64,000 bases of DNA, taken from Isoptericola sp. BMS4. GTDB lineage: Bacteria; Actinomycetota; Actinomycetes; Actinomycetales; Cellulomonadaceae. Every line of letters begins with the position of its first letter. Positions within the stretch are counted from its first letter, which is position 1. The stretch lies in NCBI RefSeq assembly GCF_011634835.1, contig NZ_SIRP01000001.1, positions 372,001-436,000 on the forward strand. Direction: 5' to 3'. Under the pieces are notes generated by a model. It worked only from the letters and a program-made list of their open reading frames with translations, was not told where the DNA came from and made no database searches. The position numbers and the translations under genes were made by a program. Positions 1-64,000 of this stretch are shown piece by piece.

Positions 1-1
1 G

Positions 2-253
2 GAGAGTCGCGGCGGGCACACCCGCGACGATCACCCGACGCTCGACCCGCAGTGGCGGCACCGGGTGCTGCGCTGCCGCCGACGGTCCGGTCCGCAGGAC
101 GACGACCCGGCCGTCCCGCCAGTCGCCGTCGAGGTGGCGGAACGGGACCCCATGCGCGCGGACCTGCTCGCGCTGTTCGACCTCGCCGAGCTGGAGAAGT
201 ACTACACGCCGGCGGAGCTGTCGTCCCACCCGCAGGGAGGTTCCGATGGGTGA
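2..253 (+). CDS. sdhA: Succinate dehydrogenase / fumarate reductase flavoprotein subunit, C-terminal end (partial)
   Basis: The window opens inside this gene. 83 codons remain, with the frame open to the left edge. The first residues (ESRGGHTRDDHP) are the conserved arginine-containing segment near the substrate site of SdhA/FrdA flavoproteins, and the chain ends EKYYTPAELSSHPQGG. In the complete enzyme this subunit carries covalent FAD and oxidises succinate to fumarate. The stop codon overlaps the start of sdhB by 8 bases, so the two subunits are translationally coupled. The membrane-anchor subunit is not in the window and probably lies upstream. Confidence is high from the motif plus the adjacent sdhB. 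Confidence 0.9.
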   Translation, partial: ESRGGHTRDDHPTLDPQWRHRVLRCRRRSGPQDDDPAVPPVAVEVAERDPMRADLLALFDLAELEKYYTPAELSSHPQGGSDG

Positions 254-998
254 CACGCGCGCGTTCCGGGTGTGGCGCGGCGACGCCGCCGGCGGCTCGC
301 TCGTCGACTTCGAGGTGGAGGTCGACGAGGGCGAGGTGGTGCTCGACGTCGTCCACCGCCTGCAGGCCACGCAGGCGCCGGACCTCGCGGTGCGGTGGAA
401 CTGCAAGGCGGGCAAGTGCGGGTCGTGCTCGGCGGAGATCGACGGACGGCCCCGGCTGATGTGCATGACCCGCATGTCGGCGCTCGATATCGGCGCACCG
501 GTGACCATCACGCCGATGCGGGCGTTCCCGGTGATCCGGGACCTCGTCACGGACGTGTCGTTCAACGACGCGAAGGCGCGCGAGATCCGGTCGTTCACGC
601 CCCCGCCCGACCTGGCGCCCGGCGAGTACCGCATGAGCCAGGTCGACGTCGAGCGCTCGCAGGAGTTCCGCAGGTGCATCGAGTGCTTCCTGTGCCAGGA
701 CACGTGCCACGTGGTGCGCGACCACGAGGAGAACAAGGGCGCCTTCGCGGGCCCGCGGTTCCTCATGCGGGTCGCCGAGCTCGAGATGCACCCGCTCGAC
801 GTCGCCGACCGGGTGGCCGTCGTCCAGGACGAGCACGGGCTGGGTCGGTGCAACATCACGAAGTGCTGCACCGAGGTGTGCCCGGAGGGCATCAAGATCA
901 CCGACAACGCCCTCATCCCGATGAAGGAGCGCGTCGCCGACCGGAAGTACGACCCCCTGGTCTGGCTGGGGCGGACCATCCGCCGTCGCGGGGCGTGA
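246..998 (+). CDS. sdhB: Succinate dehydrogenase / fumarate reductase iron-sulfur subunit
   Basis: A 250-residue subunit that passes electrons from the flavoprotein to the quinone site. An N-terminal [2Fe-2S] ferredoxin domain has Cys53, Cys58, Cys61 and Cys73 (CKAGKCGSC...C). The C-terminal part has CIECFLCQDTC (Cys144, 147, 150, 154) and a second set at Cys202, 207, 208 and 212 (CNITKCCTEVC) for the [4Fe-4S] and [3Fe-4S] clusters. The length is normal for the actinobacterial FrdB-like type. An AGGGAGG Shine-Dalgarno lies inside the end of sdhA. The operon ends here; the next gene is unrelated and has its own start signals. Confidence 0.96.
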   Translation: MGDTRAFRVWRGDAAGGSLVDFEVEVDEGEVVLDVVHRLQATQAPDLAVRWNCKAGKCGSCSAEIDGRPRLMCMTRMSALDIGAPVTITPMRAFPVIRDLVTDVSFNDAKAREIRSFTPPPDLAPGEYRMSQVDVERSQEFRRCIECFLCQDTCHVVRDHEENKGAFAGPRFLMRVAELEMHPLDVADRVAVVQDEHGLGRCNITKCCTEVCPEGIKITDNALIPMKERVADRKYDPLVWLGRTIRRRGA

Positions 999-1035
999 CG
1001 GCCGCCCCCCTCGCCGTGGTGCGAGCATGGTGCCC

Positions 1036-1569
1036 GTGAGCACCGAGACTCCCGCGTACCGCGTCATGACCGTCTGCACCGGCAACATCTGCCGCTCCCC
1101 GATGGCGGAGGTCGTGCTGCGCGACCGGTTCGAGGCCGCGGGGCTCGGCGACCGCGTCGTCGTCGACTCCACGGGCGTGAGCGACGAGGAGCACGGCAAC
1201 CCGGTCGATCCCCGTGCCCGCCGCGAGCTGGCCGAGCACGGCTACCCGACGGGCGACGGGCACCGCGCGCGGCAGGTCACGCCCGCCGACCTCACGGCCC
1301 GCGACCTGGTGCTGCCCATGACGGCGCAGCACGCGCGCCGGCTGCGCCGCCTGGCGGACGGCCGCCGGGGCGCCGAGATCCGGATGTTCCGGACGTTCGA
1401 CCCGAACGCGCCCCGCCTCGGCGACCCGGCGTCGCACGATGACCCGCGCCTCGACGTCGACGACCCCTGGTACGGCGCGCAGGACGGGTTCGCCACGACG
1501 CTCGCCGAGGTCGAGGGGGCCGCCGACGGCATCGTCGAGCACGTGCGGGCGGCGCTCGACGGCCGCTGA
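1036..1569 (+). CDS. Low-molecular-weight protein tyrosine phosphatase
   Basis: A 177-residue cytoplasmic phosphatase that hydrolyses phosphotyrosine through a cysteinyl-phosphate intermediate. The P-loop CTGNICRS (nucleophile Cys14, Arg20) is at the N terminus, and the general-acid loop DPWYG (Asp143) lies near residue 143, both in the order expected for the family. I chose the GTG at 1036 over an in-frame ATG at 1027. No Shine-Dalgarno is visible, and a -10-like GAGCAT (1023-1028) ends 7 nt before the GTG, which fits a leaderless transcript. The family is slightly longer than usual because of a loop rich in Arg and Asp. The substrate is unknown; roles in exopolysaccharide or signalling control are known for relatives. 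Confidence 0.92.
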   Translation: MSTETPAYRVMTVCTGNICRSPMAEVVLRDRFEAAGLGDRVVVDSTGVSDEEHGNPVDPRARRELAEHGYPTGDGHRARQVTPADLTARDLVLPMTAQHARRLRRLADGRRGAEIRMFRTFDPNAPRLGDPASHDDPRLDVDDPWYGAQDGFATTLAEVEGAADGIVEHVRAALDGR

Positions 1570-1635
1570 CCGCCCCGCCCGGGAGCGTGCCCGAATTCCG
1601 GGGACGGCGCCGGCCGCGCGTGCGAGGATCCGGGC

Positions 1636-1728
1636 ATGAGCGTGAGGAGCCCCCGCGGAGGGACGCCGAGGGACGAGGTGTGCCGGAGCGAGGCACCGCA
1701 GCGATCGTGCGGGGAGGACTCAGCATGA
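1636..1728 (+). CDS. Possible 30-residue leader peptide upstream of the GNAT gene
   Basis: A short ORF (MSVRSPRGGTPRDEVC...) starts with an ATG 6 nt after a -10-like GAGGAT (1624-1629), the same spacing seen at leaderless genes in this window. Its TGA overlaps the ATG of the acetyltransferase in an ATGA arrangement, so its translation could be coupled to the next gene. It is Arg- and Ser-rich, with no membrane segment and no recognisable family. It may be a coupling leader rather than a functional protein, or chance. The downstream gene has its own Shine-Dalgarno. Confidence 0.35.
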   Translation: MSVRSPRGGTPRDEVCRSEAPQRSCGEDSA

Positions 1729-2282
1729 GCACGACGCGCCCCCGGTACGACGTCCGCCGCGTGCGGGCCGACGAGTGGCGCGAGGTCCGGGACCTGCGCC
1801 TGGCGGCCCTGCTCGACCCGGCCGCGCCTGTGGCGTTCCTGGAGTCGCACGACGAGGCCGCGGCGAAGCCGGACGTCTTCTGGGAGGGCCGTGCCCGCGG
1901 GGCGGCGGCCGGCGCCGAGGTCGCGCAGGTCGTGGCCGTCGCCCCGGACGGCACCTGGGCCGGCACGGCGACCGGTCTCGTCGAGGAGCCCGGGGCCGGG
2001 GGCGTGCGCGACGGCGCGCTCGGCGGGGCGGTGGACCGGCGTCAGGTGCACGTGGTCGGGGTGTTCGTGCGGCCCGAGCACCGCGGAGCCGGCGTGCTCG
2101 GGCTGCTGTTCGACGGCGTGCACGCCTGGGCCCGTGGCCTGGGGATCGAGGTCTCCCGCCTCTGCGTCCACACCGACAACCCGCGCGCGCAGGCGGCGTA
2201 CCGCAAGCTCGGCTTCGCGCCGTCGGGGCGGCGCTTCACCCTGGACGCCGGGGAGGAGCTGGAGCTGGTCAGGACGCTCTGA
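1725..2282 (+). CDS. GNAT-family N-acetyltransferase
   Basis: A 185-residue GNAT-fold protein expected to move an acetyl group from acetyl-CoA to an amine. The central acetyl-CoA-binding region reads VVGVFVRPEHRGAGVLGLL (beta-4 followed by the R/Q-x-x-G-x-G/A pyrophosphate loop, here HRGAGV). The C-terminal part has LCVHTDNPRAQAAYRKLGF, the N-x-x-A-x-x-x-Y-x-K-x-G-F signature. GGGGAGGA at 1710-1717 sits just before the ATG and decides this start over an upstream in-frame ATG at 1587. The gene converges on the hydrolase gene, with 14 bases of 3' overlap. The substrate cannot be read from the sequence. Confidence 0.9.
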   Translation: MSTTRPRYDVRRVRADEWREVRDLRLAALLDPAAPVAFLESHDEAAAKPDVFWEGRARGAAAGAEVAQVVAVAPDGTWAGTATGLVEEPGAGGVRDGALGGAVDRRQVHVVGVFVRPEHRGAGVLGLLFDGVHAWARGLGIEVSRLCVHTDNPRAQAAYRKLGFAPSGRRFTLDAGEELELVRTL

Positions 2283-3387
2283 CGCGGGCGGGCCGCCGGC
2301 GGAACAGCCGCCGCCAGCCGTGGGGCTCCGGCGCCGGCGAGGGTTCCGGGCGGGGCGGCACGTACGCGTGGAACCAGCGCGCCGTCTCCGCCCAGACGAC
2401 GTCGCGTACCGGCGCCGCGGACAGCGTGACGTCGTGCAGCGCCCCCTCGACCCGCGCGATCGTCACCCGGTTGCCCAGGTCGGCCGCGCGCCGGGCCACG
2501 CCGACGACGTCGATCACCGTGTCGGTGCGGAGCATCTCGACGCTCCACCGCACCGGCGGGGTGAACCGGGCCGACAGCAGCACCAGCACGGGCACGTCGA
2601 TCCCCAGGCCGCGCGCCACCCGGTCGTGCCCGCGGAAGACGGCCGACATCCACGCCGGCGTCGCGCGCCACCCCCGGTCGGGCCGCCACACGGCGTCGTA
2701 CTCCCACTCGCCGTCGAACCGCGAGGACACCGACCGGGCGTAGAGCCCCTGGTCCAGGTTGATCATGTGGCTCAGCGGCGCGAGCGCCGCCTGGACCCGC
2801 ACGCCCGGCTCCAGGACCCGGCGCCCGAGCAGGCGCGTCTGGAACTCCAGCCACGGGCTGTTCAGCACCAGGCCGTCCGCACGGCCCGGCCGGTGCGCCG
2901 CCCACAGGCTCAGGACCAGGCCGCCGGTCGAGTGGCCCATGAGCACCAGCCGCCGTCCGGACGCCTTCTCCTCGCCGTGCCCGATGATGTCCAGCGCCGC
3001 CGAGATCTCCTCGTCGTAGGTGCGCAGCCGGGTGACGAACCCGGGCGTCTGGTGCGGCCGGATGCTGCGCCCGTACTTGCGCAGGTCGAGCGCGAAGAAC
3101 CGGACGCCCACCGACTCCCAGAACTCCGCCAGGTGCGCCTGGAAGAAGTAGTCGTTCCACCCGTGCACGTACAGCACGTCCACCCCGGCGTCCGGCACGC
3201 GGACGGCGTCGGTGGCCGCGGTGCCGGGCGCGCGGCGCACGAGCGTCGCCACCACCGGGCCCTCGAAGTCCGGCTCGAGCACGAGCGTGCGCCGCTCGAA
3301 GCCGGGCAGGACGTCGGGCACCCAGCCGACGGGCTCCGTGCCCTCGTCGCCGGGGTCCTGCCGACCGCCGGTCGTGCGCGCGCTCAC
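2269..3387 (-). CDS. Alpha/beta hydrolase (serine hydrolase, lysophospholipase-like)
   Basis: A 372-residue alpha/beta hydrolase of the type often annotated as lysophospholipase or Hydrolase_4. An early strand ends in LYVHGWNDYFF (oxyanion region), the nucleophile elbow is GHSTGG (Ser153), and a likely catalytic His is in ALHDVTL near the C terminus. There is no signal peptide; the C terminus is Arg/Pro-rich. The GTG start overlaps the stop of the upstream D-aminoacylase gene (GTGA), so it is the third gene of that operon. The physiological ester or amide is unknown; operon membership hints at processing of acylated compounds, but that is inference. Confidence 0.88.
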   Translation of the reverse strand: MSARTTGGRQDPGDEGTEPVGWVPDVLPGFERRTLVLEPDFEGPVVATLVRRAPGTAATDAVRVPDAGVDVLYVHGWNDYFFQAHLAEFWESVGVRFFALDLRKYGRSIRPHQTPGFVTRLRTYDEEISAALDIIGHGEEKASGRRLVLMGHSTGGLVLSLWAAHRPGRADGLVLNSPWLEFQTRLLGRRVLEPGVRVQAALAPLSHMINLDQGLYARSVSSRFDGEWEYDAVWRPDRGWRATPAWMSAVFRGHDRVARGLGIDVPVLVLLSARFTPPVRWSVEMLRTDTVIDVVGVARRAADLGNRVTIARVEGALHDVTLSAAPVRDVVWAETARWFHAYVPPRPEPSPAPEPHGWRRLFRRRPARVRAS

Positions 3388-5042
3388 GCCCCGAACGTAC
3401 GAAACGGCGCGGGGCCGCGCGACCGGGACGGGGGTGTGCTGCCGTGGCGGCGGACCGCGTGGCCGGGCAGGGCGTCCGTGCGGGCGCCGCCGTCCATCAC
3501 GGCGACGCCGTCCACCAGCACCAGGTCGATGCCCGCGGCCTGCTGCCGCGGGTCCTCGAACGTCGCGGTGTCGGCCACGGTGTCGGGGTCGAACAGCACG
3601 AGGTCGGCGGCGCAGCCGGGGCGGACCAGGCCACGGTCGGTCAGCCCCAGGCGTGCCGCGGGACGCCCGGTGAGGTGGTGCACGCACTCGGCCAGGCCCA
3701 GCACCCCGAGCTCGCGCACGTACCGCCCCAGGTAGCGGGGGAAGGTGCCCCACGCGCGCGGGTGCGGGCGTCCGCCCACGAGGATGGCGTCCGACCCGCC
3801 GCAGTGGGCCCGGTGCGTCATGATCGCGCGCACGTTCTCCTCGTGGCCCACGTGCTGCAGGATCGTCGTGCCCAGCCGGTCGGCGACGAGGAGGTCGATG
3901 AAGACGTCGCCGGGCGCACGGCCCTCGTCACCGGCGATCCGTGCGACCGTGCGACCGACGTACATGTCGAGCGCCGGGTTCTGTACGCCACTGACCTCGA
4001 TCGTGTCCCACTCGGCCACGCAGCCGTGGCAGCCGTCGGTGCCGACGCGCTCCACCTCGTGCAGGATCCGGGCTCGGTCGGCCGGGTCCACCAGCCGGGC
4101 CAGCAGAGCGTCCGGGCCGCCGGAGAACGCCCAGCTCGGCAGCACGGCGCTGAGCGTCGTCGAGCCCGGCAGGTAGGGGTAGGTGTCCAGCGTGACGTCG
4201 ACGCCGTCGTCCAGCGCGGCGTCGACCAGCGCGAGGAGGTCGCCCGCGCGGCCCGCGTTCGGGGCGAAGTTCATGGTCGCGTGCGTGAGGTGCAGCGCGC
4301 ATCCCGTCGTCCGTGCCAGCTCGATCATCTCGGCGTACGCCTCGAGCGCGCCCGCGCCGTAGGACCGCGTGTGCGGGCTGTAGTAGCCCCCGTGCGCGGC
4401 GACGATGCGCAGCAGCGCGGTCAGCTCGGCGCCGTCGGCGTACATGCCGGGCGCGTACGTGAGCCCGCTGCTCATGCCCAGCGCGCCCTCGCGCAGGCCG
4501 CGGGTCAGCAGCTCGCCCATGCGCGCGACCTCGGCGGCGGTGGCCGGCCGGTCCTCGGGCCCGACGACGAGGTGGCGCAGCGTCCCCTGCGGCACCAGGT
4601 AGGCGGCGTGGCAGGCGATCCCCCGGTCCAGGCGGTCCAGGTACCCGGCCACCGACTCCCAGTCCCAGTCGAAGCCGGGCGGGTCGTCGTTCCAGCCCGC
4701 GATCTGCGCGCGGAGCGCGTCGCGCGTGGTTCCGTCCACGGGGGCGAACGACAGGCCGTCCTGGCCGAGCACCTCCAGGGTCACGCCCTGGCTGACCTTC
4801 GCGGTGTGGTCCGGGTTCGCGAGGATCTGCACGTCCGAGTGGGCGTGCATGTCGACGAACCCGGGGCTGAGGGCCCGGCCACCGGCGTCGACGACGCGGT
4901 GCGCGCCCGACGCGCGGGCGTCCCGCCGTCCGGCGTCGACGGCGGTGACGCGCCCCGCGGTCACGGCGACGTCGGCCAGCACGCCGTCGGCCCCCGTGCC
5001 GTCCAGCACCAGGGCGTCGCGCACCAGCCAGTCGGCACCCAT
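3384..5042 (-). CDS. N-acyl-D-amino-acid deacylase (amidohydrolase family)
   Basis: A 552-residue metal-dependent amidohydrolase of the D-aminoacylase group, which removes the acyl group from N-acyl-D-amino acids. The N-terminal beta-sandwich is followed by the metal motif DMHAHSD (His66, His68, Asp70). Further family marks are EVLGQDGLSF, LHLTHA, LDTYPYLPGSTTL and GGSDAILVGG towards the C terminus, which supply the remaining metal and substrate ligands. The ATG shares one base with the stop of the D-serine-dehydratase-like gene (TGATG). The pair therefore appears to release free D-amino acids and then deaminate or cleave them. Reannotation as a D-glutamate/D-aspartate deacylase or dihydropyrimidinase-like enzyme is possible; the HAHSD signature favours the first. 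Confidence 0.93.
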   Translation of the reverse strand: MGADWLVRDALVLDGTGADGVLADVAVTAGRVTAVDAGRRDARASGAHRVVDAGGRALSPGFVDMHAHSDVQILANPDHTAKVSQGVTLEVLGQDGLSFAPVDGTTRDALRAQIAGWNDDPPGFDWDWESVAGYLDRLDRGIACHAAYLVPQGTLRHLVVGPEDRPATAAEVARMGELLTRGLREGALGMSSGLTYAPGMYADGAELTALLRIVAAHGGYYSPHTRSYGAGALEAYAEMIELARTTGCALHLTHATMNFAPNAGRAGDLLALVDAALDDGVDVTLDTYPYLPGSTTLSAVLPSWAFSGGPDALLARLVDPADRARILHEVERVGTDGCHGCVAEWDTIEVSGVQNPALDMYVGRTVARIAGDEGRAPGDVFIDLLVADRLGTTILQHVGHEENVRAIMTHRAHCGGSDAILVGGRPHPRAWGTFPRYLGRYVRELGVLGLAECVHHLTGRPAARLGLTDRGLVRPGCAADLVLFDPDTVADTATFEDPRQQAAGIDLVLVDGVAVMDGGARTDALPGHAVRRHGSTPPSRSRGPAPFRTFGA

Positions 5043-6385
5043 CAGAAGAACGTGCGCACGAGGTCGACCACGACGGGGTCCGCGGCGTCCGCGTCCTCGA
5101 CGACGGGCACGAGCGACCACTTGTCCATCGCGGTGCACGGGTGGGACAGGCCCAGGCGCAGCTCGTCGCCGATGCGCAGGGGCTCGGCCCCGCCGTCCGC
5201 GTCGAACCGGCAGAAGCCGTGCTGGTCGTTGAGCGCGGTCACCGTGAGGCCGTGCAGCACCACCGGCTCCTCCCCCGCCGCTCGCGGCCGCCGCAGCTGC
5301 ACCCGGGGCAGCCCCTCGTCGAACGGCAGGTCGCGCTTGCCCGCGTCGAACAGCGCGAGGCCGGGCTCGGGCCGCGAGGACACCCGCACCCAGCCGTGCA
5401 TCGCGGCGCGCAGCACCGGCCCGTCCGTGCGGGGCTCGTCGCCGAGCGGCGAGACGTGCCGGTAGAAGCCGTCGTCGTGCACCTGGTAGGCGCCGCTGCG
5501 CAGCACCACCCGCGCCCCGGACGTCGTCAGCGGGGAGAGCACCTCGTCCACCAGGTCGAAGAACGCGCTGCCCCCGGCCGAGACCACCGGCTCGGCCGTC
5601 TCGTACAGGTCGCGGGCCTCGATCTGTGCATGAACCTCGGCGAGATCGCGGAGGTAGGAGCGCACCACGTCCCGGCCGGCCCGGTCCGAGTCGTGCGCCA
5701 GCGCCCCCTCGTACCCGGCCACGCCGGCGAGCCGCAGGTGCGGCGACGCCGCGACCGCCTCGGCCACCTCCAGCGCCGCGGCCAGGCTGCGGGCTCCCGT
5801 GCGGCCGCCCGCTCCCCCGCGCTCGACCAGCACGTCCACCGGGCGCCGCGCGCCGCCCGTGACGTGCGCGTCCAGGGCCTCGTGCATGAGCCGGGCCGTC
5901 GCGACGTCGTCCGCCCAGACGAGCACCCGCAGCCCCGGGTCCGCCGCCAGGTCGTCGGCCAGGGCGCGCAGCGCGAGCGGGGAGATCAGCGAGTTCGCCA
6001 CCATGACCCGGGACACGCCGAACGCGCGCGCCACCGCGAGCTGGGAGTGGTTCGCCACCGTGATCGCCCACGCCCCGGCGGCCACCTGGTCCGCCCACAG
6101 GGCCGGCGCCATCGTCGTCTTGCCGTGCGGGGCCAGGCTCAGACCGCGGGACGCGCACCAGTCCGCCATCACGCGCACGTTGTGGTCGAGGGCCGCGCGG
6201 GAGAGCGTGAGCAGCGGGGTCGGCAGCTCCGAGAGGTGCGGCCGGCGTTCGCGGACCTCGGCGACGGTCAGCCCGCGGAGCCCCGGCGGGAGCGCCTTGT
6301 GCTGCCAGCCCGTGCGCTCGTCGGCGAGCGCGGCGAGCGCCGTGCGGTCGATCCGGCAGGCGTCGGTGGTGCCGTCGTGCTCCAT
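5042..6385 (-). CDS. PLP-dependent D-serine dehydratase / D-threonine aldolase-type enzyme
   Basis: A 447-residue fold-type III PLP protein (alanine-racemase-like N-terminal barrel with a D-serine-dehydratase-like C-terminal domain). The PLP lysine is Lys89 in LAPHGKTTMAP. The C-terminal LSHPCTAMDKW supplies the His and Cys that bind Zn2+ in eukaryotic-type D-serine dehydratases. Members deaminate D-serine or cleave D-threonine; the exact substrate is not decided by sequence. It is the first gene of a three-gene operon with D-aminoacylase and an alpha/beta hydrolase. It is divergent from ridA, whose product destroys the reactive enamines that such dehydratases release. An AGGACGG Shine-Dalgarno precedes the ATG. 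Confidence 0.9.
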   Translation of the reverse strand: MEHDGTTDACRIDRTALAALADERTGWQHKALPPGLRGLTVAEVRERRPHLSELPTPLLTLSRAALDHNVRVMADWCASRGLSLAPHGKTTMAPALWADQVAAGAWAITVANHSQLAVARAFGVSRVMVANSLISPLALRALADDLAADPGLRVLVWADDVATARLMHEALDAHVTGGARRPVDVLVERGGAGGRTGARSLAAALEVAEAVAASPHLRLAGVAGYEGALAHDSDRAGRDVVRSYLRDLAEVHAQIEARDLYETAEPVVSAGGSAFFDLVDEVLSPLTTSGARVVLRSGAYQVHDDGFYRHVSPLGDEPRTDGPVLRAAMHGWVRVSSRPEPGLALFDAGKRDLPFDEGLPRVQLRRPRAAGEEPVVLHGLTVTALNDQHGFCRFDADGGAEPLRIGDELRLGLSHPCTAMDKWSLVPVVEDADAADPVVVDLVRTFF

Positions 6386-6400
6386 GCTGAGCCGTCCTCC

Positions 6401-6433
6401 TTGCGCGGTCGGGGCGTGCTACGACAGTATGTC
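6401..6433 (+). promoter_or_regulatory. Candidate ridA promoter with small palindrome
   Basis: TTGCGC (6401-6406) and CAGTAT (6425-6430) are spaced 18 bp apart and could be the -35 and -10 of the ridA promoter. The -10 sits inside the short palindrome GACAGTATGTC (6423-6433), a possible regulator site shared with the divergent D-amino-acid operon. This is a visual call only. Confidence 0.35.
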
Positions 6434-6465
6434 AGCAATCTGAACGAACTCCAGGAGGACCGACG

Positions 6466-6882
6466 ATGACCACCGGCACGCAGCGCACCGCCGTGACGAC
6501 CGACCGGGCCCCCGCCCCGGCGCACACCTTCTCCCAGGGCGTGCGCGCCGGCAACCTGCTGCAGGTCTCCGGCCAGGGCCCCGTCGACCCGGCCACCAGC
6601 GAGTACCTCTACCCCGGCGACGTCGCCGCGCAGACGCGCCGCACGCTGGAGAACGTCGAGGCGGTGCTGGCCGCCGGCGGTGCCACGTTCGCCGACGTCC
6701 TCATGCTGCGCGTCTACCTCACCACGCGCGCCGACTTCCCCGCCATGAACGAGGCCTACGGCGCGTTCCTGGCCGAGCGACTCGGCGAGGACGCCGTCCT
6801 GCCCGCCCGCACCACCGTGATGGTCGAGCTGCCCCGCGAGGAGATGCTCGTCGAGATCGACGCCCAGGCCGTCATCGGCTGA
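6466..6882 (+). CDS. ridA: RidA family enamine/imine deaminase
   Basis: A 138-residue member of the YjgF/YER057c/UK114 (Rid) family. It hydrolyses reactive 2-aminoacrylate and related imines made by PLP dehydratases. The core has FSQGVRAGNLLQVSGQGP near the N terminus. The catalytic arginine lies in PARTTVMVELP, and EMLVEIDAQAV follows. An AGGAGG Shine-Dalgarno precedes the ATG. It is transcribed away from the D-serine-dehydratase-like gene across 80 bp, and the chemistry fits: one enzyme makes the enamine, the other quenches it. Its stop overlaps the convergent Nif3-like gene by 11 bases. Subfamily (RidA versus Rid2/3) is not certain. Confidence 0.93.
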   Translation: MTTGTQRTAVTTDRAPAPAHTFSQGVRAGNLLQVSGQGPVDPATSEYLYPGDVAAQTRRTLENVEAVLAAGGATFADVLMLRVYLTTRADFPAMNEAYGAFLAERLGEDAVLPARTTVMVELPREEMLVEIDAQAVIG

Positions 6883-7744
6883 CCCCCGGCACGGGGCGGG
6901 CGAGGTCGGCCGTCGGCACGAACCGCACGGGGACCTCGGGCACGACGTCGCGCAGCCACTCGGCGAAGAAGGCCATGCCGGCCTGCTCCGAGGGCACGTG
7001 CCCGACGACGACCAGGCCCGCCCCGCCCAGGTGCGCGGCGTCCGCGGCGTACGAGGCGGTCTCCCACTCGTGCGCCTCCCCCACCACGACGGCGTCCACA
7101 CCGTCGCGGCGCAGCAGGGCACGGTTGCGGGCGAACCCGCGGAACCCCAGGTCCATGCCGACCCGCCGCACCGGCAGGTCGGGCGCGCCGACGTAGCGCG
7201 CCGTGCGCGCCCCCAGCTCGCCGGCCACCCGCGCGGCGAGGTCCGCGAGCGTCGTCGGGGCGACGTCGCACACCGCGACGCCGTCGGCCGCCGGGGCCGG
7301 CTCCAGGGACCAGCCCAGCGCCCGGGCGGCCCCCTCGTCGACGCCGTCCGGGCGGCGGTCGTGCCACGCGTCGTGGTACCGCCACACCACCAGCCCGTGC
7401 TCGGCGACGAACGCGCGCTTGGCGGCCAGCACCGGGTCGTCCTCGGACTCCAGGTCGGCGACCGCCGCCCCCGCGTGGTCATAGTCGAGCGGCTCGTGCG
7501 TCACCACCACGTTCGCCCCGGCGGCCACCGCCTCCCCGAGCACCGCCAGCGTCGCCAGCGTCGTCACGACCACCCCGCGCACGACGGCGGCCGGGTCGCC
7601 GGCGACGATCCCGTCGACCGTCGTGGGGCGCGCCGGCACCGCGAGCGCGGTCGCGGCGCGGGAGACCAGGCAGGCGGCGGTGAGCGTCGCGTCGGCGGGC
7701 CGCGGCGCCCCGGGCGCACGGCGCGCGTCGTCGGTGGGCGTCAT
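6872..7744 (-). CDS. Nif3-like dinuclear metal-centre protein
   Basis: A 290-residue protein of the NIF3/YbgI/DUF34 family, toroidal hexamers with a two-metal site. It shows the paired family halves: VVVTHEPLDYDH in the first, and VVGHVPSEQAGM plus the metal Glu near the C terminus in the second. The cellular role is not established; names such as GTP cyclohydrolase type 2 in databases are weakly supported. The start ATG at 7744 has no Shine-Dalgarno but follows a -10-like TAGGTT (minus strand, 7756-7751) by 6 nt, so it is probably leaderless. The initiation region is divergent from the acetyltransferase gene. Confidence 0.87.
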   Translation of the reverse strand: MTPTDDARRAPGAPRPADATLTAACLVSRAATALAVPARPTTVDGIVAGDPAAVVRGVVVTTLATLAVLGEAVAAGANVVVTHEPLDYDHAGAAVADLESEDDPVLAAKRAFVAEHGLVVWRYHDAWHDRRPDGVDEGAARALGWSLEPAPAADGVAVCDVAPTTLADLAARVAGELGARTARYVGAPDLPVRRVGMDLGFRGFARNRALLRRDGVDAVVVGEAHEWETASYAADAAHLGGAGLVVVGHVPSEQAGMAFFAEWLRDVVPEVPVRFVPTADLARPVPGVSR

Positions 7745-7804
7745 GGGACCAACCTAGGGTCCGGCACCGACGCGGTGTCGGTGGCGGACGGCACGATGGG
7801 CGCC

Positions 7805-8380
7805 GTGCCCAGCGAGCGACTCATGCCCATCCACGGCCCAGAGGTCCCGACGACGGCGCGTCCCCTGAGCGCCGAGTTCACCGCCATGTCGGAGCGGGTC
7901 CTGCGGGTCACCGAGCTCACGTCGCGGCTCAACGTCCTGCCGTTCGACGACGCGGCGGGCCGGGCCGCCCTCCTCGAGGAGATCCTCGGCAGGCCGCTTC
8001 CGGACCGGGTGACGATCTACCCCCCGTTCTTCACCGATCACGGCCTGCACCTGGACCTGGCCGAGCGGGTGTTCGTCAACCAGAACTGCACGTTCCTCGA
8101 CTACGCGGGGATCCGGCTGGGGGCGGGCACCATGGTCGGCCCGCGCGCCACGTTCATCACCATGAGCCACCCGGTCGACCCGGGCGAGCGCCGGCTGTAC
8201 CTCACGGGCGGGCCCATCGACGTCGCGGAGAACGTGTGGATCGGCGCCGGCGCCACGATCCTGCCGGGCGTGACCATCGGGCGGGACGCCGTCGTCGCCG
8301 CGGGCGCCGTCGTGGCCGACGACGTGCCGCCGCGCAGCCTCGTCGCGGGCGCCAAGGCCGGCGTCCGGAGGAGCTGGTAG
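7805..8380 (+). CDS. Left-handed beta-helix acetyltransferase (maltose/galactoside O-acetyltransferase type)
   Basis: A protein of about 191 residues with hexapeptide repeats typical of the LbH-MAT acetyltransferases. The N-terminal helical part contains PFFTDHGLHLDLAERVFVNQNC. Repeats follow: IRLGAG TMVGPR, then VWIGAGATILPGVTIGRDA, VVAAGAVVADDVPP. The active-site His lies in TMSHPVDP. The start is uncertain: ATG at 7796, GTG at 7805 and ATG at 7823 are all in frame. GTG 7805 is preferred because CACGAT (7792-7797) ends 7 nt before it and no Shine-Dalgarno is visible for any choice. The acceptor sugar cannot be told from sequence. Confidence 0.88.
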   Translation: MPSERLMPIHGPEVPTTARPLSAEFTAMSERVLRVTELTSRLNVLPFDDAAGRAALLEEILGRPLPDRVTIYPPFFTDHGLHLDLAERVFVNQNCTFLDYAGIRLGAGTMVGPRATFITMSHPVDPGERRLYLTGGPIDVAENVWIGAGATILPGVTIGRDAVVAAGAVVADDVPPRSLVAGAKAGVRRSW

Positions 8381-8395
8381 GCACCCGCGTGCCCG

Positions 8396-9181
8396 CTACC
8401 CGTCGAGGAGCTCCGGCAGGCGGGTGAGGTCGTCGACCACGTGCTCCGCCTCGGGCAGGTCGGGCTCGTGCTGCTGGCGGGAGAACTTTCCGGTGCGCAC
8501 CAGCACGGTGCGCACGCCGGCGTCGCGGCCCATGGCGATGTCCGACGTCCGGTCGTCGCCCACCACCCACACGTGCCGCTCGTCCGGTGCGGGGCTCACG
8601 GTGCCGAGCGCGAGCCGCAGGAAGTCGACGCTCGGCTTGCCGAGCGTGCGCGCGCGCACCTGCGCGGCGTGCTCCAGCGCCGCGGTGATCGAGCCCGTGT
8701 CGATCGCCGGCCGCCCGCCGCGCAGGAACCAGCGTCCGTGCTGCAGCGCCAGCAGCTCCGCGCCCTCCAGCACCGCGCGGAACGCGGCGTCGAGGGCCGG
8801 GTAGTCCAGCACGTCGCGCGTGTCCCCGACCAGTACGTGCGTCGGGCCGTCCTGCGGGTCGACCACCGTGATCGTCGACGCGAGCTGGTCGCGCACGGCG
8901 CCCGTCGCCAGCACGTGCACCCGCGGGTCGGGGTGCCCGGCGAGGTACGCCCCCGCGGCGTCGACCGGCGTGAACAGCTCCGCCGCGTCCAGCCCCAGTC
9001 CAATGCGACGCAGCATCGCCAGGATCGCCGCCGAGTCCGCCGAGTCGGTGTTCGTGACGAACCGGACCGCGTGGCCGGCGTCGCGCAGCGCCTCCACCGC
9101 GGCGTCCGCACCCGGGACCAGGTGGTCGCCCGCGTAGACCGTGCCCTGCAGGTCGAGCAGGACGGCGTGCCCGTGCGTCAC
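8396..9181 (-). CDS. HAD-IIA family hydrolase (NagD/LHPP-like)
   Basis: A 261-residue HAD-superfamily phosphatase of subfamily IIA. Motif I is LLDLQGTVYAGD. The second position, Asp in most HAD phosphatases, is Gln, as some LHPP/HDHD2-type members have Ser there. Motif II is FVTNTDSA, Lys is in TLGKPS, and motif IV is VGDDRTSDIAMG. A cap domain lies between II and III. A GAGGAGG Shine-Dalgarno 6 nt before GTG 9181 fixes the start and removes the upstream in-frame extension. The gene overlaps nothing; 47 bases separate it from DUF1992. The substrate is unknown. Confidence 0.88.
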   Translation of the reverse strand: MTHGHAVLLDLQGTVYAGDHLVPGADAAVEALRDAGHAVRFVTNTDSADSAAILAMLRRIGLGLDAAELFTPVDAAGAYLAGHPDPRVHVLATGAVRDQLASTITVVDPQDGPTHVLVGDTRDVLDYPALDAAFRAVLEGAELLALQHGRWFLRGGRPAIDTGSITAALEHAAQVRARTLGKPSVDFLRLALGTVSPAPDERHVWVVGDDRTSDIAMGRDAGVRTVLVRTGKFSRQQHEPDLPEAEHVVDDLTRLPELLDG

Positions 9182-9228
9182 GGTCGCCTCCTCGCCGCGG
9201 TCCGCGCGGGCATGGTTCCCGGCCTCCT

Positions 9229-9774
9229 TCAGCGGATCCCGTGCGCGCGGCGGCGCTCGCGCCAACGCGCCACCTCGCGCTCGACGTCGCGGGTCCTCGT
9301 GACGACGGGCGGGCCGCCCGTGAGCTGGCGCCGCGCGTCCACCACGCGGGCGTTGAACTCCTCGACGACGCGCCGCACCCGCGCCTCGTCGTGCTCCCGG
9401 TCGAGGGTGTCGTCCAGCTCGGCGTCGTCCTTCCGCAGCTGGCCGGCGGGCAGCACGCCGGTGATGTTCTCCCGCTCCACCAGGTTCTTCAGCCACCAGT
9501 CGGGGTCGTGGGTGCCGCCGATGCCGGGGATCGGCTTGCCCTGGCCGGGCAGGTCGTCGAACTCGCCGCGCCGGATCGCCTGGTCGATCACGGTGTCCAC
9601 CCACAGCGCCCGGTCGTCCATCCGGGGCCGTGGACCGGGCGCGTCGCCGTCGTCGGCCTCAGGGCCGTCGTCGCCCGCCTGCTCCGCTGCCACGTCTTGG
9701 TCGATGCGGTACTGCGCGACGTGCCGCAGGGGGTCGTTCTCCTGATGGTCCGGTGTGCGGCGGTGCGGCGTCAT
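9229..9774 (-). CDS. DUF1992 (DnaJ-homologue C28) domain protein
   Basis: A 181-residue protein with the DUF1992 signature near residues 60-115: WVDTVIDQAIRRGEFDDL then PGQGKPI. The rest is acidic at the N terminus (Asp/Glu/Gly-rich linker) and strongly basic at the C terminus. The function of DUF1992 proteins is not known. GAGGAGA precedes the ATG. It is divergent from the toxin-antitoxin pair, with about 97 bp between start codons, and may form an operon with the downstream HAD gene. Confidence 0.85.
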   Translation of the reverse strand: MTPHRRTPDHQENDPLRHVAQYRIDQDVAAEQAGDDGPEADDGDAPGPRPRMDDRALWVDTVIDQAIRRGEFDDLPGQGKPIPGIGGTHDPDWWLKNLVERENITGVLPAGQLRKDDAELDDTLDREHDEARVRRVVEEFNARVVDARRQLTGGPPVVTRTRDVEREVARWRERRRAHGIR

Positions 9775-9834
9775 CGGCGTCTCCTCGGTACGACTCGCTC
9801 CAGCCTAACGAGATGCTGGACCGTGCGATCGGTC

Positions 9835-9864
9835 TAGTCAGATCTGTCCAGAAGTCGATACGAT
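9835..9864 (+). promoter_or_regulatory. Candidate promoter of the antitoxin-toxin operon
   Basis: TAGTCA (9835-9840) and TACGAT (9859-9864) are 18 bp apart and could be -35 and -10. The expected start of transcription falls at about 9871-9872, on the ATG of the antitoxin gene, so the mRNA would be leaderless. Phd-type antitoxins usually repress their own promoter, but no clear operator repeat was identified. Confidence 0.45.
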
Positions 9865-9871
9865 GGTTCGT

Positions 9872-10108
9872 ATGAGCACCCGGGTGAGCATCTACGAGGC
9901 GAAGGCGCACCTGTCACGCCTGGTGGTCCGGGCGGAGCACGGGGAGGAGATCACCCTGACACGGCACGGCCGCTCGGTCGCGGTCCTCTCCGCCGTCCGC
10001 CGGCCGGACGCGGACCGGACGCCCGGTGCGTGGGCGGGCCGGGTGCGGGTCGCAGAAGACTTCGACAGCCTGACCGACGACGACCTGCGCGACTGGTACG
10101 GCGCATGA
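9872..10108 (+). CDS. Phd/YefM-type antitoxin
   Basis: A 78-residue antitoxin with the N-terminal DNA-binding Phd/YefM fold (VSIYEAKAHLSRLVVRAEHGEEI... and RHGRSVAVLSAV). The acidic C-terminal tail (EDFDSLTDDDLRDWYGA) would wrap the toxin. ATG 9872 is preferred to ATG 9863 because a -10-like TACGAT ends 7 nt before it; the upstream ATG overlaps that hexamer. Its stop overlaps the toxin start (ATGA), the usual layout for type II modules. It should neutralise the PIN toxin and repress the operon. Confidence 0.9.
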   Translation: MSTRVSIYEAKAHLSRLVVRAEHGEEITLTRHGRSVAVLSAVRRPDADRTPGAWAGRVRVAEDFDSLTDDDLRDWYGA

Positions 10109-10476
10109 GGGTGCTCGCCGACACCCACGTGCTGCTGTGGTGGCTCGCTGACGACCCGAACCTGTCGCCCGAGCACCGCCGCGTCCTGGCCGACCGGCGC
10201 AACGACGTCCACTTCTCGGCGGTCAGCGTCGCGGAGGTGGCGATCAAGGCGTCGCTCGGGAAGCTCGAGGCGCCCGAGGGCATGGCGGAGGTGCTGGTCG
10301 AGGGCAGGTTCGCGCCGGTGGACCTCACAGCCGAGCACGCGGAGCGGTTGCGGCACCTGCCGTGGCACCACCGGGACCCGTTCGACCGCATGATCGTCGC
10401 GCAGGCCCAGGTCGAGGGGATGACGGTGGCCACGGTCGACCCCGCGTTCCGCGACTACGACGTGCCGACCGTCTGA
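10105..10476 (+). CDS. PIN-domain ribonuclease toxin (VapC-like)
   Basis: A 123-residue PIN-domain protein of the kind paired with Phd-type antitoxins. Acidic active-site residues are visible: Asp6 in VLADTHVLLWW, Glu44 in VAEVAIKAS, Asp94 in HRDPFDRMIVAQA and Asp112 in VDPAF. All four are intact, so the toxin is probably active as a Mg2+-dependent RNase, often acting on tRNA. The ATG overlaps the antitoxin stop by 4 bases. The upstream ORF extension to 10030 is in the antitoxin region and is not used. Confidence 0.92.
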   Translation: MRVLADTHVLLWWLADDPNLSPEHRRVLADRRNDVHFSAVSVAEVAIKASLGKLEAPEGMAEVLVEGRFAPVDLTAEHAERLRHLPWHHRDPFDRMIVAQAQVEGMTVATVDPAFRDYDVPTV

Positions 10477-10518
10477 GGTCTCGCGTCCACCGACGGGGCG
10501 GACGGCATGATGGGCCGC

Positions 10519-11700
10519 ATGAAGGTCTCCCGCCGCAGCCACGTCCCGCCGTTCGCCGTCATGCAGGTGCTCGCCGCCGCGAACGAGCGCCGTGCGGCGG
10601 GCCGCGACGTGCTCAACCTCTGCGCGGGCGAGCCGTCCACCGGCGCGTCCGACGTCGTGCGCGGCCGCGCCGCCGAGCTGCTGCGCGACGGCGACCTCGG
10701 CTACACCGAGGCCATGGGCGTGCCCGCGCTCCGCGAGGCGATCGCGGCGCACTACCGCCGCTGGTACGACGTCGACGTGGACCCGGCGCGGGTGGCGGTG
10801 ACCACCGGGTCGAGCGGCGGGTTCCTGCTGTCGTTCCTCGCGGCGTTCGACGTCGGCGACCGGGTGGCGCTCGCCCGGCCCGGCTACCCCGCCTACAAGA
10901 ACATCCTCGCCGCGCTGGGCTGCGAGGTCGTCGAGCTCGACTGCGGGCCCGAGACGCGTTACCAGCCGACCGTCTCCTCGCTCATGGAGGCGTACTACGG
11001 CGGCGGGCTCGACGGCGTCGTCGTCGCCTCTCCCGCCAACCCCACCGGCACGATGATCACCCCGGCGGAGCTCGACGCCGTCGCCCGCTGGTGCGCCGAG
11101 CACGACGTCCGCCTGATCAGCGACGAGATCTACCACGGCATCGCCTACTCCACGGACGTCCAGCAGGCCACCGCCGCGACGTACGCGGGCTCGGGTGCCG
11201 TCGTCGTCAACTCGTTCTCCAAGTACTGGGCCATGACCGGCTGGCGGCTCGGCTGGCTCGTGCTGCCCGACGAGCTCGTCGGACCGGTCGACGCCCTCGC
11301 CGGGAACGTCGCCCTCTCTCCCCCGGCGCTCGCCCAGCACGCGGGGATCGCAGCCCTGTCCGACGCCGGGTACGCGGCCGCCGCCGAGGACGTCACCCGC
11401 TACGCCGCGTCGCGGGCCGCCCTGCTCGACCGCGTGGACGAGCTGGGCTGGCGCCCTGTCGCGCCCGCCGACGGAGCGTTCTACCTGTACGGCAACGTCA
11501 GCGCGTTCACGGGCGCCGTCGGCGGCGACTCCGTGGCGTACTGCTCCCGGCTCCTCGCCGAGGCCGACGTCGCGATCACCCCCGGCAGCGACTTCGACGC
11601 GGTGCACGGCGGCGACTGGGTGCGCCTGTCGTTCGCCGCCTCCCCCGACGTCGTCAGCCGTGCCGTCGACCGCATCATCGCCTGGCACCGCACCCTCTGA
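10519..11700 (+). CDS. Class I/II PLP-dependent aminotransferase (aspartate-aminotransferase-like)
   Basis: A 393-residue fold-type I aminotransferase. Motifs in order are LCAGEPSTGA, GYTEAMGVPALREAI, ASPANPTGTM (Asn contacting PLP), SDEIYHGI (Asp and Tyr), and NSFSKYWAMTGWRLGW with the PLP lysine. The C-terminal arginine in WVRLSFAA binds the substrate carboxylate. ATG codons at 10507, 10510 and 10519 are all in frame. 10519 is chosen because CATGAT (10506-10511) ends 7 nt before it and no Shine-Dalgarno is present. The amino donor is not known. Confidence 0.9.
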   Translation: MKVSRRSHVPPFAVMQVLAAANERRAAGRDVLNLCAGEPSTGASDVVRGRAAELLRDGDLGYTEAMGVPALREAIAAHYRRWYDVDVDPARVAVTTGSSGGFLLSFLAAFDVGDRVALARPGYPAYKNILAALGCEVVELDCGPETRYQPTVSSLMEAYYGGGLDGVVVASPANPTGTMITPAELDAVARWCAEHDVRLISDEIYHGIAYSTDVQQATAATYAGSGAVVVNSFSKYWAMTGWRLGWLVLPDELVGPVDALAGNVALSPPALAQHAGIAALSDAGYAAAAEDVTRYAASRAALLDRVDELGWRPVAPADGAFYLYGNVSAFTGAVGGDSVAYCSRLLAEADVAITPGSDFDAVHGGDWVRLSFAASPDVVSRAVDRIIAWHRTL

Positions 11701-11801
11701 CCGCGGCCGCCCGCCCGCCCGCGGACGAGGGACCCGCTCGCGGTCGCGTGCGGTCCCGCCGAGGAGCACGATCGAGTCCCGCGGTCCGCAAGGAGGAACG
11801 C

Positions 11802-12599
11802 ATGATCCGGCTCGTGACGATGAACGTGCGGCACGCGCTCGCCGACGACGGGCGCGTCGCCCTGGCCCGCCTCGGCGACCTGCTCGCCGGGCTGGGGGCC
11901 GACGTCGTCGCGCTGCAGGAGGTCGACCGCGGGCAGGACCGGTCGGGCGGTGCGGACCAGGCCGGTGCGCTCGCCGCGGCCGTCGGCGCGCTCGAGCACC
12001 GGTTCGTCCCCGCGCTGCTCGGCCCCCTCGACCCGCCGTGGCGCCGCCGCCGCGCGCCCGTCACTCCGCCGACCGGACGCCCCGGGTACGGCATCGCCCT
12101 GATGTCCCGGCACCCGGTCGACGTGTGGTGGCCCGTCCGGCTGCCGGGGCTGAACCTCCCCGGGGTCCCGCCGCTGGGCGTGGACGAGCCGCGGGTGGCG
12201 CTCGCCGCCGCCGTCGCGACGCCGGACGGGCCCGTCACCGTCGTGACGACCCACCTGTCCCAGCGCCATCCCTGGAAGTGGTGGCAGCTCGCCCGGCTGC
12301 GGCGGCGGCTGCGGCACGCCCCCCGCCCGCTGGTCGTGGCGGGCGACCTCAACGTGCGCGACGGGCTGCCCGCGCGGTGGACCGGGTGGCGCGACCTCGT
12401 GCACGTGCCGACGTACCCCCGGACCCGCCCGTGGATCCGGATCGACCACGTGCTGGTGGACGGCGAGGTGACCGGCGCCGCGCGTGCCCTCGACCTGGGG
12501 ATCAGCGACCACCGGGCCGTCGTCGCCGACCTCACCCTGCGCGGGAGCGCCGTCGTCGACGAGGACGAGGCCGACGACGCCTGGGACGAGGTGGCATGA
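11802..12599 (+). CDS. Endonuclease/exonuclease/phosphatase (EEP) family protein
   Basis: A 265-residue metal-dependent EEP hydrolase. Marks are RLVTMNVRHA (metal Asn), VVALQEVDRG (metal Glu), VTTHLSQRHP, VVAGDLNVRD (Asp/Asn pair) and the C-terminal RIDHVL...LGISDHRAVVADL with the catalytic Asp-His. No signal peptide or DNA-binding extension is seen, so it may act on a phosphodiester small molecule or nucleic acid. AAGGAGGAA precedes ATG 11802. The stop overlaps the start of the DUF6328 gene (ATGA), so the two genes are coupled. Confidence 0.88.
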   Translation: MIRLVTMNVRHALADDGRVALARLGDLLAGLGADVVALQEVDRGQDRSGGADQAGALAAAVGALEHRFVPALLGPLDPPWRRRRAPVTPPTGRPGYGIALMSRHPVDVWWPVRLPGLNLPGVPPLGVDEPRVALAAAVATPDGPVTVVTTHLSQRHPWKWWQLARLRRRLRHAPRPLVVAGDLNVRDGLPARWTGWRDLVHVPTYPRTRPWIRIDHVLVDGEVTGAARALDLGISDHRAVVADLTLRGSAVVDEDEADDAWDEVA

Positions 12600-13072
12600 G
12601 CGAGGAGGACACGACACCGGACCGCCCCGAGACGCCGGAGCAGCGCTCCGACCGCAACTGGAACGAGCTGCTGCAGGAGCTCCGGGTCATGCAGACCGGT
12701 GTGCAGATCCTCACCGGCTTCCTGCTGATCCTGCCGTTCCAGTCGCGGTTCGCCGACCTGGACGAGTTCCAGCACACCGTCTACCTGGTGCTCGTGCTGG
12801 TGAGCATCACCGCCACCGGCCTGCTCGTGGCGCCGGTCGCGCTGCACAGGGCCCTGTTCCGCAAGCACCTCAAGCGGTCCGTGGTGACGGGCGGCGACCG
12901 CCTGACGCGTGCCGGGCTGGTGCTGCTCGCGGTCGCTCTCGCGGGGACGGCGCTGCTGGTGTTCGACGTCGTCCTGGGACGGACGGCCGGGATCGTCACC
13001 GGCGCGTGCACGGCCGTGGTCCTGCTCGGCCTCTGGGCGGTGCTGCCGGCGGTGGTGCGCCGGCGGGCGTGA
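12596..13072 (+). CDS. DUF6328 family membrane protein
   Basis: A 158-residue integral membrane protein. The family motif near the N terminus is NWNELLQELRVMQTGVQILTG, running into the first membrane helix. Four hydrophobic segments lie near residues 34-54, 60-85, 103-125 and 132-150. The function is unknown; such genes are widespread in actinobacteria. It is the second gene of a pair with the EEP hydrolase (4-base overlap) and converges on the next membrane-protein gene. Confidence 0.82.
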   Translation: MSEEDTTPDRPETPEQRSDRNWNELLQELRVMQTGVQILTGFLLILPFQSRFADLDEFQHTVYLVLVLVSITATGLLVAPVALHRALFRKHLKRSVVTGGDRLTRAGLVLLAVALAGTALLVFDVVLGRTAGIVTGACTAVVLLGLWAVLPAVVRRRA

Positions 13073-13073
13073 G

Positions 13074-13112
13074 CGGGCTCCGCCGCACTGACCGCCTCAG
13101 GCGGCGAGCCCG
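13074..13112. terminator. Stem-loop between convergent genes
   Basis: CGGGCT and CGCCGC on the left pair with GCGGCG and AGCCCG on the right across a 14-nt loop, with a single unpaired C. It lies between the convergent DUF6328 and CBU_0592-like genes and overlaps the 3' end of the latter. No U-run follows, as is usual at this GC content. Confidence 0.5.
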
Positions 13113-13507
13113 ACGCGGTCGGCCTCCTCGGCGGCGCGGGGCTCCGCGACGGGTCCGCCGGCCGTCGGGTCGTCCGACCCGTCGACGACGAAGAGGTGCG
13201 GCTCCCCCGGCGACTCGGCCAGCACGGCGGCGACCGCCCGGGCGCGCTCGGCCTTGCGGGCCTTGGTGATGGTGCGCATCGCGGCGGCGCCGATCACGAC
13301 GGCCGCGACGTTCGCCAGCGCCGACGGCCAGATGCCGTTCGCGATCGCGATGAGCAGCATGACGAACGCGCCGCCGAAGTTGGAGAGCTGGAACGCGAGC
13401 GAGTCGGCGGTCCAGCGGCCTCGGCTCACCATGCCGTAGGCGAGCACCACGGCGAGAGCACCGACCCAACCGAGGGCGGTGATCACGGTCAGCAGGGAGA
13501 ACGACAT
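13097..13507 (-). CDS. CBU_0592-like small membrane protein
   Basis: A 136-residue protein. The first 80 residues hold three hydrophobic segments in the pattern of the CBU_0592 membrane domain (LGWVGALAVVLAYGMVSRGRW, then FQLSNFGGAFVMLLIAIANG and WPSALANVAAVVIGAAAM). The C-terminal 50 residues are soluble and Ala/Glu/Asp-rich. GGAGGT precedes ATG 13507, which excludes the longer ORF. No function is known. The region upstream (13508-13749) holds only the LysR promoter signals. Confidence 0.75.
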   Translation of the reverse strand: MSFSLLTVITALGWVGALAVVLAYGMVSRGRWTADSLAFQLSNFGGAFVMLLIAIANGIWPSALANVAAVVIGAAAMRTITKARKAERARAVAAVLAESPGEPHLFVVDGSDDPTAGGPVAEPRAAEEADRVGLAA

Positions 13508-13749
13508 CAGGCCACCTCCGGGGGCATGACGGGCAGCGCACGGCGGCGCCGCCCGGAGTCCGGGCAGCGCGCGGCGAGCACCACGAAGAAGGGTGTGAGT
13601 ACGGGGGCGCCGTCCGAGAACCGGGAGCCGGTCCGTGCCCCCGAAGACCCGGGGGCCGGGTCGTCCGACCTGGCGCTGCACCCATCTTGGAGCACGAACC
13701 TGCTTCAGCACAATCTCATCTTTCTGCGCGAGGCAGTTAGCATTTCTAC

Positions 13750-14658
13750 ATGGCTACCGACCCACGGAGACTTGCCTTTCTCCTTGCCGTCCACCGGTCC
13801 GGGGGCGTGCTCGCGGCAGCAGACCTTCTGCATGTCACCCCGTCCGCCGTGTCCCAGCAGATCGCCCGCCTGGAGGCCGAGGAGGGCATCGCCGTCCTCG
13901 ACCGCGGGCCGCGCGGCGTCACGCTCACGCCGGCCGGCCGCGTGCTGGCGGAGGCGGCGGAGCGGGTCGAGTCGGAGCTGCTCGAGGCGCGGCAGGCGAT
14001 CGCCGCCCTCGGTGAGGGCGTCACGGGCAAGGTCGTGCTCGGCGCGTTCCAGTCCGCGATCCGTGTGGTCGTCGCGCCGATGCTCCTGGACCTGGCCGAG
14101 CAGTACCCCGGCGTCGAGGTGGAGGTGCGCGAGCACGAGCCCGCGGACGCCCTGCGCATGCTCCGCGCCGGCGACCTCGACGTGATCCTGCTGGAGCGGG
14201 ACGTCGACATGGACGCGCCGGCCCCGCGCGGCGTGCACGACGTGCCGCTCGTCGACGAGCCGTGGTGCGTCGTGGTGCCCGCCGCGATGCCGCGCCCCGA
14301 GCGTCTCGACGACCTGCGCGACCTGCCGTGGATCGGCGCCGTGTCCGGCACGGCCGCGGACCGGGCGCTGCGGCGCCTCGGCCGCTCGCTCGGCGCCACC
14401 ATCACCACCCGGCACGCCTACTTCGACTTCGACACGGCGATGTCTCTCGTGGCGGCGAACCAGGGTGTCGCGATGCTCCCCGCGCTCGCGATGGAGCGCG
14501 GGGACGTCCCGGAGGGCGTCGAGTCCGTGAGCCTGGCCGGCCTGGGGTCGCGGCGGATCGTCGCCCGGCACCGCGCGACGCGGCACGAGCCCGGGCCGGC
14601 CGTGCGCGCCGTCGTCGACGCGATGGTCGACGTGACGCGCGACCTCGAGCTGGGCTGA
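13750..14658 (+). CDS. LysR-family transcriptional regulator
   Basis: A 302-residue LysR-type regulator. The N-terminal winged helix-turn-helix has LHVTPSAVSQQIARLEAEEG and LDRGPRGVTLTPAGRVL. A linker helix and a periplasmic-binding-protein-like effector domain (from about residue 90) follow. There is no Shine-Dalgarno. TAGCAT (13738-13743) ends 6 nt before the ATG, so a leaderless transcript is likely. The target genes are not obvious: the divergent neighbour starts 242 bp away and the downstream HdeD-like gene is on the same strand. The inducer is unknown. Confidence 0.92.
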   Translation: MATDPRRLAFLLAVHRSGGVLAAADLLHVTPSAVSQQIARLEAEEGIAVLDRGPRGVTLTPAGRVLAEAAERVESELLEARQAIAALGEGVTGKVVLGAFQSAIRVVVAPMLLDLAEQYPGVEVEVREHEPADALRMLRAGDLDVILLERDVDMDAPAPRGVHDVPLVDEPWCVVVPAAMPRPERLDDLRDLPWIGAVSGTAADRALRRLGRSLGATITTRHAYFDFDTAMSLVAANQGVAMLPALAMERGDVPEGVESVSLAGLGSRRIVARHRATRHEPGPAVRAVVDAMVDVTRDLELG

Positions 14659-14756
14659 CGACCGGGCCGTCCCGGCTCCCCCGGCGGGCGCCGGGCGGCC
14701 GGTGCTCCTAGCATCGCCAGCAGAGAGCGACCGGAGGCCCGGCCGGGGAGGCGGAC

Positions 14757-15389
14757 ATGCCCGACGACGCGACGACGCCGCTGTCCCGCCGCACGCTCGG
14801 GACCGCGCGGCGGCTGTGGGGCCTCGTCCACGTGCGGGCGGCCGCCTGCCTGGTGGGCGGGGTCGTGCTGTTCGCGAACCCGGACGAGGGGCTGGTCTGG
14901 CTGCGCTGGCTCCTCGGTCTGGTGATCCTCGCGCAGGGCGTGCTCCTCGCGCTCGAGGGGGTGCAGGAGCGGCGCGGCGACGGGGAGGTCGGTTGGCGCC
15001 TCGTCGCCGGCCTCGTGAGCGTGGGCGCGGCGCTGGTCATCGTCCTGTGGCCGTCGATGAGCGCACCGGCGCTGTTCCTCGTGGTGGGGCTGTGGGCGTG
15101 CGCGGCGGGCGTCACCGGCGCCGTGGGCGCCCTGCGGGCCCGGGCGGTCCGCGCGCCGGGCTGGGACTGGCGCCTGGCGAACGCGGCGCTGTGGCTGGTG
15201 CTGGGCGTGGTGGTGCTCGCGCGGCCGACGGACGACCAGGTGACGGTGGGCCTGCTGCTGGCGCTGTACCTCCTGATGACGGGCGCGGTGCTGCTCGTCG
15301 GGGGCCTGGCCACGGGCACGCGGGTCCGGGACGCCCGCCGGAGCGCGCCGTCGGGCGGGACCGGTGAGCAATCCGCCGGGCCCGGTTAG
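14757..15389 (+). CDS. HdeD/DUF308 family membrane protein
   Basis: A 210-residue integral membrane protein with six hydrophobic segments in three pairs, in the pattern of HdeD/DUF308 proteins (ARAAACLVGGVVLFANPDEGL-type helices, each pair ending in a short charged loop). In E. coli HdeD is linked to acid resistance; the function in actinobacteria is unclear. GGGGAGG lies before the ATG. The gene ends 34 bp before the glycine riboswitch, and a TAGACT hexamer over its last codons may be the -10 of the gcv operon. Confidence 0.75.
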   Translation: MPDDATTPLSRRTLGTARRLWGLVHVRAAACLVGGVVLFANPDEGLVWLRWLLGLVILAQGVLLALEGVQERRGDGEVGWRLVAGLVSVGAALVIVLWPSMSAPALFLVVGLWACAAGVTGAVGALRARAVRAPGWDWRLANAALWLVLGVVVLARPTDDQVTVGLLLALYLLMTGAVLLVGGLATGTRVRDARRSAPSGGTGEQSAGPG

Positions 15390-15422
15390 ACTGACGGCAC
15401 AACCACACAGCCGCTCGAACCA

Positions 15423-15655
15423 TGACGGGAGAGTCCGGCCCTCCGAGGTCGGCGCCGAAGGAGCAATACCCCTCCCCGGGAATCTCTCAGGCCCCCGTAC
15501 CGTCGTGGCGAGGCAACTCTGAAAAGTGGCCCGTCCCGTGCCCGGTGACCCCGGCGCGTGCGGACCCACCGACGGTGCAAGTCGGCGCGCCCCGCAGGCG
15601 GACCGGCAAAACTCTCAGGTCGACGCGTGCGTCCGATGACAGAGCGGGGAGGGAC
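15423..15655 (+). promoter_or_regulatory. Tandem glycine riboswitch (two aptamers)
   Basis: Two consecutive glycine aptamers precede gcvP. The first (about 15423-15528) has GGGAGAG, then GCCGAAGGAGCAA and AATCTCTCAGG, and closes near CAACTCTGAAAAG. The second (about 15541-15655) has CACCGACGGTGCAAG, AAAACTCTCAGG and GATGACAGAGCGGGG. These are the conserved core elements of the glycine riboswitch. It normally switches the glycine cleavage operon on when glycine is high. The gcvP start codon is about 50 nt past the second aptamer. Confidence 0.95.
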
Positions 15656-15705
15656 ACCTTTCGTGCCCCGCCCGCCATCCGGCCCGACCTCACGGAGCGC
15701 CCGAC

Positions 15706-18762
<3,057 letters not shown>

Positions 18763-18767
18763 TCCGC

Positions 18768-18823
18768 TGTGGGCGCGAGATTGGCGTTATTCGTCGCCGA
18801 ACAGCGCCAATCTCGCGCCCACA
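18768..18823. repeat. Family A palindrome, copy 1 (gcvP-gcvT)
   Basis: A perfect 19-bp inverted repeat starting 6 nt after the gcvP stop: TGTGGGCGCGAGATTGGCG (18768-18786) and its reverse complement (18805-18823). The outer 11 bp (TGTGGGCGCGA) and the flanks GC...AC match the second copy at 41576-41633. It sits inside the operon between gcvP and gcvT, so it cannot be a full terminator unless termination is partial. Confidence 0.85.
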
Positions 18824-18842
18824 ACACTGGAAGGGAGCCTCG

Positions 18843-19997
18843 ATGACCGAGGACCAGCAGGACAAGACGACGGCCCTGTACGACGAGCACGTCGCCCTCG
18901 GGGCGAGCATGACCGGGTTCGGCGGGTGGCTCATGCCGCTGCGGTACACCTCGGACCTCGCGGAGCACCGTGCGGTGCGCGACGCGGCGGGCCTGTTCGA
19001 CCTGTCGCACATGGGGGAGATCCACCTCACCGGCCCGCAGGCGGGTGCCGCGCTGGACCACGCCCTGGTCGGCCGGGCGAGCGCGATCAAGGTCGGCCGC
19101 GCCCGCTACTCGATGATCTGCGCCGAGGACGGCGCGGTCCTGGACGACCTCATCACCTACCGTCTCGGCGACGAGCACTTCCTGGTGGTCGCCAACGCGG
19201 GCAACGCCGTGCGGGTGGCCCGAGAGCTGGTGGACCGGGCCGCAGGGTTCGACGCGGTGGTCGACGACCGCTCCGAGACCACGGCGCTCGCGGCGGTGCA
19301 GGGGCCGCGCGCGGAGGAGATCCTCGCGGGGCTGACCGCCGCCGCGGACGTCGAGACGGTCCGCACGATGCGGTACTACGCGTCGGCGCCGGCGACGGTG
19401 GCGGGCGTCGAGCTGCTCGTGGCGCGCACCGGGTACACGGGGGAGGACGGCTTCGAGCTCTTCGTGGACGCCGACCGCGCCGTGGAGCTGTGGCGGGCGC
19501 TGCTCGCGGCGGGCGAGCCGCTGGGCCTGGTGCCGGCGGGCCTGTCGGCCCGCGACTCGCTGCGCCTGGAGGCGGGTATGCCGCTCTACGGCCACGAGCT
19601 GGACGAGACCACGACGCCGTTCGAGGCGGGCATGGGCCGCGTGGTGAAGCTGGACAAGACGGACGACGCCGGCGCGCCGCTGCCGTTCGTCGGGCGTGCG
19701 GCCCTGGAGGCCCGGGCGCACAGCGAGCCCGCGCGGGTCCTCGTGGGGCTGCGCGGCCAGGGCCGCCGTCCGGCGCGCGCCGGCTACGACGTGGTCCGTC
19801 GCGGCCTGAACGGCGAGGTCGGCGCGGTCGTCGGCCGCGTCACGTCCGGTGCGCCGTCCCCCACCCTCGGGTACCCGGTCGCGATGGCGTACGTGACGCC
19901 CGAGGTGTCCGCGGAGGGCACCGAGCTCGCCGTGGACGTCCGCGGCCGGGCGGAGCCGTTCGTCGTCGTGCCCCTGCCGTTCTACCGGCGTTCGTAG
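18843..19997 (+). CDS. gcvT: Glycine cleavage system T-protein (aminomethyltransferase)
   Basis: A 384-residue folate-dependent aminomethyltransferase. It releases ammonia from aminomethyl-lipoyl-GcvH and makes 5,10-methylene-THF. Family marks are GGWLMPLRY near the N terminus, FDLSHMGEI, ARYSMICAEDGAVLDDLITYR, ARTGYTGEDGFELF and LPFYRR at the C terminus. GGAAGGGAG precedes the ATG. It is the second gene of the operon, separated from gcvP by 80 bp that include a palindrome, and it is followed by gcvH after 99 bp. Confidence 0.97.
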   Translation: MTEDQQDKTTALYDEHVALGASMTGFGGWLMPLRYTSDLAEHRAVRDAAGLFDLSHMGEIHLTGPQAGAALDHALVGRASAIKVGRARYSMICAEDGAVLDDLITYRLGDEHFLVVANAGNAVRVARELVDRAAGFDAVVDDRSETTALAAVQGPRAEEILAGLTAAADVETVRTMRYYASAPATVAGVELLVARTGYTGEDGFELFVDADRAVELWRALLAAGEPLGLVPAGLSARDSLRLEAGMPLYGHELDETTTPFEAGMGRVVKLDKTDDAGAPLPFVGRAALEARAHSEPARVLVGLRGQGRRPARAGYDVVRRGLNGEVGAVVGRVTSGAPSPTLGYPVAMAYVTPEVSAEGTELAVDVRGRAEPFVVVPLPFYRRS

Positions 19998-20096
19998 CAC
20001 AATCCTTGCCAGAGGCACCGCGGCCCCGGAGGGTCGCGGTGCGCCCGTCCAGTCCGATCCAGCGACCACGCCCCACACCGGAACCGAGGAGCCCCG

Positions 20097-20465
20097 ATGG
20101 CCGACTTCCCCGCCGCCCTGCACTACTCCGCCGAGCACGAGTGGGTGGACGACGCGTCGCCCGCCACGATCGGCGTCACCTCCGTCGCCGCGGACGCGCT
20201 GGGCGACGTCGTGTACCTGGAGCTGCCCGAGGTCGGGGCGACGATCGAGGCGGGTGCCGTCGTCGGCGAGATCGAGTCCACCAAGTCGGTCTCGGAGCTG
20301 TACTCGCCGGTGAGCGGCACCGTGGTCGAGGTGAACCAGTCGGCGGTCGACGACCCCGCCGTGGTCAACTCCGACCCGTTCGGCGCCGGGTGGCTGTTCA
20401 AGGTCGAGGTGTCGTCGCGCGGCGAGCTCATGACGGCCGAGGAGTACGCGGCCCAGGCGGGCTGA
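20097..20465 (+). CDS. gcvH: Glycine cleavage system H-protein
   Basis: A 122-residue lipoyl carrier that shuttles the aminomethyl group between GcvP and GcvT and the dithiol to GcvL. The lipoylated lysine is Lys63 in EIESTKSVSELYSPVSG. The N terminus (HYSAEHEWV) and the C-terminal NSDPFGAGWLFKV also match the family. GAGGAG precedes the ATG. No gcvL (dihydrolipoamide dehydrogenase) gene is nearby; it is usually shared with other complexes. Confidence 0.97.
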   Translation: MADFPAALHYSAEHEWVDDASPATIGVTSVAADALGDVVYLELPEVGATIEAGAVVGEIESTKSVSELYSPVSGTVVEVNQSAVDDPAVVNSDPFGAGWLFKVEVSSRGELMTAEEYAAQAG

Positions 20466-20609
20466 GAGCGCGACCATCCCGTTATCGAATCGTGATGATC
20501 AGGGATCCGTGAGTCGCGTCACGACTGCGGTGCTTCCCCCTCTGGACCATCGACGGCTCTCCCCAGGCCGGCTCCCCAGGGCCGGCGGTCGTCGACGGAG
20601 GACACGAAG

Positions 20610-20849
20610 ATGAGCACGATGGAGCTGGAGCCGCGGCCGATGCCGTTGCCGGGAACGAGTCTGACGCGTCGCGAGCGCGTCGTCCTGTCCAACCTCTCCG
20701 AAGAGGTCACCCTCGAGCAGATCGCCACGCGGCTGTTCGTCACGCGGAACACGGTCAAGTCGCAGGTGCGCAGCGTGTACCGCAAGCTCGGCGTCTCGAG
20801 CCGTGCCGAGGCCGTGGCCTGGGCACGACGGGCCGGGATCGGGCACTAG
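20610..20849 (+). CDS. Stand-alone LuxR-type helix-turn-helix protein
   Basis: A 79-residue protein that is almost only a GerE/LuxR DNA-binding domain: LTRRERVVLSNLSEEVTLEQIATRL, then FVTRNTVKSQVRSVYRKLGV. There is no receiver or ligand domain. GGAGGACACGAAG precedes the ATG. Such small proteins act as stand-alone regulators or as partners of sensor proteins; nothing here shows which. A strong hairpin follows the stop. An ORF of 34 codons (20509-20613) overlaps its start in an ATGA pattern but looks like chance. Confidence 0.85.
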   Translation: MSTMELEPRPMPLPGTSLTRRERVVLSNLSEEVTLEQIATRLFVTRNTVKSQVRSVYRKLGVSSRAEAVAWARRAGIGH

Positions 20850-20859
20850 CGGATCGCGC

Positions 20860-20898
20860 CGGGGCCGCCGCACGACACAGCTGTCGTCGGCGGCCCCG
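20860..20898 (+). terminator. Hairpin after the LuxR-type gene
   Basis: CGGGGCCGCCG (20860-20870) pairs with CGGCGGCCCCG (20888-20898), and inside it ACGACA pairs with TGTCGT around a CAGC loop. It begins 10 nt past the stop codon and most likely ends transcription; there is no U-run. Confidence 0.6.
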
Positions 20899-20942
20899 AC
20901 CGTGTCCGGGGGCGGGCGAGCCCGCCTGACAGAATCGTCGCC

Positions 20943-21377
20943 ATGACCGCACGCCGCCTCGTCGTCGCCGCCGCCCTCGTGGACGACCTCGCCAGACCGG
21001 CGCGGCTCCTCGCCGCGCGGCGCACCCGCCCCGCCGAGATCGCTGGCCGGTGGGAGTTCCCCGGCGGCAAGGTGGACCCGAGGGAGGGGCCGGTCGAGGC
21101 CCTGCACCGGGAGCTGTCCGAGGAGCTCGGCGTGCGCGCGCGCCTCGGCCGCGAGATCCCCGGGCCCGACGGCGGCGTGTGGCCCATCACCCCGCGGCAC
21201 GTGCTGCGCCTGTGGTTCGGCACGGTCGTCGCGGGCGATCCCGCGCCCCTCGTGGAGCACGACGAGCTGCGCTGGCTCACCGCCGACGGACTGTTCGAGG
21301 TCGACTGGCTCGACGGCGACGTGCCGATCGTCGGGCGCCTGGCCGAGCTGCTCCGGGACCCGGTCGACGTGCACTGA
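20943..21377 (+). CDS. Nudix hydrolase (MutT-like nucleotide pyrophosphohydrolase)
   Basis: A 144-residue Nudix enzyme with a perfect Nudix box from Gly42 to Val64 (GKVDPREGPVEALHRELSEELGV follows G-x5-E-x7-REUxEExGU). EFPGGK precedes the box, and WEFPGG matches the MutT/8-oxo-dGTPase group. This makes cleaning of oxidised nucleotides a likely but unproven role. No Shine-Dalgarno is visible. CAGAAT (20930-20935) ends 7 nt before the ATG, so the transcript is probably leaderless. The gene ends 77 bp before the convergent P-loop gene. Confidence 0.9.
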   Translation: MTARRLVVAAALVDDLARPARLLAARRTRPAEIAGRWEFPGGKVDPREGPVEALHRELSEELGVRARLGREIPGPDGGVWPITPRHVLRLWFGTVVAGDPAPLVEHDELRWLTADGLFEVDWLDGDVPIVGRLAELLRDPVDVH

Positions 21378-21453
21378 CCCGACCCGCGGACGACCCGACG
21401 CCCGGAGCTCGGCCCGGACGGCGGCTTCTTCGACCGGAGTGACCGTGGCGCGG

Positions 21454-22032
21454 TCACGACCCCTTCGTCCGCTCGGCGGACCGGGGGGCGAGCGACGCGA
21501 CCCACGCGTCGGTCTCCTCGTGGCTGCGCAGCCGCACGACCCGCAGGTGGGGCGCCTCCTCGGCGAGGCGGACGTCGAGCCCGCGGAGCTTGTGCCGGGT
21601 GCGCCACGCCCACCGCACGATGTGGTCGGGGTCGTAGAGGAAGGTGCGCAGGGGCGGCTCGACGTTGCCGTTCCACAGCACGGTGCGTTCCCGGCGGCGA
21701 CGGACGGTACGCGCCGTGACCTGCCGCATCACGACGTGCACGGGCAGGTCGAGCCATACCAGCAGATCGGCCCGCTCCAGCAGCAGCGGCCGCACGCGGC
21801 GGTACTGCCACTCGGTGACCCAGGCATCGGTGGCGGCGAGAGCGCGTGCGTCGTCCTCGAACTCGGGCCGGGGCGTCCACCGGGGGCCGTGGTGCAGCGC
21901 GTCGAGCTCGGTGTGCGGCACGCCCAGCACCCGGGAGATGCGTCCGGCGAGCGTCGTCTTGCCGGCGCCCGAGGTCCCGGCGACGAGGATCCGTCGGGGA
22001 GGGGCGGCGGCGGGGACGGGCTCGGGGGGCAT
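21454..22032 (-). CDS. P-loop NTPase / kinase-like protein (adenylate-kinase-like, FlaR-type)
   Basis: A 192-residue P-loop protein. Walker A is GTSGAGKTT near residue 19, followed by a LID-like region and VLWNGNVEPPLRTFLYDP. The pattern is that of the small adenylate-kinase-like proteins called topology modulation or FlaR proteins. The WNGN motif and the basic segment before it (RRRRERT) are typical of this group. The substrate is unknown. It faces the FAD/Fe-S gene across 92 bp; their start regions are divergent. Confidence 0.8.
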   Translation of the reverse strand: MPPEPVPAAAPPRRILVAGTSGAGKTTLAGRISRVLGVPHTELDALHHGPRWTPRPEFEDDARALAATDAWVTEWQYRRVRPLLLERADLLVWLDLPVHVVMRQVTARTVRRRRERTVLWNGNVEPPLRTFLYDPDHIVRWAWRTRHKLRGLDVRLAEEAPHLRVVRLRSHEETDAWVASLAPRSAERTKGS

Positions 22033-22124
22033 CCGTGGATCCTATGACGTGCTGCGCGGACGGTGTGCCGGGGCACCAGCCCCGCGGACCTGGACCAGTG
22101 GGGGGCGTGTGGTGGACTGAGCCC

Positions 22125-25049
22125 ATGAGTGCCCCCGCGTCCAAGGTCACGGCTCCCGGCTACGAGCTGAGGACGGACCTGCTCAGCAGGGTGGCGCACG
22201 CGCACGACGCCTCGCACTACCTCCTGCGCCCGGACGCCGTGGTGCGCGCCGACGACCTGGACGGCGTGGTCGCCGCGATGGGCGAGGCCCGGCGGCGGGG
22301 CATGCCGGTCACGTTCCGTTCGGGCGGCACCAGCCTGTCGGGGCAGGCGTCGGGCGCCGGGATGCTGGTCGACACCCGCACGCGCTTCACCCGCGTCGAG
22401 GTCCTCGACGGCGGGGAGCGGGTCCGCTGCCAGCCCGGGGCGACGCTGCGGCTGGTCAACGCGCACCTGCTGCGCCACGGCCGCCGCCTGGGCCCGGACC
22501 CGGCGAGCGAGATCGCCTGCACCATCGGGGGAGTGGTCGCCAACAACTCCTCCGGGATGTCGTCGGGGACCACGCGCACCGCGTACCGCACGGTCGAGGC
22601 GATGACGGTGGTGCTGCCCAGCGGCACCGTCGTCGACACGGGGGCTCCGGACGCCGACGCGCACCTGGCCGCCGTCGAGCCGGAGCTGCACCGCGGTCTG
22701 GCGGAGCTGCGGGACCGGGTGCGCGGCAGCGCGGCCATGAGGGCCGAGGTCGAGCGCCAGTTCGCGATGAAGAACACGATGGGCTACTCGATCAACGCCT
22801 TCGTGGACCACGACGCGCCCGTGAAGATCCTCGAGCACCTGATGATCGGCTCGGAGGGCACGCTGGGCTGGGTCGCCGACGTCACGTTCCGCACGGTGCC
22901 GCTGCTGCCGAAGGTCGCGACCACGCTGCTGGTCTTCGACTCGCTGGAGCGCGCCACGGACGCCCTCGTCCCGCTCGGTGCCACCGGCCCCGAGGCGATG
23001 GAGCTCATGGACGCGGCCTCGCTGCGGGTGGCCGCCGCCGACCCGAAGGCCGACCCGTCGATGCGGTCCCTGGCCGCGGGCGCCGGCATCACCGGTCAGA
23101 CCGCCCTGCTCGTGGAGTACCGCGCGGCCGACGACGACGCCCTCGCGCCGCTGCGGGACGCCGCCGCGGACGCCGTCGCGGACCTCACGCTGGAGGTGCC
23201 CGCGGCGATGGCGACCGACGCCGCCACCCGCGCCCGCCTCTGGCAGGTGCGCAAGGGCCTGTACACCGCCGTCGCGGGAGCGCGGCCCGCGGGCAGCACC
23301 GCGCTGCTGGAGGACGTCGTCGTGCCGGTCGGCGACCTCACCGCGACCGTCCGGGACCTGGGCGGGCTCTTCGCCCGGCACGGGTACGACGACGCGGTGA
23401 CGTTCGGGCACGCCAAGGACGGCAACCTGCACTTCATGATCACGCCGAACCTCGGGGAGGCGGCCGAGCTGGAGCGCTACTCCGCCTTCAGCGACGACCT
23501 GGTGGACATGATCCTCGGCCACGGCGGCTCCCTGAAGGCCGAGCACGGGACGGGCCGCATCATGGCGCCGTTCGTGCGCCGCCAGTACGGCGACGAGCTG
23601 TACGCTGTGATGCGCGAGGTCAAGCGCCTCTGCGACCCCGCCGGGCTGCTCAACCCGGGCGTGCTCATCACCGACGACCCGCAGGAGCACCTGCGCGACC
23701 TCAAGGTCGAGGTGTCCGCCGGCGGGGAGGACGCGGCGCAGGTGGACCGGTGCGTCGAGTGCGGGTACTGCGAGCCCGGCTGCCCGTCGCGCACCGCGAC
23801 CACCACGCCGCGCCAGCGCATCGCCCTGCTCAAGGAGATCCAGGGCGCGGCCGCGCGCGGCGACGACGCGGAGCGCGCCGAGCTGGAGAAGGCGTTCCGC
23901 TACTGGGGCGTGCAGACGTGCGCCGCCGATTCCATGTGCGTGGAGGCGTGCCCGGTGGACATCGACACGGGCGTGGTGATGAAGGGCCACCGCGCGCGGG
24001 CGAACCCGCGGACGGTGCAGCGCGGCGGCGTCGCGCTGGCGAAGAGCTGGGAGCCCGTCGTGGACGTGCTGCGCGGCGCGCTCGGCGTCGTGGAGAAGGT
24101 GCCGACCCCGGTGACCCGGTTCGCGTCCGAGGTCGCGCGCGGCGTCGTGGGCACGGACGTCGTGCCCCGCGTCGACGGCGACCTGCCCGGGCCCGGGCCG
24201 CAGCGCGGCACCTCCGGCGTCACGCCCGCGGCAGAGCCCCGGGGCGTGCTGTTCGCCTCCTGCATGGGCGAGCTGTTCGCCCCCGCCGGCGGCGGCCTGC
24301 CCAGCGGTCCGCTCGGCGGCGACGGGCCGGTCGGCGCCGAGCCGGCGCTGCGGGCCCTGTGCGAGCGCGCCGGGGTGGGCCTCGCGGTGCCCGACGGCAT
24401 CGGCGGCCTGTGCTGCGGCACGCCCTGGGCGAGCAAGGGCCTGCCGGACGGCGCCGCGGAGATGGCGCGCCGCGTGCTCGACGCCCTGTGGACGGCGACG
24501 CGCGGGGGAGAGCTGCCGGTGGTCTGCGACGCGTCGAGCTGCACCCACGGGCTCGTGGACACGCCGAAGCACCTCGGCCCGGCGGACCGGGAGCGGTTCG
24601 CCCGCCTGCGGATCGTGGACGCCGTGACGTTCGTGCGCGCCGAGGTGCTGCCGGGGCTCGCGGCGCGAGGGGTGGAGATCGCCCGCACCGGCCGCGTCGT
24701 CGTGCACCCGACCTGCGCGTCCGTGCACCTGGGCGCGGTCGACGACCTGCGCGCCGTGGCCGGCGTCGTCGCGGACGAGGCCGTGGTCCCGGACGCGTGG
24801 AACTGCTGCGGCTTCGCCGGCGACCGCGGCATGCTGCACCCCGAGCTCACGGCGGCGGCCACCCACGACCAGAGCGTGGAGATCGCCGAGCGGGAGCGCG
24901 CCGACGGCGCCTTCGACGCCGCGGTGTCGAACAACCGCACCTGCGAGATGGGGATGTCGCGTGCCACCGGCCGCGACTACGTGCACGTGCTGGAGCTGTT
25001 GGAGGCGGCCACGCGCACCTCGGGCCGCGGGGGTGCGGCCACGCCCTGA
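22125..25049 (+). CDS. FAD-linked oxidase fused to Fe-S ferredoxin and CCG domains (D-lactate/glycolate dehydrogenase type)
   Basis: A 974-residue fused dehydrogenase. The N-terminal FAD_binding_4 domain has TFRSGGTSLSGQA (near residue 65) and a C-terminal FAD-oxidase part. Two [4Fe-4S] sets follow: CVECGYCEPGC (Cys543, 546, 549, 553) and CAADSMCVEACP (Cys599, 605, 609). Two CCG domains end the protein (LCCGTPWAS and NCCGFAGDRG). This layout is that of D-lactate or D-2-hydroxyglutarate dehydrogenases (YdiJ/Dld-II type), which feed electrons to quinone or another carrier. The substrate is not decided by sequence. The start at 22125 has no Shine-Dalgarno; TGGACT lies 6 nt before. Its 3' end overlaps the convergent EamA gene by 73 bases. 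Confidence 0.93.
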   Translation: MSAPASKVTAPGYELRTDLLSRVAHAHDASHYLLRPDAVVRADDLDGVVAAMGEARRRGMPVTFRSGGTSLSGQASGAGMLVDTRTRFTRVEVLDGGERVRCQPGATLRLVNAHLLRHGRRLGPDPASEIACTIGGVVANNSSGMSSGTTRTAYRTVEAMTVVLPSGTVVDTGAPDADAHLAAVEPELHRGLAELRDRVRGSAAMRAEVERQFAMKNTMGYSINAFVDHDAPVKILEHLMIGSEGTLGWVADVTFRTVPLLPKVATTLLVFDSLERATDALVPLGATGPEAMELMDAASLRVAAADPKADPSMRSLAAGAGITGQTALLVEYRAADDDALAPLRDAAADAVADLTLEVPAAMATDAATRARLWQVRKGLYTAVAGARPAGSTALLEDVVVPVGDLTATVRDLGGLFARHGYDDAVTFGHAKDGNLHFMITPNLGEAAELERYSAFSDDLVDMILGHGGSLKAEHGTGRIMAPFVRRQYGDELYAVMREVKRLCDPAGLLNPGVLITDDPQEHLRDLKVEVSAGGEDAAQVDRCVECGYCEPGCPSRTATTTPRQRIALLKEIQGAAARGDDAERAELEKAFRYWGVQTCAADSMCVEACPVDIDTGVVMKGHRARANPRTVQRGGVALAKSWEPVVDVLRGALGVVEKVPTPVTRFASEVARGVVGTDVVPRVDGDLPGPGPQRGTSGVTPAAEPRGVLFASCMGELFAPAGGGLPSGPLGGDGPVGAEPALRALCERAGVGLAVPDGIGGLCCGTPWASKGLPDGAAEMARRVLDALWTATRGGELPVVCDASSCTHGLVDTPKHLGPADRERFARLRIVDAVTFVRAEVLPGLAARGVEIARTGRVVVHPTCASVHLGAVDDLRAVAGVVADEAVVPDAWNCCGFAGDRGMLHPELTAAATHDQSVEIAERERADGAFDAAVSNNRTCEMGMSRATGRDYVHVLELLEAATRTSGRGGAATP

Positions 25050-25954
25050 CCGCCCCGACGCGACGAGCTGCCCGGCGCGGCGGGGCGTCCCGCGTTGACG
25101 AGCGCGACGCTCGCCAGGACGAGCCCGATCCCGAGCGCCTGGGGCGCGGTGAGCACCTCGCCCCCGGCGAGGACCCCGAGTGTGACGCCGGTGACGGGAT
25201 TCAGCAGGCCGATCACGCCCACCGCCCCGGCCGGGAGGTGGCGGAACCCGCTGAACCAGCAGACGAACCCGAGGGCCGTCGCGACGAGGCTCACATAGGC
25301 GAACGCGAGGGTCTCGGTGACCGACAGGGAGGGCGGCGCCCCCTCGACGAGCGCCGCGGCGACGAGCAGCTCGAGGCCGCCGACGACGAGCTGCCACGCG
25401 GTGACCGTGAGCACGGGTGTCCCGTCCTGCCATCGCTTGGTGAGGACGGCGCCGACGGACGAGAGGGCCATCGAGGCGACGGACGCCGCGATGCCCCAGC
25501 CGTCGAGCGCGCCGGTCGCGGTACCCACGATCAGCAGGACGCCGGCGCCGCCCACGGCGGCCGCGACGACGACGCGCGGCGTGGGTCGTTCGCGGAGCAG
25601 GAGCCACGCCGCGCCGGCGATCGCGATCGGGCTGAGCGACATCAGCGAGGCGGCGACGCTGGAGGGGAGCAGCTGGGCCGCGACGTACACGAGGCAGAAG
25701 AAGATCCCCATGTTGAGCGTGCCGAGCACGACCGACCGCCACCACCAGGGGCCGTGCGGCAGGCGGCGCGCGACCAGCAGGAGGACGACGCCCGCCGGGA
25801 GTGCACGGATCGCCGACCCCCACAGGGGCGTGGCCCCGGGGAGGAGGTGATGGGTCACGACGTAGTTCGACCCGAACGCGACCGGCCCGACGGCGGCGAC
25901 GAGGGGCCAGCGGAGGCGAAGCCAGGCCCGGCGGCCCGGGGATAAAGTTTCCAT
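24977..25954 (-). CDS. EamA (drug/metabolite exporter) family transporter
   Basis: A 325-residue inner-membrane protein with ten hydrophobic segments arranged as two EamA repeats. The first repeat contains AFGSNYVVTHHLLP and the second LTVTAWQLVVGGLELLVAAAL. Members export metabolites or take part in drug efflux. The substrate is unknown. Two starts are possible, ATG 25963 and ATG 25954. 25954 is chosen because a -10-like TAGGAT (minus strand, 25967-25962) ends 7 nt before it. It is divergent from a MarR regulator gene, and its start lies inside one of two operator-like palindromes, so it is probably repressed by that MarR. Confidence 0.88.
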   Translation of the reverse strand: METLSPGRRAWLRLRWPLVAAVGPVAFGSNYVVTHHLLPGATPLWGSAIRALPAGVVLLLVARRLPHGPWWWRSVVLGTLNMGIFFCLVYVAAQLLPSSVAASLMSLSPIAIAGAAWLLLRERPTPRVVVAAAVGGAGVLLIVGTATGALDGWGIAASVASMALSSVGAVLTKRWQDGTPVLTVTAWQLVVGGLELLVAAALVEGAPPSLSVTETLAFAYVSLVATALGFVCWFSGFRHLPAGAVGVIGLLNPVTGVTLGVLAGGEVLTAPQALGIGLVLASVALVNAGRPAAPGSSSRRGGQGVAAPPRPEVRVAASNSSSTCT

Positions 25955-25989
25955 GGAAACCATCCTACTTTCCACGGAAAGTAGGATGG
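25947..25989. promoter_or_regulatory. Twin MarR operator between eamA and marR
   Basis: Two palindromes with the core TTTCCAYGGAAA lie 21 bp apart: GTTTCCATGGAAAC (25947-25960) and CTTTCCACGGAAAG (25968-25981). The second is the centre of a larger palindrome with 14-bp arms (25960-25989). Both arms of that larger palindrome contain TAGGAT, which serves as a -10 for the divergent genes. A repressor bound here would block both promoters. Confidence 0.8.
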
Positions 25990-25993
25990 CGAC

Positions 25994-26479
25994 ATGGCTG
26001 AGGTCGATCGCGTCGCCACGTTCGTGGAGCAGTGGCGCAGGGAGCGCCCCGACCTCGACCCGAGCCCGATGGCGGTGATCGGGCGGATGCGCCGGATCTC
26101 CGACGACTTCACCGCCGCGCTCGTCGCGAACTACCGGCGGTTCGGGATCGGGGAGGGCGAGTTCGACGTCCTGTGCGCGCTGCGGCGCGCCGGGGCCCCG
26201 TTCGCCCTCAATCCGGGGGAGCTCGCCGAGCACACGATGGTGACGGCCGGCGCGACGTCCAAGCGGGTCGACCGGCTCGAGGCTGCCGGTCTGGTGGTCC
26301 GGGAGGCCCGGGCCGGCGACGGGCGCGGGCGGGTGGTCACGCTGTCGCCGGAAGGGCGCCGGCTCATCGACGAGGCCTATCCCGCGCACCTCGAGCTCGA
26401 GGACGCGCTGCTGGCCCCCCTGTCGCGCGGGGAGCGTGAGCAGCTCGAGGCGCTGCTCCGCAAGCTCGTCGGCGGCTGA
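25994..26479 (+). CDS. MarR-family transcriptional regulator
   Basis: A 161-residue MarR-type winged-helix regulator. It has the dimerisation helices at both ends, and the wing and recognition region are read in PGELAEHTMVTAGATSKRVDRLEAAGLVVREARAGDGRGR. This is the usual DGR wing. The ATG has no Shine-Dalgarno and follows TAGGAT (25982-25987) by 6 nt, so it is probably leaderless. It should bind the twin TTTCCAYGGAAA sites and repress itself and the divergent EamA transporter until a small-molecule ligand (unknown) relieves it. Confidence 0.92.
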   Translation: MAEVDRVATFVEQWRRERPDLDPSPMAVIGRMRRISDDFTAALVANYRRFGIGEGEFDVLCALRRAGAPFALNPGELAEHTMVTAGATSKRVDRLEAAGLVVREARAGDGRGRVVTLSPEGRRLIDEAYPAHLELEDALLAPLSRGEREQLEALLRKLVGG

Positions 26480-26565
26480 CGGCGGGCCGCGTCGGCTCCA
26501 GGCGAGGACGAACCTCACCGGGACGGTGTGCCGGGCCGGCGGGTGGTAAAGAGTTTCCCGGCATG

Positions 26566-26593
26566 TTGACATCGTGAAAGATGATGGCAACCT
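26566..26593 (+). promoter_or_regulatory. Candidate promoter of the secreted phosphodiesterase gene
   Basis: A consensus TTGACA (26566-26571) is followed 16 bp later by CAACCT (26588-26593). The gene begins at 26648 with an AGGATCC-type ribosome binding site. It is the best promoter-like pair in the 168-bp gap after the MarR gene. Confidence 0.4.
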
Positions 26594-26647
26594 GGGCGCG
26601 GGACGCTGCGACGGCGCACGTCCCCACGCCGATCAGCGGAGGATCCG

Positions 26648-29600
26648 ATGAGCCGAGCACTGCCACCTGTCAGACGTACGGCGACCGCGGGGCTCGGCGC
26701 CCTGCTGGGTGTCGCCCTCACCGTGCCCGCCGCCGTCGCGGCGCCGGAGGACGACCTGCCGGTCGCCACCGCCGCGGCGGGCACCACCCCGACCACCACC
26801 CTGAGCGACGACGTCGCCGACCTGCCGCTGGACGACGACGGCGCCGCGCTCGTCACCGAGCGCACGGAGCGGCTGGTCGCCCCCGGGCTGGAGCTCACGG
26901 AGTTCGCCCGGATGTCCGCGGACGGCTGGCTCAGCGGCGAGGTGCTCGTCGCGCACCTCGGGGCCGAGGGCGGGCCGCGCGTCGGCTACCTCGGCGCCGA
27001 CGCCGTCGCGGGCAACGCCACCGTGAGCGAGATGGCCGCCGGCGAGGGCGCCGTCGCGGCCGTCAACGGCGACTTCTTCGACATCAACAACTCCGGCGCC
27101 GCGCTCGGCGTGGGCGTGGACGACGGCACCCTGCTCAAGTCCGCGACCCCCGGGCGGGAGAAGGCCGTCGCGTTCGACTCGTCCGGGATGGGCCGCCTCG
27201 CGGAGCTCTTCCTCACCGGCACCGTCACGGTCCCCTCCGGGGACGGCGAGCAGGAGCTCGCCGTCGACGGGCTCAACGTCACCGGCGTCCCCGCCGGCGG
27301 TGTCGCCGTCTACGACGCCGCCTGGGGCGACGTCGCGCGCACCCGCCCGCTCGCCGCGGGGGAGCAGGGTGTCGAGGTGCAGGTCCGCCTCGACGACCCG
27401 CAGGCCACCAGCGGCACGGTCGTCGCCGTCGGCGCGCCCGGCGAGGGCCGCCTGCCCGACGACGTCCGCGCCGTGGTCGCCCGCCCGGGTGCCGCCGCCG
27501 ACGCGCTGTCGACGCTCGCGCCCGGCGACGCGGTGGGCCTGACGTACGGGTTGCGCGACGACGCCGGCGAGGTCGCCACCGCCATCGGCGGCGACCCCGA
27601 CGACTGGCTGCTGGACGACGGCGAGGTCACCACCGCGACCAGCAGCTTCGCCACCACCCGGCACCCGCGCACCGCCATCGGCTTCGACGAGAGCGGCAGC
27701 ACCGCGTACCTCGTCGTCGTGGACGGGCGCCAGGCGCACAGCACCGGCGCGTCGCTGGCCGAGCTCGGCGGCCTGCTGAAGCAGCTCGGCGCCGACGACG
27801 CCCTCAATCTCGACGGCGGCGGCTCGTCCACGATGGTCGCCCGGGTCCCCGGCGACGCGGGCACCAGCGTGCGCAACCAGCCCTCCGACGGCACGGAGCG
27901 TCTCGACGCCAACGCCCTCGGCCTGTTCACCCCCGCGGGCTCGGGCCGGGTGCGCGCCTACGACGTGCGCGCCCAGGTCCCGACCGGAGACGCCCCGGCC
28001 TCCGACGCGCTGCGCGTGTTCCCCGGCCTGCACCGCACCCTCGTGGGCAAGGGGTACGACGAGTCGCGCGCCGCCGTGGGCACCGCGCCCGCGGAGTGGA
28101 CCACGACGGACGCGGCCGTCGCGGAGGTCTCGCGCGGCGACGGCGGCTCGGGCGTCGTCACCGGCATCGAGCCCGGCGACGCCACCGTGCGCGCCGCGAC
28201 CCCGACGGACGACGGCGTCGCCACCGGCACCGCCGACGTCATCGTGCTGGGCGAGCCCGTGCGGCTGAGCGTCCCCGAGCCGGTCGTCACGCTGGCGGAC
28301 GCGGACGCGACCGCGTCGCTCACCGTCGTCGGGCACGACGCCGACGGCTATGCCGCACCCGTCGAGGCGCGCGACGTCGAGGTCACGGGTGGCCAGGGCG
28401 TCGCGACCCTGGAGCCCGCGGCGGACGGCTCGTTCACGGTGTCGGCCCTGGACGGCTCGGGCGCCGCGACGTTCACTCTGACCGCCGGCGACCTGAGCGT
28501 CGACGTGGCCGTCGCCGTCTCCCTGGACGAGAAGGTCGTCGCCGACTTCGCCGACGCCGCCGACTGGACCTCGGCGCACGCCCGCGCCCCGGGGGGCACC
28601 GTCGAGCCCGCCGAGGGTCACGACGGCGCGGCCGGGCTGCGCATGACGTACGACTTCACGCAGTCCACCGCCACCCGCGGGCAGTACGCCGTCGTCCCCG
28701 GCGGCGGCCGCGAGATCCCCGGCCAGCCGCGCGCCGTCACCATGTGGGTGCACGGCGACGGCAACGGTGCCTGGCTGCGGCTGCAGGTGCAGCAGGGCGA
28801 CGGCGTCGTGACCAACCTGGACGGGCCCGAGGTGTCCTGGGAGGGTTGGCGGAAGGTCGAGTTCGCCGTCCCCGAGGGCGTGCAGTACCCGCTGGTGATG
28901 CAGCGGGTGCGGGCCCTGGAGATCCGCGCCGCCGCCCAGTACACGGGCGAGCTGGTGCTCTCCGACGTCCGCGCGCTGGTGCCGCCGGACGTCGAGGTGC
29001 CGGACGCGGCCGACGTCGAGGACCCCGCGGTCGTCGCCGAGGACGCCACCGACGACGCGCCGCTGCGGGTCGCGGTGATGTCCGACGCGCAGTTCGTCGC
29101 CCGTGACCCCGAGTCCGGGGCGGTGCAGGGCGCGCGCGATGCGCTCGCCGAGATCGTCGCCGAGGACCCGGACCTGCTCGTCATCAACGGCGACCTGGTC
29201 GACGAGGCGTCGCCGGCGGACTTCGACCTGGCCCGGCAGGTGCTCGACGAGGGCCTCGCGGACGCCGACTTCCCCTGGTACTACCTGCCGGGCAACCACG
29301 AGGTCCAGGGCGGGCCGATCGAGAACTTCGAGGCGGAGTTCGGCGAGCGTACCCACGTGGTCGACGTGCCCGACCCCACCGGCGAGGGCGGCGCGACGCG
29401 GCTCGTCATGCTCGACTCGTCCGCCGGGCGGCTCGGGGCCGACTTCGCGCAGGTGCGCGCGCTGCGCCAGGCCCTCGACGACGCCGCGGCCGACGACGGC
29501 GTGAGCGGCGTGGTGACGTTCTTCCACCACCCGCTCGACGACCCGCTGCCCACGAAGGCGTCCCAGCTCACGGACCGGGTCGAGGCGGAGACGCTGCGCG

Positions 29601-30718
29601 GCTGGTTCGAGGACTTCCGGGAGAACTCCGGCAAGCCGATCGCGTCGGTCGGGTCCCACGTCGGCGTCTTCCACGCCTCCACCGCGGACGGCGTCCCGTA
29701 CGTCGTCAACGGCAACTCCGGCAAGAGCCCGGCGAGCACGCCCGACGACGGCGGCTTCACCGGCTGGTCGATGGTCGGGATCGACCCCGCCGCCGACGGC
29801 GGCCGTGGCGAGGACGGCTGGTTCGCCTGGGAGGTCAACGCCCGGGCGGAGCAGGTGGCGGTCTCCGGGCCGACGGAGCTCGCCGTCGGGATGTCGGGGC
29901 AGGTCAGCGCCCTGGTCACCCAGGACGACACGCGCGAGGTGCCCGTCGCCTGGCCCGTCTCGTCCCGGTGGGGCGGCGACGGCGTCTTCGTCGGCGACCC
30001 GGGCGACGCGCCGTCAGGCGCCGTGCTCGCGCTGGACCCGCGCACCCGCGAGGCCACCGCCGTCGCGCCGGGCCGGGCGACGGTCGAGGTCGAGGTGAAC
30101 GGCGAGGTCGGCACGCTGGAGGTGCTCGTGCCCGCCGGCGCGCCCGGCGAGGCCCGGATCAGCGACGACAACGGCTGGGACACGGGCCTGCGGGACGGCG
30201 ACTACCGCGTGCTCGTCGACCTGTGGCACGGCGAGAACGCGACCGGCCTGCGGCTGTACGAAGACGGCGAGCTGATCCACACGGAGGAGCTCACGTACGA
30301 CGGGGTCGAGGCGCAGCGCGTCGCGGTGCCGGTCGCCGGCCGGGCGAACGGCGAGTACGTGTACACGTGCGAGCTGGTCAACGCCGCGGGCACCACGCCC
30401 TGCCGGAAGGCGCACACCGTGACCGTCACCGACGCGAACCCGGGCACGCCGGTGCTGTCCCACGACAACCACGACCGGGACGGGGACTACTCCGTCACCA
30501 TGAACAAGTGGTGGGGCACCCAGGCCACGGGCTACGTGCTGTACGAGGACGGCGTCGAGATCGACCGGCAGGAGCTCACCCCCGGCACCGGGGGAGAGGC
30601 GCAGTCCGCCACGACCCTCGTCAGCGGCCGCGAGCCCGGCACGTACACGTACCGGGCCGTGCTGACCAACGACGTCGGGGAGACGCGCAGCAAGGAGCTC
30701 ACCGTGCGGGTCCGGTGA
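26648..30718 (+). CDS. Secreted phosphodiester glycosidase fused to a metallophosphoesterase
   Basis: A 1356-residue exported protein. A signal peptide (about residues 1-31, ending AVAA) precedes a phosphodiester glycosidase (NAGPA) domain marked by VNGDFFDINNSG near 139 and NLDGGGSSTM near 387. Big-type and carbohydrate-binding-like segments follow. A calcineurin-like phosphoesterase begins near 806: MSDAQF, then NGDLVD, GNHEV near 882, FFHHPL and GSHVGVF. The first motif has Gln where His is usual, and the last has GSHV for GHxH. Two related C-terminal repeats (about 1167-1260 and 1270-1356) resemble carbohydrate-binding modules. The natural substrate may be a cell-wall glycopolymer with phosphodiester links; this is inference. 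An isolated gene, with its own promoter. Confidence 0.85.
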   Translation: MSRALPPVRRTATAGLGALLGVALTVPAAVAAPEDDLPVATAAAGTTPTTTLSDDVADLPLDDDGAALVTERTERLVAPGLELTEFARMSADGWLSGEVLVAHLGAEGGPRVGYLGADAVAGNATVSEMAAGEGAVAAVNGDFFDINNSGAALGVGVDDGTLLKSATPGREKAVAFDSSGMGRLAELFLTGTVTVPSGDGEQELAVDGLNVTGVPAGGVAVYDAAWGDVARTRPLAAGEQGVEVQVRLDDPQATSGTVVAVGAPGEGRLPDDVRAVVARPGAAADALSTLAPGDAVGLTYGLRDDAGEVATAIGGDPDDWLLDDGEVTTATSSFATTRHPRTAIGFDESGSTAYLVVVDGRQAHSTGASLAELGGLLKQLGADDALNLDGGGSSTMVARVPGDAGTSVRNQPSDGTERLDANALGLFTPAGSGRVRAYDVRAQVPTGDAPASDALRVFPGLHRTLVGKGYDESRAAVGTAPAEWTTTDAAVAEVSRGDGGSGVVTGIEPGDATVRAATPTDDGVATGTADVIVLGEPVRLSVPEPVVTLADADATASLTVVGHDADGYAAPVEARDVEVTGGQGVATLEPAADGSFTVSALDGSGAATFTLTAGDLSVDVAVAVSLDEKVVADFADAADWTSAHARAPGGTVEPAEGHDGAAGLRMTYDFTQSTATRGQYAVVPGGGREIPGQPRAVTMWVHGDGNGAWLRLQVQQGDGVVTNLDGPEVSWEGWRKVEFAVPEGVQYPLVMQRVRALEIRAAAQYTGELVLSDVRALVPPDVEVPDAADVEDPAVVAEDATDDAPLRVAVMSDAQFVARDPESGAVQGARDALAEIVAEDPDLLVINGDLVDEASPADFDLARQVLDEGLADADFPWYYLPGNHEVQGGPIENFEAEFGERTHVVDVPDPTGEGGATRLVMLDSSAGRLGADFAQVRALRQALDDAAADDGVSGVVTFFHHPLDDPLPTKASQLTDRVEAETLRGWFEDFRENSGKPIASVGSHVGVFHASTADGVPYVVNGNSGKSPASTPDDGGFTGWSMVGIDPAADGGRGEDGWFAWEVNARAEQVAVSGPTELAVGMSGQVSALVTQDDTREVPVAWPVSSRWGGDGVFVGDPGDAPSGAVLALDPRTREATAVAPGRATVEVEVNGEVGTLEVLVPAGAPGEARISDDNGWDTGLRDGDYRVLVDLWHGENATGLRLYEDGELIHTEELTYDGVEAQRVAVPVAGRANGEYVYTCELVNAAGTTPCRKAHTVTVTDANPGTPVLSHDNHDRDGDYSVTMNKWWGTQATGYVLYEDGVEIDRQELTPGTGGEAQSATTLVSGREPGTYTYRAVLTNDVGETRSKELTVRVR

Positions 30719-30727
30719 CGTCTCAGG

Positions 30728-30785
30728 TCGGCAGCCCGTCCCCGGGTCGGCACACCTGTGTGCCGACCCGGGGACGGACTGCCGA
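30728..30785. repeat. Family B palindrome, copy 1
   Basis: A 28-bp inverted repeat with one mismatch, arms 30728-30755 and 30758-30785. The left arm starts TCGGCAGCCCG and ends GGTCGGCACAC. It begins 10 nt after the stop of the phosphodiester glycosidase gene. The outer (CGGCAG) and inner (GGTCGGCA) parts match the copy at 57852-57908. It may act as a terminator or mRNA 3' stabiliser. Confidence 0.8.
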
Positions 30786-30813
30786 TCCGGGCCGGCGGGA
30801 TATCCTCGGAACC

Positions 30814-31035
30814 ATGAGCGACTTCCAGGTCAACCCGCGCGTCAAGTCCGAGCAGTCGGGCGCCGTCTTCGGGCGCGTCCTCGTGGCGTTCGTCCTCTTC
30901 GTCGCGGGCTTCGCCCTGATCGGCGTCGGCTCGTCCGGGGGCAACCCGACCCTTGACCCGTACCTCTTCGTCGGTGGCATCCTGGCGATCGGTCTGGCGT
31001 TCGGCCTGCCGATGGTCGGGGGCTACGAGCGCTGA
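30814..31035 (+). CDS. Small membrane protein of unknown function
   Basis: A 73-residue protein with a charged N terminus (MSDFQVNPRVKSEQSG) and two hydrophobic segments (VLVAFVLFVAGFALIGVG and YLFVGGILAIGLAFGLPMV). I do not recognise the family. There is no Shine-Dalgarno. TATCCT (30801-30806) ends 7 nt before the ATG, so it is probably leaderless. It ends 45 bp before a strong hairpin shared with hsp20. Confidence 0.7.
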   Translation: MSDFQVNPRVKSEQSGAVFGRVLVAFVLFVAGFALIGVGSSGGNPTLDPYLFVGGILAIGLAFGLPMVGGYER

Positions 31036-31080
31036 CGATCCTCGGGGCCGTGGGCCCGCCCACCGCCCGATGACGGGCCG

Positions 31081-31113
31081 CGACCCTCGGCGGGGCTCCC
31101 CCGCCGAGGGTCG
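31081..31113. terminator. Bidirectional hairpin terminator
   Basis: A perfect 15-bp stem (31081-31095 with 31099-31113, CGACCCTCGGCGGGG and its reverse complement) around a CTC loop. It lies between the small membrane-protein gene and the convergent hsp20 gene, so it can serve both. Confidence 0.8.
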
Positions 31114-31125
31114 TGGCGTGCCGGC

Positions 31126-31551
31126 TCAGGTCCCGGCCTCGATCTCCGTCGGCTTCTTGCTGTGGCTGACCTCGATCCGGCGCGGTCGCGCCTCCTCCGC
31201 GACCGGGATGGTCAGCGTCAGGACGCCGTCGTCGTACCCGGCCGAGATCTGGTCGAGGGCGAGACCGCGGCCCAGCGTCAGCTGGCGTGCCATCGTGCCG
31301 GACGAGCGTTCCCGCAGCAGCCACCGTCCCTCGGCGGAGCGGGGCGTCCGCTCGGCGCGGATCGTCAGCGTCCGGTCCTCGCAGGAGACGTCGATGCTGC
31401 CCGGGTCCACCCCCGGGAGGTCGACCGCCAGGACGTAGTGGTCGCCCTCGCGGAACAGGTCCATCGGCATCGGGGGACCGCTCCGCCCGGTCTGCGCCAA
31501 CGAACCGAACAGCCGATCCATCTCCTGGAACGGGTCCCAGTAGGTAGCCAT
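31126..31551 (-). CDS. Hsp20 / alpha-crystallin family small heat-shock protein
   Basis: A 141-residue small heat-shock protein. The N terminus is YWDPFQEMDRLFGSL, and the alpha-crystallin core follows. It contains the conserved A-x-x-x-G-V-L motif as GYDDGVLTLTIPV near the end. It forms oligomers that hold unfolded proteins for refolding by DnaK. ATG 31551 is chosen because GAGGAGGTGG precedes it; the earlier in-frame ATG would lie upstream of it. A CIRCE element lies about 95 bp upstream, so expression is under HrcA control. Confidence 0.93.
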   Translation of the reverse strand: MATYWDPFQEMDRLFGSLAQTGRSGPPMPMDLFREGDHYVLAVDLPGVDPGSIDVSCEDRTLTIRAERTPRSAEGRWLLRERSSGTMARQLTLGRGLALDQISAGYDDGVLTLTIPVAEEARPRRIEVSHSKKPTEIEAGT

Positions 31552-31645
31552 CGCGCACCACCTCCTCGTCACGGGGCCGCGCCCACGGCCCCGACCGCGA
31601 CGGCGCGCCGGTCGGTCCGGCGTCGCCGTGGCTACACCTGAAGAT

Positions 31646-31672
31646 TTAGCACTCTCCAGGCGAGAGTGCCAG
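31646..31672 (-). promoter_or_regulatory. CIRCE element (HrcA operator) upstream of hsp20
   Basis: On the plus strand TTAGCACTC (31646-31654), nine bases, GAGTGCCAG (31664-31672). Read on the coding strand it is CTGGCACTC-N9-GAGTGCTAA, the consensus CIRCE sequence with a spacer of nine. HrcA binding here should keep hsp20 low at normal temperature. It overlaps CTGGCA and CTAAAT-like hexamers that could be the promoter. Confidence 0.9.
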
Positions 31673-31713
31673 ACCTTCCTGATCGCCGTGGGTGAACACG
31701 GCGTGGGTGCTTC

Positions 31714-31802
31714 TCACGCGTCGTCGTCGAGCCGCTCCAGCAGGTCGACGGCCGCGCGGGCGTACTCGTCGATCCACCGGTCGTGGATGCGCTTGATCGG
31801 CA
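31714..31802 (-). pseudogene. C-terminal remnant, possibly of an ArsR-type regulator or its SRPBCC partner
   Basis: The minus-strand reading frame ends PIKRIHDRWIDEYARAAVDLLERLDDDA (about 28 residues), which resembles the C-terminal tail of ArsR-family regulators or the SRPBCC proteins paired with them. The frame upstream of it degenerates into low-complexity Arg/Pro residues, so only the tail survives. The identity is a weak resemblance from memory. Confidence 0.35.
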
Positions 31803-31869
31803 GGGGGCGAGGGCGAGGTGCCGCTCCCGGCCGACCTTGCGGCCGGCGAGCAACTGCGAGGGCTGGACG

Positions 31870-31938
31870 GGCATGCTCGCCGCCATGAAGGCCTGGCGCG
31901 AGCACGGCATCAACCTGCGCGAGGGCTTCCACCGGTAG
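31870..31938 (+). pseudogene. Unidentified C-terminal remnant
   Basis: A plus-strand frame ends GMLAAMKAWREHGINLREGFHR before a TAG at 31936-31938. It looks like the natural end of a protein, but the frame upstream is not gene-like and no family is recognised. Together with the opposite-strand tail it makes 31573-31952 a decayed stretch, apart from the CIRCE element. Confidence 0.3.
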
Positions 31939-31952
31939 CTCGACTGTCCGGT

Positions 31953-32013
31953 GCCGAACATGTGGTTGCTCCGGGATTCGAGCGCCGAATCCCGGAGCAA
32001 CCACATGGTCGGC
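31953..32013. repeat. Family C palindrome, copy 1
   Basis: A 28-bp stem with one mismatch and a 5-nt loop, arms ending at 31953 and 32013. The left arm reads GCCGAACATGTGG, then TTGCTCCGGGATTCG. It lies 33 nt past the stop of the FBP-domain gene. Adjacent on the right (32014-32032) is a further degenerate copy of one arm (GAGCAACCGCATGGTCGGC). The second family member is at 32859-32919. Confidence 0.85.
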
Positions 32014-32045
32014 AGCGAGCAACCGCATGGTCGGCCGGGGCCGGC

Positions 32046-32549
32046 TCAGGCGGTGCGGCGCACCTCGTCGAGGAAGCGCCGGCTACGCTCGCGGAGCGCC
32101 GCGACGCGTCGCTCGACGACGGCGGCACGCGCGTCGTCGTCGTCGACACCGACCTCGGCGTGGGTGGGCCGCCGCCTGGCGTTGCGCGAGCAGCGGAAGT
32201 CGGTGCAGATCAGGGTGCCGATCGTGTCGCCCTTGCGGCCGGCGGGCCCGGCCCGGCGGGCGACGTACAGCTGCACGTCGCGGGTCTCGACGACGTCCTC
32301 GCACCAGGAGCACAGCGCCCGGCTTCGTGGGCCGGTGCGGTCCGAGGCCCGCAGGATGATGCCGACCGGGGCGTCGTCGACCTCCAGGACGACGTAGGCC
32401 GCGAGCGGCTGCTTGCGGTCGCGCCAGCCCAGGTACTCGAGGCGGTCCCAGTCGAGCGAGTCGAGGTCGGGGAGGATCATCCGCTGCCGCTCGCTACGGG
32501 TGGCGTTGACGAGGCTGTCGCGGATCTGCTTGTCGGTGAGGGGGTTCAT
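32046..32549 (-). CDS. FBP-domain protein (FusB/EF-G-binding type)
   Basis: A 167-residue protein with a four-cysteine treble-clef zinc finger: CSWC (Cys80, Cys83) and CTDFRC (Cys115, Cys120). The family motif is GWRDRKQPLAAYVVLEVD ahead of it. The FBP domain is the C-terminal zinc-finger of FusB-type proteins that free EF-G from the ribosome (fusidic acid resistance). Many actinobacterial members are chromosomal with no known resistance role. The ATG at 32549 has only a weak ribosome binding site. A family C palindrome follows its stop. Confidence 0.82.
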   Translation of the reverse strand: MNPLTDKQIRDSLVNATRSERQRMILPDLDSLDWDRLEYLGWRDRKQPLAAYVVLEVDDAPVGIILRASDRTGPRSRALCSWCEDVVETRDVQLYVARRAGPAGRKGDTIGTLICTDFRCSRNARRRPTHAEVGVDDDDARAAVVERRVAALRERSRRFLDEVRRTA

Positions 32550-32858
32550 GGTCCGGCTTTCGGTGAGCAGGGGGTCACCGGGCACGGCACGTCGTGGCGT
32601 CGTGCCGGTGACGGCGGGCAGGGTGGAGCCCCGCGCCGTCGCTCACCGACCGGTCCTGGGACTGGTGTCAGGGTGCGACGGCGCCGGGGCAGGAGGGACT
32701 GCCCGAGCAGGCCTGATGGCCCACCCCGCTCCCCGCGACGCCGGGCATCGCTCTCTCCTCGTGGACTCGCCGGAAAGTTGGTCCGCTCGCGCCTTCCGGG
32801 CGCGACCGGCCGGACCATCGTGACACGAGACCGTCGCCCCGGTCGACGACTTTTCTCC
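32550..32858. other. Intergenic region without a recognisable gene
   Basis: This 309-bp stretch between the FBP gene and the palindrome next to metE has no gene that I can support. Short ORFs on both strands have the composition of shadow frames. The only clear structure is the family C palindrome just to its right. Confidence 0.5.
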
Positions 32859-32919
32859 GCCGAGCATGTGGTTGGTCCGGGATTGAAGACTTCAATCCCG
32901 GACCAACCACATGTTCGGC
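32859..32919. repeat. Family C palindrome, copy 2
   Basis: A 30-bp stem with only a G-T wobble and a single-base loop. The left arm is GCCGAGCATGTGG followed by TTGGTCCGGGATTGAAG. It lies 17 nt past the metE stop on the coding strand. Compared with copy 1 a C-G pair has become G-C, and TTCG has become TTGAAG with matching changes, so base pairing is conserved. Confidence 0.85.
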
Positions 32920-32935
32920 ACCTCGGGGCGGGGCG

Positions 32936-35335
32936 TCAGAGGGTGGCGCGGACCTCGCGGGCGGCGGCGACGAGGTGGGCCAGCGCCGGCTCGACCTCCG
33001 CGTACCGGCGGGTCTTGAGCCCGCAGTCGGGGTTCACCCACACCAGCGACGGGTCGATGGACTTCACCGCGAGCCGCAGCAGCTCGGTCACCTCGTCCGC
33101 GGACGGCACCCGCGGCGAGTGGATGTCGTACACGCCCGGCCCGATGCCGCGCGCGTAGCCGGCGTCGGCCAGCTCCGGCACGATCTCCATGCGGGAGCGC
33201 GCCGCCTCCAGCGACGTCACGTCGGCGTCGAGGCCGTCGATCGCGCCCACGACCTCGCCGAACTCCGAGTAGCACAGGTGGGTGTGGACCTGCGTGGCCG
33301 GCGCGGCGCCCGCCGTCGCCAGGCGGAAGGACGCCACCGACCAGCGCAGGTACTCCTCCTGGTCGTCGCGGCGCAGCGGCAGCAGCTCGCGCAGCGCCGG
33401 CTCGTCCACCTGCACGACGGCGACCCCCGCGGCCTCCAGGTCGGCCACCTCGTCGCGCAGCGCGAGCGCCACCTGGTTCGCCGTGGCGGCGAGCGGCTGG
33501 TCGTCACGCACGAAGGACCACGCCAGGATCGTCACCGGGCCCGTGAGCATGCCCTTGACCGGCTTGTCGGTGAGCGAGGCCGCGTAGCCCGACCACGCGA
33601 TGGTCATCGGCTCGGGCCGCTGCACGTCGCCCCACAGGATCGGCGGGCGCACGCACCGCGACCCGTACGACTGCACCCAGCCGAGCGCCGTCGTCGCGAA
33701 CCCGTCCAGCAGCTCCGCGAAGTACTGCACCATGTCGTTGCGCTCCGGCTCGCCGTGCACCAGCACGTCGAGGCCGAGCTCCTCCTGCAGGCGCACGACG
33801 CGCTCGACCTCGGCGCGCATCGCGGCCGTGTACGCGGCGTCGTCCAGCTCGCCCTTCGCCCACGCCGCCCGGGCGGTGCGGATCTCCGGGGTCTGCGGGA
33901 ACGAGCCGATCGTCGTGGTGGGCAGCGGCGGCAGGGCCAGGCGCGCGCGCTGCGCGTTCACCCGCTCGTCGTGCGCGCCCCGGACGAAGTCGCCGTCGGC
34001 CAGCTCGGCGAGCCGCTCGCGCACGGCCGGCACGACGACGCCCGCCGCGGCGGCCCGGTCAGCCAGCGCGTCGCGCGCCTCGTCGAGCTCCCCGGCGACG
34101 TCGTCGCGGCCCTCGGCGAGCCCGCGGGCGAGCGTCGTGACCTCGCCGACCTTCTGGTCGGCGAAGGCGAGCCAGCGGCGCAGCCGGGGCGTGCGCCCGG
34201 CGCGCTCGGCGGCCGGGCCCTCCCAGGCCTCGTCGTCGGCGTCGTGCGGCACGTGCAGCAGCGACGTGGACGTGCCGACGGCGACCGGCCCGAGCGCGCG
34301 GAGCGACTCCAACGTCTCGAGCTTCGCGTCCAGGTCGGCGCGCCACACGTTGTGCCCGTCGACGACGCCCGCCACCAGCGTCTTCGTCTCCAGCCCCGGC
34401 ACCGGCCCGGCCGGGGCGGCGCCCTTGACCAGGTCGACGGCGACGGCGTCGACGTCGGTCCCGGCCAGCAGCGCGAGACGGTCGGTCGCGCCGGCCCGCA
34501 GGTCGCCGTACGGCGCGGCGAGCAGGATCCGCGGTCGCTCGGGGACCGTGTCGAGGTCGTCGTCCTCGGACGCCGGGGCGAGGTCTGAGGCCAGCGCCCG
34601 GTAGGCGCGCGTGACGGCCTCGTCGAGGACCTCGGGCGCCACGTCGAGCGAGTCGGTGACCAGCGCCGGCTCGTCGAGCTGGACCCACGGGACGCCGACG
34701 GCACCGAGCGCGCGCAGCAGCTCGGCGTACGCCGCGACGACGTCGTCGAGCCGGTCGAGCGGGTGGAAGCCCTCGCCCGCGTCGTCGGCCGCCTTGGACA
34801 GGGCGAGGAACGTCACGGGGCCCACGAGCACCGGGCGCGTCGTGACCCCGGCCTCCTTGGCCTCGGCGTACTCCCGCACGACGCGGTGGTCGGCGAACGA
34901 GACCGGCGTCGTCTCGCTGATCTCGGGGACGAGGTAGTGGTAGTTGGTGTCGAACCACTTGGTCATCTCGAGCGGCGCGTCCTCGCCGCGGCCGCGCGCC
35001 ACGGTGAAGTAGCCGTCCAGGTCGAGGGAGCCGTCGTCGGCGTCGAGGAGGTCGCGGAACCGGGCGGGCACGGCCCCGAGCAGCGCGACGACGTCGAGCA
35101 CCTGGTCGTAGTACGAGAACGAGCCGGGCACGGAGCCGTCCTCGGGGTCCAGCCCGAGCTCGACGAGGCGGCGCACGGTGTCGCGCCGCAGTGTGCCGGC
35201 GGCGACCTCGAGGTCGACGGCGTCGGTGCGGCCGGCCCAGCGGGACTCGACGGCGCGCTTCAGCTCGCGGCGGCGCCCGATACGGGGGTAGCCGAGGACG
35301 GTGCCGCGGGGGAACGCGGCGGTGATGGTGGACAT
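32936..35335 (-). CDS. metE: Cobalamin-independent methionine synthase
   Basis: A 799-residue MetE enzyme that methylates homocysteine with 5-methyl-THF-polyglutamate. The N-terminal domain starts [20 protein letters not shown], and the C-terminal domain holds the zinc site: HLCYSEF near residue 686 and PDCGLKTR near residue 770. AGGAG precedes ATG 35335. It lies 71 bp after metF, in the same operon, and so should share the S-box riboswitch in front of metF. The length is a little above the usual 750-790. Family C palindrome copy 2 follows it. Confidence 0.97.
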
Positions 35336-35406
35336 GAGCACTCCTGAGGTCGGGGTCCCGCCGGCTCCGCGGCCGGTGGCCGGGAGCGCGGGGCGGGGTG
35401 AGGTCG

Positions 35407-36417
35407 TCAGACGGCGGGGACGTCCGGTACCCACGGCCTGCTGGCCAGGCCGGCGTCGGCGGACGGCTCGCCCGCCGGCGCCGCTCCGCCGAGGTGGACA
35501 CCCTCGAGCAGGTCCAGAGCGGGACGGTACTTGTTGAACGTGTACACGTGGATGCCGGGGGCGCCGGCGTCGAGCACGCGCTGGGCGAGCTCCGTGCCGT
35601 ACGCCGTGCCGTAGGCGTGCTGCGCCTCCGGGTCCGGCAGGGCGTCCAGCGCGTCCAGCAGGTGCTGGGGAGCGCGGACGCCCATGAGCTCCTCGACACG
35701 ACGGAGCCGGCGCGGCTCGGTCGTGGGCAGCAGCCCGGCGAGGATGGGGATCGTCACGCCGGCCGCGCGGGCCTCGGCGACGAAGTCGATGTACGAGGTG
35801 GCCTCGTAGAACAGCTGGGTGATGGCGAAGCCCGCCCCGGCCTGCTGCTTCTCCAGCAGGCGCCGCACCTCCTGGGCGCGGGTGGTGCCGGCGTCGGGGT
35901 TGCCGTCGGGGAACGTCGCGACCGCGATGGTCAGGGGGCGGGTCGCGCCGCGCAGCGCCGTGCCGGGGTCGGCCGCGCAGCGGCGCGCCTCGACCTCCCG
36001 CAGCAGCTGCACGAGCTCGATGCTGGAGTGCAGCCCGCCCGGCGGCGGGCGCCAGTCCGGCTGGTCCTTGGGCGGGTCGCCGCGTAGCGCCAGGAAGGAG
36101 CGGGTGCCCGCGTCGAGGAAGTCGTCGATCACGGCCGTGACGTCCTCCCGCGACGCGCCCACGCAGGTCAGGTGCGCCACCGGCAGCACGGGCGTGCCCT
36201 CCAGCAGCCTCGCCACGACGTCGCGCGCGGTCGCCCGGTCGCCGCCGCCCGCACCGTACGTCACCGAGACGAAGTCCGGGTGCGTCGCGACCAGGCGCCG
36301 CGCCGTCTCCCAGAACTTCGGGGCAGCGTCGGGCCGGCGCGGGGGCATCAGCTCGAATGAGACCGTCGGGCGTGCCGGCAGCGCCGGGGTGTGCGGGTGC
36401 GTTGCCTCTGCGACCAT
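35407..36417 (-). CDS. metF: 5,10-Methylenetetrahydrofolate reductase
   Basis: A 336-residue FAD-dependent MTHFR barrel that reduces methylene-THF to methyl-THF, the methyl donor for MetE. Motifs are SFELMPPRR (with the early Glu that protonates), [26 protein letters not shown] and [12 protein letters not shown]. It is the first gene of the operon with metE. The ribosome binding site GGAG is only 9 nt before the ATG and lies inside the 3' strand of the SAM riboswitch helix P1. Confidence 0.95.
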
Positions 36418-36425
36418 GCGTCACT

Positions 36426-36536
36426 CCATCGTCCCTGGCGTGAGCACCTTCGTCCTCGGGAGGCTTCCGTCGGAGAACGGGTTGCTGCGGCGTCGTCGAG
36501 CCAGGACTCTCGGCCGCTCTGGATGGCTTGTCCCTC
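36426..36536 (-). promoter_or_regulatory. SAM-I (S-box) riboswitch upstream of metF
   Basis: Read on the coding strand: P1 CCATC pairs with GATGG. Between them lie CAGAGCGGCCGAGAGTCC, then TGGCTCGACGACGCC, GCAGCAACC, and later AAGGTGCTCACGCC. These match the S-box core (NAGAGNGGYGGAGGGA, GGCCC, GAARCC, GCAACC, AAGGTGCTAA) with few differences. The 3' strand of P1 ends within GATGGAG, which also provides the Shine-Dalgarno of metF, so SAM binding would occlude it. The regulated genes are methyl-THF reductase and methionine synthase. Confidence 0.85.
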
Positions 36537-36677
36537 GATCGTAGGCAACTTCCGCGATGCGAGCACAAATCCGCTCAGCAGGTGAGACCGACGGGGTGCG
36601 TGGCGTGAGCCGCGGCCGGATGATCGGGGAGTGCCCGCGGGGCACCATCGGGCGGGACGACGTCGGAGGGAGGGCCG

Positions 36678-37088
36678 GTGGCGGGCGAGGAGGCCGGGGA
36701 CGGCGGGCTGCGGGCGGAGCTCGCGGCGTTCCTGCGTGACTGGGCGGCGGCGGTCGTCGCCAACGACCCGGAGCGCATCGACGCGTTCGTCGCCCCCACG
36801 TGGGCGCTGGTCGGGACCGACCGGTACGTCATCGACCGGGCCCGCTTCCTGGCGGTGGTCCGCTCCGGCGAGCTCACCCACTCGCGCATGACGTTCGACG
36901 TCGTCACCGCACGCGCCGACGGCGACACCGCGACCACCTTCTCCCGCAGCGCCAACGCCGGGACGTGGCGCGGCCGCGCGTTCACCGCCGAGGAGTGGGT
37001 GAGCGACGCGTTCGTGCGGCGGGACGGGCGATGGCTCGCCCTCATGACGACCGTCGTGCCGGCGGGCGACGCGCCGGTCACGGCGTGA
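36678..37088 (+). CDS. NTF2-like / SnoaL-like protein
   Basis: A 136-residue protein with the cone-shaped NTF2-like fold (DUF4440 type): a helical N terminus (LAAFLRDWAAAVVANDPERIDAFVAPTW), a VGTDRYVIDRARFLAVVRSG segment, and a beta-rich C terminus (WVSDAFVRRDGRWLALMTTVV). Many act as small enzymes or binding proteins; the function is not known. GTG 36678 is the start, with GGAGGGAGG before it. It ends 11 bases past the start of the convergent quinone-oxidoreductase gene's 3' end. Confidence 0.82.
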   Translation: MAGEEAGDGGLRAELAAFLRDWAAAVVANDPERIDAFVAPTWALVGTDRYVIDRARFLAVVRSGELTHSRMTFDVVTARADGDTATTFSRSANAGTWRGRAFTAEEWVSDAFVRRDGRWLALMTTVVPAGDAPVTA

Positions 37089-37980
37089 GCACGACCTTGC
37101 CTCCGGGGTGGCCGGTCTCCACCAGCCGGTGCGCCTCGGCGGCCTCGCCCAGCGGCAGCACCCGTGCGACGGTCACCGTGAGGTCGTCCCGGGCGACGGC
37201 GGCCAGGTCGGCGGCGAGCTCGACCGGGTCCCGGCGCGACGAGGAGCTGAACTCGACGCCGAGGTCCGAGGCGGCGGGGTCCGCGATCGTCACGACGCGG
37301 TCGGTCCCGCCGCGCAGGGCGATCGAGTCGGGGAGCACGCCCGCGCCCGCGGCGTCGAGCACGGCGTCCACCCCGTCGGGAGCCAGGGCACGCACGCGCT
37401 CGGCCCATCCCGGGCCGTACGTGGTCGCCGCCGCCCCGAGCGCGCGGACCCGGTCCTGGTGGCGGGGCGACGCGGTCCCGACCACGCGCGCCCCGGCGTG
37501 GACCGCGAGCCGGACCGCCAGCTCCCCGACCGACCCGGCGGCCCCGTGCACCAGCACGGTCTCGCCGTCGCGCACGCCCAGCAGGCGCAGCACCCGGTGC
37601 GCGGTCTCCGCCGCGACCGGCGTCGCTGCCGCCCGCGGGGCGTCGAGCCCGTCCGGGACCGGTGCGAACGTCGTCAGGAGGGCCTGCTCGGCGTAGCCAC
37701 CGCCCGTGGTGAAACCCGCGACGCGGTCGCCGGGCGCCACGCCCGTCACGCCGTCGCCGAGCGCGTCCACGACGCCGGCGGCCTCCAGGCCCGGCACGAC
37801 GGGGAAGCGCGGCGCGGGCATGCCGGCCGTCCGCGTGGCGCGGGACTTCACGTCCCACCCGTTGATCGCGGCCGCCTCCACCCGCACGCGCACCTGCCCC
37901 GGGCCCGGTTCCGCGGTGGGCACCTCCGCCAGGTGCAGCACCTCGGGACCGCCCAGCTCCTCGTACACGACCGCCTGCAT
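37078..37980 (-). CDS. Medium-chain NADP-dependent oxidoreductase (quinone oxidoreductase-like)
   Basis: A 300-residue zinc-free MDR protein. The catalytic domain begins MQAVVYEELGGPEVL. A GroES-like part has AAINGWDVKSR, and the nucleotide domain has LVHGAAGSVGELAVRLA (A-A-G-x-V-G loop). It lacks the zinc-binding cysteines, as quinone oxidoreductases do. It reduces quinones or enones with NADPH; the substrate is unknown. GGGAGGG precedes the ATG. The 3' end overlaps the NTF2-like gene by 11 bases, and the start is divergent from the NYN gene. Confidence 0.88.
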   Translation of the reverse strand: MQAVVYEELGGPEVLHLAEVPTAEPGPGQVRVRVEAAAINGWDVKSRATRTAGMPAPRFPVVPGLEAAGVVDALGDGVTGVAPGDRVAGFTTGGGYAEQALLTTFAPVPDGLDAPRAAATPVAAETAHRVLRLLGVRDGETVLVHGAAGSVGELAVRLAVHAGARVVGTASPRHQDRVRALGAAATTYGPGWAERVRALAPDGVDAVLDAAGAGVLPDSIALRGGTDRVVTIADPAASDLGVEFSSSSRRDPVELAADLAAVARDDLTVTVARVLPLGEAAEAHRLVETGHPGGKVVLTP

Positions 37981-38089
37981 CGACCCTCCCTCGTCCGACC
38001 GTCCACGACCCATCGTCGGGCCCGCGGGCACGTGGCGCGCGGCGGCTCGCCCGCGCACCGGGTGCCCGCGACGCCGTAGCCTGGCGGGC

Positions 38090-39322
38090 ATGGACACCGA
38101 AGAGCGCCTTGCCGTCTTCCTCGACTACGAGAACCTGGCGCTCGGCGCCCGCGAGCACCTGGGCGGGATGCAGTTCGACTTCAAGCCCATCGCGGACGCG
38201 CTCGCCGCGCGGGGGCGCGTGGTCGTGCGCCGCGCGTACGCGGACTGGTCGTACTTCGACGAGGACCGCCGGGCGCTGACGCGCCACCAGGTGGAGCTCA
38301 TCGAGATGCCGCAGCGCATGGGCGCGTCGCGGAAGAACGCGGCGGACATCAAGATGGTCGTGGACGCGATCGAGATGGCGTTCGAGCGCGAGTACATCAC
38401 CACGTTCGTCATGTGCACGGGCGACTCGGACTTCTCCCCGCTGGTGCACAAGCTGCGCGAGCTCGACAAGCGCGTGATCGGCGTCGGGGTGGAGAACTCC
38501 ACGTCGCGGCTGCTGCCGTCTGCCTGCGACGAGTTCCTCTTCTACGACCGTCTCGAGGGCGTCGACGTGCCCGACGCGAGCGAGGCCAAGCCCGCGTCGT
38601 CGCGCTCGGGCCGCGGTGGGGCCAAGGGCGGCCGCGGGCGGCGCAAGAAGGCCGCCGAGCCCGCCGCGAACGTCGACGCCGCGGCCGCCCTCGCCTCCGA
38701 CATCGCGGCGCTGGAGCCGGCGGCGAAGACGTCGGAGACGGTCACGGAGGCGCCCGTCGCGGCGGAGCCCGCCGTCGAGCCCGCGACGCCCGCCGAGCCG
38801 GAGCCCGAGGAGGTCGACGAGAGCGACGAGGTCGAGGAGACCGCGGGCGAGGAGCCGACGATGGAGGTGCGGGTCGCGCAGACGCTGGCTGACCTGCAGG
38901 CCTCCTCCAGCGGCACGGTCACGGCGTCGATGCTCAAGCGCACGCTCGTGCGCAAGGACCCGACGTTCAGCGAGTCGGACTACGGCTTCCGCAGCTTCGG
39001 CGAGTTCCTGCGCTTCCTCGCCGACCGCGGCTTCGTGGTGCTGGCGTCCGGGCCGTCGACCGGAGACCCGGAGGTGGCGCTGCCCGAGCAGCAGGACACC
39101 GAGGGCGCGTTCGGGCTGCTGCGCACCGTGGTGCAGGACGCGGGCGGCAGCGCGCCGCTGTCGGGGCTCAAGAACGAGGTGCGCAAGCGCCGGCCCGACT
39201 TCTCGGAGAAGGCGCTCGGCTACCGCGGGTTCCTGCAGTTCGCCAAGGGCGCGCAGGCCGCCGGCGCCGTCGCCCTCGCGTGGGACGACGACGCCGACGA
39301 CTACGTGCTGACGGCCGGCTGA
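38090..39322 (+). CDS. NYN-domain protein with two LOTUS/OST-HTH domains
   Basis: A 410-residue protein. The N-terminal NYN (PIN-like) RNase domain has Asp12 in FLDYENL, Asp86 near NAADIKM, and Asp112 and Asp114 in CTGDSDF, so the acidic site is intact. A linker of Ala, Glu and Pro (about 165-258) is followed by two OST-HTH/LOTUS domains: about 264-325 (TASMLKRTLVRKDPTF...FGEFLRFLADRGFVVL) and about 338-400 (SGLKNEVRKRRPDFSEKALGYRGF). These domains bind RNA or the LOTUS partner. The protein resembles animal MARF1. It likely cuts or tethers RNA. The start is probably leaderless: TAGCCT (38077-38082) ends 7 nt before ATG 38090. Confidence 0.9.
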   Translation: MDTEERLAVFLDYENLALGAREHLGGMQFDFKPIADALAARGRVVVRRAYADWSYFDEDRRALTRHQVELIEMPQRMGASRKNAADIKMVVDAIEMAFEREYITTFVMCTGDSDFSPLVHKLRELDKRVIGVGVENSTSRLLPSACDEFLFYDRLEGVDVPDASEAKPASSRSGRGGAKGGRGRRKKAAEPAANVDAAAALASDIAALEPAAKTSETVTEAPVAAEPAVEPATPAEPEPEEVDESDEVEETAGEEPTMEVRVAQTLADLQASSSGTVTASMLKRTLVRKDPTFSESDYGFRSFGEFLRFLADRGFVVLASGPSTGDPEVALPEQQDTEGAFGLLRTVVQDAGGSAPLSGLKNEVRKRRPDFSEKALGYRGFLQFAKGAQAAGAVALAWDDDADDYVLTAG

Positions 39323-39326
39323 GGCG

Positions 39327-40847
<1,521 letters not shown>

Positions 40848-40907
40848 TCACCGGCCTGCACGCGCCCCGGCGACGGGCCCGTGCGGAGCAGGGGGCACAA
40901 TGGGTCG

Positions 40908-41555
40908 GTGACCTACCGGCTTCTGCGACTCGTCCTGTCGCTCCTGGTGTACGTGCTGCTGCGCCCCCAGGTGACGGGACTGCACAACGTGCCCCGGCGT
41001 GGTCCGGTGATCCTGGCGAGCAACCACCTGTCGTTCATCGACTCGATCATCATCCCGCTCGTCGTCCCGCGGCACGTCACCTTCATCGCCAAGGCGGAGT
41101 ACTGGACGGGCCGCGGACTCAAGGGCCGCGTCTCCCGCTGGTTCTTCACGACCATGGGCCACATCCCGGTCGACCGGGACGACCCGCGCGCCGGCCAGCG
41201 CTCCCTCGACGACGCGCTCCAGGTGCTCAAGCGCGGCGACGCGTTCGGCATCTACCCCGAGGGCACGCGCTCGCGCGACGGCCGGCTCCACCCCGGGCAC
41301 ACCGGCGTCGCGTGGCTCGCGCTCGCCGGCCCCGCGCCGGTCGTGCCGGTGGCGCTGCGCGGCACCGAGAAGGTGCAGCCGGTCGGCCGGCGGCTCCCGC
41401 GCCCGACGCGCGGCATCCAGGTGCACTTCGGCGCCCCGATCGACCCGTCGCGCCAGCTCACCGCCGGCTCGAAGCCGGCGCAGGCACGCCGCGAGCTCAC
41501 CGACCACGTCATGGACTCCATCCACAAGATGAGCGGTCAGCAGCTCGCCGCCTGA
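40908..41555 (+). CDS. 1-Acyl-sn-glycerol-3-phosphate acyltransferase (PlsC-like)
   Basis: A 215-residue membrane-associated acyltransferase. The N-terminal hydrophobic segment is followed by the catalytic NHLSFID (His-x4-Asp), then FIAKAEYWTG and the EGTRS substrate-phosphate motif. It makes phosphatidic acid, the precursor of membrane lipids. The ORF could begin at 40881, but GTG 40908 has CACAAT (40896-40901) ending 6 nt before it and no Shine-Dalgarno, so it is chosen as a leaderless start. A family A palindrome lies 21 nt after the stop. Confidence 0.92.
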   Translation: MTYRLLRLVLSLLVYVLLRPQVTGLHNVPRRGPVILASNHLSFIDSIIIPLVVPRHVTFIAKAEYWTGRGLKGRVSRWFFTTMGHIPVDRDDPRAGQRSLDDALQVLKRGDAFGIYPEGTRSRDGRLHPGHTGVAWLALAGPAPVVPVALRGTEKVQPVGRRLPRPTRGIQVHFGAPIDPSRQLTAGSKPAQARRELTDHVMDSIHKMSGQQLAA

Positions 41556-41575
41556 GCTTTCGCCCCCAGACGTGC

Positions 41576-41633
41576 TGTGAGCGCGATTTCGGGGACTATG
41601 CGGATGCGGAAAGTCCCCGAAATCGCGCCCACA
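41576..41633. repeat. Family A palindrome, copy 2
   Basis: A 22-bp inverted repeat with one mismatch (arms 41576-41597 and 41612-41633; left arm TGTGAGCGCGATTTCGGGG then ACT) around a 14-nt loop. The outer 11 bp (TGTG[G/A]GCGCGA) and the following CAAC match copy 1 at 18768. The inner part is different, so the outer stem is the conserved element. Confidence 0.85.
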
Positions 41634-41687
41634 ACGGTCCCCCGGGCGGGGGAGGCGCGCCGGCGCCGCGCTTGAAAGACTGTTTCC

Positions 41688-42932
41688 ATGCGCGCCGCCC
41701 TCGCTCCTTTGACCAGCGCGACGACCGTGCGGGCGGGCGTCTACCTCGTCATCGGGGGCGTGCTCGCCGGCGCGTACGGCACGCTGGCAGCCGGGTTCGC
41801 GCAGATGTTCCTCTCGCCGGAGACACCGCGCGCCGCCGTCGTCGTGCTGGCGGTCGTGACGGCGGTCATCGTGTGCGCGCCGCCGTTCCTCGCGCCTGTG
41901 CGCACGCTCGAGGTCCTCGCCGTGCGCACGTTCCTGGACGTCGACGCCGCGGACCTGCCGGAGCCCGCGGGGCGCCCCTCCGCCGCGTCGCGCTGGCGCG
42001 GCGCCGCCTGGTACGCGCTCCACCTGACGCTCGGGGCCGTCGTGACCCTCGGCCTGCTCGTCGCCGTCCCGCTGGCCACCCAGCTCGTCCTCTCCGCGGC
42101 GGGCACCGACCGCACGCTCCTGGTCGGCGCGGTGCCGCTGATCACCCGGAACCCGGTCGCGTGGGTGCTGCTCGCCGTCGCGCTGCTGCTCGCCCTGCCC
42201 TACCTGACGACGGGGGCGCGCGCCGTCCTGCGCCAGGCGGCGGTGCCGCTGCTCGGCCCCGACCAGTCGGCGCGGGTCGCGGAGCTCGAGGAGCAGGCGC
42301 GCCGGCTCGCCGAGCGCGGCCGGCTGGCGCGGGAGCTGCACGACTCGGTCGGGCACGCCCTGACGATCACGACCCTGCAGGCCGCCGCGGCGGCGCGGCA
42401 GCTCGACACCGACCCGGACGCCGCGCGCCGCTCGCTCGCCGCCATCGAGGAGACGGGCCGTACGGCGATGGCGGACCTCGACCACGTGCTCGGGCTGCTG
42501 CGGGGCCCCGAGCACGGGGGTGCCGGCCGCGCCCCGGCCCGCACCCTCGCCGACGTGCCCGCGCTCGCCGACGACGCCGTCCGGGCCGGGACGCGGGTGC
42601 GGCTCGACGCCGCGGACGGGGCGCTCGCGGACGACGGCGTCCCGCGCGCCGTCGCGCACGAGGCCTACCGGGTGGTCCAGGAGGCGCTCACCAACGCCGT
42701 CCGGCACGCGCCCGGCGCCCCGGTGACCGTCCGTGTGGCCCGCGGACCGCGGTCGGTCGACGTCGAGGTGACCAACGCGCTCGGTGCCCACGGGCCCGCT
42801 CCCGGTCGTCCGGCCGGCGGCGGCCGCGGCCTGGACGGCATGGCCGACCGGGTGCGCCTGCTGCGCGGTGACCTGGAGGCCGGTGCCGACGGCGACGTGT
42901 GGCGCGTCCGCGCCCGTCTGCCGCTGCTCTGA
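41688..42932 (+). CDS. Sensor histidine kinase (HisKA_3 type)
   Basis: A 414-residue sensor kinase. The N-terminal part has about four to six hydrophobic segments (to residue 190). A short coiled segment leads to the phospho-accepting His218 in RELHDSVGH. HATPase_c follows with the N-box VVQEALTNAVRHAP and the G-box GGGRGLDGMADR. It works with the response regulator 37 bp downstream. AAGACT (41676-41681) ends 6 nt before the ATG, so it is probably leaderless. The stimulus is not known; the many membrane helices suggest a membrane or envelope signal. Confidence 0.93.
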   Translation: MRAALAPLTSATTVRAGVYLVIGGVLAGAYGTLAAGFAQMFLSPETPRAAVVVLAVVTAVIVCAPPFLAPVRTLEVLAVRTFLDVDAADLPEPAGRPSAASRWRGAAWYALHLTLGAVVTLGLLVAVPLATQLVLSAAGTDRTLLVGAVPLITRNPVAWVLLAVALLLALPYLTTGARAVLRQAAVPLLGPDQSARVAELEEQARRLAERGRLARELHDSVGHALTITTLQAAAAARQLDTDPDAARRSLAAIEETGRTAMADLDHVLGLLRGPEHGGAGRAPARTLADVPALADDAVRAGTRVRLDAADGALADDGVPRAVAHEAYRVVQEALTNAVRHAPGAPVTVRVARGPRSVDVEVTNALGAHGPAPGRPAGGGRGLDGMADRVRLLRGDLEAGADGDVWRVRARLPLL

Positions 42933-42969
42933 CCGTCACGTCGGCGCCGGGTACGGCAGGATCGACGGC

Positions 42970-43656
42970 GTGAGCACGCAGACCCCCACCGGTACGGCCA
43001 CCCGCCCGACGACGCTGCTGCTCGTCGACGACGAGCCGCTGGTGCGCGCGGGCCTGCGGGCCATCCTGGACGCCGAGCCGGACCTGGAGGTCGTGGGCGA
43101 GGCCGGCGACGGGTCCGAGGTGCCGCAGGTGGTGGCGGAGACGCGCCCCGACGTCGTCCTCATGGACGTGCGGATGCCGCGGGTCGACGGGATCGACGCC
43201 ACCCGGGCGCTGATGGCCCGGGAGCGCCCTGGGTCACCGTCCCCGACGGTCCTGGTGCTCACCACGTTCGAGAACGACGACCACGTGCTCGACGCGCTGC
43301 ACGCAGGTGCCCAGGGGTTCCTGCTCAAGCGCGCCCGGCCGGAGGAGATCGCGCAGGCCGTGCGCCTGGTGGCGCGCGGCGACTCGCTGCTGTTCCCCGA
43401 CGCCGTCCGGCGGCTCGCCGCGCTCCGCCCGCCGTCGGGCGACGCGCTGCGCGGAGCCGGGCTCACCGAGCGGGAGGGCGAGGTGCTGCGCCTCGTGGCG
43501 ACCGGCATGTCGAACGCGGAGATCGCGGCCGAGCTGTACCTGGGGGTCGAGACGGTGCGTTCCCACGTGGCGGGCGTGCTCGCCAAGCTCGGGGTGCGGG
43601 ACCGCACGCAGGCCGTGGTGCGCGCGTACGAGTCCGGGTTCGTGCGGGCGCGCTGA
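42970..43656 (+). CDS. NarL/LuxR-type response regulator
   Basis: A 228-residue response regulator. The receiver domain has the acidic pair DDEP, phospho-acceptor Asp66 (LMDVRMP) and the lysine in LLKRARP. The C-terminal LuxR-type helix-turn-helix is LTEREGEVLRLVATGMSNAEIAAELYLGVETVRSHV. GTG 42970 is a likely leaderless start (CAGGAT at 42957-42962 ends 7 nt before it). It is the partner of the upstream kinase. The targets are not shown by sequence. Confidence 0.94.
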   Translation: MSTQTPTGTATRPTTLLLVDDEPLVRAGLRAILDAEPDLEVVGEAGDGSEVPQVVAETRPDVVLMDVRMPRVDGIDATRALMARERPGSPSPTVLVLTTFENDDHVLDALHAGAQGFLLKRARPEEIAQAVRLVARGDSLLFPDAVRRLAALRPPSGDALRGAGLTEREGEVLRLVATGMSNAEIAAELYLGVETVRSHVAGVLAKLGVRDRTQAVVRAYESGFVRAR

Positions 43657-43695
43657 CCTGCCCGTTCGCCGTCGACGAACCTCGCAGTCCCGCGA

Positions 43696-43731
43696 TTGAC
43701 CTCAAGTGTGGTTGAGGCTCGAGCGTAGGTG
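43696..43731 (+). promoter_or_regulatory. SoxR-like (MerR-type) promoter of the NmrA gene
   Basis: TTGACC (43696-43701) overlaps the inverted repeat CCTCAAGTGTGGTTGAGG (43700-43717), with arms CCTCAA and TTGAGG. This is almost the SoxR consensus (CCTCAAGTTAACTTGAGG) and lies where the box of SoxR-activated promoters lies. TAGGTG (43726-43731) follows, but it is further from the -35 than usual. No soxR gene is in the window. Confidence 0.7.
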
Positions 43732-43778
43732 ACGCCGGTCCCGGCCGGGGCGGCACCCACGACGAACGGTAGGAAACC

Positions 43779-44648
43779 ATGAGCTCCCACCCCACGATCC
43801 TGGTGACCGGCGCGACGGGCAACGTCGGCGGGCAGGTGGTCGCCCAGCTGCGCGACCGCGGCGGCGTCCGTGTCCGTGCCCTCACCCGCGACCCGTCCCG
43901 CGCCGTGCTGCCCGACGACGTCGAGGTCGTCGGCGGCGACCTGTCGGACCCGGAGGGCCTCGACGCCGCCCTCGACAGCGTCGACGCCGTCTTCCTCTCC
44001 TTCCCCACGCTGCAGGCCGACGAGCGGGCCCTCGAGCTCGTCGCCCGCCTGGCGAAGCACGCGGGCCGGATCGTCTACCTCTCCGCCGAGGGAGTCCCCG
44101 ACGACCGGGGCGCGCCGTCGCAGGGCATCATCGGCTCTCATGCCGTGCTCGAGCGCCTCGTCGAGGACGCCGGTGTGGAGTGGACGTTCCTGCGCGCCGG
44201 CGGGATGGCGACCAACACCCTCGGCTGGGCCGACCAGGTCCGCGAGACCGGCGTCGTCCGCGGTCCGTACGAGCGGCTCAGCCGCTCCCTCGTGCACGAG
44301 GCCGACGTCGCCGCCGTCGGCGTCCTCGCCCTGACGGCGGACGACCTGCTCGGTGCCCGCCCCGTGATCACCGGACCGGAGATCCTCACGCACGTCGAGC
44401 AGGCGGCGATCATCGGCGAGACGATCGGCCGGCCGGTCCGGTACGAGGAGATCCCGCCGGAGGAGATGCGCACCGTCATCCTCGACGAGTGGGGCTGGCC
44501 CGCCGAGACCGCCGACGCGGCGCTGGAGGCCTGGGCCGCGATGGTCGACAACCGCGACGGGGTGACCACCACGTTCCAGGAGCTCACGGGGCGGGCCGCG
44601 ACGCCGTTCCGCCGGTGGGCCGCCGACCACGCCGACGACTTCCGCTGA
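43779..44648 (+). CDS. NmrA-like NAD(P)-binding oxidoreductase (atypical SDR)
   Basis: A 289-residue atypical SDR of the NmrA/SDR_a5 kind. The N-terminal Rossmann loop is TGATGNVGGQVV, followed by VRALTRDPS (NADPH-binding basic residues) and VEVVGGDLSD. There is no YxxxK active site in the usual place, as in NmrA-like sensor or quinone-reductase proteins. TAGGAAA precedes the ATG. A SoxR-like box lies upstream, and similar NAD-epimerase-like genes are members of the actinobacterial SoxR regulon, which suggests a redox-cycling-drug response. Confidence 0.88.
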   Translation: MSSHPTILVTGATGNVGGQVVAQLRDRGGVRVRALTRDPSRAVLPDDVEVVGGDLSDPEGLDAALDSVDAVFLSFPTLQADERALELVARLAKHAGRIVYLSAEGVPDDRGAPSQGIIGSHAVLERLVEDAGVEWTFLRAGGMATNTLGWADQVRETGVVRGPYERLSRSLVHEADVAAVGVLALTADDLLGARPVITGPEILTHVEQAAIIGETIGRPVRYEEIPPEEMRTVILDEWGWPAETADAALEAWAAMVDNRDGVTTTFQELTGRAATPFRRWAADHADDFR

Positions 44649-44757
44649 GCCCTCGCCACGGGTCGGGGAACACCCGGAGCGGCGTTCCCCCGTGCGGGGG
44701 AGCGGGTCCCTCAGCGCGGGTGATCCGCCCCGCCGGGCTGCGGACGAGGGTGCAGGT

Positions 44758-45864
44758 ATGAGCACCCACGACCTGACCCGCCGCACCCCCGCCCACCCGT
44801 CCGCGCCTCCGCCGGGACGCCGCTCGCGCCGTCTCGCGGGCGTCACCGTCGCCTGGTGGGCCGCGGGCACGGCCGCCGTCGTCGCCGCCCGGACCGTCGT
44901 CGGCGGTGCCGCGGCCCCGGACGCCACGGCCCTCAGCGACGGCCTGCTCCGCGACGTGCCGGCCCAGCATCTGGCCACCGGGGTGGCCGCGCTCGCCGTC
45001 CTCGGCCTGCTCGCCGCCGCCTCGATGTTGTGGGGGCGCAGGCCCTCGCGCGGGGTGCGCGCGGCGACGCTCGCCGCGGTCGCCCTCGTCGGCGCCGGAG
45101 CGCTGCTGCTGGTGGACGCCACCGTGCTCGCCGGGCTCGGCTACCTGCCGGCGATGGCGGTCATGTCCCTGTTCAGCGCCGAGGTGCGGGGCCGGCTGGA
45201 CGTCTACGTGCAGCCGGGCTTCCTGTTCCAGGTCGTCGTGCTGGTCGGGACGGTGCTCCTCGCGGTCGCCGCCGTCCGGTACGCCCGTCGCACCGTCGCC
45301 GCGTGCGAGCGGTGCGGGCGCCGGCCCGACGGCGCGGACCCGGCGTGGACGGCGCCGGCCGCCGCGGCCCGGTGGGGGCGCACCGCCGCGCTGGTGGCCG
45401 CCGCGATCCCCGCCTTCTACGCCGTCACCCGGCTCGCGTGGGCCCTGGGCATCCCGCTCGGCTTCGACCGGGTGCACGTCGAGCAGCTGCAGGGCATCCA
45501 GCTCATCGGCCCGGTCGGCTTGGGCACCTTCGCCCTGCTCGGGGCCGTGCTCACGCTCGGCCTGTACCAGCGGTGGGGCGAGGTCTTCCCCCGGTGGATG
45601 CTCGGGCTCGCCGGACGGCGGGTGCCCGTGGGGCTCGCGGTGGTGCCGGCGTCGCTGGTCGCCGTCGTCGTCATGCCGGCCGGCATCTCGATGATCGGGA
45701 TGTTCGCCGACGGCGCCGGCCCGCTGACCGGGGACCTCGCCACCAACTGGGCGGCGATCGTGCCGGAGCTCTTCTGGCCGCTGTGGTCGGTGGCGCTCGG
45801 CGCCGCGACGTACGCCTACTGGCTGCGCCGCCGCGGCATCTGCCGCACGTGCGGGCGGGGCTGA
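44758..45864 (+). CDS. Polytopic membrane protein with terminal CxxC pairs
   Basis: A 368-residue integral membrane protein. About eight hydrophobic segments run from residue 27 to 360. Two Cys pairs are exposed: CERCGRR near residue 182 and CRTCGRG at the C terminus. No family is recognised. ATG 44758 has a weak GAGG upstream. Paired CxxC motifs next to membrane helices might bind zinc or exchange disulfides, but this cannot be confirmed. The gene is followed by a strong hairpin. Confidence 0.7.
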   Translation: MSTHDLTRRTPAHPSAPPPGRRSRRLAGVTVAWWAAGTAAVVAARTVVGGAAAPDATALSDGLLRDVPAQHLATGVAALAVLGLLAAASMLWGRRPSRGVRAATLAAVALVGAGALLLVDATVLAGLGYLPAMAVMSLFSAEVRGRLDVYVQPGFLFQVVVLVGTVLLAVAAVRYARRTVAACERCGRRPDGADPAWTAPAAAARWGRTAALVAAAIPAFYAVTRLAWALGIPLGFDRVHVEQLQGIQLIGPVGLGTFALLGAVLTLGLYQRWGEVFPRWMLGLAGRRVPVGLAVVPASLVAVVVMPAGISMIGMFADGAGPLTGDLATNWAAIVPELFWPLWSVALGAATYAYWLRRRGICRTCGRG

Positions 45865-45866
45865 CC

Positions 45867-45902
45867 CGCGGTGCGCGACCGGGCGACCGGTCGCGCACCG
45901 CG
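45867..45902. terminator. Hairpin terminator between convergent genes
   Basis: A perfect 16-bp stem (45867-45882 with 45887-45902) closed by a GCGA tetraloop, a GNRA-type loop. It lies between the membrane-protein gene and the convergent oxidoreductase gene and can end both transcripts. Confidence 0.8.
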
Positions 45903-45925
45903 CTCGGGGGAGCCCGCCCGGTCGC

Positions 45926-47017
45926 TCAGGGCGTGAGCACCCGCGCGCCCTGCTGGGCCAGGACGCTCAGCTCCGCCGCCTTGAACGCGTGCTCCTGCGT
46001 CATCGCGTTCTCCGTGCGCTCCAGGCAGTCGAGCACCAGACGCCCGAAGTACGGGAAGCCGACCTGGCCGTTCGCCGTCAGGTGGTGCTCGCCGGCGCCG
46101 TCGACGAGGAACACGTGGCCCCCGCCCTCGCCGGTGCCGACGTTCACGTACTTGCGCAGCTCGATGTAGCCGTCGGTGCCGAGGATGAACGTGCGCCCGT
46201 CGCCCCATGTGCTCAGCCCGTCGGGCGTGAACCAGTCCACCCGGCAGTAGCCGGTGGCGCCGTTGTCCATGACGATGCCGGCCTCGCCGAAGTCGTCCAG
46301 CTCGGGGTGGTCCGGGTGGTGGTAGTTCGCGATCGCCGCGTGGCTGATCTCCGCGTCCTTCGCCCCGGCATAGTGCAGCATCTGGTCGAAGTTGTGGCTG
46401 CCGATGTCGCAGAGGATGCCGCCGTACCTCTCCTTGGTGAAGAACCAGTCCGGGCGGCCCGTCCCCAGCCGGTGCGGTCCCATGCCCATCACCTGCAGCA
46501 CGCGGCCGATCGCGCCCCGGTCCACGAGCTGCTCGGCCAGCACCGCGGCCTCCACGTGGATGCGCTCGGAGTAGTACACGGCGTACTTGCGGCCCGTGCG
46601 CTCCGTCGCCTCGCGCGCCGCCGCGAGCTGGTCGAGCGTCGTGAGCGGCGCCTTGTCCGTGAAGTAGTCCTTGCCCGCCTCCATGACGCGCAGGCCCAGC
46701 GCGGCCCGCTCCGACGTCACCGCGGCACCCGCGACGAGGCGCACCTCGTCGTCGTCGAGGATCTCCGCCTCGCTCCGGGCGACGCGGACGTCCGGGAACT
46801 TCTGCCGCATCACCTCGACCTTCGCCGGGTCCGGGTCGTAGACCCACTTCAGCGTGCCGCCCGCGCCCGCCAGGCCCTCGCACATCCCGAAGATGTGGCC
46901 GTGGTCCAGGTGGGCCGCCGCGAAGACGAACTCGCCGGGCTCCACCACCGGCGCGGGGATCGGCTCGGGCGCGTACGCGGCCCCGCTCGCGGTGCTCGCC
47001 GCGCTGATGGCGCTCAT
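45926..47017 (-). CDS. Gfo/Idh/MocA-type oxidoreductase, divergent form
   Basis: A 363-residue protein of the Gfo/Idh/MocA fold. The C-terminal domain has GGILCDIGSHNFDQML (family His) and the length is normal. The usual N-terminal GxGxxG is not seen: the first strand leads to AAHLDHGHIFG. The usual EKP lysine motif is replaced by FTDKAPLT, so cofactor binding may differ or the enzyme may have another role. It overlaps the upstream oxidoreductase by 4 bases (ATGA), and both are under the operator at 48189. A sugar or inositol derivative is a likely substrate, given the LacI regulator next door. Confidence 0.82.
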   Translation of the reverse strand: MSAISAASTASGAAYAPEPIPAPVVEPGEFVFAAAHLDHGHIFGMCEGLAGAGGTLKWVYDPDPAKVEVMRQKFPDVRVARSEAEILDDDEVRLVAGAAVTSERAALGLRVMEAGKDYFTDKAPLTTLDQLAAAREATERTGRKYAVYYSERIHVEAAVLAEQLVDRGAIGRVLQVMGMGPHRLGTGRPDWFFTKERYGGILCDIGSHNFDQMLHYAGAKDAEISHAAIANYHHPDHPELDDFGEAGIVMDNGATGYCRVDWFTPDGLSTWGDGRTFILGTDGYIELRKYVNVGTGEGGGHVFLVDGAGEHHLTANGQVGFPYFGRLVLDCLERTENAMTQEHAFKAAELSVLAQQGARVLTP

Positions 47018-48168
47018 GCCTTGGCCCCCACCGTGATCTCGCCCGCCTGCTCGGTCACCGACGCCGTCTTGTCGTAGAAGTGCGGGGCGCGCTCCACGAG
47101 CGTGCCGGTGCGGTAGTACGGGTCGTCGGGCCGCAGCGGCAGGTCGATCGTGCGGCGCTCGATGCCGGCCGCGTAGATCGCCGTGACCAGCTCGATGGCG
47201 CGGCGCCCGTCCTCGCCGTCGACGGCGGGACGACGGCGCTCGCGGACGGCGTCGAGCATGTCGCCCACCTGGCCGGCGTGCCCGGTGTGCGCGAGCGGCC
47301 GGTGCGCGGCGGCCACGGCCTCGATCTTCGCGACCAGCTCCATGTCGCCGTCGGGGGTGGGGAAGCCGTTGGGGCGGGCGGTCTCCGCCACGACCTTCCA
47401 CGGCTGGGACACCCGCGCGTCGCGGCCCTGCACGACGATGGCCTGCTCCTCGCCGTGGTGCACCACCGAGGCGGTGACCTCGGCGAGCGCCCGGTCGTAC
47501 TGCAGCACGCTCACCGACAGGTCCTCGACCTCCGCGTTCTCGTGCGCGGCGTTGGTGAGCACCGACGTCACGGCCTTCGGCGAGCCGAGCATCCACAGGG
47601 TCATGTCCAGGTGGTGGATGGCGTGGTTGAGGGTGCAGCCGCCGCCCTCGCTCTCCCAGGTGCCGCGCCACCACAGGTCGTAGTACTCGGTGCCGCGCCA
47701 CCACGACGAGCTCACCTGCGCGTGCGTCACGGGCCCGGCGAGGCCGGAGTCCAGCACCTCCTTGAGGGTGGCGATGTCGTCGCGGAAGCGGTTCTGCGCG
47801 ACGACGGACAGCAGGCGGCCGTTGTCCTTCGCCGCCGCGATCATCGCGTCGCACTCCTCGAGCGAAGGGGCCATGGGCTTCTCGACGAGCACGTCGACGC
47901 CGGCCCGCAGGGCCTCGATGGACAGCTCCGCGTGCGTGGACGGCGGCGTCGCGACGCTGACGAGGTCGAGCTTCTCCGCGGCGAGCATCTCGGTCGCGTC
48001 CGTGTACACGCGGGCGCCGTCGATCCCGAGCTCGGCGCGCAGCGCCTCGGCCCGGCCGGGGGCGGGGTCGCACAGCGCGACGATCTCGCACTCCCGCGCG
48101 AACCGCTGGTAGGCGTCGACGTGGGCGCGCGCGATGCCGCCCGTGCCGACGATCCCGATGGTGAGCAT
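47014..48168 (-). CDS. Gfo/Idh/MocA-type oxidoreductase
   Basis: A 384-residue NAD(P)-dependent sugar dehydrogenase. The Rossmann start is GIVGTGGIARAH (G-x-G-x-x-A), and the catalytic lysine is Lys97 in VLVEKPMAP. The C-terminal part contains CTLNHAIHHLDM with conserved His. GGAGGAA precedes the ATG. It is the first gene of an operon with the second oxidoreductase. The promoter (TTGACA-17-CACGCT) and an operator ATGATACGTATAAT lie upstream, so control by the divergent LacI regulator is likely. Confidence 0.9.
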   Translation of the reverse strand: MLTIGIVGTGGIARAHVDAYQRFARECEIVALCDPAPGRAEALRAELGIDGARVYTDATEMLAAEKLDLVSVATPPSTHAELSIEALRAGVDVLVEKPMAPSLEECDAMIAAAKDNGRLLSVVAQNRFRDDIATLKEVLDSGLAGPVTHAQVSSSWWRGTEYYDLWWRGTWESEGGGCTLNHAIHHLDMTLWMLGSPKAVTSVLTNAAHENAEVEDLSVSVLQYDRALAEVTASVVHHGEEQAIVVQGRDARVSQPWKVVAETARPNGFPTPDGDMELVAKIEAVAAAHRPLAHTGHAGQVGDMLDAVRERRRPAVDGEDGRRAIELVTAIYAAGIERRTIDLPLRPDDPYYRTGTLVERAPHFYDKTASVTEQAGEITVGAKA

Positions 48169-48188
48169 GGTTCCTCCGATGGAACGGC

Positions 48189-48244
48189 ATGATACGTATA
48201 ATTCGGTGCGTCTCCAGCGTGCCCGCAGGTGGCACCCGTGTCAA
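48189..48244 (-). promoter_or_regulatory. Promoter and LacI-type operator of the oxidoreductase operon
   Basis: On the minus strand TTGACA (48244-48239), a 17-bp spacer and CACGCT (48221-48216) precede the operator-like ATGATACGTATAAT (48202-48189). It is one base from a perfect palindrome. A matching set occurs at 51146-51202. The operator lies about +7 to +20 from the expected start, so repression by road-block is likely. Confidence 0.7.
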
Positions 48245-48288
48245 GGCGTCGTGAGCAGCGGCGGCGGGAAGGAGGCCATACTGTACGG

Positions 48289-49320
48289 GTGCCGAAGCCT
48301 CCTACCAGCCGTGACGTCGCGCGACTCGCCGGCGTCTCCCAGGCGGCGGTCTCGTACGCTCTCACCGGCCGGGGGACGATCTCCGCGTCGACGCGCGAGC
48401 ACGTCCTGAAGGTCGCCGAGTCGATCGGTTATCGCCCCAACCTGGCGGCCCGCTCCATGCGCACGCGCCGCTCCGGCCGGCTCGCCGTGGTCACCGGGTT
48501 GACGCTCGACAACCATGTCCGGGTGCTGGCAGGTGCCGGGGAGGCCGCCGAGGCCGCGGGCTACGTCATGGAGACGCACAGCGTCGACGGGACGATCGAG
48601 GAGCGCACCACGCGTGTGCGCGAGCTCGCCGCGAGCCGGCAGTACGAGGGCATCCTCACCCTCGTGCCCGTGCTCCCCGAGGCGTTGTCGGCCGCGGAGG
48701 AGCAGCCGGAGGACGAGGCGGGCGTGACGGCGGTCGTCGCCGAGGCGGCGTTCGACGAGAAGTCGCGCACCGTGGGGGATCTCGCGGACGCGAGCCCGAT
48801 CGAGGAGTTCGTCACGACCCTCGCCGCTGCGGGCTTCCGGCGTTTCGTGCACGTGGCCGGCCCTGAGCAGTACGTCTCTGCCCGTGCCCGGCGCGACGTG
48901 TACCGGCGGACCGTCGCGAGCCTGGCCGAGGACGGGGTCGAGTCGCTCGGCGTCATCGGCGGAGACTGGGGTGCCGAGTCGGCGCGCCGCGCGGTCCACG
49001 ACCTTCCCGAGGACGCGCCACGGCTCGCCGTGATCGCGGCCAGCGACATCCTCGCGGCCGGGGTGCTGCGCGGTGCCGCCGAGCGCGGCTGGTCCGTGCC
49101 GCACGACCTCGTCGTCACCGGCTGGGACAACTCGCCGGTCGGGGCCTACATGTCTCCGTCGCTCACCACCGTCGCCGTCGACTTCCCGGAGGCGGGCCGG
49201 GCCGCCATGCGTCGGTTGGTCGCAGCCCTGCGCGGAGAGCGACCCGCCGCGGCGGCACCCATCCAGCGCGTCTGCTGGCGCGAGTCGACAGGTGGGCGCC
49301 CCGCGGCACCCACGCCCTGA
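48289..49320 (+). CDS. LacI-family transcriptional regulator
   Basis: A 343-residue LacI-type repressor. The N-terminal helix-turn-helix is SRDVARLAGVSQAAVSYALTGRGT, followed by the hinge and STREHVLKVAESIGYRPN. The periplasmic-binding-protein-like core ends VVTGWDNSPVGAYMSPSLTT. GTG 48289 follows CATACT (48277-48282) by 6 nt, so a leaderless start fits. The likely targets are the ATGATACGTATCAT sites at 48189 (divergent oxidoreductases) and 51146 (solute-binding protein operon). The effector is probably a sugar. Confidence 0.92.
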   Translation: MPKPPTSRDVARLAGVSQAAVSYALTGRGTISASTREHVLKVAESIGYRPNLAARSMRTRRSGRLAVVTGLTLDNHVRVLAGAGEAAEAAGYVMETHSVDGTIEERTTRVRELAASRQYEGILTLVPVLPEALSAAEEQPEDEAGVTAVVAEAAFDEKSRTVGDLADASPIEEFVTTLAAAGFRRFVHVAGPEQYVSARARRDVYRRTVASLAEDGVESLGVIGGDWGAESARRAVHDLPEDAPRLAVIAASDILAAGVLRGAAERGWSVPHDLVVTGWDNSPVGAYMSPSLTTVAVDFPEAGRAAMRRLVAALRGERPAAAAPIQRVCWRESTGGRPAAPTP

Positions 49321-49347
49321 GGGGCCGGGCTCCGCGGGGCGTCCGGG

Positions 49348-50658
49348 TCAGTCCGCCTGGACGGTGTCCTGGGCGTACGCGAACCACTGGTCCACGAACT
49401 CGTCGTCCGAGATGTTCCCGTACTCCATCTCCTCGGCGAGCCGCGACATCTCGAGCTCGATCTGACCGTAGCCCTCCACCGGGACGGGAGCGGGCTCGGT
49501 GATCTCGTCGCTCATCGCGTCCTCGTAGGTCAGGAGGCGGTCGTCCGGAGATCCCTCCTTCACCGTCATCGCGTCCCTCTGGGCCTGCGTGGCGGGCACG
49601 CCCTTGCTGGTGCCGAAGATCTTGCCGACGCGCGGGTCGTTGGTCATGAAGTCGATGAACGCGGCCGCTGCGTCCGGGTGGGCGGAGCTCGCCGACGCCG
49701 AGAGCATGACGCCGGCGTGCCAGTACATCTTCTGGCCGTCGTCACCCGTCGGGATGGGCATGAGGTCCAGGTCGTCGCTCCCGAGCTCGGCGGTGTAGTT
49801 CGGCATCAGCGTGTCCCAGTTGGCCTCGGCGACGACCTCGCTGGAGTTGATGCCGGTCTTCGGCTCGAGCTGCGCCGCGCGCTGGGCGGGGAAGAACGCC
49901 TCAGCCTCGCGCAGCGGCGCCCACAGGTCCGCCCAGGCCCGTACGTCCTCCTCGGTGAACGTGATCTCGCCGTCGTCGGTGAACGGCGCCTTGCCCTGCT
50001 GCACCAACCACTGCTGGAACCACGGGCTGTTCCCCGTCATGTCCCCGATCGGGTACACCCGCGGGTCGTGATCGGCGCCGGCCTCGGCGACGTCGGAGAA
50101 CCAGGCGATCAGGTCGTCCCAGTCGTAGCCCTCGGCCGGGGGCTCCATGCCGAGCTCGTCGAGGAGCTTCGTGTTGTAGATGAGCGACTGGGTGTTGAGG
50201 CTGACCGGCACGGCGTAGGTGGTGCCCTCGATCCGGCCCGACGCCAGAGCGGAGTCGTCCACGCCGTCCACGTCGAGGTTGACGCCGATCTGGCCGTCGA
50301 GCTCGGCGAGCTGACCCGTCGCCCCGTACTGCCGGACGTAGCCGGCGTCCATCTGCATCACGTCGGGCAGCGCGCTGCCCGCCGCCTCCGTGGACCTCGC
50401 GCTCCAGTAGTCGTTCCAGGACTGGAACTGCGTCTGGATCGTGATGTTCGGGTACTCCTCCTCGAAGAGGTCGATCGACTCCTGGTAGCGCTCGGCGCGG
50501 TCGTCGTTGCCCCACCACGTGAACGTCAGGGTGATGTCCTCGTCGGTGGAGACGGGCTCCGCCGGACCGGTGCTCCCGCCGCCCTGCCCACAGGCAGCGG
50601 TGGCGCTCAGGACCAGCGCCAGCGTGGCCGCGGTGGTGATATCTCGTGCGAGCTTCAT
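49348..50658 (-). CDS. Extracellular sugar-binding lipoprotein (ABC importer component), orphan
   Basis: A 436-residue carbohydrate-binding protein. The N-terminal signal ends in LSATAACG, with lipobox Cys23, so it is a lipoprotein. The mature part has the extracellular solute-binding protein family 1 pattern (FTWWGNDDRAERYQESIDLFEEEYPNI, and AAFIDFMTNDPRVGKIFGTSKGVPA). GGAGGACACC precedes the ATG. No intact permease follows or precedes it: the two permease ORFs upstream are cut down to stubs. It may therefore use the permeases of another importer or be non-functional. The operator at 51146 still sits at the start of the operon. Confidence 0.9.
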   Translation of the reverse strand: MKLARDITTAATLALVLSATAACGQGGGSTGPAEPVSTDEDITLTFTWWGNDDRAERYQESIDLFEEEYPNITIQTQFQSWNDYWSARSTEAAGSALPDVMQMDAGYVRQYGATGQLAELDGQIGVNLDVDGVDDSALASGRIEGTTYAVPVSLNTQSLIYNTKLLDELGMEPPAEGYDWDDLIAWFSDVAEAGADHDPRVYPIGDMTGNSPWFQQWLVQQGKAPFTDDGEITFTEEDVRAWADLWAPLREAEAFFPAQRAAQLEPKTGINSSEVVAEANWDTLMPNYTAELGSDDLDLMPIPTGDDGQKMYWHAGVMLSASASSAHPDAAAAFIDFMTNDPRVGKIFGTSKGVPATQAQRDAMTVKEGSPDDRLLTYEDAMSDEITEPAPVPVEGYGQIELEMSRLAEEMEYGNISDDEFVDQWFAYAQDTVQAD

Positions 50659-50761
50659 GGTGTCCTCCGTCCCGCTTCTCTGCGGGTCTGGTCGGTCGGG
50701 GACGGCGTCCCCAGGTCTCGTGGTGCAGTCGTGCCGCTGGTCCGGTGGGTGGGTCGTCCTC

Positions 50762-50951
50762 TCAGCCCTTGAGTCCTTGGGTGGCGACGCCGTCGACGAT
50801 GTAGCGCTGGAAGAGGATGAAGAAAGAACGCATACCCGGCACGAATGTCACCAGCACGCGAGACCCGACGCTGCGACGCGTCGCCGCCGCCTCGTGGAGC
50901 TGGGGCCGGGCCCGGTGCGGCAGTCGTCACGGACTCGCCGATCGCGCTCAT
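50762..50951 (-). pseudogene. MalG-type permease remnant
   Basis: The start ATG 50951 (MSAIGESVTTAAPGPAP..., a hydrophilic N terminus usual for actinobacterial MalG-type permeases) is joined to a different frame that ends VLVTFVPGMRSFFILFQRYIVDGVATQGLKG at 50764-50762, a typical MalG-type C terminus. All membrane helices and the EAA loop between are missing, and the frame shifts near 50855. The intact relative at 51305 ends LFQRRIVQGVATTGMGG. The N-terminal frame itself runs on to 50655. Confidence 0.7.
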
Positions 50952-51124
50952 ACGTGGCTCCGCGGGCGCCGAGGGGCACGGGTGTCATCAGGGAGGGACT
51001 GCCGTCCACGGCGGTGGGCGCCCCGGTCCACGAGCTCCGAGGGCCATGCCCCTGCTCGAGGCATGCGGGGACGGTGCGATGCCTGTCGTCGTCCTGGGTG
51101 GCGGTCGCCGGTCCGGTGGCTCAC
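50948..51124 (-). pseudogene. Candidate MalF-type permease remnant
   Basis: A 58-residue ORF (VSHRTGDRHPGRR...) with a GGAGGA Shine-Dalgarno 5 nt before GTG 51124 and an ATGA overlap with the next remnant. It lies where the first permease of such an operon would be. It contains no membrane segment and is very basic. The interpretation as a gutted permease is from position and start signals only. Confidence 0.4.
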
Positions 51125-51145
51125 GGATCCTCCATTGGTTCCAAT

Positions 51146-51202
51146 ATGATACGTATCATGCGCCGGGGTCTCCAGATTGCTCATCGCTGGCGGCCCTGTC
51201 AA
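51146..51202 (-). promoter_or_regulatory. Promoter and operator of the orphan binding-protein operon
   Basis: TTGACA (51202-51197), a 17-bp spacer, CAATCT (51179-51174) and then the perfect palindrome ATGATACGTATCAT (51159-51146), all on the minus strand. The layout, the GTCTCCAG element beside the -10 and the spacing match the promoter at 48189-48244. The LacI protein at 48289 is the likely repressor. An adjacent ATTGG-N2-CCAAT repeat (51134-51145) may also matter. Confidence 0.75.
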
Positions 51203-51304
51203 GGGCCGGCGTGCCGGTTGTTGTCGTGCGACCTCGGATGACGAGGCACGGGGCGGCCCCGGGACCCGGCACGTGGCGGGTCCCGGGGCGACAGCCTCGC
51301 GGGA

Positions 51305-52228
51305 CTACTGGCCGCCCATCCCCGTCGTCGCCACGCCCTGCACGATGCGCCGCTGGAAGAGCATGAACACGACGAGCAGGGGCAGCGCCGCGATCATCGC
51401 GGATGCCATGTTCTGCGCGTACTGCACGCCGTAGGCGTTCTTCACGGTCGACAGGCCGACGGGCAGAGTCATGAACTGCGGGTCGGTCGTGACGATGAAC
51501 GGCCACAGGAAGTTGTTCCACGCGCCGATGAACACGAAGATCGCGACCGCGACGAGGATCGACCTCGACAGCGGGACCACGATCGTCCAGAACATCCGCC
51601 AGGTGCCGGCCCCGTCGATGCGGGCGGCGTCGAGCAGCTCGCCGGGGACGGCGTCGAAGAACCGCTTGAGGATGAAGACCATCACCGGCGCGACGACCTG
51701 CGGCAGCACGATGCCCGCGACCGAGTCCACGAGGCCCATGGCCTGCATCTGCTTGAACAGCGGCACGATGAGGATCTGGCCGGGCATCATGATCGACGCG
51801 AGGGTGAGGAACTGCAGGAGACCCCTGCCCTTGAAGAGGGTCTGGGAGAACGCGAAGGCCGCCATCGCGGAGATCAGCACCGTCAGCGCTGTCACCAGCG
51901 CCGCGACGACCAGGCTGTTCCACATCCAGCCCAGCAGCTCGCTGTGCCCGAGCACCTGCCGGTAGGCGTCGAGCGTCCAGCCCTGCGAGGGCCACCAGGA
52001 CGCCGGCAGCGCGGCCTCGGCCTCGTGCTTGAAGCTGGTCACGGCGCCCCACGCGAGGGGGAGCAACCACAGGCCGGCGAGGACGACGAGCGCCGCCAGT
52101 GCGCCGGCCCGCACCCATGGCGAGGGGCCGATCGTCAGCTTGGTGAGCGTGCGGTTGTCGGCCCGGGTCTGCTGCAGGGCCGACCTGCGCGCGGTGACCA
52201 TCGTCGAGACGGACGCGGGGACGGCCAT
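51305..52228 (-). CDS. Carbohydrate ABC transporter permease (MalG type)
   Basis: A 307-residue inner-membrane permease with six hydrophobic segments. The EAA loop that contacts the ATPase is ELLDAARIDGAGTWRMFWTIVVPLS. The C terminus is LFQRRIVQGVATTGMGG. GGAGG precedes the ATG, and only one base separates it from the end of the upstream permease. It is the last gene of the operon binding protein-MalF-MalG. With a shared ATPase it imports a plant-type or glycosidic sugar. The 3' side (to 51145) holds no other gene. Confidence 0.92.
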   Translation of the reverse strand: MAVPASVSTMVTARRSALQQTRADNRTLTKLTIGPSPWVRAGALAALVVLAGLWLLPLAWGAVTSFKHEAEAALPASWWPSQGWTLDAYRQVLGHSELLGWMWNSLVVAALVTALTVLISAMAAFAFSQTLFKGRGLLQFLTLASIMMPGQILIVPLFKQMQAMGLVDSVAGIVLPQVVAPVMVFILKRFFDAVPGELLDAARIDGAGTWRMFWTIVVPLSRSILVAVAIFVFIGAWNNFLWPFIVTTDPQFMTLPVGLSTVKNAYGVQYAQNMASAMIAALPLLVVFMLFQRRIVQGVATTGMGGQ

Positions 52229-52229
52229 G

Positions 52230-53192
52230 TCAGGCCTCCTTCTTCGTGGGCAGGAGCCGCACCAGGGTGAACACGAGGATCAGTGCGAAGAACACGTACG
52301 AGATCGCCGAGGCGTAGCCGAGCCGGTAGTTGGTGAAGCCCATGTCGTAGACGTACTCGAGGATCGGCCGCGTGCTCCCGTTGGGCCCCCCGGCGGTGAG
52401 CAGGTAGATCTGGTCGAAGACCTTCATCGACGCCAGGAGCTGCAGCACGACGATCACGCCGGTGATCGTCTTGAGCTGCGGCACGGTGATGGCGAACAGC
52501 CGCCGCCAGCCGCCCGCACCGTCGATCGTGGCCGCCTCGTACTGCTGCTGCGGGATGCCCTGCAGCGCGGCCAGGTACAGCAGGAAGTTGAAGCCGACGG
52601 TCCACCACACGGTGACGAGCGCGATGGAGAACATCGCGACGTTCTCGTCGGTGAGCCACCCGACCGGCCCGAGGCCGAGGTTCGCGAGCCAGGTGTCGAG
52701 CAGGCCGATGTCGGGCTGGAAGAGCCACGAGCTCAGCGAGGCGACGACGGCGCTGGTCAGCAGGAACGGGGCGAAGAACGCCATGCGCCATACCCACTGG
52801 CCGGGCAGGCCGGTGTGCACCAGCAGCGCCATGACGAGCGCGACGATCACGAGGGGCACCGTGCTCAGCACCGTGAACCACACGGTGTGCCACAACGTCG
52901 TCCACACCTGCGGGTCGCCGAAGGCCTCGACGTAGTTGTCGAAGCCGATGAAGGAGCTCTCCGTGGCGGTGAGGCTCTGGTCGGTGAGGCTCATCCACAG
53001 GCCGTAGATCGTCGGCCACAGCAGGAAGAGCCCGGTCGCCACCGCGAAGGGGGCGACGAACAGGTACCCGGAGCGGTCGCGTTCGCGCAGCGGTCTGCGT
53101 GCGGCGGCGGCTCCGGTGCGAGTCCGGGAGCCCGTCGCGCGACCGGGGAGGCGCGTGACGGGAGCGCTCAGTGACGTGCTCGAGGCGGTCAT
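52230..53192 (-). CDS. Carbohydrate ABC transporter permease (MalF type)
   Basis: A 320-residue permease with an Arg/Ala/Thr-rich N terminus (about 1-40) and six membrane helices. The EAA loop is QYEAATIDGAGGWRRLFAITVPQL. GAGAGGACG precedes ATG 53192. It is the second gene of the operon, 14 bp after the binding protein gene, and is followed directly by the MalG-type gene. The length and loop are normal. Confidence 0.92.
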   Translation of the reverse strand: MTASSTSLSAPVTRLPGRATGSRTRTGAAAARRPLRERDRSGYLFVAPFAVATGLFLLWPTIYGLWMSLTDQSLTATESSFIGFDNYVEAFGDPQVWTTLWHTVWFTVLSTVPLVIVALVMALLVHTGLPGQWVWRMAFFAPFLLTSAVVASLSSWLFQPDIGLLDTWLANLGLGPVGWLTDENVAMFSIALVTVWWTVGFNFLLYLAALQGIPQQQYEAATIDGAGGWRRLFAITVPQLKTITGVIVVLQLLASMKVFDQIYLLTAGGPNGSTRPILEYVYDMGFTNYRLGYASAISYVFFALILVFTLVRLLPTKKEA

Positions 53193-53206
53193 CGTCGTCC
53201 TCTCGA

Positions 53207-54628
53207 TCAGGCGGGGCTGGGCTGCGAGAGGAAACGGTTCATCTCGCTGAGGATGCGCTCGACGGCGGTGGCGGGGGACGCCTTGCCGGACAGCGTGTCG
53301 GTCATGGAGTCGCCCATGCGGGTCTGGAAGTCGCTGCCGCCGCCGGTGAACCAGGCGTCCGGGTCGAAGACGGCGATCTCGGCCGCGGGCGCGTAGTCCC
53401 GCTGCGGCGTGAGCTGCTGGTACTCCGCCGTCCGCACGACCGGCTGGTACGCCGGGATGTGGCCGGCGGAGGCCCACGTGAGGCCCTCCTTGAGGAGCCC
53501 GGCGAGGACGCGGTAGGTCGCCTCCCGTGCGGCCGGGTCCGGGTGCGCCTGCCTCGGCAGCACGAACGCGTGCGAGTCGGCGTAGTTGGCGGGGGCGTCG
53601 AAGATGGCGGGGAACGGCGTGGCGCCGACGTCCGGGATGGCGTCACGGAACATGGGCAGGTCCCACTCGCCGGCGAACATCAGCCCGGTGCGGTTCGACA
53701 TGAAACGCCCGGACGCGGCGTTGCCGTCCTGGTTCCGCGCCGCGACCTTGCCGTCGACCATGGCCTGGAGGAACTCGAAGACCTCGGTCGCGGCGCCCTC
53801 GTCGAGCTCGGCGGGCCGGCCCTGCGTGAGCTCGTAGCCGCCCCCGGCCTGGTTGTACAGCCCCCAGAACATGCGCCAGCACCCGGCGGGGTCGCGCAGG
53901 TAGCCCCACGAGACACCGGTCTCGCCGGTGACCTCGGCCATCGCCCGGCCGGCGTCGAGGAACGCGTCCGGCCCGGGGGCGACGTCGAGCTTGCCCTGGC
54001 CGTCGAGGAGGCCCGCCTCACCGGCGATCTCGGGGTTGTGGAAGGCGATGTAGGGGTGCGTGTCCAGCGGCAGCGCGTAGAGCTGCCCCTCGAACTGCGC
54101 CTTCTCCCAGACGGCGGGGGCGAAGTCGTCCTGCGTGACGCCGAGGGCGGCGAGCGCGTCGAGGTCGAACGGCTCGAGCAGCCCGCCGGGCGCATAGCCG
54201 CCGAGCCGCGACATGTGCATCACGGCGGCCTCGGGCGGGCGCCCGCCGGACGACGCCATGGCCAGCTTGGTGTAGTACGGGGCGCCCCAGGCCAGCGTCG
54301 TGGAGCTGACGGCGATGTCCGGGTTGGCGGCGGCGACGGCGCCGACCATCTCCTGCATGAGCGCTCCGTCACCACCCGAGAACAGGTCCCAGAGCATGAC
54401 CGGCGTGCCGCCGGCGCCCGAGGCCGTGGGTGTCGCGCAGCCGGACAGCGCCCCGCCGAGCGCGACGCCGCCGGCGCCGACGAGGGCGGCCTGCAGCAGG
54501 CCGCGCCGGCTGAGTGGTCGGCCGTCGCCACCGGTCTCGCCGGGTCCGGACGGGTGCGAGCCTCGGCGGGGGGTGCGGACCGGCCGCCCCCCTCTCGGCG
54601 TCGCGAACCTGCGCTGCATGGTCATCAT
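53207..54628 (-). CDS. Tat-exported carbohydrate-binding lipoprotein
   Basis: A 473-residue solute-binding protein. An unusually long N-terminal stretch (about 40 residues) leads to the twin-arginine signal SRRGLLQAALVGAGGVALGGALSGC, where the Cys is a lipid site. So it is a Tat-type lipoprotein. The mature part matches family 1 binding proteins (GAPYYTKLAMASSGGRPP, and HAFVLPRQAHPDPAAR). ATG codons at 54628, 54625 and 54619 are possible; AGGAGG lies 4-13 nt before them. The operator at 54643 controls it. Confidence 0.9.
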   Translation of the reverse strand: MMTMQRRFATPRGGRPVRTPRRGSHPSGPGETGGDGRPLSRRGLLQAALVGAGGVALGGALSGCATPTASGAGGTPVMLWDLFSGGDGALMQEMVGAVAAANPDIAVSSTTLAWGAPYYTKLAMASSGGRPPEAAVMHMSRLGGYAPGGLLEPFDLDALAALGVTQDDFAPAVWEKAQFEGQLYALPLDTHPYIAFHNPEIAGEAGLLDGQGKLDVAPGPDAFLDAGRAMAEVTGETGVSWGYLRDPAGCWRMFWGLYNQAGGGYELTQGRPAELDEGAATEVFEFLQAMVDGKVAARNQDGNAASGRFMSNRTGLMFAGEWDLPMFRDAIPDVGATPFPAIFDAPANYADSHAFVLPRQAHPDPAAREATYRVLAGLLKEGLTWASAGHIPAYQPVVRTAEYQQLTPQRDYAPAAEIAVFDPDAWFTGGGSDFQTRMGDSMTDTLSGKASPATAVERILSEMNRFLSQPSPA

Positions 54629-54642
54629 CGACCCTCCTGGGA

Positions 54643-54698
54643 TGCAACGTTGCGCTCCAACGTGGAACCACGATGGACTAGCGACCGCGGGCCGTCAA
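54643..54698 (-). promoter_or_regulatory. Promoter and LacI-type operator of the binding-protein operon
   Basis: On the minus strand TTGACG (54698-54693), 17 bp, CATCGT (54675-54670), then the operator-like GCAACGTTGC (54644-54653) and a degenerate CAACG site at about 54658, 13 bp away. The core CAACGTTG recurs in front of the GH2 gene (55895-55902), so one LacI protein probably controls both. Confidence 0.7.
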
Positions 54699-54752
54699 GA
54701 GCGAGTGTCGACGGCGCCGTCGACCGGCGACGCGACGAAGGGGCTGTGCTCG

Positions 54753-55892
54753 ATGACGACGGAGGACGGCGCCGGGGGCCCGCTCCCGGCCGAGGGCGGT
54801 ACGCCGGCGCGGGCTCGGCGGCGCGGCAGCGGCCGCGTCGGCATCAAGGACGTGGCGGTCGCGGCCGGGGTGTCGTGGAAGACGGTCTCCAACGTCGTCA
54901 ACGGCACCGGGCGCGTCGGGGACGCGACCCGCGCTCGCGTCGAGGAGAAGATCGCCGAGCTCGGGTACCGCCCGAACCTGGCGGGGCGCCAGCTGCGCCA
55001 GGGCCGCACGAACACGCTCGCCCTCGCCGTCCCGTGGGTGCACTCGCCGTACTTCTCCCTGCTCGCGCACATCGTCATCGAGGTGGCGGGGGCGCGGGGC
55101 TACCGCGTGCTCATCGAGGAGACCCGTACCGACCGGGAAGCGGAGCTGCAGGTGGCGCGAGGGTTCCGGGTGCAGGCCATCGACGGGATCATCTTCTCGC
55201 CGCTGGCGATCGGGCCGTCCGAGATCGCCGAGGTCCGGGGCGAGACGCCGATGGTGCTGCTCGGCGAGCGCGACGACCCCGGCCGGGACCGGCGGTGGGC
55301 CACCGACCACGTGAGCATCGACAACGTCCGGGCCGCGCGCGAGGTCACGGAGCACCTGCTCACGACGGGGCGGCGCCGGCTCGCCTTCGTCGGCGCCGAA
55401 CCCGTCGACGACCGCACGGGGGCCCTGCGGGTGCAGGGCTACCGCGAGGCGCACGTCGCGCAGGCGGTCGAGCCCGACCCGCGCTGGATCCTCCCGGTCG
55501 CCCAGTTCTCGCGTCCGGCGGGCGTCGAGGCCGTGGAGGGCGTTCTGCCGCGGATCGACCAGGTGGACGGGCTGGTGTGCGCGAACGACGAGCTCGCGCT
55601 CGGCGCCCTCCACGCGCTCCGGCTCAACGGGGTGCGCGTGCCCGAGGACGTCGCCGTGACCGGGTGGGACAACACCGAGGACGGGCGGTACTCGAACCCG
55701 TCCCTGACGACGGTGGCTCCGGACCTGCGCTCCATCGCGGAGACCTCCGTCGACAGGGTCGTCGCGCAGGTGGAGCGGCCGTCCGGCGACCGTGAGGACA
55801 CGGAGGTGGACGTCGTGGTCCCGCACCGGCTGCTGGTGCGGGAGAGCAGCCGAGCGGCGCGCGAGCCAGGGCGTCGGGGTCACCCTCTCTGA
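54753..55892 (+). CDS. LacI-family transcriptional regulator
   Basis: A 379-residue LacI-type repressor with a long disordered N terminus (about 30 residues) before the helix-turn-helix GIKDVAVAAGVSWKTVSNVVNGTGRVGDATRARV. The sugar-binding core ends VTGWDNTEDGRYSNPSLTT. The residues around the recognition helix differ from the regulator at 48289. AAGGGG precedes ATG 54753, and an upstream frame to 54300 is excluded. It lies between the binding-protein operon and GH2, both of which carry its likely CAACGTTG sites. Confidence 0.92.
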   Translation: MTTEDGAGGPLPAEGGTPARARRRGSGRVGIKDVAVAAGVSWKTVSNVVNGTGRVGDATRARVEEKIAELGYRPNLAGRQLRQGRTNTLALAVPWVHSPYFSLLAHIVIEVAGARGYRVLIEETRTDREAELQVARGFRVQAIDGIIFSPLAIGPSEIAEVRGETPMVLLGERDDPGRDRRWATDHVSIDNVRAAREVTEHLLTTGRRRLAFVGAEPVDDRTGALRVQGYREAHVAQAVEPDPRWILPVAQFSRPAGVEAVEGVLPRIDQVDGLVCANDELALGALHALRLNGVRVPEDVAVTGWDNTEDGRYSNPSLTTVAPDLRSIAETSVDRVVAQVERPSGDREDTEVDVVVPHRLLVRESSRAAREPGRRGHPL

Positions 55893-55929
55893 TTCAACGT
55901 TGCATTCTCGGTCGGGGCGATGTTGAATC
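55891..55929 (+). promoter_or_regulatory. Operator region of the GH2 gene
   Basis: GATTCAAC (55891-55898) and GTTGAATC (55922-55929) form an inverted repeat, and the first overlaps the palindromic core CAACGTTG (55895-55902). TTCAAC (55893-55898) and GGCGAT (55916-55921) are 17 bp apart and might be the weak promoter. The repressor would cover both. It lies just after the LacI gene and 38 bp before GH2. Confidence 0.55.
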
Positions 55930-55966
55930 ATCCGCAGCACTGTCGTCCACGCAACGGAGCACCACG

Positions 55967-57838
55967 ATGACCCTTCTCGACCGCCTCGACCCGCCCTCCG
56001 CCCCGACGGTCGGCGACGTCCCGCGCCCCGAGTACCCGCGTCCGCAGACGGTGCGCGACCGGTGGCTCAACCTCAACGGCCCGTGGGGGTTCGAGATCGA
56101 CCAGGGCGACTCGGGCCTGGAGCGCGGGCTGCGCGACCGGCCGCTCGAGGGGACGATCACCGTCCCGTTCGCCCCCGAGTCGGAGCTGTCCGGTGTCGGG
56201 AACACCGACTTCCTCGAGGCCGTCTGGTACCGCCGCGAGGTGACGATCCCCGCCGGCTGGGCGGACGTCGACGGCGACGGCACGCACGTGCTGCTCCACT
56301 TCGGCGCGGTGGACCACGACGCCACCGTCTGGGTGGACGGTACCGAGGTGGTGCGCCATCGCGGGGGCTTCACGCCGTTCGTCGCCGACCTGCACGGGGT
56401 CGCCGCTCCGGGCGACACCGTGACCGTCGTCGTCCGGGCCCGCGACCACCGCGGCATCCCGCAGGCGCGCGGCAAGCAGTCCGGCCTGTACGCCAACAGG
56501 GACTGCCACTACACGCGGACCACCGGCATCTGGCAGACGGTGTGGATGGAGCCGGTGCCGGCCGCGAGCCTGCGCCGCCCCCGGATCACGCCGGACCTCG
56601 CCGCGGAGGCGCTCGACGTGCGCGTGCCCCTCACGCAGAACCGGCGCGGGCACCGCGTCGTCGTCACGGTGCGCGACGGCGACGGTGTCGTCGCGACCCG
56701 TTCCGCCCGTGCCGACCTCGACCTGGCGCCGTCGGTGCGCGTCGAGCTCCCCGCCGACCGCGTGCGGCCGTGGTCCCCGCGCGACCCGCACCTGTACGGC
56801 GTCGAGGTCGAGCTGCAGGACGCGACGGGCGCCGTCGTCGACGCCGTCCGCTGCTACGCCGGCCTGCGGTCCGTGGCGATCGAGGGCACGGCGGTCCGGA
56901 TCAACGGGGAGCCCGTCTTCCAGCGGCTCGTGCTCGACCAGGGCTACTGGCCGGAGTCCCTGATGACCGCGCCGTCCGACGCGGCGCTCGCCCGAGACGT
57001 CGAGCTCGGCCTGCGGGCGGGCTTCAACGGGGCGCGCCTGCACCAGAAGGTGTTCGAGGAGCGCTACCTGTTCCACGCCGACCGGCTGGGCTACCTCGTC
57101 TGGGGGGAGTTCGGCGACTGGGGCGCGGGGGGCTTCGGCACGTCGAAGGACCACCAGCGGCCTACGACGTCGTTCGTGGGGGAGTGGCTCGAGGCGCTGG
57201 AGCGGGACGTCTCCCACCCGTCGATCGTCGGATGGTGCCCTCTCAACGAGACCCACCAGCTGCTGCACGACCGGATCACGCAGCTCGACGACGTCACGCG
57301 CGCGATGTTCCTCGCGACCAAGCTCGCGGACCCGTCGCGCCCCGTGCTCGACGCGAGCGGGTACTCCCACCGCGTGCTCGAGACCGACGTGTGGGACTCC
57401 CACCACTACGAGCAGGACCCGCGGTCGTTCGCCCGGGACATGGCCGGGCTGGCGACCGGGGAGCCCTGGGCCAACGACTACCCGGAGGGCCCGATCTCCC
57501 TGCCGTACCGCGGGCAGCCGTACTTCTGCAGCGAGTACGGCGGCATCTGGTGGAACCCGGAGGAGGCGGCCGCCGCGGCGGGCGACGACCGCGCCGAGTC
57601 GTGGGGGTACGGCCAGCGTGTCGCCGACGAGGAGGAGTTCCACGCCCGGTTCGCCGGCCTGACCGACGCCCTGCTCGACGATCCGCTGATGTTCGGCTAC
57701 TGCTACACGCAGCTCACCGACGTGTTCCAGGAGCAGAACGGGATCTACCGCTTCGACCGCTCCGAGAAGCTCGACGTCGACCGCGTCCGGGCCGTGCAGG
57801 AACGGCCCGCCGCGTTCGAGAAGCGCGACGACGCCTGA
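55967..57838 (+). CDS. Glycoside hydrolase family 2 (beta-glycosidase)
   Basis: A 623-residue GH2 enzyme without a signal peptide, so it acts on imported oligosaccharides. The sandwich domain comes first (NLNGPWGFEIDQGD). A central immunoglobulin-like domain and a TIM barrel follow. The acid/base residue is Glu428 in WCPLNETH and the nucleophile is Glu523 in CSEYGG. The length is shorter than LacZ (about 1000), closer to beta-galactosidase/glucuronidase-like members. The substrate is not decided: the neighbouring importer and LacI protein suggest one sugar system. The start ATG has CAACGGAGC-type sequence upstream. Confidence 0.92.
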   Translation: MTLLDRLDPPSAPTVGDVPRPEYPRPQTVRDRWLNLNGPWGFEIDQGDSGLERGLRDRPLEGTITVPFAPESELSGVGNTDFLEAVWYRREVTIPAGWADVDGDGTHVLLHFGAVDHDATVWVDGTEVVRHRGGFTPFVADLHGVAAPGDTVTVVVRARDHRGIPQARGKQSGLYANRDCHYTRTTGIWQTVWMEPVPAASLRRPRITPDLAAEALDVRVPLTQNRRGHRVVVTVRDGDGVVATRSARADLDLAPSVRVELPADRVRPWSPRDPHLYGVEVELQDATGAVVDAVRCYAGLRSVAIEGTAVRINGEPVFQRLVLDQGYWPESLMTAPSDAALARDVELGLRAGFNGARLHQKVFEERYLFHADRLGYLVWGEFGDWGAGGFGTSKDHQRPTTSFVGEWLEALERDVSHPSIVGWCPLNETHQLLHDRITQLDDVTRAMFLATKLADPSRPVLDASGYSHRVLETDVWDSHHYEQDPRSFARDMAGLATGEPWANDYPEGPISLPYRGQPYFCSEYGGIWWNPEEAAAAAGDDRAESWGYGQRVADEEEFHARFAGLTDALLDDPLMFGYCYTQLTDVFQEQNGIYRFDRSEKLDVDRVRAVQERPAAFEKRDDA

Positions 57839-57851
57839 CCGAGGCATCACC

Positions 57852-57908
57852 GCGGCAGTCCGGGATCGGTCGGCAGTCTGAACTGCCGACCCGATCCCGG
57901 ACTGCCGC
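57852..57908. repeat. Family B palindrome, copy 2
   Basis: Arms of 26 and 27 bp with one bulged C, 57852-57877 and 57882-57908, around a CTGA loop. The left arm begins GCGGCAGTCCG and ends GGTCGGCAGT. It lies 14 nt after the GH2 stop. The outer CGGCAG and inner GGTCGGCA parts match the copy at 30728-30785. Confidence 0.8.
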
Positions 57909-57962
57909 CCTGACCGGTCGGCCGAGGATGTGCTGACGCGGCCGCGGGGCGAGGATCGCCTC

Positions 57963-58403
57963 ATGGACTTCCAGCAGCTGACGCGCCCCGCCCCGACATC
58001 GACGCCCCGCACCCTGGCCAGGATCGCGCTGGGGGCGGCGCTGGCCGGAGCGGGGATCACGCACCTCACCGTGGCGCGGGAGGAGTTCCAGGCCCAGGTG
58101 CCGGCGTGGTTCCCCGTGGACGAGGACGTCACCGTGCTCGCGTCCGGGGCGGCGGAGATCGCCCTGGGCGGTGCGCTCGTCGTCCTGCCGCGGTGGAAGG
58201 TCGCCGCCGGGCTGCTCGTGGCGGCGTTCTTCGTGGTGATCTTCCCGGGGAACGTCGCCCAGTGGCTCGAGGGCAAGGACGGGTTCGGCCTCGACACGGA
58301 CGGGAAGCGGCTGGGCCGGCTCTTCTTCCAGCCGGTGCTGGTGGCGTGGGCGCTGTGGTCGAGCGGGGCGTGGCCGGCGCTGCGCCGCGCCGTGCGTGGA
58401 TGA
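57963..58403 (+). CDS. DoxX-like membrane protein
   Basis: A 146-residue membrane protein with four hydrophobic segments in the DoxX/DUF417-like pattern (ARIALGAALAGAGITHLTVA, VLASGAAEIALGGALVVLP, AAGLLVAAFFVVIFPGN, LVAWALWSSG). DoxX-type proteins are linked to quinol oxidation or redox balance in some bacteria; the role here is open. No Shine-Dalgarno is seen. GAGGAT (57951-57956) ends 6 nt before the ATG, so it is probably leaderless. Confidence 0.75.
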   Translation: MDFQQLTRPAPTSTPRTLARIALGAALAGAGITHLTVAREEFQAQVPAWFPVDEDVTVLASGAAEIALGGALVVLPRWKVAAGLLVAAFFVVIFPGNVAQWLEGKDGFGLDTDGKRLGRLFFQPVLVAWALWSSGAWPALRRAVRG

Positions 58404-58425
58404 GACGGTGGCCCGGGGGCGTGCG

Positions 58426-59400
58426 TCAATAGCCGCGCTCGGGGTCGACGACGTTGCGCAGCGGCCGCCCCGACACCCAGCGGGCGACGTTGTCGAGCGC
58501 GATCCCGCGCCCGCGCTCGGCCGTCTCACGGGTGGTCGCGCCGTTGTGGGGAGTGACGACGACGTTCGGCAGGTCCCAGAGCGGGCTCTCCCGCGACAGC
58601 GGCTCGGTCGCGTGGGCGTCGAGACCGGCGCCCCCGAGCCGCCCCGCGCGGACGGCGTCGGCCAGTGCGTCGTCGTCCACGATCCCGCCGCGCGAGACGA
58701 CGACCACGAATGCTCCGGGCCGCAGCAGCGCGAGCTCGTCCGCGCCGATCAGCCCGCGGGTGGCGGGCGTGAGCGGTGCGGTGACGACGACGTGGTCGCT
58801 GGTCGTGAGCAGCTCCCGCAGGCCGTCGGCCCCGTACAGCAGGCGGACGTCGCCGTCGCTCGGGCCGGACGGCGTGTGCCGCAGCGCCTGGACCCGCATG
58901 TGGCACGCCTGGGCCTTGCGCGCGAGGTCGCGCCCGCTGTTGCCGTAGCCGACGACGCCGAGCGTGGCCCCCGCCAGCTCCCCGTGGGTGAACCGGTCCC
59001 ACTCGTGGCGTCGCTGGGCGGCGGTCCAGCGCGGAGCGTCCCGGCTGAGCATCAACATGAGCATCAGTGCGTGCTCCGCGAGGGGGACGGCCCCGTTCCC
59101 GGCGGCGGACGTGAGCGTGACGCCGTCGGGCAGCGTGCCCGCCGCGAGCCAGCCGTCGACCCCCGCCGCGCCGCTGTGCACCCAGCGCAGCCCGGGCAGG
59201 AACGACAGGTCGTCCCGTGGCGAGGCGCCGAGGACGACGCCCACGTCCGCGAGCGGGACGCCGCCGCGGGCGCAGGCGCAGGGCGTCGGCTCGGTCACCT
59301 CGTGCACCGGGTGGCCTGGCGCCGCCGACCGCACGGCCCCGGCGTCGAGGCCGGAGCCGGGGGCGACCAGGATCGCGGCCCCCGCCGCCGGGCCGCTCAC
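58426..59400 (-). CDS. D-isomer-specific 2-hydroxyacid dehydrogenase
   Basis: A 324-residue NAD-dependent dehydrogenase. The Rossmann part is GATLGVVGYGNSGRDLA (GxGxxG). The catalytic Arg is in VVVVSRGGIVDDDAL, the Glu in DAHATEPL, and the His in VVVTPHNGATT. The N-terminal half is shorter than in typical family members, with a Cys-rich loop. The GTG start overlaps the MalG-type gene's stop (GTGA), so it is the last gene of locus 3. It may act on a sugar acid released from the imported compound. Confidence 0.9.
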   Translation of the reverse strand: MSGPAAGAAILVAPGSGLDAGAVRSAAPGHPVHEVTEPTPCACARGGVPLADVGVVLGASPRDDLSFLPGLRWVHSGAAGVDGWLAAGTLPDGVTLTSAAGNGAVPLAEHALMLMLMLSRDAPRWTAAQRRHEWDRFTHGELAGATLGVVGYGNSGRDLARKAQACHMRVQALRHTPSGPSDGDVRLLYGADGLRELLTTSDHVVVTAPLTPATRGLIGADELALLRPGAFVVVVSRGGIVDDDALADAVRAGRLGGAGLDAHATEPLSRESPLWDLPNVVVTPHNGATTRETAERGRGIALDNVARWVSGRPLRNVVDPERGY

Positions 59401-60302
59401 TTGAGCCCCGTGGTGGAGATGCCGCGGATGAGGTGCTTCTGGGCGAACGCGAAGAAGCACAGGATCGGCACGAGTGACAGCACGGACATGGCCATGAGGG
59501 TCCCGGTGCCCTGCGCCGACTGGGAGTCGACCAGGGCGTTGAGGGCGACCGGCACGGTGTAGACCGGCGCCTCCGTGAGGTAGATGAGCTGGCCGAAGAA
59601 GTCGTTCCACGTCCAGATGAACGTGAAGATCGTCGTCGTCACGAGTGCGGGGCGCATGAGCGGCAGGATCACGTGCCAGAAGACGCGGAACGGGCCGGCG
59701 CCGTCCAGCCAGGCGGCCTGGTCCAGCTCGCGCGGGATCCCGCGGATGAACTGGATCATGAGGAACACGAAGAAGGCGTCCGTGGCGAGGAACTTCGGCA
59801 GCACCAGCGGCACGAAGGTGTTCACCATGTCGAGCTCCGAGAACACGATGTACTGCGGGATCAGGGTGGCGTGCATCGGCAGCATCACCGACACCAGCAC
59901 GATCCCGAAGTAGAGCTTGCGCGCCCGGAAGTTCATGCGGGCGAGCGCGTACGCCGTCAGGGAGCACGACACGAGGTTCCCCACGATGCAGCTCACGGCA
60001 AGCACGAGCGAGTTGCCGAAGAACACGACGAACGGGTAGCCGGCGACGCGCCACCCCGCGCGGAAGTTGTCGAGGGTGAGCTCGGTCGGGATGAGCCCCG
60101 GGTCGGTGAGGACCAGGTGCGAGGGCTTGAACGCGCTGACCGCCATCCAGATCAGCGGGTACAGCATGAGGAGCCCGAACAGGATGAGCCCGGTGTGCCG
60201 GACGATCTCGCCCCGCCGCCGCGCCCGCGTCGCCGAGGCGCTCTCGACGTGGGGCCCGGCCGGCGACGGGGTGGTGGTCGGGGGTGCGGCGAGGTCAGTC
60301 AT
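59397..60302 (-). CDS. Carbohydrate ABC transporter permease (MalG type)
   Basis: A 301-residue permease with six membrane helices. The EAA loop is ELDQAAWLDGAGPFRVFWHVILPLM, and the C terminus is KHLIRGISTTGLK. GGAGACTCCG precedes the ATG, and its start overlaps the upstream permease by 8 bases. It is the third gene of a four-gene operon, and its own stop overlaps the dehydrogenase start. The transported sugar is unknown. Confidence 0.92.
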   Translation of the reverse strand: MTDLAAPPTTTPSPAGPHVESASATRARRRGEIVRHTGLILFGLLMLYPLIWMAVSAFKPSHLVLTDPGLIPTELTLDNFRAGWRVAGYPFVVFFGNSLVLAVSCIVGNLVSCSLTAYALARMNFRARKLYFGIVLVSVMLPMHATLIPQYIVFSELDMVNTFVPLVLPKFLATDAFFVFLMIQFIRGIPRELDQAAWLDGAGPFRVFWHVILPLMRPALVTTTIFTFIWTWNDFFGQLIYLTEAPVYTVPVALNALVDSQSAQGTGTLMAMSVLSLVPILCFFAFAQKHLIRGISTTGLK

Positions 60303-61248
60303 CGGAGTCTCCGTAGAACACCCAGTACCTGGACAGGAGGAAGTGGCCCGCGGTGATCACCGCGATCACGCCGAGCAGGACCCAGGCGAGCGCGGACGCG
60401 TACCCCATGTCGAAGTTCACGAAGGCCTGCTGGTAGATGTACAGCGTGTAGAAGAGGGTCGAGTCGACCGGCCCTCCCGTGCCTCCGCTCACGACGTGGG
60501 CCTGCGTGAACGCCTGGAACGACCCGATCGTCTGCAGGATGAGGTTGAAGAAGATGATCGGGGTCAGCAGGGGCACCGTGATGCTCGCGAACTGGCGCAC
60601 CACCGACGCGCCGTCCACGCGGGCGGCCTCGTAGAGCTCCTCCGGGAGCTGGCGGAGGCCGGCGAGGAAGATGACCATCGGCGAGCCGAACGTCCAGACG
60701 TTGAGCACGATGAGCGTGCTGAGCGCCGTCGACGGGTTCTGGAGCCAGTTCGTGCCCTCGATGCCGAAGAAGCCGAGCGCCTGGTTCACCAGGCCGTCGT
60801 GCCCGAAGATCTGCCGCCACAGCACGGCGACCGCGACGCTGGTGCCCAGCAGCGAGGGCAGGTAGTAGGCGCTGCGGTAGACGGGCAGGCCGCGCAGCCC
60901 CTTGTCGAGGACGAGGGCGAGCCCGAGCGCGAACGCGAGCTGGAGCGGCACCGACACCAGCACGTAGACGAGGGTGACGCGCGCCGAGGCCCAGAACCGG
61001 GAGTCGTCGAGCATCCGCTCGTAGTTCTCCGCCCCGACGAACGTCGGCGCGCTGAGGATGTTGTAGTCGGTGAAGGACAGGTAGAGCGACGCCAGCATCG
61101 GGATCAACGTGATGGCGACGAGCCCCACCAGCCAGGGGGCCATGAAGAGGTGGGCCACGCCGTCCTGCCGGCCGAGAGCCCGGCGCCGCGCCCGGCGTGG
61201 CACGGGAGTCTCGGCCGGCGTGGCCGGTCGGATCGGGGTGAGCGTCAT
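60295..61248 (-). CDS. Carbohydrate ABC transporter permease (MalF type)
   Basis: A 317-residue permease with six membrane helices. The EAA loop is ELYEAARVDGASVVRQFASITVPLL. The N-terminal 30 residues are basic. GAGCGAGG precedes the ATG. It follows the binding protein by 10 bp and overlaps the MalG-type gene by 8 bp, which fits one operon. It is not closely similar to the permease at 52230. Confidence 0.92.
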   Translation of the reverse strand: MTLTPIRPATPAETPVPRRARRRALGRQDGVAHLFMAPWLVGLVAITLIPMLASLYLSFTDYNILSAPTFVGAENYERMLDDSRFWASARVTLVYVLVSVPLQLAFALGLALVLDKGLRGLPVYRSAYYLPSLLGTSVAVAVLWRQIFGHDGLVNQALGFFGIEGTNWLQNPSTALSTLIVLNVWTFGSPMVIFLAGLRQLPEELYEAARVDGASVVRQFASITVPLLTPIIFFNLILQTIGSFQAFTQAHVVSGGTGGPVDSTLFYTLYIYQQAFVNFDMGYASALAWVLLGVIAVITAGHFLLSRYWVFYGDSDD

Positions 61249-61258
61249 GGTGCCTCGC

Positions 61259-62551
61259 TCAGTCCGCGGCCCGGCTGATGCCGCGCTCGATCTCCGCGAT
61301 CATGGACTCCGCCGCCGCCGCGACGCCGGCCTGGCCGACCGTGACCTCCTCGAGCACGCGCGTGAACGTGGTGCGCCAGGCGCTGGTGCCGGGCGGCGCC
61401 TCGTACCGGGGGAGCCGGTCGGCCTCGCGGGCCTGCGTGGTGATCCGCAGCATCTCCTGCTCGTCCGGCGTCGCGAACTGCGCGTACTCCTCGGCCACGC
61501 GCGGGTTCGGCGGCACGCCCATGGTCAGGCCCACGACCTTCTGCATCTCGACGTCGGAGGTGCAGTAGCCGACCACCTCGCCGGCCAGCTCGGCGCGCTC
61601 CTCGGCGGCCTGCTGGTAGACGGCCATGCGGGGGAAGTACAGGAAGGGGTGTCCCTCGGTGGCGTCGGCGGCGGCCGGCGGCTGGTGGAGGCGGAAGTCC
61701 GTCTCCGGGTACATCGCCGAGTCGTCGACGATGTGGTTGGAGTTGCCGAACCACAGCAGGCAGCGGTCGCCGACGTCCTCCCAGCTGGGGGACACGCCGT
61801 CCTGCTCGCTGATGGACGTGGTGGCGCCCGAGGTGCGCAGCTTCTCCCACCACTCGATCCAGGCGCCGAGGCCGTCGGCGCTGAAGCCGATCTGCCCGTC
61901 CTCGGTCCACAGCTGCTCGCCGTGCTGGCGCAGCCATGCCTCGAAGGAGAGGTCGTGGTCGGCGCCGTAGGACAGGGCCTTGCGCTCGCCGCCGGCGTTC
62001 TTCGAGTAGTCGGCGGCGAAGTCGGCCAGCCAGTCCCAGTCCCAGTCGTCGGGGATCTCGACCCCGTCCTGCTCGGCCATGGTCCGGTTGGACCGGACCA
62101 CCGGGACGAAGATGCCGAACGGCATCGTGTTGAGGGTTCCCGCCAGCTCGAAGTCGCGCAGGTCGGCCTCCGAGTAGTCCGACAGGTCCAGCGACGAGAT
62201 CTCGCTGAGCGGCAGGTACAGGTCGTTGGCCTCGTAGGTCATGACGTGCGGCGACGGGACCCAGAAGATGTCGGCGACGTTGCCCGCCGCCATCTGGGTC
62301 GTCATCCGCTCCTGGTAGGCGTCGTAGTCGGCGAACTCGACGTTGAGGGTGATGTCGAGAGCGGACTTCATCTGCCCGAAGGCCTGCTCGTAGTTCTGCT
62401 GGCGCACCGTGTTGCCCCAGAAGGCGTAGCGCAGGGTCCGTTCCCCGCTGCCGCCGCTTCCCCCGGCGACGCCCGAACAGCTCGCCAGGATCCCGGTGCC
62501 GGCGGCCGCCCCCACGGCGACCAAGAAGTTCCGTCGGCTCAGCTCACGCAT
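61259..62551 (-). CDS. Tat-exported sugar-binding lipoprotein
   Basis: A 430-residue family 1 solute-binding protein. A twin-arginine signal (SRRNFLVAVGAAAGTGILASC) ends in a lipobox cysteine. The mature part has YAFWGNTVRQQNYEQAFGQMKSAL and QRMTTQMAAGNVADIFWVPS. ATG 62551 has GGGAGAG before it; the 17-residue extension to 62602 has no such signal. It is the first gene of the operon with two permeases and a dehydrogenase. The promoter with CAAGATTG repeats lies upstream. Confidence 0.92.
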   Translation of the reverse strand: MRELSRRNFLVAVGAAAGTGILASCSGVAGGSGGSGERTLRYAFWGNTVRQQNYEQAFGQMKSALDITLNVEFADYDAYQERMTTQMAAGNVADIFWVPSPHVMTYEANDLYLPLSEISSLDLSDYSEADLRDFELAGTLNTMPFGIFVPVVRSNRTMAEQDGVEIPDDWDWDWLADFAADYSKNAGGERKALSYGADHDLSFEAWLRQHGEQLWTEDGQIGFSADGLGAWIEWWEKLRTSGATTSISEQDGVSPSWEDVGDRCLLWFGNSNHIVDDSAMYPETDFRLHQPPAAADATEGHPFLYFPRMAVYQQAAEERAELAGEVVGYCTSDVEMQKVVGLTMGVPPNPRVAEEYAQFATPDEQEMLRITTQAREADRLPRYEAPPGTSAWRTTFTRVLEEVTVGQAGVAAAAESMIAEIERGISRAAD

Positions 62552-62600
62552 GGTGACTCTCCCGTCATTGGAAGGTGGTCGGGTGAAGCTCGGTTGCTCC

Positions 62601-62636
62601 ACCCTGAGTCAGGCAAGATTGCCTGTCAAGATTGCA
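62601..62636 (-). promoter_or_regulatory. Promoter and candidate operator of locus 3
   Basis: TTGACA (62629-62624), 17 bp, CAGGGT (62606-62601) on the minus strand. The octamer CAAGATTG occurs twice on the plus strand (62614-62621 and 62627-62634), 13 bp apart, one within the inverted repeat GGCAA-GA-TTGCC (62612-62623). They overlap the -35 and the spacer. The regulator is not in the window. Confidence 0.5.
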
Positions 62637-62639
62637 CGT

Positions 62640-64000
62640 CTAGTTGTTATGCCATCGAATCTCGAGGGCCTCGAAGAGCCCCACGGCCGGGGTGCGGACG
62701 ACGACGTCCGCCCCGTCGAGGGCCCAGGACAGCTCGCTCCCGGCGACCCGCGCCCGGACGGCGACGGGCTCGCCGCGGGCGGGCACGCGCAGCGTCCCGG
62801 CCCCGATCTCGAGCGGCGCGGTGAAGCGCTGCGGGGCGTCACCGGAACGGTTGAGCAGGTGGACCACCGTGCTCCGGCCGGTGCTCCCGGGGACGACCTG
62901 GAGCTGGGCGGGCAGGTCGGTGTCCACCCGCAGCCCCGGCCCGGCCAGGGCCAGGAGCCGCGCGACGAAGGCGTCGCGGGCGCGGCTCAGCCCGAGCTCG
63001 CGGTACACCAGCCCCGGACGCCAGGGCACCAGGGCCAGGCGCCCGCCCCCCACGGCCCCCGACACCCAGCCGGGGTGCGGGGTCGCCGCGTGCCCGTAGC
63101 ACTTCTCCGGCGGCCCGTAGAGGGCACGCCCCACGGCGTGCCAGCCGGTCTCGGCCTCCGGCCCGGGGGCGAGCACCCGGAAGGGCCCGACGACCGGCAG
63201 CAGGTCGCCGCCGTCGGGGCCGGTGGGCAGGTGCAGCGAGCGCACCGACTCCTCCGTGGCGTACACGGCCGTCTCCCGGGCCACGGCCTCCGCGCCGTGG
63301 ACCTGCGGTGCGCCGTCGGACCAGCCCGAGTCGCCGGTGGCCACGACCGTGCCTCCGGCGGCGAGCACCGCCTCCACGGCCGCGAGCTCCCCGGGGGCGA
63401 GGACGCCGACGTCCGGGAGCACGATGAGCGCGTAGCGGTCGGGGGCCAGACCGGCGAGGCGGTCCTGACGGACGACGTCGAAGGGCACGTGCGACTCGAG
63501 CAGGCCGAGGTACAGGCCCTGGAACTCCGCGGTGCGGCGCGCACCCTGTGCCGCGCCGTCGCCCGAGCCCCGGACCAGCGCGACGCGGGCCGTCGAGACG
63601 AGGCCGGCGTAGAGGTCGGCGTTGTCGCGGTGGAAGCGGGTGACCTCCCCGCCGACGCGCAGCGCCTCGAACGGGCTGTCGGCCGGCGTCCCCATCACGT
63701 AGGTGGACGGCTGTGCGCCGTGGGCGACCGCCTGCAGCAGGTGCTGCGCGAAGTGGTGGGGGTCCTCGCCGGCCCAGCGGTAGGGCATGTCGACGAAGCC
63801 GACCGCGTTGACGAAGACGGGCCGCCCGTCGTCGCCCGAGCGCGCGGCGCTGACCGCCTCAGCCGTCCTGTGGTGCCACAGCGGCCGCCCGACCGCGTTG
63901 TTGGCCTCGTGGAACGTGACGTCCGCACGGTCGCCCAGGACGAGGGCGACGTCGGGCGCCAGGTCCCGGATGTGCGCGCGCAGCCGGGCGTGCAGGTCGT
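62640..64000 (-). CDS. Hydrolase-like protein with a glutamine-amidotransferase-like (trimerisation) domain, truncated at the right edge
   Basis: At least 452 residues on the minus strand, open to the window edge. The reading frame includes FHEANNAVGRPLWHHRTAE. A VFVNAVGFVDMPYRW segment is followed by a class I glutamine-amidotransferase-like domain (ALIVLPDVGVLAPGELAAVEAVLAAGGTVVATG). A beta-rich C terminus ends LEIRWHNN. The arrangement resembles the catalytic and trimerisation domains of GH42-like or GHL6-type hydrolases. No catalytic residue pair can be assigned. The missing N terminus might settle the family. It lies just upstream of the binding-protein operon. Confidence 0.6.
   Translation of the reverse strand, partial: DLHARLRAHIRDLAPDVALVLGDRADVTFHEANNAVGRPLWHHRTAEAVSAARSGDDGRPVFVNAVGFVDMPYRWAGEDPHHFAQHLLQAVAHGAQPSTYVMGTPADSPFEALRVGGEVTRFHRDNADLYAGLVSTARVALVRGSGDGAAQGARRTAEFQGLYLGLLESHVPFDVVRQDRLAGLAPDRYALIVLPDVGVLAPGELAAVEAVLAAGGTVVATGDSGWSDGAPQVHGAEAVARETAVYATEESVRSLHLPTGPDGGDLLPVVGPFRVLAPGPEAETGWHAVGRALYGPPEKCYGHAATPHPGWVSGAVGGGRLALVPWRPGLVYRELGLSRARDAFVARLLALAGPGLRVDTDLPAQLQVVPGSTGRSTVVHLLNRSGDAPQRFTAPLEIGAGTLRVPARGEPVAVRARVAGSELSWALDGADVVVRTPAVGLFEALEIRWHNN

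Follow-up and report, generated by a model that had tools for sequence, protein, structure and literature searches.

REPINs are the closest described counterparts of the elements reported here. Bertels and Rainey (2011; PMC3116915) describe them as conserved inverted 16-mers around a spacer that is defined by length and by the ability to fold into a hairpin, with common compensatory changes. A second source (PMC8266576) describes REPs as being processed by RAYT enzymes (TnpAREP), with a GTAG foot of varying importance. The spread of both REPs and REPINs is explained by RAYT transposases. Here we examine two palindromes from a 64,000-nucleotide stretch of the genome of Isoptericola sp. BMS4 (the window). 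From the sequence comparisons described below, we judge that both probably represent a short mobile DNA element, non-autonomous and REPIN-like in architecture, and we put the chance that this reading is right at roughly 60%.

The window holds six long palindromes, compared with none in block-shuffled windows (three shuffles). The two considered here occupy positions 31953..32013 (copy 1) and 32859..32919 (copy 2), exactly where an earlier note made from the sequence alone had placed them, and neither is assigned to a strand. Both are 61-bp palindromic cores; in copy 1, conserved ends enclose a paired interior and a short loop. A C-G pair in copy 1 is G-C in copy 2, and the inner part differs with matching changes on both arms, again as that note had described. 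The arms are complementary at 94% and 97% of positions in the two copies, and the computed RNA folding energy of both, on either strand, lies 8.4 to 10.8 s.d. below that of shuffled sequences. An Rfam search of window positions 28000-36000 returned 11 matches, all far below the family gathering cut-offs, and a known Rfam RNA family was rejected as the identity of the palindromes given that no match in this region exceeded its cut-off.

Both copies are close to minus-strand stop codons. The FBP_C gene (32046..32585, minus strand; Pfam PF16571, a zinc-finger protein) stops 32 nt from copy 1, and metE (32936..35335, minus strand; Pfam PF01717 and PF08267) stops 16 nt from copy 2; each distance is one nucleotide shorter than the 33 and 17 nt given previously. 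On the other side of copy 1, a plus-strand coding remnant ends in a TAG stop (31936..31938) 14 nt ahead of the palindrome. The remnant (window ~31800-31938) is the leftover 3' end of a plus-strand gene, and the matching sequence in two relatives, G012 and G002, extends further upstream. Plasmid-borne matches to metE are distant, with one at 60-80% identity and 330 below 60%.

Many more copies exist in the source genome (G000, 4.43 Mb). A 20-nt arm pattern with at most three mismatches has 79 matches in G000, whereas a reversed control pattern has 0. These matches were grouped into 43 sites in a single register, and the resulting 61-mers were used to build covariance model R1, which gave 94 matches over both strands, or about 47 sites. 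Among the matches listed, 45 of these sites were analyzed in register; a site at 216148, which has a 60-nt register, was excluded. The search of the whole genome and of related genomes with the stem that the earlier note had called for thus finds about 47 sites in G000, with strong covariation among them, and relatives in other species, so that the window copies are neither the only copies nor the only covarying ones. Family C, as this group is called, has a palindromic unit of 60/61 bp, sometimes 70 bp, whose ends (GCCGAACAKG) are conserved. The outer ~15 bases of each arm are conserved (GCCGAACAKGYGGTTG), the interior is variable, and the loop is ~7 nt. The interior is largely genome-specific but retains its pairing. 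Within G000, 13 of the 43 pattern-defined C sites are located in a 0.2-Mb segment (C1:3935000-4136000), and several of these are among the most degenerate.

The proposal that pairing is kept while the sequence drifts is borne out by the 43-row alignment of G000 sites. In this alignment, 93.4% of cells are paired compared to 87.8% after shuffling, and changes on both sides are observed in 16 of the 27 pairs compared to 7.1; none of 500 shuffles reached the observed values. There are 55 doubly changed cells compared to 16.0 in shuffled alignments, again with no shuffle of 500 as high, and sliding the partners by 1-3 columns removes most of the covariation signal. A second set of 48 60-mers from ten other genomes has 322 doubly changed cells, whereas the maximum in 200 shuffles was 122. 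Two factors govern how these values are to be read. First, related sequences can exceed shuffles in this statistic without any structure, and because the 43 rows are copies of one another, we do not take their covariation as proof of selection at any single site. Second, much of the difference between copies is the spread of variants inside genomes, and therefore the covariation of the two window copies alone proves selection at neither site. Covariation among repeated palindromes should thus be treated with caution, as it is not proof of a selected RNA.

Comparison with relatives revealed that orthologous sites can be either filled or empty. At the site of copy 1, G012 and G002 have the same flanks with a short gap that lacks the element; the stop of the remnant gene is in the same place in both species, and no element lies between it and the FBP stop. 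The same gap in G004 holds an armless element of the 70-bp subtype, and G010 has a related 61-bp type with an arm scored 7/9, as judged by eye. In G006 and G014, palindromes of a different family (family A, see below) are present at this site. At the metE site, palindromes of C type or C-like, with another interior, were found in G012, G007, G004, and G009. The G007 and G004 copies at this site are most similar to other copies within their own genomes (for G004, tied with G012), whereas the nearest matches of the G012 copy in the compared set are from G135 and G007; the end filter of this set missed one further G012 copy, one base away. The occurrence of C-type or C-like copies at metE in five species can also be read as an old site that has been overwritten by conversion.

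Six further G000 sites (S1 to S6) were compared with up to five relatives. C elements are present at S1 in G011 and G004 and missing in G012, G010, and G002. At S2, C-like sequences occur in G011 and G010 and not in G012 or G002, and G004 does not have the S1-S2 segment. No C element was found at S3 in five relatives. At S4, the site is empty in G012, G002, and G010, and G004 has another repeat there; the four relatives with sequence at S5 are all empty; and nothing more than a single arm, in G011, was found at S6. Because sites are filled in some relatives and empty in others, the elements come and go. These presence/absence comparisons are between species of ~80-85% identity, and absence across them could partly be loss. 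We also observed a palindrome of the form GAGCCTGTCGARACC...GGTYTCGACAGGCTC at sites of G000 C elements in two relatives, near S4 in G004 (locus L186) and near S3 in G011 (locus L183).

The distribution of family C beyond G000 is patchy. R1 matches 13 of the 18 genus genomes at E ≤0.001; counting both strands, G007 has 37 matches, G012 has 24, and G010 has 21. Among the same 18 genomes, the inner sequence (at most two mismatches) was found in G000 and once in G010. The end pattern GCCGAACAKG-N25..55-CMTGTTCGGC occurs in 20 of the 221 family genomes and 7 of the 25 genera. Three of these genomes (G020, G123, and G189) are each the sole matching genome of their genus with poor inner pairing, and their matches are probably chance; removing them leaves 17 genomes in 4 genera, three of which are beyond the genus of the source. 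Outside this genus, G173 has nine copies and G136 has five. An order-level sample of 396 genomes includes 5 with a match, two being G000 and G007. The remaining three lie outside the family. Inner pairing is moderate (9 and 10 of 15) in the two 60-bp copies of G475, and a 69-bp stretch common to G481 and G570 hardly pairs in G481, the one tested. In a collection of 84,980 genomes, from which the source and near genomes were possibly left out, the exact arm pattern has four matches, all in unrelated bacteria.

Variants are clustered by genome. Among 101 elements, the fraction whose nearest neighbor is in the same genome is 0.87, compared to 0.24 when labels are shuffled (maximum, 0.35). This is true of all copies from G000, G007, G010, G136, and G173, and it is less uniform in G004 (3/5), G012 (2/6), G002 (0/2), and G139 (0/2). 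A phage vehicle was considered and rejected, as only one of 16 viral-contig stretches (L242) has a true element, with 25/25 outer pairs compared to 10 to 19 for the others. L242 (IMGVR_UViG_2734481962_000001) is a 4.6-kb contig filed as viral, in which a 60-bp C element lies shortly after a stop codon. From a reading of its open reading frames, it probably represents a ribonucleotide reductase operon on a host chromosome that was filed as viral. Titles, abstract openings, and open-access text revealed no such elements in this group, which falls short of proving their absence from print.

We compared family C with known systems. The traits of REPINs given in the original description (PMC3116915) are two conserved inverted ends, a less conserved pairing spacer, compensatory changes, many extragenic copies, and non-autonomy. 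In family C, inverted ends flank a pairing and compensating spacer, and dispersed copies differ in position between relatives. However, REPINs are tied to RAYT, a Y1 HUH enzyme, and no RAYT was found in the 18 genus genomes examined here. Family C also lacks the GTAG tag, has a total length of 60/61 or 70 bp, and has an outer arm beside most G000 copies. Likewise, enterobacterial REP/BIME sequences are dispersed extragenic palindromes, and CGTC REPs are similarly without a known dedicated transposase (PMC3733652). REPs as defined there are 20-40 bp with GTAG or CGTC at one end, whereas family C elements are 60-70 bp and neither tag is enriched. MITEs of DDE transposons are also short and geneless with terminal inverted repeats, but family C is fully palindromic, and its G000 copies show no target-site duplication in a consistent form. 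A parental transposon sharing these ends was not recognized in G000, where arm matches away from elements number 7 of 78, compared to 12 for the reversed control pattern.

Several results bear on the identity of the mobilizing enzyme. Y1_Tnp (PF01797, RAYT) was found in 0 of the 18 genus genomes, two of which are less than 90% complete, and the same search was positive in 5 of 14 control genomes, including that of E. coli; a RAYT/Y1 transposase was therefore rejected as the mobilizer. Within 12 nt outside the ends of 101 elements, GTAG occurs 6 times compared to 6.0 expected from shuffles, its complement CTAC occurs 3 times compared to 2.0, and CGTC occurs 6 times compared to 4.8. Direct repeats of 2-9 nt flanking the core of G000 copies match the cross-copy expectation, except for one copy at 3 nt (0.14 expected) and one at 5 nt (0.0 expected). 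When the armed unit is considered instead, no choice of boundary gives repeats of at least 3 nt in as many as 6 of 34 G000 copies. As there is no consistent target-site duplication, the insertion ends are not mapped. With Y1_Tnp, the GTAG/CGTC tags, and a consistent duplication all missing, the family is best termed REPIN-like rather than REPIN. A REPIN-like family with genome-clustered variants, empty orthologous sites, and no detectable Y1 in the genus implies that another mobilizer must exist or have existed.

As the comparisons show, the element comprises two inverted conserved ends of ~15 bp and a paired, drifting interior, and its length is fixed at 60/61 or 70 bp. If the palindromes are mobile, a trans-acting enzyme would recognize the ends and the hairpin, as single-stranded or cruciform DNA, and copy the element via the folded strand; this enzyme is probably not a Y1/RAYT of the classical REPs. 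Most insertions inside genes or promoters would be lost, and copies located after stop codons would persist best. When transcribed, these stop-adjacent copies would fold into a strong hairpin, which may terminate or protect the mRNA as a side effect.

The locations of the copies relative to genes speak to a second explanation, that the palindromes are U-less terminators or mRNA 3'-end hairpins kept by RNA selection, and that their similarity results from gene conversion between terminators. Genes were called with a codon-usage script and are approximate, with Pfam support at selected sites only. By these calls, the neighbors of the 45 G000 copies are tandem at 27, divergent at 12, and convergent at 6. 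A called stop within 60 nt points at the copy in 27 of 45 cases, and 20 of the 39 measured stop distances are 16-22 nt. Copies near stops are also better paired (mean 25.4 vs 23.5 of 27 pairs; Mann-Whitney p=0.012), and the folds are very stable, all of which favors terminators. In other genomes, the placement is more 3'-directed, with 26 convergent, 34 tandem, and 2 divergent among 62 rows and 55 rows near a stop; six of these rows count an element a second time by way of its outer arm, and most of the loci were chosen by good match, which biases pairing and stop proximity upward. The stop proximity and convergent placement in these species suggest a function at gene ends. Intrinsic terminators are likewise GC-rich stem-loops, often 10-25 nt past the stop, and the two window copies form such stable hairpins.

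However, 12 of the 45 G000 copies lie between divergent genes, and seven of these sites have Pfam support on both sides with the element at most 150 nt from both called starts (e.g., Thiamine_BP/CofD and PadR/MFS). No U-tract (at least 6 T in the 12 nt past the hairpin) was found at 33 transcript ends in G000 or 67 elsewhere, which agrees with the lack of a U-run noted earlier for the window copies. In G000, the 12 nt after the hairpin are 42% G and 6% T. Furthermore, a stem maintained for RNA folding is expected to tolerate G·U above A·C. Sense-strand mismatches in the one-sided copies of G000 (n=21) are 7 G·U, 9 A·C, and 22 other, and those in 33 one-sided copies elsewhere are 9, 9, and 22. 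Thus, there is no excess of G·U over A·C (16 vs 18 over 54 one-sided copies, which are small numbers), and an RNA-strand signature of this kind was rejected for both G000 and the other genomes. A terminator also has no need for fixed ends, sharp length classes, or an arm in fixed phase, and would not account for the empty orthologous sites. Family C differs from intrinsic terminators in having conserved sequence and length without a U-tract, in lying between divergent genes, and in being absent at orthologous sites. We therefore agree with the earlier note that a simple intrinsic terminator is an insufficient reading. Its broader suggestion of a selected structure stands insofar as the pairing is kept; selection of an RNA at gene 3' ends is not supported as proposed, given the divergent copies, the G-U counts, and the filled and empty sites. 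A terminator role near stops is possible, but RNA selection as the general explanation is unlikely.

The lack of a strand signature would also be expected if the palindromes were neutral relics, i.e., old palindromes with no present function or movement whose arms stay matched through template switching or hairpin repair between them. The 55 doubly changed cells occur beside 27 one-sided standard pairs and 77 unpaired cells, as arm-from-arm repair would give, and some G000 copies are decaying, with 18-21 of 27 pairs. Such repair would not, however, make new sites, genome-clustered variants, a fixed end motif, or a fixed length. In G000, the pairing continues only weakly beyond the element in a symmetric manner (mean 1.38 vs 1.07 nt), and local outward growth of the palindromes into their flanks was rejected on this basis. 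We consider the relic explanation improbable; the fixed phase of the outer arm, described next, counts in favor of a mobile element.

An extra motif resembling CCGACCATG lies outside the core at position -51, which is 22 nt from the inner arm. Beside copy 1 it reads GCCGACCATGCGGTTGCT on the minus strand, at 32018..32035 and again 22 nt from the inner arm. The earlier note had correctly recognized an additional arm here, although its coordinates (32014-32032) were displaced. Copy 2 has no recognizable outer arm (best match, 5/9 on either side). The arm had been taken for a partly lost third copy, but it is not one: a like motif (at least 7/9) lies beside 34 of the 45 G000 copies, 33 of them at the 22-nt spacing, and is thus a regular component of most copies in this genome. 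By the same 7/9 threshold, it is present on one side of 29 copies, on both sides of 5, and on neither side of 11. Of 39 side matches, 35 are exactly at -51, in 33 copies. This usually one-sided arm gives most G000 copies a polarity, and its orientation is independent of gene orientation. It is less common in other genomes, where 8 of 62 rows have it at the 22-nt spacing; in six further rows, five of them from G007, it appears as an 81/82-nt pairing. One degenerate copy in G000 (L036:4057-4857; C1:3976073-3976873), with 23 of 27 pairs, is located between cofD and the next gene. It is in an open frame with the gene after cofD, and translation from an ATG in the outer arm would lengthen the product by 29 residues upstream of the called start. 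This copy recalls the in-frame palindromes of Rickettsia mentioned in PMC3733652.

The helical spacing of these features would fit double-stranded DNA binding sites for a multimeric protein, such as a nucleoid, partition, or uptake factor, with the ends placed on one face of the DNA by helical register. The outer arm is 21-22 nt from the inner arm, or about two turns; the length classes are ~10 bp apart, or about one turn; and the end motif occurs three times in most G000 copies. A protein that reads sequence would nevertheless not need an interior that drifts yet stays paired. Isolated arms are not enriched in G000 (the 7 of 78, against 12 for the control), and the family is patchy, with 20 of 221 genomes and three of these probably by chance. 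Binding sites of this type are therefore very doubtful in our estimation.

With a paired interior (at least 8 of 12 positions), family C elements are 60 bp (48 elements), 61 bp (36), or 70 bp (7) long. Three end pairs of 81-83 bp also have a paired interior and are consistent with pairing to the outer arm. A further 33 end pairs of 51 to 83 bp have an unpaired interior, include outer-arm pairings and chance matches, and were kept outside the length count. The patterns used to fetch elements permitted 40-70 bp and 45-75 bp, and the model was based on 61-mers. In the family-wide list, the sole other lengths are 69 and 75, both from poorly paired chance matches.

The window also carries about 60-bp palindromes of two other families just after stop codons: family A at 18768-18823 and 41576-41633, and family B at 30728-30785. 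The ends of family A are TTGTGGGCNYGA (TTGTGGGC...), which are unrelated to the C ends, and the family is present in 9 of the 18 genus genomes. Among 75 of 122 matches listed, and with a pattern that permitted 48 to 78 bp, family A lengths are 59 (6 elements), 60 (32), 70 (25), and 71 (12). The six family B elements are 60 or 62 bp by choice of end, with an outer boundary that was drawn with hindsight. Absolute lengths shift by 1-2 bp with the chosen ends, but the ~10-bp step seen in both A and C is unaffected by that choice. Descent by itself accounts for constancy within a family but not for two classes shared between A and C, and the common ~60/~70-bp classes suggest a length ruler.

One extension of the mobile-element reading, which we offer as speculative and rather unlikely, is that these genomes host mobile palindromes copied by machinery that measures DNA length in helical turns, in which case families A, B, and C would all be spread by a single non-Y1 recombinase carrying a built-in ruler. 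This possibility derives from the two classes shared by A and C that are ~10 bp apart (59-61 and 70-71), the 60-62 bp of B, and the C outer arm two turns away. In any case, the common 60/70-bp classes provide a biochemical handle, with the end motif, the spacing, and the hairpin being separable. The window also carries a CIRCE-like inverted repeat at ~31645-31671 (TTAGCACTCTC...GAGAGTGC), upstream of an HSP20 gene (31126-31551).
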